NCBI GenBank assembly: GCA_026388125.1
Contig: JAPLKJ010000252.1
Span: forward strand, 1-36,011
DNA: 36,011 bases
DNA from: Elusimicrobiota bacterium
Lineage (GTDB): Bacteria > Elusimicrobiota > Elusimicrobia > Elusimicrobiales > UBA9959
Reading direction: 5' to 3'
Shown piece after piece: positions 1 through 36,011 of the stretch. The notes beneath the pieces are model-generated. The model worked only from the letters and a program-made list of their open reading frames with translations. It was not told where the DNA came from and searched no databases. Numbering within the stretch: position 1 is the stretch's first letter; each line of letters opens with the position of its first letter. Position numbers and translations under genes: made by a program.

Positions 1-1
1 A

Positions 2-622
2 CAAAAAAAATTTATCCTGAATAATCCCGTCCGATACCTGGGAATCATGTTCAAGACGGTTTTTATCTATTTAAGAACATCCTATTTGGATAGTTTTGTG
101 GGCATTTTAGGCTGGATGATAAGACCTTTGCCGGCCTGGCACATCGACCTGTATTTGTGGTTCTTGCTCGCAACAGCCCTGCTCTCGTCCGGCTATGGCA
201 TAAGAACGGGGGTAAAAGGCAGACTGATACCCGCATGCCTGCTCGCCGCCGGTGTCGCCATTGTAGAAACTGCCATGTATCTGGATTGGACCCCGGTAGG
301 CCAGAATTATGTCAATGGCGTTCAGGGCCGGTATTTTATCCCTTACGCGCCGCTTTTTTTCCTCATGTTCTATAATCGGACTGCGGATAACTTCTTGCGG
401 CGGTTTTTCGCTGCCGGAGGCAGTAAGACCGTAAAATCGAAACGCAAGGCTTTAATTAACCCGGCGGAGGAGGCCGGCGATAACCGTCCGCCCGTCCTTT
501 ATAATTTCGGCTACCTGCTGCTTGTGTGCTTCTCCGTTGTTTCACTGCTGTCCACGGTGTATGTGGTGCTGTCAAATTACTACATTGTTCTGCTGGGCTC
601 TTCCGGGGTCGTAGTAAGTTAA
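2..622 (+). CDS. DUF2142-like multi-spanning membrane protein (3' part only)
   Basis: The frame is open from the first bases of the window, so the true start lies upstream and only about the last 206 residues are seen. At least four hydrophobic segments are visible. The stretch around GVQGRYFIPYAPL resembles the conserved end of DUF2142 membrane proteins, a family often found beside cell-surface polysaccharide genes; its biochemical role is not settled. The Met at position 47 is probably internal, because the residues before it (NPVRYLGI) fit the family. The stop lies 13 bases before the next membrane protein on the same strand, so the two are probably co-transcribed. Family call is from motif memory only. 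Confidence 0.6.
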   Translation, partial: QKKFILNNPVRYLGIMFKTVFIYLRTSYLDSFVGILGWMIRPLPAWHIDLYLWFLLATALLSSGYGIRTGVKGRLIPACLLAAGVAIVETAMYLDWTPVGQNYVNGVQGRYFIPYAPLFFLMFYNRTADNFLRRFFAAGGSKTVKSKRKALINPAEEAGDNRPPVLYNFGYLLLVCFSVVSLLSTVYVVLSNYYIVLLGSSGVVVS

Positions 623-635
623 CAAAGCGGTAAAT

Positions 636-2522
636 ATGAAAAAAAAAGGTCTGAATCAGAAACATAGCCCTGTTCTCCCGCCAAAAGAACTTTTTAAAAA
701 CTGGCACGCGTTCGCCGCTGTTGTTGTAACCGGTTTTCTCGTTTATTTTCAGACCTTGCGTTTCGGCTATACGTATTGGGACGACACGGCCCTGATACTG
801 GATAATTACGGTTTTATAGGCCATCTGTCCAATATCCTTAACGCGTTCAACCAGGAAGTCTTCGCCGCTCTGCATTCTCCTTCAACCTATTATCGGCCGC
901 TTATGACCATTTCGTTGATGCTTGACGCGCAGCTCGGGGGCAAACTTCCCCTGGTCTATCACTGCACGAATTTATTCCTGCACCTGTCGGCGTCCTGTCT
1001 GCTTTTTGTCCTTCTGACAAAATTGAAGTACAAGCGCGAAACAGCGTTAATGGCCGCGCTTGTCTTCGTCGCGCATCCCGTGCTGACCCAGACTGTGGCC
1101 TGGATTCCCGGCCGGAATGATTCTTTGCTGGCGGTTTTTGTGCTTGCCGCTTTTATAAACTTAATCGCTTATTATGAAACGAAGCGAACAAGGTATTATT
1201 TCGCGCACCTTGTTTTTTTCTCGCTCGCGCTCTTTACGAAAGAGTCCTCTCTCTCGCTGGTGCTGGCGGCTTCACTCTATCTCCATGCTGTCGCCGGAGA
1301 GAAATTATTCTTTAAACAGGAAAAATATCTCGCTTACGGGTGGCTGGGCACGGGCCTCGCCTGGTTCTTGTTAAGGAAACACGCGCTGGTCAACCCCCTG
1401 CACGTACCGCTCACGGAGACGCTCCGGTCTTTTGCGGAGAATCTGCCCGCCGTAATACAATTTGCCGGCAAAACCATTCTGCCGTTCAACCTGGCCGTTA
1501 TGCCCACAATGCGCGACACCTCGTTCCTGTACGGCGGCCTGTCAATTCTTATCGCGGGCGTTCTGCTGTTCGTCTCAAAGAACAAAAGAACTTCCTTCGT
1601 CCTGTTCGGGGGGGCATGGTTCCTGCTGTTCCTGCTGCCCTCCCTGCTCCGCCCGTATCCTGAAATGAACGCCGACTTCTGCGAGCACAGACTTTATCTG
1701 CCTCTTGTGGGGGTTATTATTTTATTTTTGGAAACGGATGCGGCAAAATTTACCACTGACAGCAATCGCAGGCTGTTTTCATCCGGCCTGCTTCTTACGG
1801 CGGTATTCGGAGCGCTGGCTTTCAGCCACAGCAAGAACTTCAGGGACAGGCTGAGTTTCGTGCAGAACGCGGTAAAGAATTCTCCCAGCTTATATACGGC
1901 GCACACTAACCTGGGGACTTTGTATCTTGATAACGGCGAGATCGAAAAAGCGCACCAGGAATATCTGAAAGCGGTCGAACTGAATCCCCGGGACGCGCTG
2001 GCGCTCAGCAATCTCGGGGCCACGTACAGGTCCAAGAACATGTTCAAGGAGGCCGAGCCTTATTATAAGAAATCCCTCGCCCTGTACCCGGGCAATCACC
2101 TGGCCCATCACGGACTTGCGCTGATCTATGCCGGCACCGGGCGCTTTGAGGAAGCCAAAGAGGAATATCTCAAAGCGATAGAGCTGGCTCCGCTCGCGCC
2201 TAAAACACACAACAACCTGGGCCAGCTGTATATGGGCAAGGAAATGTACAAAGAAGCGGAACCTGAATTTATCAGAGAATTGGAGGTCAATCCTGATTTT
2301 GATATCGCGACTTTCAACCTGGGGCTGCTGTATTTTAAGACCGGGAAGCTGAAAGACGCGGAAGCGTGCTTTAAGGAGCTGCTCCGGCTAAACCCCGGCT
2401 ACACGGGCGGATATTATCTTCTTGAGAACATCTATTCCAAACAGGGCGACCTGAAACAGGCGGCTTATTATGCCGGGCTTTTGCGCGCGTTCAAATCTCC
2501 GGATAAAACAAATAAGCGGTGA
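636..2522 (+). CDS. TMTC-like membrane protein with C-terminal TPR repeats
   Basis: This 628-residue protein has about ten hydrophobic segments in its first 410 residues, followed by five or six tetratricopeptide repeats from about residue 415 to 620 (NLGTLYLDNGEIEKA, NLGATYRSKNMFKEA, NLGQLYMGKEMYKEA). The first loop carries an acidic pair (YWDDTALIL), as in GT-C glycosyltransferases. HPVLTQTVAWIPGRNDSL matches the HPxxTxxVxxxxGRxD pattern of TMTC (DUF1736) O-mannosyltransferases. A role in transferring sugars from a lipid carrier outside the inner membrane is therefore likely, but acceptor and donor cannot be read. The ribosome site is weak, and the gene follows the DUF2142-like gene by 13 bases, suggesting coupled translation. 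Confidence 0.7.
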   Translation: MKKKGLNQKHSPVLPPKELFKNWHAFAAVVVTGFLVYFQTLRFGYTYWDDTALILDNYGFIGHLSNILNAFNQEVFAALHSPSTYYRPLMTISLMLDAQLGGKLPLVYHCTNLFLHLSASCLLFVLLTKLKYKRETALMAALVFVAHPVLTQTVAWIPGRNDSLLAVFVLAAFINLIAYYETKRTRYYFAHLVFFSLALFTKESSLSLVLAASLYLHAVAGEKLFFKQEKYLAYGWLGTGLAWFLLRKHALVNPLHVPLTETLRSFAENLPAVIQFAGKTILPFNLAVMPTMRDTSFLYGGLSILIAGVLLFVSKNKRTSFVLFGGAWFLLFLLPSLLRPYPEMNADFCEHRLYLPLVGVIILFLETDAAKFTTDSNRRLFSSGLLLTAVFGALAFSHSKNFRDRLSFVQNAVKNSPSLYTAHTNLGTLYLDNGEIEKAHQEYLKAVELNPRDALALSNLGATYRSKNMFKEAEPYYKKSLALYPGNHLAHHGLALIYAGTGRFEEAKEEYLKAIELAPLAPKTHNNLGQLYMGKEMYKEAEPEFIRELEVNPDFDIATFNLGLLYFKTGKLKDAEACFKELLRLNPGYTGGYYLLENIYSKQGDLKQAAYYAGLLRAFKSPDKTNKR

Positions 2523-2554
2523 AATAAACGAAGAAGAGGGCCACAGTTATAGTA

Positions 2555-2746
2555 TTGAATGTCTTCGGCAGGAAGAAAGAAGATACAGCCGGCATCCTGA
2601 AGCTAGATAAAAAAGACGCCGGGAAAATACCGGCACGGGCGGTGCTGGATAAAGCAAAAAAGTATAATGTAAATATTCGCAGGGAGTCTTCCCGCGGAAT
2701 AAAAGAATTAAAAGACGTTCTGAACGCTTATCTTTCATCACCTTAA
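2555..2746 (+). CDS. Small lysine-rich ORF of unknown function
   Basis: A 63-codon frame with a TTG start fills the gap between the TPR protein and ornithine carbamoyltransferase. The frame is open back to about 2528 but offers no ATG. A purine-rich stretch (AAGAAGAGGG, 2531-2540) lies about 14 bases before the TTG, rather far for a ribosome site. The product is charged (KKEDTAGILKLDKKDAG) with no signal peptide or membrane segment, and I do not recognise it. It could be a real small protein, the tail of a decayed gene, or chance coding. It ends 12 bases before the next ATG. Confidence 0.3.
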   Translation: MNVFGRKKEDTAGILKLDKKDAGKIPARAVLDKAKKYNVNIRRESSRGIKELKDVLNAYLSSP

Positions 2747-2758
2747 AGGAGAATTAAA

Positions 2759-3763
2759 ATGGGATTCAATCTGCGCAACAGGAACTTCCTCAAAGAACTC
2801 GACTTCACCAAAGAAGAACTGGTTTTCCTTTTGAAATTATCCAAAGACCTAAAAGCCGCGAAATACGCGGGCACCGAGCAGCGCCGCCTGACCGGCAAGA
2901 ACATCGCCCTGATCTTCGAGAAGACCTCCACCCGCACGCGCTGCGCCTTCGAAGTGGCCGCGCACGACCAGGGCGCGCACGTTACCTACCTTGAGCCCTC
3001 CGGCAGCCAGATGGGCCACAAAGAGACCGTCAAGGACACCGCGCGCGTGCTGGGCCGGATGTACGACGGCATAGAATACCGCGGCTTCGGCCAGGAGATA
3101 GTGGAAGAGCTGGCCAAGTACGCCGGCGTGCCCGTGTGGAACGGGCTGACCAACCAGTGGCACCCCACCCAGATGCTGGCCGACGTGCTGACCATGACGG
3201 AGCACGGCTCGAAGCCCCTTGAGAAGATCTCCTACGCCTACCTCGGCGATGCCCGCTTCAACATGGGCCGGTCGCTCCTGGTGATCGGTTCCCTGCTGGG
3301 CATGGACGTGCGCATCGGCGCGCCGAAAGGCCTGCAGCCCGAGGCGGAGCTGATAGCGGCCTGCAAGGAGATCTCCAAGACCTCCGGCGCCCGCATTGCC
3401 GTTACCGATAAGGTGGATGTTGCCGTGAAGGGCGTGGATTTCGTCCACACCGACGTCTGGGTGTCCATGGGCGAACCGAAGGAAGTGTGGACTGAGCGCA
3501 TCAAGCTGCTCAAGCCCTACCAGGTGAACCCCGCCACCATGAAGAAGTCCGGCAACGCGAACGTGAAGTTCATGCACTGCCTGCCGGCTTTCCATAACGC
3601 CGACACCAAAGTGGGCAAGCAGGTGTCCGAGCAGTTCGGCCTGAAGAACGGCATCGAGGTCACTGAAGAGGTTTTTGAATCGAAAGCCTGCATCGCCTTC
3701 GACCAGGCGGAGAACCGCATGCACACCATCAAAGCCGTGATGGTGGCCACGCTCGGGCACTGA
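2759..3763 (+). CDS. arcB: Ornithine carbamoyltransferase, catabolic type
   Basis: The 334-residue enzyme interconverts ornithine plus carbamoyl phosphate and citrulline plus phosphate in the cytoplasm. The carbamoyl-phosphate loop STRTR is at residues 57-61, HPTQ at 135-138 and the catalytic HCLP at 273-276. [20 protein letters not shown] and the 334-residue length resemble the catabolic ArcB/OTC group of the arginine deiminase pathway more than short anabolic ArgF. The start is supported by AAAGGAG eight bases upstream. A carbamate kinase gene, the partner in that pathway, lies about 8 kb downstream on the same strand, but arginine deiminase is not in the window. Anabolic use cannot be excluded. 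A perfect palindrome follows the stop. Confidence 0.93.
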
Positions 3764-3771
3764 TAAATAAG

Positions 3772-3813
3772 GTGACACACAACTTAATTCGCCCGAATTA
3801 AGTTGTGTGTCAC
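3772..3813. repeat. Perfect palindrome with 20-bp arms and 2-base loop
   Basis: The left arm (3772-3791, GTGACACACAACTTAATTCG) is exactly reverse-complementary to 3794-3813, with CC between. It fills nearly the whole gap between ornithine carbamoyltransferase and transaldolase. It lacks the GC-rich stem and T-run of a normal terminator, although a 20-bp RNA hairpin may still stop transcription or protect the mRNA end. It resembles REP-type palindromes. The same arms are not found elsewhere in this window. Confidence 0.9.
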
Positions 3814-3821
3814 TATTATTC

Positions 3822-4961
3822 ATGGATATTTTAAAAGAAATTAGAACTGCGGGGCAGAGTCTCTGGCTGGACAGCCTTAGCCGGGAGATGCTGGCTAACG
3901 GAACGCTGGCCGCAATGAAAAAAAACCTCGGGGTGACCGGCGTAACGTCCAACCCCTCCATCTTCGAGGCTGCCATGACAAAGTCCAAGGCTTACGCCGA
4001 AGATATGCGGCGCCTGGCGGCTGAAGGCGAAAAGGCGGAAGCCGTACTGGAGAAACTGGAGCTGGAGGATATACGGCTGGCCGCCGATCTTTTTAAGGAT
4101 GTTTACGAGGCCACGGGAGGGGCGGACGGGTTCGTGAGCATGGAAGTGAACCCGGCGCTGGCCTATGACCAGGAGCGGACCGTCAGCGAGGGTGAGCGGC
4201 TGTTCGCGGCCCTGGCCCGCAGGAACGTGATGATAAAGGTCCCGGCCACCGCGCAGGGGGTGAAGGCCGGCAACGCCTTGTTAAAAAAAGGCGTGAATAC
4301 AAATTTCACCCTGATCTTCTCGCCCGAGCGGTACGGCGAGGTGGTGCAGGCTTACGTTGACGCCCTGGCCTGGCGGGCGGCGAATAAGCTACCCGTGGAC
4401 GCGCTGGCCTCCGTAGCCAGCTTCTTCGTCAGCCGCATAGATACGGCCACCGACATCGAGCTGGAGACCCTGCTGGATTCCGATGATTCCTTTGAGACCG
4501 AGGAGCTCTACGACCTGGCGTTGGCGGCCAGGGGCAGCGCGGCCATCGCCAATTCGCTGGTGGCTTACGGGATGTATTCGCTGATCTTCTCCAGCAAAGA
4601 GTTCAAGCCGCTGCGGGAAAAAGGCGCCATGAAGCAGCGCATCCTCTGGGCGTCCACCGGCGTGAAGAACCCGGCCTACAAGGACACGCTGTACGCGGAC
4701 GCGCTGCTGCTGCCGGACTCCGTCAACACCCTGCCCGAGGCCGCGCTGAAGGCTTTCGTGGACCACGGCATGCCGGTCAGGACCCCGCTCAAGGCCCGGC
4801 TGGCCGGCGCGGCGGCCTACTTCGCGCAGCTCGGGCTGGTGGGCGTGGATTTCCCCGCTATCCTGGCCGCGCTGGAAACGGACGGCGTGGAGAAGTTCTC
4901 GCGCTCCAACGACGTGCTGCTGGCGCACATAGAAAAGATGATAGGCTCCCCGCGGAAATAA
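3822..4961 (+). CDS. tal: Transaldolase
   Basis: The 379-residue protein moves a dihydroxyacetone unit between sugar phosphates in the non-oxidative pentose phosphate pathway. The Schiff-base lysine is in VMIKVPATAQG (Lys139). GVTSNPSIFEAA (39-50), GVNTNFTLIF and ASFFVSRIDTATD are family signatures. Length fits the longer (about 370-residue) monofunctional transaldolases. I chose the ATG at 3822 because MDILKEIRTAGQSLWLD lines up with the usual N-terminus. A GTG at 3807 inside the upstream palindrome is a possible alternative. There is no recognisable ribosome site; the palindrome ends eight bases before the ATG. Confidence 0.93.
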   Translation: MDILKEIRTAGQSLWLDSLSREMLANGTLAAMKKNLGVTGVTSNPSIFEAAMTKSKAYAEDMRRLAAEGEKAEAVLEKLELEDIRLAADLFKDVYEATGGADGFVSMEVNPALAYDQERTVSEGERLFAALARRNVMIKVPATAQGVKAGNALLKKGVNTNFTLIFSPERYGEVVQAYVDALAWRAANKLPVDALASVASFFVSRIDTATDIELETLLDSDDSFETEELYDLALAARGSAAIANSLVAYGMYSLIFSSKEFKPLREKGAMKQRILWASTGVKNPAYKDTLYADALLLPDSVNTLPEAALKAFVDHGMPVRTPLKARLAGAAAYFAQLGLVGVDFPAILAALETDGVEKFSRSNDVLLAHIEKMIGSPRK

Positions 4962-4981
4962 AGCGGGTTCCAATTAAGCTG

Positions 4982-5596
4982 TTAAATATAGAAAAGCACG
5001 GCGAAGTAGTGGCACAGGCTGCCGGCCAGCACGAACAGGTGCCAGATGCCGTGGAAATAAGGGAAGCGCTTGTCCAGCACGTAGAAAGCCACGCCGGAAG
5101 TATAGAACACGCCGCCGGCCAGCAGCCAGATAACGCCCCACACCGGCAGCGCCCGCACGAGCGGCCCCAGCGCCGCGGTTATCAGCCAGCCCATAAGAAG
5201 GTAGATCACCAGCTGCGGCACCCGGCGGCCCTGGCCGTGCACCGCGTCCAGCACTATGCCGAATACTGCCAGCCCCCAGATGATCCCGAACAGCCACCAG
5301 CCCCACGGCCCGCGCAGCGTTACCAGCATGAACGGCGTGTAGGTGCCGGCTATCAGCAGGTAGATGGCCTGGTGGTCTATGGTGCGGAACAGCTTTTTAG
5401 CGTTCCCGCCCGTACTGTGGTAAAGCGACGAGGACAGGTACAGCAGGAAAAGGGTTACCCCGTAAACGGAAAAGCTGGCGATGCGCCAGGCGTCGCCGCG
5501 CAGCCCCGCCTTTACCGCCAGCACCACCAGCCCGGCCAGCGCCAGCGCCGCGCCGACAATGTGGCTTACGCTGTTGAAGATCTCGTCTTTTTTCAT
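4982..5596 (-). CDS. Hemolysin III / TrhA family membrane protein
   Basis: This 204-residue protein has seven predicted membrane segments and the PAQR/hemolysin III signatures: NSVSHIVGA near the start, SSSLYHS, DHQAIYLLIAGTYTPF, and HGIWHLFVLAGSLCHYF near the end. The conserved His, Asp and Ser residues form a metal site in this superfamily. The physiological role in bacteria is unclear and has been linked to membrane-lipid homeostasis; hemolysis is not implied. It is the last gene of a five-gene minus-strand run, 27 bases after the CDF exporter gene, and converges on transaldolase with about 20 bases between. Confidence 0.88.
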   Translation of the reverse strand: MKKDEIFNSVSHIVGAALALAGLVVLAVKAGLRGDAWRIASFSVYGVTLFLLYLSSSLYHSTGGNAKKLFRTIDHQAIYLLIAGTYTPFMLVTLRGPWGWWLFGIIWGLAVFGIVLDAVHGQGRRVPQLVIYLLMGWLITAALGPLVRALPVWGVIWLLAGGVFYTSGVAFYVLDKRFPYFHGIWHLFVLAGSLCHYFAVLFYI

Positions 5597-5623
5597 GCGG
5601 GGGAACTCCGGGCAGCGCGCGGC

Positions 5624-6568
5624 TCAGGCGCAGATGTCGCAGGAGGAATTCTCTACCGGCTCGCTCTCCACCTGGAAAACGGAATGCTTTATGCCGAAGC
5701 CCGCCGCCACGCCGGAGGTGGCGGCTTTCAGCGCGGCCTGCTGCCTGGCGGGGTCCTTCACCACCAGGTGCGCGCTGAGCGCGTTGAACCCGGAAGAAAG
5801 GCTCCAGACGTGCAGTTCGTGCACGTCGGAGACGCCCTCTATGGCGCGCAGTTCTTTTTCTACCGTGCCGAGCGAAAGGTCCTTGGGCGCCCCTTCCATG
5901 AGTATGTGGAAGGCCTCTCCCAGAAGGCGGGTGGAGCTGAAAAGTATCAGCCCTATGATAAGCAGGGAAACTATAGTATCCGCGCGGTACCAGCCGGTGA
6001 AATAAATTATTACGCCGGCTATGATGGCGGCCACCGAACCGGCCAGGTCGCTGAGCACGTGCAGGAAAGCGCCGCGGATGTTGATATTCTCGCCGCTGTG
6101 GCCGTGCAGTATCGAAGCGCAGACGATGTTGGCCAGCAGCCCCAGGACGGCCACCACCAGCATGGGGCCGTAAAGCACCGGCACGGGGTTATGGAACCTT
6201 TCATAAACCTCGCGCAGCATATAGCCGGAAAGTATCCAGAGCAGCAGGGCGTTGGCCAGCGCCGCCACCACTTCCGCTCTGCGGTAGCCGAAAGTGCGCG
6301 AGGAATCCGGCTTAAGGCCGGCCAGGCGCGACGCGAAAAAGCTCATCCCCAGCGCGGCGGCGTCGGTGAGCATGTGCATGGAATCGCTCAAGAGCGCCAT
6401 GCTGCCGGTAAGCAGGCCGCCGGCCGCCTCCACCAGCATGAAGCCGGCAGTTATGATGAATGCCGTGGTTATAGCTTTGCGCTGCGAATGGCCGCGGCTG
6501 TGGCCGCGCGCGTGGCCGCAGGAATGCCCGTGTTCGTGCTCATGTTCGTGGTCGTGCGAGTGTCCCAT
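5624..6568 (-). CDS. CDF-family divalent metal cation exporter
   Basis: The 314-residue inner-membrane protein should export Zn2+ or similar ions by proton antiport. The first 30 residues are a His-rich metal-binding tail (HSHDHEHEHEHGH). Six membrane segments follow, with SDSMHMLTD (61-69) in TM2 and HVLSDLAGS in TM5, the HxxxD motifs of the transport site in zinc CDF proteins. A cytoplasmic C-terminal domain ends in SSCDICA, a small cysteine cluster that could bind metal. It starts two bases after the stop of the PP-loop gene, so it is translationally coupled. CzcD/ZitB-like is the closest type I can name; metal specificity is inferred. Confidence 0.92.
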   Translation of the reverse strand: MGHSHDHEHEHEHGHSCGHARGHSRGHSQRKAITTAFIITAGFMLVEAAGGLLTGSMALLSDSMHMLTDAAALGMSFFASRLAGLKPDSSRTFGYRRAEVVAALANALLLWILSGYMLREVYERFHNPVPVLYGPMLVVAVLGLLANIVCASILHGHSGENINIRGAFLHVLSDLAGSVAAIIAGVIIYFTGWYRADTIVSLLIIGLILFSSTRLLGEAFHILMEGAPKDLSLGTVEKELRAIEGVSDVHELHVWSLSSGFNALSAHLVVKDPARQQAALKAATSGVAAGFGIKHSVFQVESEPVENSSCDICA

Positions 6569-6570
6569 AG

Positions 6571-7584
6571 TTATTCTATCTTGCAGCCCAGCGGGGCGGC
6601 TATCTTGTTCAGGAAGTCCTTGCTGAAATCCATCTTCAGCAGCTCCAGCGCCTCGGCGCGGGTCAGGGCGCCGTCCCTTATCAGCTTGCTCATCTCCACG
6701 TGGTAGTGGGTGTAGCCGTAATTCTTCATGGAATTGTAGGCCGAGATGAAATTCAGATAGCAGTTGGTGGACTTGGCCGGGTAGCTGAGGGCCGGGTATT
6801 TCCAGCCCAGCTCGCGCTCGATGGTCTCCACGTAGGTCTGCGAATCGTAAGGCAGGAACCAGTGCGGCGACAGCACCAGCGCTTTATGCCGCTTCTGCGC
6901 GCGGGCCAGCACTTCCTCCATGCTGGCGGGGAAATCCTTGTACTTGGGGTCCGTGCGCACGTGCTTATCTATGAACTCCTTGGTGGCCGCGCCCATGCGC
7001 GCGAATTCGGGCGCGGTGATATTGCAGGCGCAGCGCGTCATGGCCGGCTGCCGCAGCGACTGCCCCTTGGTCCAGCCCGCGATTATTATCGGTATGTCGA
7101 ACCGCGCGGCCATCTTGAAGGTGAGGTCCATGTACCAGATGGAGCACAGGTGGCAGATCACGGCCTTGGAACCGGTATTGATTATTTTCGCGAACATGTC
7201 GTGCATGAAGTCCGAACGGAACAGCATGAAATCCACGCCCAGCTTCTCAACCGCTTTCTTAATGTTGTCCAGCGCGTCCTCGGTCTCGAAGCCGTGGTCG
7301 AAAGTGAAGGCTAGCGGCTTGGTCTTGTAGCGGGTCTTCATGTAATACAGCGAAGCTGTGCTGTCCTTGCCGCCGCTGCACATCACCAGGCAGTCGTATT
7401 CGTGTTTGCCCCGGTGCTGCGCCAGGATCTTGGTGAAATCGGTCTCCAGCGGCTTTTCCTCGCGTGCGGCCGCGGTCTGCTTCGCGTAGTCCGCGCAGAT
7501 ATTGCAGACGCCGTCTGCGTCCAGCGTTATCTCCGGCGGAGCTTCGGGCAGCACGCATTTACGGCAGATCTTTGGTTCGGTCAT
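6571..7584 (-). CDS. PP-loop ATP pyrophosphatase with N-terminal zinc motif
   Basis: The 337-residue protein begins with two CxxC pairs (Cys7/Cys10 and Cys27/Cys30) and then has the PP-loop CSGGKDS (69-75), which binds ATP and adenylates a substrate. Further cysteines (ICHLC, RCACN) follow in the core and could carry sulfur or a metal. The N-terminus resembles the N-acetyl sugar amidotransferase (WbpG-like) group. The upstream cysteine desulfurase and TusA argue instead for a thiolation reaction on a tRNA or small molecule. The ATG at 7584 is preferred over 7611: it overlaps the tusA stop as ATGA and has GAGGAAAA just upstream. Substrate unknown. Confidence 0.8.
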   Translation of the reverse strand: MTEPKICRKCVLPEAPPEITLDADGVCNICADYAKQTAAAREEKPLETDFTKILAQHRGKHEYDCLVMCSGGKDSTASLYYMKTRYKTKPLAFTFDHGFETEDALDNIKKAVEKLGVDFMLFRSDFMHDMFAKIINTGSKAVICHLCSIWYMDLTFKMAARFDIPIIIAGWTKGQSLRQPAMTRCACNITAPEFARMGAATKEFIDKHVRTDPKYKDFPASMEEVLARAQKRHKALVLSPHWFLPYDSQTYVETIERELGWKYPALSYPAKSTNCYLNFISAYNSMKNYGYTHYHVEMSKLIRDGALTRAEALELLKMDFSKDFLNKIAAPLGCKIE

Positions 7585-7808
7585 TGGCTTTTCCTCGCCG
7601 TTATCACCCATTTCGCGCCTTCGCGGCGGCGGGCGGTAATAGTGTGGCCTTCCTGCTCCAGCGCCGGCGGCAGGTTCGTAACGGGCTCGCCGTCGTCCAG
7701 CGTTATTTCCAGCACGGCGCCGGGGTCCATGCCTTCCAGCCGCATCAGGGCCCGGGCCGCGTTGGCGGGGCAGGGTACGCCGGACATGTCCAGTTTCTCT
7801 GCGGGCAT
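7581..7808 (-). CDS. TusA/SirA-family sulfur carrier, CPxN variant
   Basis: The 75-residue protein matches the TusA fold: LDMSGVPCPANAARALMRLEGM followed by GAVLEITLDDGEPV and a C-terminal strand. The active-site cysteine is present, but the usual CPxP is CPAN. I recall a TusA-like subgroup with CPMN in this place, so this is probably a subfamily trait and not decay. It would take persulfide sulfur from the cysteine desulfurase and pass it on, perhaps to the PP-loop enzyme. It starts one base after the desulfurase stop and overlaps the PP-loop gene by four bases, a very tight operon. Confidence 0.85.
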   Translation of the reverse strand: MPAEKLDMSGVPCPANAARALMRLEGMDPGAVLEITLDDGEPVTNLPPALEQEGHTITARRREGAKWVITARKSQ

Positions 7809-7809
7809 G

Positions 7810-8949
7810 TCAGTTCTGTCCCTTGTTCGCCAGCGCGGCTATTTCTTTCGCGGCACGCAGAATTTCTTTTTCGGTATTGAAGCGGCTCAGGCTTATCCGT
7901 ATGGTGCGCAGGGCCTCGGCGCTGCCGAGGCCGATGGCCAGCAGCGCCGCGCTGGGGGTGGTTTTGCCGGCTGAACAGGCCGAGCCCGCTGAAACGCAGA
8001 TGCCTTTCGCGCTTAAAGCCTGTATCAAAGCTGCCGCGCCGGCTATGCCGGGCAGGGTTACGCTTAAAATGCCGCAAAGCCGCGGGGCCTCGGCGCAATT
8101 AAGCCGCGCGCCCGGCACCGCGCGGGAAAGCTTCGCCCAGAAAAGGTCGCGCAGGGCCTCTACTGTCTCCGCCTGGGCGGCCGTGCCCAGCTCGACCGCC
8201 AGCCCGAAGCCGGCTATACCGGGGCAATTGCGCGTGCCGGGCCTCAGGCCGCGCTCGTGGCCGCCGCCGTCCATAAGGGGCGGCAGGTGTACCCCTTTCC
8301 TTATATATAGCGCGCCGACGCCTTTGGGGCCGTGTATTTTATGGGAATTAATGGTGAGCAGGTCCAGGCTCAGCTCTTTTACGTTCAGTCCGGCGCGGGT
8401 GAAGCTCTGGCAGGCGTCGCTGTGGAACAGCACGCCGCGCGCGCGGCAAAGGGCGCCTATTTCGGCTATGGGCTGCAGGGCGCCGGTCTCGTTGTTGGCG
8501 TGCATTATTGAAACCAGCGCGGTGTTAGGCCGGAGGGCCTTTTTTACCGCCGCGGGGGCTATTACCCCGTTAGCGCCCGGCTTTATCAGCGTAAGTTCCG
8601 CGCCGGTCATTTTCAGCCGCAGCGCGGGATTGATCACGCTGGGATGTTCGATGGCCGAGATAATGATATGGTTTTTCTTTCCGCCGGCCGCCGCCAGGGC
8701 GCCCTGTATGGCTATATTGTTGGCTTCGGTGCCGCCCGAAGTGAAGATCAGCTCGTCCGGCTCCGCTGAAAGCCTGCCGGCTATAATTACGCGGGCGCGC
8801 TCCACCTTTTTAGCCGCGGCCACGCCCATAGCGTGCACCGCCGCGTCATTGCCGTAGCAATCCCGGTCCATGCCGGCCATCAGTTCGATAACCCTGTCGT
8901 CCGGCCGGGTAGTGGCCGCGTTATCAAGATATATGAATTTATCTGGCAT
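7810..8949 (-). CDS. Cysteine desulfurase (NifS/IscS family)
   Basis: The 379-residue PLP enzyme converts cysteine to alanine and a protein-bound persulfide. FIYLDNAATTRP opens the protein, the PLP lysine is in SHKIHGPKGVGALYIRKG, and the catalytic cysteine is in GSACSAGKTTPSAALLAIG. This loop is of the longer IscS/NifS type. The frame is open upstream to 9060, but MPDKFIYLDNAATT at 8949 is the natural start. It heads the five-gene minus-strand run with TusA, PP-loop ATPase, CDF exporter and hemolysin III protein. No IscU or other Fe-S scaffold gene is next to it, so a sulfur-relay role is more likely here than cluster assembly. Confidence 0.93.
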   Translation of the reverse strand: MPDKFIYLDNAATTRPDDRVIELMAGMDRDCYGNDAAVHAMGVAAAKKVERARVIIAGRLSAEPDELIFTSGGTEANNIAIQGALAAAGGKKNHIIISAIEHPSVINPALRLKMTGAELTLIKPGANGVIAPAAVKKALRPNTALVSIMHANNETGALQPIAEIGALCRARGVLFHSDACQSFTRAGLNVKELSLDLLTINSHKIHGPKGVGALYIRKGVHLPPLMDGGGHERGLRPGTRNCPGIAGFGLAVELGTAAQAETVEALRDLFWAKLSRAVPGARLNCAEAPRLCGILSVTLPGIAGAAALIQALSAKGICVSAGSACSAGKTTPSAALLAIGLGSAEALRTIRISLSRFNTEKEILRAAKEIAALANKGQN

Positions 8950-9065
8950 GACTGTATCCGCCGCTCGTCCAGTAGACAGTATATATTTTTGCGGCGCCCT
9001 GATGGAACGGCCTGATGGAACGGCTGTTACCGCCCGCGGAGGTCTTTTGCTATACTTCAATTATC

Positions 9066-11012
9066 ATGGATGTCGCTATCGTCGCGCTTTCCTCCGGGCT
9101 TTTGATCCTTAATGTTTTTTTCTGTCTTTCCGAAATGTTCGTGGATCTCGGGGTGTTCTCGCCGCGGCGGCTGGCGGCCGTTTCGGGGATATTCCTGGCT
9201 TTGGTGCTTTTTATCCTCGCCGCCGGAGCGCGCATACCGCTGCGGGGCGGGTACGATAACGAGCACGATTTCGGCTTCATGGCTGAGAGTTTCTCGTTCA
9301 GCTCGCAGAAAGAGCTGTCGGCGGTGCCGGTAAAGCTGTTCACCGACTCCGCCGGCCGCGGAAAACTGGGCGCCCATACGGTCAGGAACGCCGTACTGCT
9401 GGCGCTGGACGCCGGGCTGGTGGCGGCGGCGCTGATAAGGACCGGCGCGGCCCCGGCCGCGGGCGCTTTCGCGGGGCTGCTGCTGCTTTTTAACTTCCTG
9501 GCCCTGCTCAACGCCAGAACTTTCTCCTCGACGCTGGCCAATGTCTTCTTCCTGCTGTCCGGGGTCTATGCCCTGGCGGCCCTGCTGTTCTCCGAAAAGC
9601 TTTCCTGGAGCAACCTCGCCTGGGCGGGCTGCGCCGCGCTGGGGGTGCTGGGTGCCCGGTTCGAATTCCTGCCCGCGCTGGCGGCGGGTTTTGCCGTTGC
9701 GCTGGTTGCCGGCGGCGCGGCTTTCCGCGGCAGGCTGGCCGCGGCGTGGCGGAGCCGGCCGGCGGCGTCGGCCGTTTCCTGGGGCTTGTTCCTGGCGCTG
9801 GCCGCAGGCTGGACCGGCTGGCTGGTTTCGGCCGTGCACTATAACGGGCCTGCGGCGCGCAAGCTGGTTTCTGCGGCTGAAATAATTTCCAATTTCGTTT
9901 ATCACATAGGGGAAAAGAACGTTTCGGTCTTCTCCGGCCTGCCGCCGGCCCTGGCCGCAGCGGCGGCGCTGCTGCTGTTCCTCCCGGTATTCGTCGGGCG
10001 CAAACCAGCGCCGGGCAGCGGGCGGCACAGGTTCTGGGCGGCCTGGACCTTCATCTGGGCTTTGTGTTTCTCGGCCGTTTATATGAAACTGGACCTGTAT
10101 CCGCTGCATTTTATGCGGCATGACCTGTATTTCTTCCTCCCTTTCGTTTTTGCGGCCGGCGGCGCAGCGGACGCGGTACTGGGCTATTGCCGCGGGGCGG
10201 CCGCGAAATACGCGGTTTTCGCCGGCGCCGCGCTGCTGGCGGTCTATGCCGCGGCCAACCTCCGGGCGGCTTACGCGCTGAACGGGGAATTGCGCACCAA
10301 CGACCGGGAATGGCAGTTTCTCGTTAAAGCGCGCCTGGCGTGGCCTGCGGGCTGCGTGGCCGTCTATCCCTTCGAGAACGTCCGCGCGGCGCTGCTCGAC
10401 AGGTATTTCCCTTCCCCGCGGCCCGGCGCCGGCGAAGAGCAATGCGTAATGGCGTACAGATCCCCGTCAACCCAGGTCCTGCGGAAAGCCGTGCCCCCGC
10501 GCGCGGCCGCGGCCGGCAGGACGTCCGAGGAAACCTGGCCCGCCGGGATTGCCGCAGGCACTTTCATGGAGGAAAAATTCCCCCACGCTTTCTATACTAT
10601 CTGGCACAGCGGGCGGGCAGGCGATGCGGATGAGCTCATGGACCCGGTGCCGGTAACCGCCGGTTTTTACAGGCTTACCCGGAACAGCGCTAAAAACGTG
10701 CTCGCCGGTATCTTCCGGGCGGAACAGGTGCACGAAGTGCTGCTGAAAGGGCTTAAATTACAGGAAAAAGGGGACATCCCCGGGGCTCTTGAGACGTTTT
10801 CCGGGGGAATAGACCGTGGGTTGTGCGATGCGGTGCTGTATAACGCCAGGGGAGTAGCGCTGGTGCAGAAAGGGGATATCGGCGCGGCGGTATGCAGCCT
10901 GAACATGGCGCTGCAGGCCGATTCCGGTTTCTTGCAAGCGCGTTCTACCCTGGGTTATATAAAGAAGAAATACGGAAGCGTTCCCTGCCCGGGGAAAGCA
11001 TCGGGTCGCTGA
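9066..11012 (+). CDS. Large membrane protein with C-terminal TPR-like repeats
   Basis: The 648-residue protein has about ten or more hydrophobic segments up to residue 440, a soluble stretch, and two TPR-like units near the end (LKLQEKGDIPGALETFSGGI, ARGVALVQKGDIGAAVCSLNMAL). The overall plan recalls GT-C glycosyltransferases with TPR tails, such as the gene at 636-2522, but I see no clear catalytic motif. The acidic GGYDNEHDF in the first external loop is a candidate. The frame extends to 9015; I chose the ATG at 9066 because the protein then begins with a membrane segment. A TATACT box at 9051-9056 lies nine bases before the ATG, with no ribosome site between. Confidence 0.65.
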   Translation: MDVAIVALSSGLLILNVFFCLSEMFVDLGVFSPRRLAAVSGIFLALVLFILAAGARIPLRGGYDNEHDFGFMAESFSFSSQKELSAVPVKLFTDSAGRGKLGAHTVRNAVLLALDAGLVAAALIRTGAAPAAGAFAGLLLLFNFLALLNARTFSSTLANVFFLLSGVYALAALLFSEKLSWSNLAWAGCAALGVLGARFEFLPALAAGFAVALVAGGAAFRGRLAAAWRSRPAASAVSWGLFLALAAGWTGWLVSAVHYNGPAARKLVSAAEIISNFVYHIGEKNVSVFSGLPPALAAAAALLLFLPVFVGRKPAPGSGRHRFWAAWTFIWALCFSAVYMKLDLYPLHFMRHDLYFFLPFVFAAGGAADAVLGYCRGAAAKYAVFAGAALLAVYAAANLRAAYALNGELRTNDREWQFLVKARLAWPAGCVAVYPFENVRAALLDRYFPSPRPGAGEEQCVMAYRSPSTQVLRKAVPPRAAAAGRTSEETWPAGIAAGTFMEEKFPHAFYTIWHSGRAGDADELMDPVPVTAGFYRLTRNSAKNVLAGIFRAEQVHEVLLKGLKLQEKGDIPGALETFSGGIDRGLCDAVLYNARGVALVQKGDIGAAVCSLNMALQADSGFLQARSTLGYIKKKYGSVPCPGKASGR

Positions 11013-11052
11013 TTTTTTATATCATATGTAGCCGGCCTGTTCGCGGCCAGTT

Positions 11053-11739
11053 ATGCCTATTAAACGTATTCTGTCGCTTTTTTTCTTCGCTGCCCTGTGC
11101 GGCTGCTCCGTTAATGAGGCCTCTTTGCGCCGCGGGAAGGACGTTTACCCCGACCTGGCGGCTTTGCGGGCGGCTAACGTGGCGGGGCGGGATTACTCCG
11201 CAGAAGCTTACGACCGCGCGGCCCCGGTAACTGTTTTCGCCATACACGGCGGCGACATAGAGTTCGGCACCGCCCGCCTGGCCAGGCGCCTGGCCGACAA
11301 AGACCTGAACCTTTATATCTTCAACGGCTGGCTGGGCCGCGAAAGCGGCCGGCTGCACGTGACCGCGGCCCATTTCGACGACCCCGCCGCGGTGAGGCTG
11401 GCCACCTCCAGCGTGCTGGGTATCTCCCTGCACGCCCAGGCGGACCGCGGCAGCTATGTCTGCGTGGGCGGGAAGAACGAGGACGCGGCCCGGCTAGTGA
11501 GCATGCGGCTGGAAGCGGCTGGTTTCGCCGCGGAAACGCCCTGCCTGCGCCTGCGGGGTTCCTCGGATAATAATATAGTGAATCGTTCCTCGGCCGGAGG
11601 CGTGCAGCTTGAAATAACGCTGCGGCTGCTGCATAGCCTGGATAAAAGCCCGGAGGACTCCGCAAGATTCACCAACGCTTTGCGCTTCGCGATGTTCGAA
11701 TCACTGCAGAAAATACAACAGGGGAGTATGACCAAATGA
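11053..11739 (+). CDS. Poly-gamma-glutamate hydrolase-like lipoprotein
   Basis: The 228-residue product starts with a hydrophobic signal ending in ALCGCS, a near-lipobox with Cys18 as the likely lipidation site. The rest follows the poly-gamma-glutamate hydrolase family (PF05908-like): VFAIHGGDIEFGT, LHVTAAHFDDP, GISLHA and NNIVNRSSAGGVQLEIT hold the conserved His, Glu and Asp/Asn residues of a zinc carboxypeptidase-like fold. It may cut gamma-glutamyl chains or peptidoglycan-like bonds outside the cell; the substrate is inferred from family only. The stop overlaps the carbamate kinase start (ATGA), so the two are translated as a pair. Confidence 0.72.
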   Translation: MPIKRILSLFFFAALCGCSVNEASLRRGKDVYPDLAALRAANVAGRDYSAEAYDRAAPVTVFAIHGGDIEFGTARLARRLADKDLNLYIFNGWLGRESGRLHVTAAHFDDPAAVRLATSSVLGISLHAQADRGSYVCVGGKNEDAARLVSMRLEAAGFAAETPCLRLRGSSDNNIVNRSSAGGVQLEITLRLLHSLDKSPEDSARFTNALRFAMFESLQKIQQGSMTK

Positions 11740-12836
11740 AAAAAATAAGGATTTTCGCTTTCGGCGGCAACGAAGTTGCCCCGGTGGGGCTTAAAGACAA
11801 GGACGGCAAGGCCATCAACCCCGACATCGCCATGCAGTGGCAGCGCACCGCCGACACCGGCAAACTGGTGGCCGATATTTTCGAAAAGCACCCCGAGGAT
11901 AAGTACGTGATGACGCACGGCAACGGCCCGCAGGTGGGCAATATCCTGATGCGCGCCGAGATGTGCCGCCCTACCCTGTTCCCGCTGTCGCTGGACGTCT
12001 GCGTGGCCGACACGCAGGGCGCCATGTCCTACATGCTGGCCCAGCTCAACAACGAGCTGAACATCCGCGGCATAGACAATATAGTGGCCGGCATTGTTAC
12101 GCAGGTGGTGGTGGACCGTGACGACCCCGATTTCAAAAGCCCCTCCAAGTACATCGGCCCTTCCTATAACAAGGAAGAATCCCTTCAGCGCATAAAAGAC
12201 GGCTGGGCCATGAAAATGTACAAGAAGGACGAGAAAGGCAACGAGATCTGGCGCCGCGTGGTGCCGTCCCCGGTGCCCACCGACATCGTGGAAATAGACG
12301 CCATAGAGGCCATGCTGGATAAAGGCATAGTGCCCATAACCGTGGGCGGCGGCGGCATCCCGGTGCGCGAAGTTACGCCCGAAATAAAGGACGGGCAGGA
12401 GATCTATACCACCAACTACGGAGTGAAGTTCACCAAGCCGGCCAAGGGCGAGAAACCCCTTAAGATGTACACCGGCGTGGAAGCCGTGATAGACAAGGAC
12501 CTGGCCAGCGCCCTGCTGGGCTGCATGCTGATGAAGCGCGCTAAAGCCCGCGGCGAGGAAGTGGAAGTAAGCCTGACCATCTTCACCGGCGAGGACGGAG
12601 CCAAGCTGAATTACCAGAAGCCCGACGAGAAAAGCCTGCGCGTGATAAAGGTGTCCGAGCTGGAAGCCATCTACAACCAGAAGCCTCCGCCTTTCCCGGC
12701 CGGCTCCATGGGGCCTAAAATAAAGGCCGTAATAGAGTTCGTGAAGGGCGGCGGCAGCGTGGCTTATATTTCCAAGACCGAGCTGTTCGAGGAAACGCTC
12801 TCCGGCAAAGCCGGCACCACGGTTATCCCGGGATAA
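11736..12836 (+). CDS. arcC: Carbamate kinase
   Basis: The enzyme makes ATP from carbamoyl phosphate and ADP, the energy step of arginine, citrulline or purine fermentation. Signatures are THGNGPQVGN (60-69), VVPSPVPTDIVE (175-186), VGGGGIPV (203-210) and GVEAVIDKDLASALL (247-261). At 366 residues it is longer than the usual 310 or so. Most of the excess lies in an insertion at about 213-245, between GGGGIPV and GVEAVIDKD. The start overlaps the stop of the PGA-hydrolase-like gene. Together with the catabolic-type OTC at 2759 it gives two of three steps of the arginine deiminase pathway. Confidence 0.93.
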   Translation: MKKIRIFAFGGNEVAPVGLKDKDGKAINPDIAMQWQRTADTGKLVADIFEKHPEDKYVMTHGNGPQVGNILMRAEMCRPTLFPLSLDVCVADTQGAMSYMLAQLNNELNIRGIDNIVAGIVTQVVVDRDDPDFKSPSKYIGPSYNKEESLQRIKDGWAMKMYKKDEKGNEIWRRVVPSPVPTDIVEIDAIEAMLDKGIVPITVGGGGIPVREVTPEIKDGQEIYTTNYGVKFTKPAKGEKPLKMYTGVEAVIDKDLASALLGCMLMKRAKARGEEVEVSLTIFTGEDGAKLNYQKPDEKSLRVIKVSELEAIYNQKPPPFPAGSMGPKIKAVIEFVKGGGSVAYISKTELFEETLSGKAGTTVIPG

Positions 12837-12844
12837 GATCCCGG

Positions 12845-12904
12845 AGCCGGAAGCCGAGGGTCGGGAGTCTATTAGAAAGAACTCCGTAACCCCGGCCCCC
12901 GGCT
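12845..12904. repeat. Nested imperfect inverted repeat between arcC and thrC
   Basis: The outer arms 12845-12860 and 12890-12904 pair at 12 of 15 positions on the plus strand, with three A-C mismatches. On the minus strand the same positions become G-U wobbles, so all 15 can pair. An inner stem joins GGAGT (12864-12868) and ACTCC (12881-12885). There is no T-run, so it is not an ordinary terminator. A run of nine C follows at 12909-12917, 19 bases before the threonine synthase ATG. Confidence 0.5.
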
Positions 12905-12936
12905 TTCACCCCCCCCCGATCCTTGTTTTCTAAACT

Positions 12937-14175
12937 ATGAAAAAAATTAAAACTTTACAATGCATCCGCTGCGGCAAGGACCATAAATTCCCGGAAACCA
13001 TGTACAATTGCGACGCCTGCGGCGGCAACCTGCAGGTGCTTTACGATTATAACCTTATAAAGAAGCGGCTGAATTACGACGTCCTGAAAGATAACCCCGA
13101 GCGCAGCATCTGGCGCTACCTGGACATCCTGCCTGTGACCAGCATCAAGAACATCCCGCCCGTGCAGGTGGGCTGGACGCCGCTGTACCGCGCCGAAAAG
13201 CTCGGGGCCGAGTGCGGCGTGCCTAACCTTTATATAAAGGACGACGGCCGCAACCCCAGCGCCTCTTTTAAAGACCGGGCCAGCGCCGTGGTTACCGCCC
13301 GCGCGCTGGAGCTGAAAGAGAAGGTTATTACTACCGCCTCCACCGGCAACGCCGCTTCCTCCCTGGCCTGCCTCACCGCCTGCCTGGACATGAAGACCGT
13401 GATCTTCGTGCCGGAGACGGCGCCGGCGGCCAAAGTGGCGCAGCTGCTGGTTTTCGGTGCCATCGTGATAATGGTGAAAGGTACCTACGACGACGCTTTC
13501 GACCTCTGCCTGAAAGCTTCGCAGGAATACGGCTGGTACAACCGCAGCACCGGCATTAACCCGCTGACGCGCGAGGGCAAGAAAACCTGCTCGTTCGAGA
13601 TCTGCGAACAGCTTAACTGGGAAACCCCCGACAAGGTCTTCGTGTCCGTGGGCGACGGCAACATCATAAGCGGCATCTGGAAAGGCTTCGTGGAATTCCA
13701 CCGCCTGGGCATTATCGAGCGCCTGCCGCAGCTGGTGGCGGTGCAGGCCGAGCATTCCGACGCTGTTAAAAGGGCTTTCGAAAGCGGGGGGGAAATACAG
13801 CCCGTCTCGGGCAAGACCATAGCCGACAGTATTTCCGTGAGCGTGCCGCGCGACGGCCTGGCCGCGGTGATGGCCATAAAGGATTCCGGCGGCTTCGCGG
13901 TGAGCGTGACCGACGCGGAGATCCTGGACGCCATCCCGCGCATCGCCAGGGGCTCCAACGTCTTCGCCGAACCCGCCGCCGCCGCCACCTATGCCGGCCT
14001 GCTGAAAGCCGTAAAAGAAGGCAAGGTGAAGAGCAGCGAATCCGTGGTGCTGCTTATCAGCGGCAACGGCCTCAAAGACATACAGAGCGCCATGAAGTCC
14101 GTGGGCAAGCCTTACGTTATAAGCCCGGATATCAACGAGCTGAGGAAGCTTATTTCCGACAATAAACTGGTGTAA
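12937..14175 (+). CDS. thrC: Threonine synthase
   Basis: The 412-residue PLP enzyme converts O-phosphohomoserine to threonine. An N-terminal zinc knuckle (Cys9, Cys12, Cys25, Cys28) precedes the catalytic domain. The PLP lysine is Lys112 in NPSASFKDRA, and the phosphate/cofactor loop is TTASTGNAASSLA. GKKTCSFEICEQL and SVGDGNIISGIWKGF also fit the zinc-knuckle threonine synthase group. Another beta-family lyase is possible because no other threonine genes are nearby. The ATG is preceded by TAAACT with no ribosome site, so the gene may be read through from arcC. A bidirectional terminator follows. Confidence 0.85.
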   Translation: MKKIKTLQCIRCGKDHKFPETMYNCDACGGNLQVLYDYNLIKKRLNYDVLKDNPERSIWRYLDILPVTSIKNIPPVQVGWTPLYRAEKLGAECGVPNLYIKDDGRNPSASFKDRASAVVTARALELKEKVITTASTGNAASSLACLTACLDMKTVIFVPETAPAAKVAQLLVFGAIVIMVKGTYDDAFDLCLKASQEYGWYNRSTGINPLTREGKKTCSFEICEQLNWETPDKVFVSVGDGNIISGIWKGFVEFHRLGIIERLPQLVAVQAEHSDAVKRAFESGGEIQPVSGKTIADSISVSVPRDGLAAVMAIKDSGGFAVSVTDAEILDAIPRIARGSNVFAEPAAAATYAGLLKAVKEGKVKSSESVVLLISGNGLKDIQSAMKSVGKPYVISPDINELRKLISDNKLV

Positions 14176-14191
14176 CGGCCGGTGTTTAAAT

Positions 14192-14230
14192 AAAAAGATC
14201 CCCGCCGTGAATAACTGCGGGGATCTTTTT
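14192..14230. terminator. Bidirectional rho-independent terminator (thrC / histidine kinase)
   Basis: A perfect 14-bp stem joins 14192-14205 (AAAAAGATCCCCGC) and 14217-14230 (GCGGGGATCTTTTT) around an 11-base loop. T-runs lie on both strands, and the site sits between two convergent genes, so it can end both transcripts. Confidence 0.95.
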
Positions 14231-14245
14231 TTGCGCCGGCGGGGC

Positions 14246-15814
14246 TTATTTAGGCAGCACCAGCGTGAACGCGGAGCCCTTCTGCAGCTGTGATTTGGCG
14301 AAAGCCCGGCCGCCGTGCAGCTCGGCCACTTTCCTTACCAGCGCCAGGCCCAGGCCCCAGCCCGCCACCTGGCCGGTGAAAGAATCCTCCACCTGGTAGA
14401 ACCTCTGGAAAATATTCTCCAGCTCTTCGCCGGGGATGCCGGGGCCGTTGTCGCCCACGGAAATAAAAACGCTGTTTTCGCTCAACTGCGCGGAAAGTAT
14501 CACCAGCCGGTTCTCGCCGGTGTTGAACCTTATGGCGTTATCCACCAGGGCTTTTACAGCGGCGGCGAGCAGTTTGCGGTCGGCCTTCAGAGGCACGGGC
14601 GCGGGGGGCGCCGCCACTTTTACCGTAAGCTTGGCGTCCGCGCCGGAGCGTTCCCGTACGTCGGCGGCCACCTCTTCCAGGAACTGCGTGGCCTCGAAGC
14701 TTATCCTGTCCAGCGCGGCCGGCTCCATGCTGTCTATTGTCACATAATCCAGCAGGCCCTCCACCAGATCGTTGAGCTTCTGGCCTTGGCCGAAAATGGT
14801 CTCGGAGGATTTTTTTATCATCTCCGGGAGATTTTTCGACTGGGCCTCCTCTTTAAGTATCTGCGCGTAGCCGTTTATGCAGGCCAGCGGGGTCTTGAAC
14901 TTATGGGAGATCAGCGACAGGAAATTGCGCGCCATGCGCTCTTCCAGGCGCTGGGCGGTCACGTCCGAAAGTATCCAGAGCCGGCCTTCCACTTTCGCGT
15001 TGCCGTCCTTGTCCTCGCCGAAAAGCTTGATGGCCGTGCCGCTGAGATAGAACCTTTTGGGTTTTTCCCGGTAAAGCTCGAAGCTGAAGGCCACCTCTTC
15101 GGTGGCCATGGCCGCGTCTATGCCAGGCTTTATCGAAAAATCCGGGAATGCCGCCTTCACGTTGGTGAACTTGTATTTATCGTATTCCAGGTAGGTCTTG
15201 GCCGAATCGTTGAGTATTATTATCTCGCCGTCCACGTCCGTCAGGATGGCGCCTTCCTTGACGCGTTTGAAGACTATCTCCATCTTGCGCTTCTCTTCCT
15301 TGACCGAGGAGAAAAGGCGCGAGTTCTCTATGGCGATGGCGGCCTGGGAGGCGAACGCCTCGAAATTATTCTTGTCGGTCTCCGAAAAATCCCCGTCCAC
15401 CTTGTTGATGGCCTGCACCACGCCTATCACGTGGCCTTTGATTATCATCGGGCAGGTAAGCAGCGAGCGCGTGGTGTATCCGCTCTTGGAGTCGGCTTTC
15501 TTGGAGTGGCGCGGGTCGGCGGCCACGTCGTTGATGATGGTGGAGTGGCCCTCCTTGGCGCAGGTGCCGGCCACGCCCTCGCCCAGCTTGAAGCGCATCT
15601 GCTGCACGTCCTCGGGCAGGCCCAGCGCCACGTCGAAATACAGCTCCTGCGCTTTGTCGTCCAGCAGGTAAAGCGAGGCGCGCTCCGCCCCCACTACGCG
15701 CGAGGCCAGGCGCATGATGGTGGTGAGCAGCTCCGAGATGTCCAGTTTTGAGGAAAGCAGGCGGGAGACCATCACCAGCATCTCGAGGCTTTCCTGCGAC
15801 TGCATTATCATCAT
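14246..15814 (-). CDS. Sensor histidine kinase (GAF-PAS-HisKA-HATPase)
   Basis: The 522-residue protein has no membrane segment, so it is a soluble sensor. A GAF domain spans about 20-165 (GEGVAGTCAKEG, TRSLLTCPMIIKGHVIGVVQAINK) and a PAS domain about 175-290. The dimerisation/phosphoacceptor region carries His304 in SLISHKFKTPLACINGYAQIL. The ATPase domain has VDNAIRFN, GDNGPGIPGEE and GWGLGLALVRKVAELHGG. All catalytic boxes look intact. No response regulator gene is adjacent, so it is an orphan kinase here. It begins eight bases after the stop of the barrel-protein gene, likely the same transcript. The start has AAGGGTGA just upstream. Confidence 0.92.
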   Translation of the reverse strand: MMIMQSQESLEMLVMVSRLLSSKLDISELLTTIMRLASRVVGAERASLYLLDDKAQELYFDVALGLPEDVQQMRFKLGEGVAGTCAKEGHSTIINDVAADPRHSKKADSKSGYTTRSLLTCPMIIKGHVIGVVQAINKVDGDFSETDKNNFEAFASQAAIAIENSRLFSSVKEEKRKMEIVFKRVKEGAILTDVDGEIIILNDSAKTYLEYDKYKFTNVKAAFPDFSIKPGIDAAMATEEVAFSFELYREKPKRFYLSGTAIKLFGEDKDGNAKVEGRLWILSDVTAQRLEERMARNFLSLISHKFKTPLACINGYAQILKEEAQSKNLPEMIKKSSETIFGQGQKLNDLVEGLLDYVTIDSMEPAALDRISFEATQFLEEVAADVRERSGADAKLTVKVAAPPAPVPLKADRKLLAAAVKALVDNAIRFNTGENRLVILSAQLSENSVFISVGDNGPGIPGEELENIFQRFYQVEDSFTGQVAGWGLGLALVRKVAELHGGRAFAKSQLQKGSAFTLVLPK

Positions 15815-15822
15815 TTCACCCT

Positions 15823-16677
15823 TTAAAAAACCGTCCGTAAGAGTATTTTATAATAGTTTTTGCAGGTTGCGTCTTCCATTTTGAAAAAATTGTACGCCAG
15901 GTCCAGCGTGGTCTTGGGCGAAAGTTCCAGTTTCATGCCCCCGATCACCGAGTTGGCCCCGGGCGCCTGCCTGAAGGATATTTTACTATATCCAATGTAA
16001 AGGTGGCTCGCATATTCCGGTTTCATATTGCGCGTGATCTGGGCCGTGGCCACCCAGTCGGGCAGGGCGGTGATCTGGCGGAACGTCCCCAGATAGGCCA
16101 TTTCGGACTGGTCCAGCGCGGGCGTTACCAGGTTCCTGTTGGTGGCCGCGCCCGACTTTGAAAAAGCCGCCAGGGAGGCCAGCAGGTAAAATTGCCCGTA
16201 ATACGATTTCTCCGCCTGCACTTCCAGCGCGGTCTCGGTGAAGTTTTTCCTGCCGGGCAGCCCCGCCAGTTTCGCGGTCTGCCCGGCCAGCGCCGCGGCT
16301 CCCGTCAGGTAAAAATAGTTCTCCGAGCCCGGCTCCGTGAGCGAAGTCTGCACGTAAGCCCTGAAGCCTTTCGCCCCGGAGCGCGCAGCCGGGGAAACCG
16401 GGTAGAGGAACGGGGTCAGCGAATAGATATGTTTCTTCGCGGTATACAGTACCGGCAGGCGGAAAGAATAAACTTTTTCGCGGTAGCCGGCGGTGTCCCG
16501 GTAGAAGGAGCCCCCGGCGCCCGCCAGTACGCCGCGGGTAAGGTCGGTGAAAACGGTAAGCGAGTCCTTTTTAAACCCGTTGGAACCTGTGCCGTAATCG
16601 TTCTCCGCCCACCAACCGGCCGCGGCCGGGCCGGGCAGGAAAGCGCACAGGCACAGGATGAAAACCAGTCTTTTCAT
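15823..16677 (-). CDS. Exported beta-barrel-like outer membrane protein candidate
   Basis: I do not recognise a family. The 284-residue product has a signal peptide (LVFILCLCAFLPGPAAAG), then many short stretches of alternating polar and hydrophobic residues rich in Tyr, Phe and Gly. It ends in LLRTVF, and a terminal Phe is typical of outer-membrane barrel proteins. This supports an outer membrane but gives no function. A TATAAT box on the minus strand (16692-16687) ends nine bases before the ATG. A terminator for the upstream repeat-protein gene separates the two genes. The histidine kinase gene follows eight bases after the stop. Confidence 0.6.
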   Translation of the reverse strand: MKRLVFILCLCAFLPGPAAAGWWAENDYGTGSNGFKKDSLTVFTDLTRGVLAGAGGSFYRDTAGYREKVYSFRLPVLYTAKKHIYSLTPFLYPVSPAARSGAKGFRAYVQTSLTEPGSENYFYLTGAAALAGQTAKLAGLPGRKNFTETALEVQAEKSYYGQFYLLASLAAFSKSGAATNRNLVTPALDQSEMAYLGTFRQITALPDWVATAQITRNMKPEYASHLYIGYSKISFRQAPGANSVIGGMKLELSPKTTLDLAYNFFKMEDATCKNYYKILLRTVF

Positions 16678-16714
16678 TGTCCTGACATTATATATTATTG
16701 GTTCTATGGCGGGG

Positions 16715-16747
16715 CAACAAAAAACCCTTCCGGGTTACGGAAGGGTT
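16715..16747 (-). terminator. Rho-independent terminator of the GGxNxSPV-repeat gene
   Basis: The minus strand forms a 10-bp perfect stem between 16747-16738 (AACCCTTCCG) and 16732-16723 (CGGAAGGGTT) with a 5-base loop, followed by TTTTTTGTTG. It lies 24 bases after the repeat-protein stop. Confidence 0.9.
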
Positions 16748-16770
16748 CTTTGCCCGTATATCTTCGCGTA

Positions 16771-17724
16771 TTACTTCAGGAACAGGAAGAAGTACTGCAG
16801 GAAGTCGTAAAGGTCGCAGTTCACCAGGTTCACGTCCACGGGGCTGTTGTTCATGCCGCCGCCTATGTGGCCGTTGACCTTGTTATAGGTAAGTTCCACG
16901 GGGGCGTGGTTGGCGTAGCCTTTCAGCGTTACGATGGTTTCGTCAACGTAGCCTTCGCCCAGGTTGAATTCCACGCGCATCGGCGAGTTGTTGGAGTAGC
17001 CCTCCAGCAGGCCGCCTTTCCAGTTCACGGTGTATTTCACCGGGCTGTGGTTGGCGCCGCCTTCCACGGTAACTTCTTCAGGGCTCCAGACGAACTTCAG
17101 GTCTACGGGAGAAAGGTTGGCGCCGCCGGTTATGGTCTTTTCCTCGTGGTTTATCTTCACGTCCACGGGGCTGTTGTTCATGCCGCCGGTTATGGTCCAG
17201 TCCAGCTTGTTAAACTTTACGTCCACCGGGCTATGGTTCATGCCGCCCTTGATGGTGCCCAGCTTCACGGCGAAGGCGGATTTGTTGTTCAGGCCGAACA
17301 GCTGGTTGTGCACTTTCTGGCCTACCCTTACTTCGGCAATGTAGTAGTAGCGGGCCAGGCCCACCGCGTAGTCGGCCGCGTCCAGGCCGGTAACGTCCAC
17401 CAGCACCAGGTAGCCGCCGGAATTGTCCTGCACGGCCTGCGCCTTAAAGCCGCCTTCGGTGAGCTCTTTCACCACTTTGTCTATATTTTCGCCGTGTTTG
17501 ACCAGGCCGACAAGGGTGTCGTTCATGTCAGGCTGCGCGGTATTCACCGTTATCTTGCGCAGGGTCAGCCACTGGTTGTTCTTGGGGGCCACCGGGGCCG
17601 GCACTTCTATGTTGGTGAGGGAGAGGCCAGCGGAGGAAAGCGCGTTGGTTCCGGCTGCGCTGAGGGGAATGTTACCTGAAAAAGAAAGGACCGCCGCCGC
17701 GAACGCCGAGGTTATTATTTTCAT
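16771..17724 (-). CDS. Exported protein with seven GGxNxSPV repeats
   Basis: I do not recognise this family. The 317-residue protein has a signal peptide (cleavage near 24), a Pro-rich linker, and a middle domain (about 55-150). Seven repeats follow, starting at residues 160, 180, 200, 222, 242, 269 and 289 with consensus G-[GY]-x-N-x-[SA]-P-[VM]-x-[VLY]. The period is 20 residues except for one 22 and one 27. A beta-solenoid or beta-roll is likely: each unit has a tight GGxN turn followed by a short strand, with a charged or aromatic second strand. The end is very aromatic (YDFLQYFFLFLK). The ATG has AAGGAGG nine bases upstream and its own terminator, so it is monocistronic. It is divergent from the first clostripain gene. 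Confidence 0.85.
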   Translation of the reverse strand: MKIITSAFAAAVLSFSGNIPLSAAGTNALSSAGLSLTNIEVPAPVAPKNNQWLTLRKITVNTAQPDMNDTLVGLVKHGENIDKVVKELTEGGFKAQAVQDNSGGYLVLVDVTGLDAADYAVGLARYYYIAEVRVGQKVHNQLFGLNNKSAFAVKLGTIKGGMNHSPVDVKFNKLDWTITGGMNNSPVDVKINHEEKTITGGANLSPVDLKFVWSPEEVTVEGGANHSPVKYTVNWKGGLLEGYSNNSPMRVEFNLGEGYVDETIVTLKGYANHAPVELTYNKVNGHIGGGMNNSPVDVNLVNCDLYDFLQYFFLFLK

Positions 17725-17870
17725 GCGTAGTTGCCTCCTTGAGAAACCTTACAGGTATAGTTTGCCAGAAACCGAGGGGGCCCGCAACGGGCTTAAGGCC
17801 CGATATTTCCCCGGTTTAGGGCCTATGCGGCCTGGGCCCTTTGCTTCCGCCGTTCTGGGTCCCGGCGGAC

Positions 17871-17898
17871 TTGCCGAACCGCCCGGTTCTGTTAAACT
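17871..17898 (+). promoter_or_regulatory. Sigma70-type promoter of first clostripain-family gene
   Basis: TTGCCG (17871-17876), a 16-base spacer and TAAACT (17893-17898) form the promoter; TG lies three bases before the -10 (TGTTAAACTAT). The ribosome site TTACGGAGG (17912-17920) is four bases before the ATG at 17925. The next gene has the same layout. Confidence 0.75.
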
Positions 17899-17924
17899 AT
17901 AGCTACGTACATTACGGAGGCATT

Positions 17925-19319
17925 ATGAAAAACAGCAACACCGCGGCCGCTTTCCTGATACTCGCAGCCGGCTTCGCTCCCCTCGGCGCGATGGACCTCG
18001 ATTTCGCCGGCAGCTCCTATAAAGCGGCCCCCGTGGCCGTGTCAGCCCCGGCTCCCGTTAAAGCGCGCTCGGCCGCGCCCAAGGTAAAAGAATGGACCGT
18101 CATGGTGTTCATCAACGGCAAGAACAACCTGGAGATGGCCGGGCTGTACAACGTTAACAAGATGGAGAAAGTCGGCTCCGACGCCAACGTCAATATCGTG
18201 GTGGAACTGGGCCGCATGAACGGCCAGGCCGCCGGCGACACCGACCTGGACGGCAACTGGACCGGCTCGCGCCGGCTGTTCATTAAGAAAGATAAGGACG
18301 AGGAGAAGATAACCTCCCCCGTGGTGCACGTCTCCTCCACCGTGGACATGGGCGACTACAAGCGCGTGGTGAATTTCGTCAACTGGGCCAAGACCAGCTA
18401 CCCGGCCAAGAAATACATGCTGGTGCTGTGGGACCACGGCTCCGGCTGGATGGACCCCCGCGTCAGCCAGGAGCCTAAAACCGAGGGGAAAGGCATTTCT
18501 TTCGACGACGAGACCAATAACTACATCCGCACCAAGCAGATAGGCGACATTCTCAAAGAGTCCGGCAAAGTGGACGTGCTGGCTTACGACGCCTGCCTGA
18601 TGCAGATGGGCGAGGTGGCTTTCGAAGTTAAGGCCAACGCGGAGGTGATAGTGGGCTCCGAGGAGACCGTGCCGGGGATGGGCTTCCCCTACGACCTCTT
18701 CCTTGGCGCGCTGGTCAAGAAGCCGGCCTTCAGCGCCGAAGAGCTGGGCGCGCTGACGGTGGAAGCCTATAAGATGTTCTACGACGCGATGAACAACGCC
18801 GGGAAGAAAATGGGCGGGCAGCTTTCTGCTATCCGCTCCTCGAAGCTGAACGACCTGGGCGTGAAGACCGCCGAGTTCGCCGCGCTGGCCAAAGAGGTCA
18901 ACGACGTGGAGGCGCTCAAGATCGCCCGCGCCGGCGTGATCCGCTACGACATGATAGGGGCGGCCTCCGATCCCAACATGGCCATCTCGTTCTATGGCGA
19001 CCTGCACCAGTACGCCGGCCTGCTGGCCAACGCCCTCAAGGGCACCGACGATAAAGCCCTTGCGCTCAAGGCGAAGGCCGCCGAGCTGCAGGAGTATATC
19101 GACAAGGAAGTGATGATCGATAACCAGGCCACCGGCAACAACCGCGTCGGCCGCGCTCTTTCGGAGAGCCACGGCATCTCGGTATACCTGCCGCCCGCCG
19201 AGGTGCGCATAGCGCAGGAGAAGCTCGAGAATATCTTCGAAGGGAAATACGCCGACTTCGAATTCGACAAAGCCGCGAAGTGGCACGACTACGTGACTTT
19301 CCTGTACGGCGTAAAATAA
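17925..19319 (+). CDS. Exported clostripain-family (C11) cysteine protease, copy 1
   Basis: This 464-residue protein has a signal peptide (to about residue 22), a short Pro/Ala linker and a C11 peptidase domain. The catalytic His is His171 in LVLWDHGSGW and the nucleophile Cys224 in YDACLMQMGEVAFEV. VMVFINGKNNLE and GSEETVPGMGFPYD are further family signatures. Clostripain relatives cleave after Arg or Lys and often process themselves; specificity here is inferred from family. The ATG at 17925 is set by TTACGGAGG upstream and by the signal peptide, although the frame is open further back. The neighbouring gene is a close paralogue with the same promoter layout, so this is a tandem duplication. 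Confidence 0.9.
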   Translation: MKNSNTAAAFLILAAGFAPLGAMDLDFAGSSYKAAPVAVSAPAPVKARSAAPKVKEWTVMVFINGKNNLEMAGLYNVNKMEKVGSDANVNIVVELGRMNGQAAGDTDLDGNWTGSRRLFIKKDKDEEKITSPVVHVSSTVDMGDYKRVVNFVNWAKTSYPAKKYMLVLWDHGSGWMDPRVSQEPKTEGKGISFDDETNNYIRTKQIGDILKESGKVDVLAYDACLMQMGEVAFEVKANAEVIVGSEETVPGMGFPYDLFLGALVKKPAFSAEELGALTVEAYKMFYDAMNNAGKKMGGQLSAIRSSKLNDLGVKTAEFAALAKEVNDVEALKIARAGVIRYDMIGAASDPNMAISFYGDLHQYAGLLANALKGTDDKALALKAKAAELQEYIDKEVMIDNQATGNNRVGRALSESHGISVYLPPAEVRIAQEKLENIFEGKYADFEFDKAAKWHDYVTFLYGVK

Positions 19320-19336
19320 GCGGCCGCCGGAACCGG

Positions 19337-19375
19337 AAAACCCGGCTTGCCCCGTGAGGCAGGCCGGGTTTTTTT
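19337..19375 (+). terminator. Terminator after clostripain copy 1
   Basis: AAAACCCGGC (19337-19346) pairs with GCCGGGTTTT (19363-19372), and T continues to 19375. It separates the two paralogues, so each is its own transcript. Confidence 0.9.
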
Positions 19376-19394
19376 ACGCCCGGCGGCGGAGGGC

Positions 19395-19422
19395 TTGCCA
19401 ATTCGCCGGTTTCTGCTAGACT
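19395..19422 (+). promoter_or_regulatory. Sigma70-type promoter of second clostripain-family gene
   Basis: TTGCCA (19395-19400), a 16-base spacer and TAGACT (19417-19422) form the promoter, preceded by TGC (extended -10). The layout copies the promoter of the first paralogue. TTACGGAGG follows four bases before the ATG at 19449. Confidence 0.75.
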
Positions 19423-19448
19423 ATAGCAGCGGACCTTACGGAGGCTTT

Positions 19449-20831
19449 ATGAGAAAAGTATTTGCCGCGGCGGCTTTACTGGCTTTTATCCCGGGGCTCG
19501 CGCCGTTCTCTCGGGCGCTGGAATTCAACTTCGCCGGCGTCTCCTACAAGTCGGCCCCGGCCGCGGTGTCCGCGCCGGACATGGTGAATACCAAGTCGGC
19601 GGCGCCCAAGGTGAAGGAATGGACCATAATGGTGTTCCTCAACGGCAAGAACAACCTTGAACTGGCCGGGCTTTATAACGTCAACAAGATGGAGAAGGTC
19701 GGTTCCGACGCCAATATAAATGTCGTAGTGGAACTAGGACGTATGAACGGCCAGGCCGCCGGCGACACGAATATGGACGGGAACTGGACCGGCTCGCGCC
19801 GGCTGTACATCAAGAAAGATAAGAACGATATGGTGGTAACCTCACCGATAGTACAGAAAGCGCCGGTAGTGGACATGGGCGACTATAAGCGCGTGGTGAG
19901 TTTCGTTAAATGGGCCAAGGAAAGCTATCCCGCCAGGAAGTACATGCTGGTGCTGTGGGACCACGGTTCGGGCTGGATGGACCTCCGTGCCAGACAGGAG
20001 CCTAAAGCCGAGCGGAAAGGAATTTCTTTTGACGACGAGACCGGTAACTTCATAAGGACGCGGCAGATAGGCGATATCCTTAAAGAGGCGGGCCGCGTGG
20101 ACGTGCTGGCTTACGACGCCTGCCTGATGCAGATGGCCGAGGTGGCGTTCGAGGTGAAAGACAACGCGTCGGTGATCGTCGGCTCCGAGGAGACCGTGCC
20201 CGGGACGGGCTACCCCTACGATCTCATCCTCGGCGTGCTGGCTCAAAAGCCCGCCCTGAGCGCGGAAGACATGGGCATCCTTACGGTGGAAGCTTATAAG
20301 GCGTTCTATGAGGCGATGAAGAAAGGCACTCAGCTTTCGGCCATCCGCGCCGCGAAACTGGGCGACCTGGGAACGAAGCTGGCTGAATTCAGCGCGCTGG
20401 CCAGAGAGGTGAACGACGCCGGCGCGCTCAGGGCCGCCCGCGCCGGCGTGATCCGCTACGATATGCTCGGGGTGGAGCTCGATCCCAAGATGAGCATTTC
20501 TTTCTACGGCGACCTGCACCAGTACGCCGGGCTGATGGCGGCCGGCCTTAAAAGTAACGACGGCAAGGCGGCCGCGCTCAGGCAGAAGGCCGCCGCGCTG
20601 CAGCAGTTCATAGATAAGGAACTGGTGATAGACAATAAGGCCACGGGCAACAACCGCCTCGGCCGCCCCATGGCTGAAAGCCGCGGCATTTCCGTCTATC
20701 TGCCGCCGGCGGAAACCCGCGTGGCGCAGGCGAAGCTGGAGGGGCTGTTCGAGGGGAAATACGGCGAGTTCCGGTTCGACAAGGACGTGCATTGGCACGA
20801 TTATGTGACTTATCTGTACGGCGTGAAGTAA
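19449..20831 (+). CDS. Exported clostripain-family (C11) cysteine protease, copy 2
   Basis: The 460-residue paralogue of the upstream gene keeps the signal peptide, the linker (EFNFAGVSYKSAPAAVSAP), His172 in LVLWDHGSGW and Cys225 in YDACLMQMAEVAFEV, so it should be active. Most differences are conservative. A notable one is the shorter MKKGTQLSAIR loop, where copy 1 has a longer Asn/Gly/Lys insert, and the mature N-terminus also varies. Maintenance of two intact copies with separate promoters and terminators suggests distinct substrates or a dosage benefit. The ATG at 19449 follows a strong ribosome site; the frame is open further upstream by chance. Confidence 0.9.
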   Translation: MRKVFAAAALLAFIPGLAPFSRALEFNFAGVSYKSAPAAVSAPDMVNTKSAAPKVKEWTIMVFLNGKNNLELAGLYNVNKMEKVGSDANINVVVELGRMNGQAAGDTNMDGNWTGSRRLYIKKDKNDMVVTSPIVQKAPVVDMGDYKRVVSFVKWAKESYPARKYMLVLWDHGSGWMDLRARQEPKAERKGISFDDETGNFIRTRQIGDILKEAGRVDVLAYDACLMQMAEVAFEVKDNASVIVGSEETVPGTGYPYDLILGVLAQKPALSAEDMGILTVEAYKAFYEAMKKGTQLSAIRAAKLGDLGTKLAEFSALAREVNDAGALRAARAGVIRYDMLGVELDPKMSISFYGDLHQYAGLMAAGLKSNDGKAAALRQKAAALQQFIDKELVIDNKATGNNRLGRPMAESRGISVYLPPAETRVAQAKLEGLFEGKYGEFRFDKDVHWHDYVTYLYGVK

Positions 20832-20846
20832 CAGCGCCCGCCGCTG

Positions 20847-20884
20847 AAAAGCCCGGCTTATCGAGCGCGATACGCCGGGCTTTT
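20847..20884 (+). terminator. Terminator after clostripain copy 2
   Basis: An 11-bp perfect stem joins AAAAGCCCGGC (20847-20857) and GCCGGGCTTTT (20874-20884), with T continuing to 20885. The A-run on the left could also stop the convergent minus-strand gene. Confidence 0.92.
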
Positions 20885-20935
20885 TCATGCCCCGCCGTGG
20901 TTAGCTGGAACGCGTTCTTTATGTAAATTCCGGAG

Positions 20936-21448
20936 CTAAGGCCTGGTCAACTGCGCTTTTAAAGCTTCCGTGGCGTCGGCCAGCAGTCTGGTTTGCTCGG
21001 CCGGAGCGGCTGTTGCGGCCAGTTTCAGCGCAGGGCCTGTCTTCGTCACTATGAAGTCGGCGTCAGCCCGGCTTATGCCGTCCACCACCATACTTTTAAT
21101 ACGGCTTTCCAGCTTCGCTTTATCTGCCGGATAATTTTCCGAAGAAACTTTAACTGAAACCGGGCGGAGGCCGCCCGTTTGCACGACTATCGCCCAGACC
21201 GGGGCGTTGTCGGGGGTGCAGGCGCGTTCCAGGATAACGGTTTCGTCCACTCCGCCTACCGAGATGGAAAGGAGGAAAGGTTTGCAGAGTTTGGGCGCCG
21301 CTACCGCCGGGGCCTGAGCCTTAGGAACGTTCACTTCGGTGAACTTGAGCGGTTCACCGGAGGTTATAAAATCGAAAGCCGCGGCGCCGCGCGGGGCCGC
21401 GGCGAGAACTGCCAGCATCAGAATGGGGAACAGGGCTTTGTTAAACAT
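20936..21448 (-). CDS. Small exported protein of unknown function
   Basis: The 170-residue product has a signal peptide (ALFPILMLAVLAAAPRGAAA) followed by FDF and a Pro/Ala-rich linker (VPKAQAPAVAAPK), a layout shared with the neighbouring clostripains. The mature part has two cysteines (LCKPF, ERACTPD) that could form a disulfide, and no motif I recognise. On the minus strand TGCTAAACTAT lies about 25 bases upstream and TTACGGAGG precedes the ATG, the same control layout as the protease genes. It may serve the proteases, for example as an inhibitor or partner, but only shared layout supports this. Confidence 0.7.
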   Translation of the reverse strand: MFNKALFPILMLAVLAAAPRGAAAFDFITSGEPLKFTEVNVPKAQAPAVAAPKLCKPFLLSISVGGVDETVILERACTPDNAPVWAIVVQTGGLRPVSVKVSSENYPADKAKLESRIKSMVVDGISRADADFIVTKTGPALKLAATAAPAEQTRLLADATEALKAQLTRP

Positions 21449-21657
21449 TTATCCTCCGTAAAGCTATACATAGTTTAGCAGCGCGCGGGTGGCTTTCCCA
21501 CGGCCTTTGGGCCTAGAGATACGCGGTCTTTGGTACACCCGGTTATAGGTCCGGCGGGGGATACGCGGCCCGAATCTGCCAAAATAGCCGGCCCTCGCCG
21601 GTTTTGCTAAACTTATTCCGTCCGCAGTCCGGCCGGCGCCCGGCAGCGGATAGAAAA

Positions 21658-22488
21658 ATGCCCGTTAAAAAACTTGATCATAAAAGCGGCCGTACCCTGC
21701 TCTGCGGGGTCCTGAACATTACCCCCGATTCTTTTTCCGACGGCGGCAAATATCTGTCCGGCGAAGCGGCGGCCGTGCGCGCGCTGGAAATGGAAGCGCA
21801 GGGGGCCGACCTTATCGATATCGGGGCGGAATCCTCCCGCCCGGGCAGCGCCGGGGTTAGCGCGGCCGAGGAGCTGGCGCGCCTGCTGGGCCCGCTGCGC
21901 GCCATAGTAAAAAAACTCCGCGTGCCTGTTTCCATAGATACCTGCAAACCCGAAGTGGCCGCCGCCTGCCTGGCCGAGGGCGCGGACCTGATAAACGACA
22001 TCACCGGCTTCACCGACGAAAGCATGATCCGCGTAACCGCCGCCGCCGGGGCCGGGGCCATAGTTATGCATATGCAGGGCCGCCCGCGCGACATGCAGGC
22101 GGCGCCGGCCTACGCCGGCGGTGTCGTTCCTGAAATTCACGCTTTCCTGGCGGGCCGGGCCGCCGCGCTGAAGCTGGCCGGCGTTAACGATATCATACTG
22201 GACCCCGGCATAGGCTTCGGCAAAACTTTGCAGGACAACCTTGCCCTTATGGCCGGCCTGGCCCGGTTCAAGGACCTGGGCCTGCCGCTGCTGGTGGGGG
22301 TGTCGCGCAAATCGTTCATAGGCGCGCTGTTCCCGTCCGAACCGGCCGCGCGGCTGCCGGGCACCATAGCCGCCTGCACCGTCTGCGTAATGAACGGGGC
22401 CGATATCGTGCGCGTGCACGACGTGCGGGAAGCCGCGCAGGCCATGGCCGTGGCCAACGCGCTGAAAAAGGCGGCCGCCGCGAAATGA
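21658..22488 (+). CDS. folP: Dihydropteroate synthase
   Basis: The 276-residue enzyme joins p-aminobenzoate to hydroxymethyl-dihydropterin diphosphate. All family blocks are present: GVLNITPDSFSDGG, DIGAESSRPG, SIDTCKPEVA, INDITGF, VMHMQGRPRDMQ, DPGIGFGK, GVSRKSFIG and RVHDVRE. The frame is open from 21604, but the ATG at 21658 gives the usual N-terminus. TGCTAAACT (21605-21613) upstream is a likely extended -10. The stop overlaps the folK-folC start (ATGA), so the two are translated as a unit. Confidence 0.95.
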   Translation: MPVKKLDHKSGRTLLCGVLNITPDSFSDGGKYLSGEAAAVRALEMEAQGADLIDIGAESSRPGSAGVSAAEELARLLGPLRAIVKKLRVPVSIDTCKPEVAAACLAEGADLINDITGFTDESMIRVTAAAGAGAIVMHMQGRPRDMQAAPAYAGGVVPEIHAFLAGRAAALKLAGVNDIILDPGIGFGKTLQDNLALMAGLARFKDLGLPLLVGVSRKSFIGALFPSEPAARLPGTIAACTVCVMNGADIVRVHDVREAAQAMAVANALKKAAAAK

Positions 22489-24251
22489 AAGCGTACCTGG
22501 CGCTGGGTTCGAACCTGGGCGACCGGCTGGGCAATATACAGGAAGCCCTGCGCTTGCTCTCCCGCAGCTGCAAGCTGCTAAGAACTTCCTCCATTTACGA
22601 AACCCCGGCCATGTATTACACCGCCCAGGGGGATTTTTACAACGCCGTGGCCGAGGTTGAAACCAGCCTTTCCCCGCAGGCCCTGCTGCGCGCCGCGCAG
22701 GGCGTGGAAAAAGCGCTGAAGCGCCGCCGGAAATTTAAAAATTCCCCGCGCACCATAGACGTGGACATAATTTTTTACGGCCGCGAAATTATCGCGCAGC
22801 CCGGGCTGAACGTGCCGCACCCGAAACTGGAGGAGCGGCCTTTCGTACTGGCGCCGCTGTGTGAAATAGCCCCGCGCCTGCGCCACCCTGTTACCGGCGC
22901 GGCCATGAGCGGGCTGCTGCGGGCCTGCCCCGGAGCCCCCGGCGGAGCGCGCCGCCTGCCCGCTGACTACAAGGAGACGCTGGCTTATCTTAACGCGCTG
23001 GCCCCGAGCTGCACTTTCTCCACGGCCCCCGTGCGTAACGCGCTCAGGGCGCTGGGCCGCCCGCAGGACAGTTTTTCCGCCGTGCACGTGGCCGGCACCA
23101 ACGGCAAAGGCAGCGTGTGCGCCATGCTGGCCGGGGCTTTGAACCGCGCCGGGCGCCGTACCGGGCTTTATTTAAGCCCGCATATAAGCAGCCCGCGCGA
23201 ACGCATAAGCCTGAACGGGCGCAATATCCCGGAGGCCGACTTTGCCCGGCTGTTCGGCGCGGTGAAGTCTTACGGCTTCAGGCTGTCCTATTTCGAATAC
23301 CTAACGGCCATAGCTTTCCTGTGGTTCCGCGAACAAAGGGTCCGCTTCGCCGTTGTTGAAACGGGCCTGGGCGGGCGGCTGGACGCCACCAACGTTTTTA
23401 AAAAGTCGCTGGCGGTGATAACCAACGTTTCGGTGGAGCACGCGGCCGCTCTGGGCGGTACGCTGGAAAGTATAGCGCGCCATAAAGCCGGCATTATAAA
23501 AGCCGGCTGTCCCGCGGTGACTTCCGCCGAAGGCAAAGCGCTGGGCATCATTAAACGGCGCGCGGCCGCTATGGGTAGTCCGCTTTCCCTGGCCGCGCCG
23601 GACGGAAGATTTTTTGTGGAAGGTTCCGGAGTATTCTACCGGGAGGGCGCTTCCCGCCGCCGTACGCCGCTGGCCTTGAAGGGCTCCTACCAGGCGGCCA
23701 ACGCGGCGCTGGCTATGAAAGTAGTGGATGTGTTGCGGGGTACTGGCGTGCGTATTCCTTGCGGTGCCGCCGCGGCGGGCCTGGCCGCCGCCAAACTGGA
23801 AGGCCGGTTCGAGCTTGTTAAAACTGGCGGGCTGGAAATAATTTTTGACGGGGCGCATAATCCGGCGGCCATGGCCGCGTTGTTCGCCGCGCTGGAACAG
23901 GGCGGCTTCGCGCGCCCGGTAACGCTGGCCGCGCTGATGGGCGACAAAAATGCCGGCGAGCTTCTAAAGATAATCGGCGGCGGCTCGCGCGCGCTGGTTT
24001 TCAGCGCGGTGGCTTCGCCCAGGGCCCGGCGGCCGGAGGAACTGACCCGGCTGGGGCGGGCGGCCGGTTACGCCGCTCATTCGAAGAACGGCGCCGCCGC
24101 GGCTTTCGCGCTGGCGCGCCGTCTGGCCCTGAAGAACGGCGCCCCATTGCTGATAACCGGCAGCTTCTACCTGGCGGCCGAGATAAAAGCGCTGCTGAAT
24201 AAAAAAACTCCCCCGGTATTTCCGAGGGAGCTTGCCCCTGCCGCCGTTTGA
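22485..24251 (+). CDS. FolK-FolC fusion: HPPK plus dihydrofolate/folylpolyglutamate synthase
   Basis: One uninterrupted 588-residue frame holds two enzymes. Residues 1-150 are HPPK (LGSNLGDR 7-14, SSIYETPA, FYNAVAEVET, PRTIDVDIIFYG 88-99, VPHPKLEERPFVLAPL). Residues about 160-575 are FolC, a Mur-ligase relative, with the P-loop HVAGTNGKGS (201-210), SPHISSPRERI, VVETGLGGRLDATNV, HKAGIIKAG and FDGAHNPAAM. The pair covers the step before and the step after FolP, and FolP is the gene just upstream. This end-to-end HPPK-FolC order is not one I know as common. A linker of about 10 residues (PGAPGGARRL) joins the domains. The last 15 codons run through a hairpin that looks like a minus-strand terminator. 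Confidence 0.9.
   Translation: MKAYLALGSNLGDRLGNIQEALRLLSRSCKLLRTSSIYETPAMYYTAQGDFYNAVAEVETSLSPQALLRAAQGVEKALKRRRKFKNSPRTIDVDIIFYGREIIAQPGLNVPHPKLEERPFVLAPLCEIAPRLRHPVTGAAMSGLLRACPGAPGGARRLPADYKETLAYLNALAPSCTFSTAPVRNALRALGRPQDSFSAVHVAGTNGKGSVCAMLAGALNRAGRRTGLYLSPHISSPRERISLNGRNIPEADFARLFGAVKSYGFRLSYFEYLTAIAFLWFREQRVRFAVVETGLGGRLDATNVFKKSLAVITNVSVEHAAALGGTLESIARHKAGIIKAGCPAVTSAEGKALGIIKRRAAAMGSPLSLAAPDGRFFVEGSGVFYREGASRRRTPLALKGSYQAANAALAMKVVDVLRGTGVRIPCGAAAAGLAAAKLEGRFELVKTGGLEIIFDGAHNPAAMAALFAALEQGGFARPVTLAALMGDKNAGELLKIIGGGSRALVFSAVASPRARRPEELTRLGRAAGYAAHSKNGAAAAFALARRLALKNGAPLLITGSFYLAAEIKALLNKKTPPVFPRELAPAAV
24201..24230 (-). terminator. Minus-strand terminator-like hairpin inside the folK-folC 3' end
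   Basis: On the minus strand CTCCCTCGG (24230-24222) pairs with CCGGGGGAG (24216-24208) around AAATA, with one G-U wobble, and seven T follow. On the plus strand the wobble becomes a C-A mismatch and there is no T-run. No minus-strand gene ends nearby, so it may block antisense transcription. Confidence 0.6.
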
Positions 24252-24297
24252 CCCCTGCCCGGACCTTTCCGCCCGCATTATTTCTCCGGAATTTATA

Positions 24298-24303
24298 TAT
24301 AAT
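24298..24303 (+). promoter_or_regulatory. -10 box placed for a leaderless transcript
   Basis: TATAAT ends six bases before the ATG at 24310, so transcription would begin at or next to the start codon. No ribosome site lies between. No convincing -35 box is visible at 16-18 bases. Confidence 0.5.
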
Positions 24304-24309
24304 TGCGGT

Positions 24310-25296
24310 ATGATAAAGTTCTATGGGGTGTTTGGGTTATGTTTGTTTTCCTTTCTGGCCGCCCGCGCAGGCGCGGCCCTGCCGGCCGAGGTCTTAAGAC
24401 AGACCGCCGACCCCGGCCTTGAACAGGCCATCACGGCCGGGGCGCTGGAGGCGGCAACGCCTTTGGCCGAGCCCGTGCCGCAGCCGGCTGGTTTTTCCGG
24501 CACAGCCGACTGCTATAAAGCCGCAAGCCCGCTTACTAAATTCCCGCCGCTTCTCTGCGCCGGCGCCGCTACGGCCGCCCCCGCGGCTTGTTTCACCGCG
24601 GCCAAAGACCTTACCGGCTACCCCGCCATGCTTTGTTCGGGCGCCGTGTCCAACGCGCCGGTGGATTGCTTTAAAGCGGTGAAAGACCTTACCCGGTTCC
24701 CGGCCCTGCTCTGCGCCGGAGCGCGCGAAGCCGCCGCCCCCGCGGCCTGCTTCAAGGCGGCCGGCGACCTTACAGGTTTCCCGGCGCTGCTCTGCCTGGG
24801 GGCGTCGTCCAACGCGCCGCTGGCTTGTTTCAAAGCGGCCAAGGACCTTACCGGATACCCGGCGCTGCTGTGCGCCAAAGCCGCGGACCTGGCGCCCATA
24901 GACTGCTTTAAGGCGGCCAAAGGGTTAACGGATTATCCCGCGCTTTTGTGCTCCGGCGCGGCTACGCTCGCCCCGGTTGAATGCTTCAAAGCTGCCAAAG
25001 GCCTGGCGGACTATCCGGCGCTGCTGTGTTCCGGCGCCGCTTCCAACGCCCCGGTGGATTGTCTTAAGGAACTGAAAGGCCTTACCAAGAACCCCGACCT
25101 GCTCTGCTCGCCCAACGGCGTGCTTAAGGGCGTCACGCTGCACAATATCGACCCCTCCTATAAACTTACGTATCCGTACCCTTATCCGAACCCGTATCCG
25201 TTCTGGTTCCCGTTCCCCGACCCCAACGTGGACCCCAGCCAGCCGCCGCCCGCGCCCCAGCCGGCGCCGCGGGAGGGAGCCGACTCCGTACTCTGA
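24310..25296 (+). CDS. Exported protein with eight two-cysteine repeats
   Basis: I do not know this protein. The 328 residues comprise a signal peptide (to about 22), a Pro/Ala-rich stretch, then eight repeats of 26 (once 27) residues beginning at Cys68, 94, 120, 147, 173, 199, 225 and 251. Each repeat has a second Cys exactly 15 residues after the first. Consensus is C-F-K-A-A-K-x-L-T-x-[YF]-P-A-L-L-C-x-G-A-x-x-x-A-P-x-x. Sixteen paired cysteines in an exported protein suggest disulfides or metal ligands in a helical-repeat rod. The tail alternates Pro and aromatics (YPYPYPNPYPFWFPFPDPN), then PPPAPQPAP. The frame is open from 24232, but the signal peptide sets the ATG at 24310, with TATAAT just upstream. 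Confidence 0.85.
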   Translation: MIKFYGVFGLCLFSFLAARAGAALPAEVLRQTADPGLEQAITAGALEAATPLAEPVPQPAGFSGTADCYKAASPLTKFPPLLCAGAATAAPAACFTAAKDLTGYPAMLCSGAVSNAPVDCFKAVKDLTRFPALLCAGAREAAAPAACFKAAGDLTGFPALLCLGASSNAPLACFKAAKDLTGYPALLCAKAADLAPIDCFKAAKGLTDYPALLCSGAATLAPVECFKAAKGLADYPALLCSGAASNAPVDCLKELKGLTKNPDLLCSPNGVLKGVTLHNIDPSYKLTYPYPYPNPYPFWFPFPDPNVDPSQPPPAPQPAPREGADSVL

Positions 25297-25320
25297 CGGC
25301 CGGCGCGCTGCCGTTATATA

Positions 25321-25354
25321 AAAATACCGGGCCCCCTGCGGGACCCGGTATTTT
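25321..25354. terminator. Bidirectional terminator between convergent genes
   Basis: AAAATACCGGG (25321-25331) pairs with CCCGGTATTTT (25344-25354), an 11-bp perfect stem with A- and T-runs on the two sides. It can end both the Cys-repeat gene and the pterin synthase gene. Confidence 0.93.
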
Positions 25355-25374
25355 TCTGCCCGGCAGAACGAACC

Positions 25375-25782
25375 TTACTTATCCTCTTTATAGCTGGCCA
25401 CGGAAGTGTCGGTTTCCCAGAACTTAACTTTGCATACAGGCAGGCCCAGTTTTTTCATTTCATTAAAAATAAGCTCGGCCATAACTTCGGCGGTGGGATT
25501 GTCCGGCGTTATGAAATATTCCTGCCCGTGTTCCTTCATGGCCTTGATAAGGGGGTCGCGGGAGCAGAGTATCACCTTATGGTCGAAATTGGCGTCCAGC
25601 CAGCCTTTAAGTGCCGCGCCTACCGTGGTGAAATCGGCCACCATTTTCCCGCTGCCCAGCGTCCGTGCGCTCAGCGTTAATTCCACGCGGCCGTTATGGC
25701 CGTGCAGGTTCTCGCATTTGCCCTGGTAGTCCAGCAGCCTGTGGCCGTAGGCGAAAGTGACGGTTTTGCTGACCTTGAACAT
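25375..25782 (-). CDS. COG0720 pterin synthase with CExxHGH motif (PTPS-I/III-like; QueD family)
   Basis: The 135-residue enzyme belongs to the 6-pyruvoyl-tetrahydropterin synthase / QueD fold. Zinc ligands are His14, His27 and His29; Asp67-His68 (FDHKV) and Glu123 (WETDTS) are the other active-site positions. The key stretch is CENLHGH: both Cys23 and Glu24 are present. QueD has CxxxHGH and PTPS-III has ExxHGH; the combined CExxHGH marks enzymes that can do both reactions. PTPS-III makes hydroxymethyl-dihydropterin from dihydroneopterin triphosphate, replacing FolB. Nearby folP and folK-folC and the absence of folB here fit that role. The ATG at 25782 is set by GAGAGGAAG upstream; 25815 is less likely. 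Confidence 0.85.
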   Translation of the reverse strand: MFKVSKTVTFAYGHRLLDYQGKCENLHGHNGRVELTLSARTLGSGKMVADFTTVGAALKGWLDANFDHKVILCSRDPLIKAMKEHGQEYFITPDNPTAEVMAELIFNEMKKLGLPVCKVKFWETDTSVASYKEDK

Positions 25783-25884
25783 AAGCTTCCTCTCTTGTGC
25801 GGCGCGTTCGAACACGGCGCCGTAAGTGTAATTGTATCATAACCGCGCGGCCGGCCAGGCCGCTCTGGCCGGGCAGTTTTAAAG

Positions 25885-25893
25885 TGTTATAAT
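25885..25893 (+). promoter_or_regulatory. Extended -10 promoter element (TGTTATAAT)
   Basis: TG, one base, then TATAAT (25888-25893). Transcription would start near 25900 and give a leader of about 70 bases before the exported protein at 25972. No good -35 box is seen, which is usual for extended -10 sites. Confidence 0.55.
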
Positions 25894-25971
25894 GTGACTG
25901 ACAGGGAAGGCGGATAATGGGAACACCCTTCGACTTAAGACGGTGCAGCGGGTATTCCGAGGTTAAATCCT

Positions 25972-26709
25972 ATGATCAGACTTTTCGCGGTGCTAACACT
26001 GCTGGCGGCCGTACCGGCCGCCGCGCTGGACTTCGACCGCCCCTCCAAAGAGAACGGTGCTTTCTACTCGGCTCTGGCCGCGCCGGCGCCCAAGGCCGAG
26101 CAGCAGGTTATCGGCGGCGCGGGGCTGCTGGAACTGCTGGCCGCGCGCGACGCCGCGTCCAAAGTTGTAGAGATCAACGGGCAGGATTTCCTGGTAACGC
26201 CGGTTTTCGACGCCGGCTGGAACGTTTATCTTTCTATCAAGCCCCGCGGCACCGTGGGGCACGCCGGCGTGTGGAAAGAAGAACTGCTGAAAGAAGGCGT
26301 CAATTACACTTACGCCGGTACCAAGCTGGCCATTAAAGACGAGGACGGCGCGATAAAGCTCGCCTGGGAAGGCGGCTCGGCCGAGACTTCAATGGCCGAG
26401 CTGTTCGACCTGCTTTATTCCTCCAGCCCTTCCGTTACCTTCGGCGACGCCGTTACCTACGCCCTTATCCGCAACCTTGAGCCGCTCACTGAAAAAGAAG
26501 GCACGGTGACCATGCGCCAGGGCTCCGACGGCCTTTACTATTATTCCCTTACGCAGGACAGCGAAATAGAGGCCGCGCCGCGCTGGCTGCTGGCCGTCAA
26601 CGGCGTGCTTTACGGCCTGAAGATAGAGGACGCGAAGCTGCAGTTCATCGCTAAAAAGATAGAGATGCGGCCTGAACCGCTGCTGCCTGAACGGGCCTTG
26701 AAACATTAG
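25972..26709 (+). CDS. Exported protein of unknown function
   Basis: The 245-residue product has a signal peptide (LFAVLTLLAAVPAAA), then LDFDRPS and a Pro/Ala linker like those of the exported proteases near 18-20 kb. The mature domain mixes strands and helices, without cysteines or a motif I recognise. GAGG lies nine bases before the ATG. An overlapping frame beginning at 25917 has no signal peptide and an Arg-rich composition typical of a shadow, so I reject it. guaA follows 30 bases after the stop, possibly on the same transcript. Confidence 0.75.
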   Translation: MIRLFAVLTLLAAVPAAALDFDRPSKENGAFYSALAAPAPKAEQQVIGGAGLLELLAARDAASKVVEINGQDFLVTPVFDAGWNVYLSIKPRGTVGHAGVWKEELLKEGVNYTYAGTKLAIKDEDGAIKLAWEGGSAETSMAELFDLLYSSSPSVTFGDAVTYALIRNLEPLTEKEGTVTMRQGSDGLYYYSLTQDSEIEAAPRWLLAVNGVLYGLKIEDAKLQFIAKKIEMRPEPLLPERALKH

Positions 26710-26739
26710 CCCTTGCGCGCCGCGGTTAGAACTCGATTT

Positions 26740-28272
26740 ATGGATCAAATTCTAATTCTCGACTTCGGCAGCCAGTACACCCAGCTTATCGCCCGCAGGC
26801 TCCGCAGCCTGCGGGTTTATTGTGAAATACTTCCTTTCAGCACCCCCGCGGCGGATATCCGCGCCCGGGCGCCGAAAGGAATTATTCTTTCCGGCGGGCC
26901 TTCCAGCGTTTACGACCAGTCCGCGCCCAAGCCCGATGCCGCCATTTATAAAATGGGCGTGCCGGTGCTGGGCGTGTGCTACGGCATGCAGCTGCTGGCG
27001 CACGAGCACAGCGGCAAAGTTTCGAAAGCGGCCAAGCGCGAATACGGGTTGAGCCGGCTCACCGTGCTGAAAGGTTCGGCGATATTTAAAGGCATCTCAG
27101 GCAGCTTCAGCGTGTGGATGAGCCACGGCGACGAGGTTAAGAAAGTGCCGGCCGGCTTCCGCGTTACGGCGCGCGCGGGCTCGGCGGATATCTCGGCCAT
27201 GGAGAATCCGGGAGCGGGGCTTTACGCCGTGCAGTTCCACCCCGAGGTGCACCACACCGAGCACGGTACGAAGATGCTGGAAAATTTCGCGCGGAGCGTG
27301 TGCGGCTATAAAGAGCGCTGGTCGCCCGCTTCTTTCCTGGCCGGCAGCATAGCCGAGATAAAACGGCAGGCCGGGGGGAAAAGCGTTATCTGCGGCCTGT
27401 CCGGCGGCGTGGATTCCTCGGTGGCGGCCGTGCTGGCCCACCGGGCCATAGGCAAAAAGCTGCGCTGCATTTTCGTGGATACCGGCCTGCTGCGCGCCGG
27501 CGACCGTGAGCGCATGACCGAAGTATTCCGCGACAAGTTCGGCTACAGCCTGAAAATTGCCGACGCCTCGGCGCTGTTCCTGGGCCGGCTGAAAGGCGTT
27601 ACCTCGCCGGAACGCAAGCGCAAAATAATCGGCCATACTTTTATAGAGGTGTTCGACAGGGAAGCCAAAAAGATCAGCGACGCGGCATACCTGCTGCAGG
27701 GCACGCTGTACCCGGACGTTATCGAATCCGTGTCCGTGAAAGGGCCGTCGGCGGTGATAAAAAGCCACCATAACGTGGGCGGCCTGCCGGCGAAAATGAA
27801 GATGGGTCTGATAGAGCCGCTGCGCTATTTCTTCAAGGACGAAGTGCGCGAGCTGGGCCGCAGCCTGAAGATACCCGAACCGGTGCTGATGCAGCACCCG
27901 TTCCCCGGGCCCGGGCTGGCCATCCGGGTGCTGGGCGAAGTGACGCCGGAAAGATTGAAAATACTGCGCGAGGCCGACCGCCTGATGCGCGAAGAGATAC
28001 AGGCCGCCGGCTGGTACTCGAAGATCTGGCAGGCATTCTGCGTGCTGCTGCCGGTGCGCTCGGTGGGCGTGATGGGCGACGAGCGCTCCTACGAATACAC
28101 CATAGCGCTGCGCTGCGTAAGCTCCGTGGACGGCATGACCGCCGATTGGTCCAAGCTGCCGCACGACCTGCTGCACAAGATCTCTTCAAGGATAGTCAGC
28201 GAGGTGCGCGGTGTCAACCGCGTGGTGTACGACATCACCTCCAAGCCCCCGGCCACCATAGAGTGGGAATAA
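26740..28272 (+). CDS. guaA: GMP synthase (glutamine-hydrolysing)
   Basis: The 510-residue enzyme converts XMP to GMP with ATP and glutamine. The amidotransferase domain has Cys80 in GVCYGMQLL and His167/Glu169 in QFHPEVHHTEHG. The ATP-pyrophosphatase domain has GLSGGVDSSVAA (219-230), FVDTGLLRAGD and QGTLYPDVIES. The C-terminal dimerisation domain ends in VNRVVYDITSKPPATIEWE, the usual terminus, so the protein is complete. The ATG at 26740 gives the standard MDQILILDFGSQYTQLI start; a Met at 26713 would add nine odd residues. No ribosome site is visible. A strong terminator follows the stop. Confidence 0.97.
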   Translation: MDQILILDFGSQYTQLIARRLRSLRVYCEILPFSTPAADIRARAPKGIILSGGPSSVYDQSAPKPDAAIYKMGVPVLGVCYGMQLLAHEHSGKVSKAAKREYGLSRLTVLKGSAIFKGISGSFSVWMSHGDEVKKVPAGFRVTARAGSADISAMENPGAGLYAVQFHPEVHHTEHGTKMLENFARSVCGYKERWSPASFLAGSIAEIKRQAGGKSVICGLSGGVDSSVAAVLAHRAIGKKLRCIFVDTGLLRAGDRERMTEVFRDKFGYSLKIADASALFLGRLKGVTSPERKRKIIGHTFIEVFDREAKKISDAAYLLQGTLYPDVIESVSVKGPSAVIKSHHNVGGLPAKMKMGLIEPLRYFFKDEVRELGRSLKIPEPVLMQHPFPGPGLAIRVLGEVTPERLKILREADRLMREEIQAAGWYSKIWQAFCVLLPVRSVGVMGDERSYEYTIALRCVSSVDGMTADWSKLPHDLLHKISSRIVSEVRGVNRVVYDITSKPPATIEWE

Positions 28273-28288
28273 CAAAGTAAACCGCAGT

Positions 28289-28329
28289 AAATAAAAAGGA
28301 CAGCGAAAACCTGGCTGTCCTTTTTATTT
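28289..28329 (+). terminator. Terminator of guaA
   Basis: A 16-bp perfect stem joins 28289-28304 (AAATAAAAAGGACAGC) and 28314-28329 (GCTGTCCTTTTTATTT) around a 9-base loop. Confidence 0.95.
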
Positions 28330-28337
28330 GCCGCAGG

Positions 28338-28445
28338 CCGACTATGGTCGGAAGTGAAACGGTATTTCTGATGATTTTCAGACAGAGAAAATTACTGTAT
28401 AAGAGAAAGACTAACGATAGCAGCCCTTATGTTTACTGCTGTTTA
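28338..28445. repeat. Dispersed repeat, copy A (overlaps end of HTH gene)
   Basis: Blocks CCGACT(A/T)TGGT, CGGAAGTG (28349-28356) and ATTTTCAGACAGAGA (28374-28388) recur in order at 31768-31833. The right end, 28421-28445 (core CCTTATGTTTACTGC), recurs at 34421-34445 with two mismatches in 25 bases. It overlaps the last codons of the minus-strand HTH gene. Confidence 0.5.
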
Positions 28446-29294
28446 AAAATCCCGCAATTTTGTTATTTTAGACTCAATATTATAGAGCGCGGTCGTGGGG
28501 GTTTTCTCTATTGTGTTGTAACTGCTTCCCGTTTCCATATCCTGCTCCAGCAGCGGGAAAAAATTGGGAAAATCCGCGGAGTCCGCCCGTATGGTTATCC
28601 CCTGGCTCCATACCTGTTTGCCGGAATCCGCTAATTGTTTGTGATAACTCAGAAGCCTGCTTCTTAATTCCGGATCCACGGAGCCCAAATGCGGATATAC
28701 CATCGTAATGTCTGTCAGCGGACATTTGTAATGGTCTTTGTCCACCCTTTTTAATATTTTTGCTTTGGCGAGGGTTTCCAGGGCTTTTGCCGCCGCGGGG
28801 ACTTTAAGTTTCAGGTCTTTCGCCATGTCTTCTGCCGACCAGACCCCGGTATCGTTCGTCATGGCAACGCTGCACAGGTACGTATCGAAGTCGGTTAGGA
28901 TGGCACGGAATTGCTCAGGTGTGATGTTGTATCTTTTTTGTGTTAACGTCCTTTTCGCGGCTTCATGGAGCGGTGAAATGTTCCGGCCGCCGGTGGCGGC
29001 CGAAATAAGAGGTTTCAGTACAAGATCATATGATTTTTCACCGGCCATGGTTTGCAGCCAGGATATAACAAGTTTATTAGCCGGCGGGGTAGAGAGTGTC
29101 AGGCGCAGGGCGAGCAGGAACGCGTGCAGTTTTTCAAAAGCCGGAAGTGTTTCGCCCTGCTCCACCGAGAGATATGTGCGGTAAGACATCTTGAAGCTGG
29201 ACGCGCCTCCGTTGTCGTGATAAAAGCCGTATGCGGTAGGAAATCCGGCCTCTTTCCTGGCCTTGATAAGTGCGGCAGAGAATACTGTAGCCAT
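28443..29294 (-). CDS. HTH transcriptional regulator, TIGR02147/DUF4423-like
   Basis: The 283-residue protein starts with an Xre-like region (SAALIKARKEAGF, MSYRTYLSVEQGETLPAFEKLHAFLLAL). It has a second winged-helix-like unit near the middle (VWSAEDMAKDLKLKVPAAAKALETLAKAKILKRV). The tail (RLLSYHKQLADSGKQVW onward) recalls the DUF4423 / TIGR02147 group, known from Fibrobacter-type bacteria. The ATG at 29294 is set by AGGGGGAT upstream; the longer frame to 29420 runs through the promoter. TTGTTC and TATACT boxes precede it. Codon use and spacers are more AT-rich than the surroundings, which hints at transfer. It is divergent from the FGE-like gene and may control it. Confidence 0.6.
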   Translation of the reverse strand: MATVFSAALIKARKEAGFPTAYGFYHDNGGASSFKMSYRTYLSVEQGETLPAFEKLHAFLLALRLTLSTPPANKLVISWLQTMAGEKSYDLVLKPLISAATGGRNISPLHEAAKRTLTQKRYNITPEQFRAILTDFDTYLCSVAMTNDTGVWSAEDMAKDLKLKVPAAAKALETLAKAKILKRVDKDHYKCPLTDITMVYPHLGSVDPELRSRLLSYHKQLADSGKQVWSQGITIRADSADFPNFFPLLEQDMETGSSYNTIEKTPTTALYNIESKITKLRDF

Positions 29295-29334
29295 AGGTAA
29301 TGATCCCCCTGTGGTGGTTGTTAAGCACCGTGAA

Positions 29335-29363
29335 AGTATAGAAATTTGCCTGTAATCGAACAA
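29335..29363 (-). promoter_or_regulatory. Promoter of the HTH regulator
   Basis: On the minus strand TTGTTC (29363-29358), a 17-base spacer and TATACT (29340-29335). Start of transcription is expected about 35 bases before the ATG at 29294. Confidence 0.65.
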
Positions 29364-29414
29364 TAGAGCGCGAAAAGTTACTATTCTTGCGGTTTTGTAT
29401 AAGTTTTTCACGTA

Positions 29415-29456
29415 AGTCAAAAGACTCTGGCCTGCTGGTTGCGTTTCCCGTAAACT
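29415..29456 (+). promoter_or_regulatory. Inverted repeat and -10 box upstream of the FGE-like gene
   Basis: TAAACT (29451-29456) is a -10 candidate like those of the other exported-protein genes. About 25 bases upstream, AGTC-AAAA-GACT (29415-29426) is a short inverted repeat that could be an operator, for example of the divergent HTH regulator. AACGGAGGAATC precedes the ATG at 29498. The operator role is inferred. Confidence 0.35.
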
Positions 29457-29497
29457 ATCTGTAGCACTGGAGAAATAAAGAGTTTAACGGAGGAATC

Positions 29498-30439
29498 ATG
29501 AATAACTGGAAAAAATACACACTCGCCGCGGTGATCTTAACGGTCCCGGGATTTGCCTGCGCGGCAAATCCACAGAGGAATATTTCAGCGGACCTGAAGG
29601 ACACGGTAGCTGTTAATGGGGAATTTAATACTGCTATCCCCGTCATTAATGAAGATCTAGCGGGCCTGCCGCTTCCGAAAGCGGCTGCGGTTGACGGCGT
29701 TGTCAGAGGTGTGTCTACAAAACCCGTAGAGTGGGTCGCCATTAAAGGCGGCAAATTCACTATGGGAACCAACGGCGATGAAATTGGGCTGGAAGATGCC
29801 AAACCGGCTCACGTGGTTGCCATTAAAACCTTTGAAATGTCGAAAACAGCGGTGACGGTTGAGCAATACTCGGAATGCGTCGCCAGAGGCAGGTGCACTG
29901 AACCGAAGACCGGCAGCTATTGCAATTGGGGTAAGGCCGGCAGAGAGACTCATCCGGTAAACTGTGTCAGCTGGCACCAGGCGGATCAATATGCCAAGTT
30001 CAAGGGCGCCAGGCTGCCCAGCGAGTCCGAGTGGGAGTACGCTGCTACTGGCGGCGGCAGGGACCAGAAATACCCCTGGGGTAACGATGAGCCGACTTGC
30101 GACAAGGCCGTGATGTTCGGCAACGGCGACAGCGGCTGCGGCACCGATGCTACGATGCCCGTGTGTTCGAAGCCTGCCGGGAACACCGCGCAGGGGTTGT
30201 GCGACATGGCCGGGAACGTATACCAGTGGGTGCAGGATGAGTCCGGTCAGTCTTACGACGGTGCGCCTGCCGACGGCAGTGCGTTCGAAGGTAAAGTCCC
30301 GGGCCGGGTGAGGGGGATGCGCGGCAGCCCTTTTGATCTGGGCGCCAGTTCCGTGGCTATGAGTGTCATTGACCGCTCCAGTTACTGCTCCGACAATTCC
30401 GCCAGCGAGATCGGGTTCCGCCTTGCGAAGTCAAAATAG
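29498..30439 (+). CDS. Exported FGE-sulfatase (SUMF1) domain protein
   Basis: The 313-residue product has a signal peptide ending near CAA (21-23), a linker, and a formylglycine-generating-enzyme-like domain from about residue 77 to the end. Signatures include WVAIKGGKFTMGTNGDE, MSKTAVTVEQYSECV, HPVNCVSWHQADQYAKFKGARLPSESEWEYAATGG, YPWGN, GLCDMAGNVYQWV and GFRLAKSK. True FGEs use two cysteines near the C-terminus to activate sulfatases. Here DRSSYCSDN has one cysteine in that region and no sulfatase is nearby. A binding or scaffold role, as in many bacterial FGE-fold proteins, is equally likely. ACGGAGG sets the start. Confidence 0.85.
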   Translation: MNNWKKYTLAAVILTVPGFACAANPQRNISADLKDTVAVNGEFNTAIPVINEDLAGLPLPKAAAVDGVVRGVSTKPVEWVAIKGGKFTMGTNGDEIGLEDAKPAHVVAIKTFEMSKTAVTVEQYSECVARGRCTEPKTGSYCNWGKAGRETHPVNCVSWHQADQYAKFKGARLPSESEWEYAATGGGRDQKYPWGNDEPTCDKAVMFGNGDSGCGTDATMPVCSKPAGNTAQGLCDMAGNVYQWVQDESGQSYDGAPADGSAFEGKVPGRVRGMRGSPFDLGASSVAMSVIDRSSYCSDNSASEIGFRLAKSK

Positions 30440-30468
30440 GGAAGCGGCGCGCTGCGCTGTCCCATTTG

Positions 30469-30501
30469 CCGCCGGGGAGAATATCCCCGGCGGTTTGTTT
30501 T
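30469..30501 (+). terminator. Terminator of the FGE-like gene
   Basis: A 10-bp perfect stem joins CCGCCGGGGA (30469-30478) and TCCCCGGCGG (30484-30493), followed by TTTGTTTT. Confidence 0.92.
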
Positions 30502-30540
30502 CTGGGAACAAAGACTGGGGCGGGTTGGGTCCTTTTACCC

Positions 30541-30569
30541 TTACGGGGATTGGTTTTATCCGGCATAAT
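30541..30569 (+). promoter_or_regulatory. Promoter for a leaderless cyanophycinase-like transcript
   Basis: TTACGG (30541-30546), a 17-base spacer and CATAAT (30564-30569). The -10 ends six bases before the ATG at 30576, with no ribosome site, so translation probably starts at the 5' end of the mRNA. Confidence 0.5.
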
Positions 30570-30575
30570 CTGATA

Positions 30576-31547
30576 ATGGGAAAATTGAAACTTCCATGGC
30601 TGCTCCCTGCGTTGTTCTTCGCAGGCCTGTCGCAGGCCGCTGCCGCGGCCGGCAAGGACTACACCTATTTGCTCACCGGGGATCCCGCGGACGCTAAAGT
30701 GTTCCCGCAGGGCGGAGCGATACTGGAAGGCGGCGCTGACGATTCCGCGGAAGCTATCCGCTGGATGATACGCCGGGCGGACGGCGGGGATATAGTGGTG
30801 CTGCGGACGGACGAGGACGAAGGGACGCAGGAAATGTTCGCCACGCTGGGCAAGGCGGACTCCGTGGAGACCTTTAATTTCGCGGCCAGGACGGCGGCGT
30901 ACGACCCGTTCATCCTGAGCAAGATAGCCCAGGCCGACGGCATCTTTTTCGCCGGCGGGGATCAGGCCGAATACGTGAGTTTCTGGAAGGGTACCCTGGT
31001 ACAGGAAGCGGTCAACCGGGCCATAAAGCGGGGGGTCCCGGTGGGCGGGATCAGCGCCGGGCTCGCCATCCTGGGGCAATTTCAGTTCGAGGCGCTGCAC
31101 GACACTATTACCTCCGATGAGGCGCTGAAAGATCCTTACGCCCTGGAGGTCACGCTCGGAAAAGATTTCCTGGAGGTCCCCCAGCTGAACGGGATAATTA
31201 CTGATTCACATTTTTCGCAGCGCGGCCGGCTCGGCCGTCTGCTGGTCTTTATATCCCGGCTTGTGCAGGACGGCTGGACCGGCGAAGCCAGGGGTATAGG
31301 CGTTGACGAGGAGACCGCCGTGCTGGTGGACGAATCCGGAGCGGCGATGGTTACGGGCGTGAACAACGCGGTGTTCGTCAGGCTTTCGCGCAAGCCCCTG
31401 GTCTGCCGGCCCGGAGAGCCATTGACCGCCGGAGTTTTTGAGGTGGTTACCGCGGCTCCCGGCCAGCGCTTCAATGTAAAGACCTGGGAGGGCGAGGGAC
31501 GCTCCAGCCTTGTGGACGTAAAAAAAGGCGTGCTCACCGTGCGCTGA
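30576..31547 (+). CDS. Exported cyanophycinase-like peptidase (S51 family)
   Basis: The 323-residue product has a signal peptide (LPALFFAGLSQAAAAA) and an S51 peptidase domain. The nucleophile is Ser160 in VGGISAGLAILG. FFAGGDQAEY (124-133) and ITDSHFSQRGRLGRL (208-222, with His212) match cyanophycinases, which cut beta-Asp-Arg bonds of cyanophycin. Known extracellular cyanophycinases let bacteria feed on the polymer as an Arg and Asp source, which would fit the OTC and carbamate kinase genes here. Other S51 members cut Asp-X dipeptides or have unknown targets, so substrate is inferred. The frame is open from 30363, but the signal peptide and promoter place the start at 30576. Confidence 0.83.
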   Translation: MGKLKLPWLLPALFFAGLSQAAAAAGKDYTYLLTGDPADAKVFPQGGAILEGGADDSAEAIRWMIRRADGGDIVVLRTDEDEGTQEMFATLGKADSVETFNFAARTAAYDPFILSKIAQADGIFFAGGDQAEYVSFWKGTLVQEAVNRAIKRGVPVGGISAGLAILGQFQFEALHDTITSDEALKDPYALEVTLGKDFLEVPQLNGIITDSHFSQRGRLGRLLVFISRLVQDGWTGEARGIGVDEETAVLVDESGAAMVTGVNNAVFVRLSRKPLVCRPGEPLTAGVFEVVTAAPGQRFNVKTWEGEGRSSLVDVKKGVLTVR

Positions 31548-31591
31548 CCGCAAGGGACGCTGTTCCCTGTCCTTTGATCTATGAAGTGCGG

Positions 31592-31624
31592 AACCGCCGG
31601 GGAAGACCGGCGGTTTTGTTTTTG
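31592..31624 (+). terminator. Terminator of the cyanophycinase-like gene
   Basis: AACCGCCGG (31592-31600) pairs with CCGGCGGTT (31607-31615), a 9-bp perfect stem, then TTGTTTTTG. Confidence 0.9.
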
Positions 31625-31767
31625 AAAATTAATAAGATATTCTGGTGCTACTCGCATGAAATAGAACCTGCCCCGGCCGACGACTGAAATAAGCGCTCCC
31701 GAAATTTTTGTGACGCCCGGCAACTGCCGGGCGCGGCGGCGCTTTATCGAGATTTCTGGAAACTGCC

Positions 31768-31890
31768 CCGACTTTTGGTATTATAGATAGCTTGACGGAA
31801 GTGGCGCGATTTTTTGAAATTTTCAGGCAGAGAGAAGTGCGAAACAGGGAAAGAGCTTGCGATGTGTGCCACGAGCAATAAACGGAAAGG
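31768..31890. repeat. Dispersed repeat, copy B (upstream of CcdC-like gene)
   Basis: It shares ordered blocks with 28338-28445: CCGACTTTTGGT, CGGAAGTG (31796-31803), ATTTTCAGGCAGAGA (31819-31833) and a weaker GAAAGA...CGAT block. An extra 17 bases or so separate the first two blocks. Middle parts differ, so the copies are old or only the blocks are under selection. Confidence 0.45.
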
Positions 31891-31896
31891 AAGGCA

Positions 31897-32490
31897 ATGA
31901 CCTGGGATGTGGCTAAGATAGACCACCTGATAGGCACCGCGGTAAGCTCCGGGGTGGTGCTGTTCTTCATTTACCGCCGCTTCCGGCATACTTTCGGGCG
32001 CCAGCTCCTGAGGCGCGGGCGCCTGAAGTTACGGCTGGGCCTGTTCGCGGCGGCGGGCGCGGTGCTGCTGGCTCACGCCCTGTTCTCGGCCGCCGGCGCG
32101 CTGGCCGGCGCCGCCGGGCTGGGCATCGGCGCGGGGCTCGCCGTCTGGGCCGCCCGGCATACGCGCTTCCAGGAAGAGGACGGCAAGCTCTACTATGTTC
32201 CCCATACCTATACGGGCATGGTGGTCTCGGCCCTGTTCCTCGGGCGCATCCTCTACCGCTTCGCGGCGCGCTTCTCCGCGGGCCAGTCCGGCCTCGCCGG
32301 AGTCGCGGCCGGAGGGTTTGGCTCCTTCAGCTCCGCCTCCCAGAACCCGGCGACGCTCTCGATCTTCTTTGTCCTGGCGGGTTACTATGCGGGCTACTAC
32401 TACTACCTTCTCCGGGAATCTGGCAGCCTTAAGGGGAAAAAGGGACCTCTGCCGCTCGAGACCGCCGCCGCCAATGGGGCCGGAGCATAA
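31897..32490 (+). CDS. CcdC-like (DUF1453-like) inner membrane protein
   Basis: The 197-residue protein has four or five membrane segments and no signal peptide. FFIYRRFRHTFGRQLLRRGRLKLRLGL in the first part and the middle AARHTRFQEEDGKLYYVPHTYTGMVV resemble the CcdC/DUF1453 family, whose role is not well defined and has been linked to cytochrome maturation or cell-envelope functions. AAAGGAAGG just upstream sets the start. It converges on the pyroglutamyl-peptidase-like gene with a 44-base spacer that has no clear terminator. Family match is by eye and moderate. Confidence 0.55.
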   Translation: MTWDVAKIDHLIGTAVSSGVVLFFIYRRFRHTFGRQLLRRGRLKLRLGLFAAAGAVLLAHALFSAAGALAGAAGLGIGAGLAVWAARHTRFQEEDGKLYYVPHTYTGMVVSALFLGRILYRFAARFSAGQSGLAGVAAGGFGSFSSASQNPATLSIFFVLAGYYAGYYYYLLRESGSLKGKKGPLPLETAAANGAGA

Positions 32491-32534
32491 GACCTGACAG
32501 CGAAGCTTCTCAGCGCGGACAGGGCACATTAAAA

Positions 32535-33680
32535 TTAAAAGGAACTGTTCTGTATGCGGCTAAGGGCCTGCGTATCGGCGGCGTTGGGCTGCGCCTGCAC
32601 GGCTGTGGAAACAGGGGAGGCGGCTGACATGCTTTGGGCCGGCGTGCCCAGCGCTGTCTGTACCGCGGTAGCCAGGACGTTAACCCACCAGAAAATACCG
32701 CTGCCGTAACCGGCCAGGTCCGGATAGCGGCTGGGGACATCCGGGAAGTGGAAGAACCCGACTATGGGTTTTTTGGGGAGCCTTGGCGCCGGCAGGGAGA
32801 TCTTGTATCCTGCCGTCCTGTTGCCGGCCAGTTTGGTAGGCAGCTCATACTGGGTGGCATGCAGCGCGAGGAAGGTGATATTGTTGCAGAGATAGTCGTT
32901 ATTGGGGCTTTGGGCCGCCGGGCCTGAAACGGTGTAGCCCAGGTAAGAAACTGTTTTAGCGGTGGCGGCGGCCAGCGCGGCGCCGTTCCACGTGGTCTTG
33001 ATTTCCTTGCCGGCCGGGTAATCCTCCAGCAGCCAGTTGGACTCGGGCCTGTTGCCGTAGTTCTTTTCGCCGTTGGACTTATAGCCCTCGCCATTGGAAG
33101 CGCTGTTAACGGCGGCTCCTTCGAAGGTGGCTTGCGGGGCCCCGCCGCCGGTCATCATTATCATCTCGGGCTTGAAACGGCTGGTTTCATAAATAAGGAT
33201 CCCGGCGGCCAGGTCCCAGGTTACGTCCAGCACCATGAAACACACGTTATAGTCTTCGCCGTTCAGCACCATTTTGCGGGTGGAAACTATGGCCCCGTTG
33301 GAAAAGGCCTGCGGGTTCATGCGGGGGGAGTAAACGTATTTTTTTGCGGCCCTGGCGGTTTGGAAATGCTTATACTGGCCGGGCCAGAAATCATTATCGG
33401 CCATGGCGCTTACCACTTCGCCGGAAATATTATAATTGCGCCCTGCGAAAAGGCCGTAACCCGTAACTATCACGCGCTTGCCGGCGCCGAGAGCGCTGCA
33501 GGCCCCGGAGGGATTAGCCGTCTTATACGCGGTAAAGGTGTCCGAAACCGCCTGGTTGCCCTCTTCGCCGAGGTCGGTTTCCAGGGCGCGCGCGGCGGGC
33601 GCGCCGCCCATGGACGCGGCGGCAAGGAACACGGCCGCGCACAAGGCGGGGGCTGCTCTTACCGTAGGGGGATATTTCAT
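32535..33680 (-). CDS. Exported pyroglutamyl-peptidase-like (C15) protein
   Basis: The 381-residue product has an N-terminal signal region (about 1-32) and a domain resembling pyrrolidone-carboxylate peptidase. VIVTGYGLFAGRNYNISGEVV parallels the VLVTGFxPFGGxxxNPS opening. FEGAAVN (Glu187) parallels the ErxAxN box, NDYLCNN holds the likely catalytic Cys265, and VGFFHFP the catalytic His311. Such enzymes remove N-terminal pyroglutamate; known ones are mostly cytoplasmic and about 215 residues, so an exported 381-residue form is unusual. The C-terminal 60 residues are Ala/Gln/Ser-rich and look disordered. It has its own strong divergent promoter. Confidence 0.72.
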   Translation of the reverse strand: MKYPPTVRAAPALCAAVFLAAASMGGAPAARALETDLGEEGNQAVSDTFTAYKTANPSGACSALGAGKRVIVTGYGLFAGRNYNISGEVVSAMADNDFWPGQYKHFQTARAAKKYVYSPRMNPQAFSNGAIVSTRKMVLNGEDYNVCFMVLDVTWDLAAGILIYETSRFKPEMIMMTGGGAPQATFEGAAVNSASNGEGYKSNGEKNYGNRPESNWLLEDYPAGKEIKTTWNGAALAAATAKTVSYLGYTVSGPAAQSPNNDYLCNNITFLALHATQYELPTKLAGNRTAGYKISLPAPRLPKKPIVGFFHFPDVPSRYPDLAGYGSGIFWWVNVLATAVQTALGTPAQSMSAASPVSTAVQAQPNAADTQALSRIQNSSF

Positions 33681-33711
33681 AAAGCTCTTGTTGCCGAATG
33701 CTGTCAGTTAT

Positions 33712-33741
33712 AGTATAACAGCGCCCCCCTTGACATGTCAA
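33712..33741 (-). promoter_or_regulatory. Strong promoter with palindromic -35 (TTGACATGTCAA)
   Basis: On the minus strand TTGACA (33741-33736), an 18-base spacer and TATACT (33717-33712) with an upstream TGT. The -35 is half of a perfect 12-bp palindrome, TTGACATGTCAA (33730-33741), which puts a second TTGACA on the plus strand. A regulator dimer could bind there. Confidence 0.75.
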
Positions 33742-33870
33742 GAGACGTTGCAAAAGGCGTACGGTTTGTCAATACGGCACACGAAATTGCCTTCAATGAT
33801 CATGCAGTAAACACCGCCCCCAACGGTTTAACCGCAGGGAGCCGCCGGATATTTCTAAAGATTTTAATAG

Positions 33871-33876
33871 TAAAAT
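33871..33876 (+). promoter_or_regulatory. -10 box placed for a leaderless transcript
   Basis: TAAAAT ends six bases before the ATG at 33883, with no ribosome site. Spacing is the same as at 24298 and 30564. No clear -35 is seen. Confidence 0.4.
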
Positions 33877-33882
33877 CATGGT

Positions 33883-34359
33883 ATGTTCAGCAAAACAACT
33901 CTTCTGCTCGTCTTTTTGCCGGCCGGGATGTTCGTGCTGCTCGCCTACGCGCTGTACTATATCATAGGCAGCAAGGCGGAGGTGGAGAAGCTGCGGCGCG
34001 AGTACGCCGCCGGCGTGGAAACCGAACTAGAGGCGCAGCGCCTGCTCAGGCGGACGCGCCGGATGTTCATTATCTGGGTGGTGTCCGTAGTCCTGCACCG
34101 CCTGTTTATCTTATATTGGGGAGGGATCGCGGGGCTGGGGGAATTACTTTGGTGTCTGGACCCATGGGGTTTCTTACCCAGCCTGTTTATCGGTGCTGCC
34201 TACACCAAGTATGCCGGTGTGGTGTGGTCTAACGGCGATCTGGAGATGTTTTACAAGGTCGCTTCGCTCATTATCGACGCGTTGATAATTTGTATTCTCT
34301 GGCTCTGGACACGGTACGCCTTTGAACGACCGGAAACAGAGCCTGGCGATAGAAATTGA
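33883..34359 (+). CDS. Small membrane protein of unknown function
   Basis: The 158-residue protein has four predicted membrane segments: about 7-28, 61-77, 86-108 and 125-144. A charged helix follows the first segment (KAEVEKLRREYAAGVETELEAQRLLRRTRR) and may face the cytoplasm as a coiled coil. I recognise no family. An overlapping frame starting at 33735 is rejected because its Arg/Gly-rich sequence shows no membrane pattern. The ATG at 33883 is preceded by TAAAAT and no ribosome site. Confidence 0.65.
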   Translation: MFSKTTLLLVFLPAGMFVLLAYALYYIIGSKAEVEKLRREYAAGVETELEAQRLLRRTRRMFIIWVVSVVLHRLFILYWGGIAGLGELLWCLDPWGFLPSLFIGAAYTKYAGVVWSNGDLEMFYKVASLIIDALIICILWLWTRYAFERPETEPGDRN

Positions 34360-34420
34360 AAGCGGGATAGCGGAATTCGCGTTCAAGCCGCGTAAGGCGC
34401 TTTTGCAGGGTAAGCGGTAA

Positions 34421-34445
34421 CAGGCCTTATGTTTACTGCAGTTTA
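34421..34445. repeat. Direct repeat of 28421-28445
   Basis: Twenty-three of 25 bases match 28421-28445, including the 15-mer CCTTATGTTTACTGC. An 11-base part also occurs inverted at 33803-33813 (TGCAGTAAACA). It lies between two genes, 61 bases before the ATG at 34506. Confidence 0.7.
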
Positions 34446-34505
34446 TGCTGGCTGCCAGTTCCGGTTCTATTCAAAACCCGAAGGGCGGACAAAGGAGCCT
34501 TACTT

Positions 34506-35090
34506 ATGCGCAAAATTCTCCTGCTTAGTTTCGCTTTAACGTTACCCGCCGGCGCCGCCTGGTCAAAAGAAAGCGGCGCGGCCCTTGTGAGAAAGGCCGA
34601 CAAAATATGTGAAGCCTGGGTTCCGGTGCCTGCCAAGGGCCCCGTGGAGATGAAAGCCGGTTTTGCCGACTACTGTTCCGTTTTCCTGGAGATAGACTCC
34701 GAACTGATGCGGCGCACAAAGAGTTCGGACATCCTCAAGATCAAAGAAGGGCTGGAAGCCGTAGCCGAGCTGATAGTTGCGGGCGACACGCCTTCCGTGG
34801 CGGATGCGGAAAAACTTTGCGCCCTGCGGGTCCCGGCAGGTTCCAGGCCGCCCGCGGCCGGCCCCTTTGCCCGGCCGGCGAAACGAATGAAGGAGAACTG
34901 CGCCGGCCTTGTCGACGCTAAAAGCCTGGTAAAAGACCAGGCAAACTGGTCGCCGCGGCCGGCCGAGTATTACCAGAACCTTGCCGCGGTCAGGACCGCC
35001 GCTTCGGGCGTAGTACTTTGCGAAAAAATGTGGCTGCTCGTCCAGAAAATGAACGGCTCGAAGGTCCGGGCCAAGCCAACGGGGAACTAG
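34506..35090 (+). CDS. Exported Cys-containing protein of unknown function
   Basis: The 194-residue product has a signal peptide (ILLLSFALTLPAGAAWS). The mature part is mostly helical with five cysteines (KICEAW, DYCSVF, KLCALR, ENCAGL, VLCEKM) spread evenly, which suggests disulfides in the periplasm or outside. I recognise no family. AAAGGAG lies eight bases before the ATG. No terminator is seen between it and the following hydrolase, but the latter has its own strong promoter. Confidence 0.75.
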   Translation: MRKILLLSFALTLPAGAAWSKESGAALVRKADKICEAWVPVPAKGPVEMKAGFADYCSVFLEIDSELMRRTKSSDILKIKEGLEAVAELIVAGDTPSVADAEKLCALRVPAGSRPPAAGPFARPAKRMKENCAGLVDAKSLVKDQANWSPRPAEYYQNLAAVRTAASGVVLCEKMWLLVQKMNGSKVRAKPTGN

Positions 35091-35136
35091 CGGCCTGCGG
35101 TTAAGAGCGGCCCCTGCGCAGCCGCGCCGCCTGCCC

Positions 35137-35164
35137 TTGACTTACAGATGGCGTCTGGTATACT
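35137..35164 (+). promoter_or_regulatory. Sigma70 promoter of the alpha/beta hydrolase gene
   Basis: TTGACT (35137-35142), a 16-base spacer and TATACT (35159-35164). This is one of the best promoter matches in the window, about 45 bases before the ATG at 35210. Confidence 0.8.
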
Positions 35165-35209
35165 AGAATAGAGCCCGCCGCACGACGAGAAATTCAGGAA
35201 GCAGCTGCC

Positions 35210-36011
35210 ATGAATAAAACTGTCCTCGTATTTGCATCCGCAATTCTTTCCGCGGCTTTTAACCTGCCTCTTTGCGCTGAAACCGCGCTTGAGCAGTTTG
35301 GCTCCATCGGCCTGAAAACAGAGCTCCCGGCCCCCCAGCCTGCGGCAGCAAGCGCCGGCGAGGCGCGCTTGTCCGCTGAGGACGCAAGAAAAAAACTGCC
35401 GCTCTTCGATTACCGGAAGGCGGACGCTCTTTCCGTTACAAGAAGCACTCCTGTCGCGCATAAAGGCTATTCCGTAGAAGAGATAGAGCTTCTTATCAGC
35501 GACCCGCTGCGGCAGCTGGGGGAGTTTAAGCAGCAACTCATCTTTTACAGAGCGGCGGAGCCCGGCCCGCATCCTACGGTCCTGGTGTTCCCGCCTTTCA
35601 TGCCGCAGAAGATAGATGACTGGTCCGCGACCCATTTCACGAAAAAAGGGTTCAACGCTATCATCATCGCCCCGAGCGAAGCCCTCACCGACACCTCCCG
35701 CCCGCTGAACAAGGTGAGCGACATGCTTATAAGGGGCGTTATCAGCGCGAGGATGTGCATAGACCTGCTTGAAACTTTCCCCGAGGTGGATAAAGATAAA
35801 ATATACGCCTACGGGATCAGCATGGGCGGGATAAGGACCTCTCTGATATTCGGAGTCGAGCCACGGGTGAAAAAGGCGCTGGAAATTGTGGGGGGCGGAG
35901 ACCTGCCCGGGATAATAGCCGATACGCATTTCAAACTGCTTAAAACACTGAGGGATGAGAGGATGCGGATAGAGGGAATAGCCAATTTGGAAGAGTTCAG
36001 AACCTATATGA
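35210..36011 (+). CDS. Exported alpha/beta hydrolase (5' part, cut by window end)
   Basis: The frame is open from the ATG at 35210 to the last base, giving 267 residues without a stop, so the C-terminus lies outside. A signal peptide (VLVFASAILSAAFNLPLCA) and a Pro/Ala linker are followed by an alpha/beta hydrolase core. HPTVLVFPPFMPQ is the first strand with the oxyanion region, GFNAIIIAPSEAL the second, and YAYGISMGGIRTS carries the nucleophile elbow GxSxG. The Asp and His of the triad are probably beyond the edge. Substrate unknown; dienelactone-hydrolase or acyl-peptidase types are possible. AGGAAGCAGC precedes the ATG. An antisense frame at 35087-35929 is a shadow. Confidence 0.85.
   Translation, partial: MNKTVLVFASAILSAAFNLPLCAETALEQFGSIGLKTELPAPQPAAASAGEARLSAEDARKKLPLFDYRKADALSVTRSTPVAHKGYSVEEIELLISDPLRQLGEFKQQLIFYRAAEPGPHPTVLVFPPFMPQKIDDWSATHFTKKGFNAIIIAPSEALTDTSRPLNKVSDMLIRGVISARMCIDLLETFPEVDKDKIYAYGISMGGIRTSLIFGVEPRVKKALEIVGGGDLPGIIADTHFKLLKTLRDERMRIEGIANLEEFRTYM

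Follow-up and report, generated by a model that had tools for sequence, protein, structure and literature searches.

An exported eight-unit cysteine-repeat protein of Elusimicrobiota is a predicted alpha/alpha solenoid from a repeat family found in three phyla

What kind of protein carries eight regularly spaced pairs of cysteines behind an export signal, and what purpose could the cysteines serve? This question is raised by a gene of the window, which is the whole stretch of DNA analysed here (36,011 nucleotides from an Elusimicrobiota bacterium). The original prediction described an exported rod-like protein with an aromatic/proline tail, and proposed a disulfide-laddered solenoid, a metal or heme binding array, or an adhesion stalk. 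It was partly supported: the exported, regular and elongated array, likely a solenoid, stands, and the heme or metal array found no support. The gene and its parts are as follows.

24310..25296, plus strand: whole gene of the eight-unit cysteine-repeat protein, 328 amino acids (ATG at 24310, stop at 25294-25296)
24298..24303, plus strand: TATAAT, a -10-like hexamer ending 6 nt upstream of the ATG (sequence reading)
24310..24375, plus strand: Sec-type signal peptide, about residues 1-22, MIKFYGVFGLCLFSFLAARAGA (sequence reading)
24376..24492, plus strand: weakly conserved linker, residues 23-61 (orthologue alignment; low confidence in the first structural model)
24493..25128, plus strand: repeat array, residues 62-273, eight alpha/alpha units with 16 cysteines (spacing, AlphaFold)
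25138..25293, plus strand: C-terminal Pro/aromatic tail, residues 277-328 (16 prolines and 9 aromatic residues in 52 residues)
25320..25357, no strand assigned: inverted repeat between A and T runs (sequence reading)

The array consists of eight C-x14-C units, whose cysteine pairs lie at residues 68/83, 94/109, 120/135, 147/162, 173/188, 199/214, 225/240 and 251/266. The distance within a pair is constantly 15, the start-to-start spacing is 26, 26, 27, 26, 26, 26 and 26, and the array cysteines are therefore limited to spacings of 15 and 11/12. These values agree to the residue with those first proposed. A chain of 16 cysteines alternating between the two spacings is observed, whereas shuffling the residues 20,000 times gave no chain longer than 5. 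A further cysteine at position 11 is inside the signal peptide and outside the array. The signal peptide was read by eye from its positive start, hydrophobic core and AxA-like site; a crude and unreliable rule missed it. The tail core PYPFWFPFPDP is invariant in family f1, that of the nine family-level orthologues, and is recognisable in families f7, f8 and f13. The tail was also considered as a shared sorting tag, and this was rejected because no second convincing tail-bearing protein was found in the source genome or 40 relatives.

The TATAAT hexamer is probably the promoter of a leaderless mRNA. Its spacing to the ATG is identical in 8 of 9 orthologues of family f1 and the hexamer is absent in L006, and f7 orthologues have a GGAGG-type ribosome site instead of a close TATAAT. 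The inverted repeat downstream is likely a bidirectional terminator, placed between this gene and its convergent neighbour of the PTPS/QueD family. Comparison with three orthologues gave a dN/dS of 0.11-0.15 (about 0.13), which indicates that the gene is under purifying selection. No conserved gene neighbour was found beyond close relatives or in family f7, so the neighbourhood gives no hint of the function of the protein.

Sixteen conserved cysteines could also stay reduced and bind metal or heme as an array of thiols. The motif check found no histidine in the array and no CxxCH, CxC or CC; the CxxCH motifs of multiheme cytochromes and the CxC or CC clusters of metallothionein-like proteins are thus absent, and the cysteine spacing is unlike that of known metal sites. 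A thiol array is therefore highly improbable.

Searches against known families did not place the repeat. Pfam, NCBIfam and PDB sequence searches returned only sub-threshold chance matches, such as AP5B1_N, and so no characterised repeat family was matched. The relatives tested gave no Pfam or NCBIfam match, and a two-unit profile gave no PDB chain. No relative was found among phages, plasmids and viral contigs (one of these searches used a Myxococcus member as query), and no description of the repeat was found in the literature.

The fold was modelled with AlphaFold. The first model, built from 9 alignment rows, was too weak, with an overall pLDDT of 49. A second model of the array, which used a 39-row alignment drawn from three phyla, contains 16 helices with a pLDDT of 96.6 and a pTM of 0.91, values that may be inflated for a repetitive sequence. 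In every modelled unit, a helix A is centred on the first cysteine (C1) and a short helix B ends at the second (C2). The array is thus predicted with high confidence to be an alpha/alpha solenoid. Foldseek found nothing below E = 1.6 in the PDB, where no Hcp entry was matched, and no match in a viral library. The nearest, non-significant matches were the superhelices of TAL effectors and BurrH (E >= 1.6, TM-score 0.28-0.38), which resemble the array in being alpha/alpha superhelices. The TAL effector and BurrH repeats are longer and bind DNA, and we know of no disulfide ladder in them.

The eight-unit form is widely kept within Elusimicrobiota. All nine family-level orthologues have eight units and retain every one of the 16 array cysteines. 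The gene is carried by 23 of the 235 genomes of the class, nearly always with eight units, and the L032 copy has four. Every carrier with a named phylum is from Elusimicrobiota, including CP096137.1, a genome from an amoeba culture whose organism was described as diderm and aerobic (PMC9476967). Weak matches in L010-L012 were judged spurious. The gene tree agrees with the families, which makes the patchy occurrence look mainly like loss. In cross-species comparisons, units 1 and 8 were matched in register in 97-99% of cases and unit 6 in 75%. Units 1 and 8 thus remain recognisable from one species to another, which suggests a capped rod whose length is inherited. These comparisons indicate that the array of eight units is old and that its ends differ from the rest.

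The original prediction tentatively linked similar cysteine repeats to predatory bacteria, and this link was borne out. Sequence comparison places the unit in an unnamed repeat family that spans Elusimicrobiota, Bdellovibrionota and Myxococcota, the latter two of which contain predatory bacteria. The family unit reads C[FY]xxA, a variable loop, LC and xGAxxxxPxx, and exported proteins from Bdellovibrionota and Myxococcota carry it, as do Elusimicrobiota paralogues; the export signals were seen by eye, as the crude signal-peptide rule is unreliable. The eight-unit protein itself has tandem C[FY]xxA ... LC-x-GA units with a C2-to-C1 spacing of 11 or 12. A degenerate DNA pattern encoding LCxGAxxxxPxxC[FY]xxA, scanned across genome contigs, gave 89 stretches, many of them by chance; clear relatives came from Bdellovibrionales, Bacteriovoracaceae, Myxococcus, Polyangium and an Oxalobacter-labelled MAG. 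The two-unit profile matched 16 of 144 Bdellovibrionota genomes and 41 of 146 Myxococcota genomes. In the source genome, where further copies had been suggested as a check, it found one paralogue with four units on contig C179. The Bdellovibrionota and Myxococcota proteins (e.g. L117, L141, L172, L136 and L165) share the unit and the C2-to-C1 spacing, and L117 and L141 also share the end cap LCS-x-x-GGL. They differ in a longer C1-to-C2 loop (mostly 17-21), in having mostly 3-9 units and in lacking the Pro/aromatic tail. The Myxococcota genes are solitary, without conserved neighbours. In one Bdellovibrionota protein (L201, 1396-1971), the five units of 32 residues are almost identical, which points to recent duplication of units.

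The ends of the arrays bear on how the cysteines are paired. Among 83 distinct arrays, the C1-to-C2 distance ranges from 14 to 32, whereas 305 of the 323 distances from C2 to the next C1 are 11 or 12; 75 arrays begin with C1 and finish with C2. The other eight are explained by truncation (L067, L143, L065), an extra end cysteine (L109, L194, L200, L081) or a residue filter of the parser (L199). Several Bdellovibrionota proteins have an extra N-terminal cysteine. Most Myxococcota proteins have an extra C-terminal cysteine, which is missing in L213, L225 and L226 with all array cysteines intact. Because a complete array has C1 as its first cysteine and C2 as its last, pairing within units would leave no array cysteine free. 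Together with the loss of the extra Myxococcota cysteine from intact arrays, this favours, without proving, one disulfide inside each unit. Two exported DsbA-like proteins of the source genome (CPYC and CPAC; G000 contigs C40 and C65) also count for disulfides. DsbB or VKOR was not found in that genome, which leaves the re-oxidation of DsbA unexplained. Across the class VKOR is uncommon, with 7 of 231 genomes carrying it.

A bond from C2 to the next C1 is geometrically possible too, which counts against pairing within units. The same solenoid could then be held by disulfides between neighbouring units, and the free first C1 and last C2 could link molecules head-to-tail as fibres. Of the two cysteine distances, that from C2 to C1 is nearly constant, and the disulfides of Helicobacter Hcp proteins tether one repeat to the next in this way (PMC3851747). 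HcpB and HcpC (Sel1-like, PF08238) resemble the present protein as secreted alpha/alpha solenoids with regularly placed disulfides, which here are putative. Sel1-like repeats usually have 36-38 residues (PMC3851747), whereas the unit here has 26 residues and another motif, with no Pfam match at E <= 1. Pairing between units would leave C68 and C266 unpaired, yet none of the nine f1 orthologues lacks either of them, and complete arrays of three phyla keep the first C1 and the last C2. By residue count, moreover, the end of helix B would lie level with the middle of helix A of its own unit. The array ends favour pairing within units, and bonds between units are unlikely.

The protein could also be a polyprotein precursor that is cleaved to release eight small hairpin peptides, each stapled by its cysteines, which would act on cells nearby. 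A secreted precursor with repeated, cysteine-paired hairpins and the relatives in predatory lineages would fit. As read from the sequence, though, the linkers have no dibasic sites and are conserved in length and sequence; units 1, 6 and 8 are individually kept, and the model predicts one continuous solenoid. Such processing is very unlikely.

The reading that we consider probable is a secreted rod built from helical hairpins, each stapled by a disulfide, with a conserved Pro/aromatic tail, in which the disulfides, their pairing, the extracytoplasmic location and the scaffold or binding role are all putative. Each unit would form a small antiparallel hairpin of helix A (AP-VD-C1-FKAA), a loop (K-DLTGY) and the short helix B (PALL-C2), stapled by one disulfide from C1 to C2. 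The near-constant linker of 10 residues, SGAxSNAPVD, would stack the next unit. Eight units would thus build a stiff alpha-solenoid rod, followed by a conserved LCSxNG cap and the tail as a putative ligand-binding or anchoring part. A disulfide-laddered solenoid, as originally proposed, is accordingly the most likely form, given the modelled fold and the pattern of array ends.

A location outside the cytoplasm is indicated by two Bdellovibrionota members, one with a prepilin-like N-terminus joined to five units (L202 814-1941; L258 6431-7555) and one with a lipobox-like signal (L195). The L202 gene adjoins a gamma-glutamyltranspeptidase gene. Together with export, the lack of catalytic features and the unique conserved tail, these relatives suggest a scaffold, secreted or at the cell surface, with the tail as its binding part, and the role is probably that of a binding or surface scaffold. 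The protein may also be an adhesion stalk, as originally proposed. More tentatively, the family may represent a new fold class, a secreted alpha-solenoid of ~26-residue stapled hairpins that gives three phyla a scaffold or contact protein outside the cell and is undescribed in the libraries searched.

These results unite scattered hypothetical proteins of three phyla, predatory and social bacteria included, as one exported repeat family, whose fold is predicted with confidence and matches no solved structure significantly. The short, putatively disulfide-stapled module is possibly designable, and it offers a concrete target for how Elusimicrobiota, Bdellovibrionota and Myxococcota build surface structures.

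Elsewhere in the window, 17841-19319 and 19347-20831 encode a tandem pair of related secreted proteins, whose copies in a close relative are 71% identical. The first of the pair matches the clostripain-family protease PF03415.
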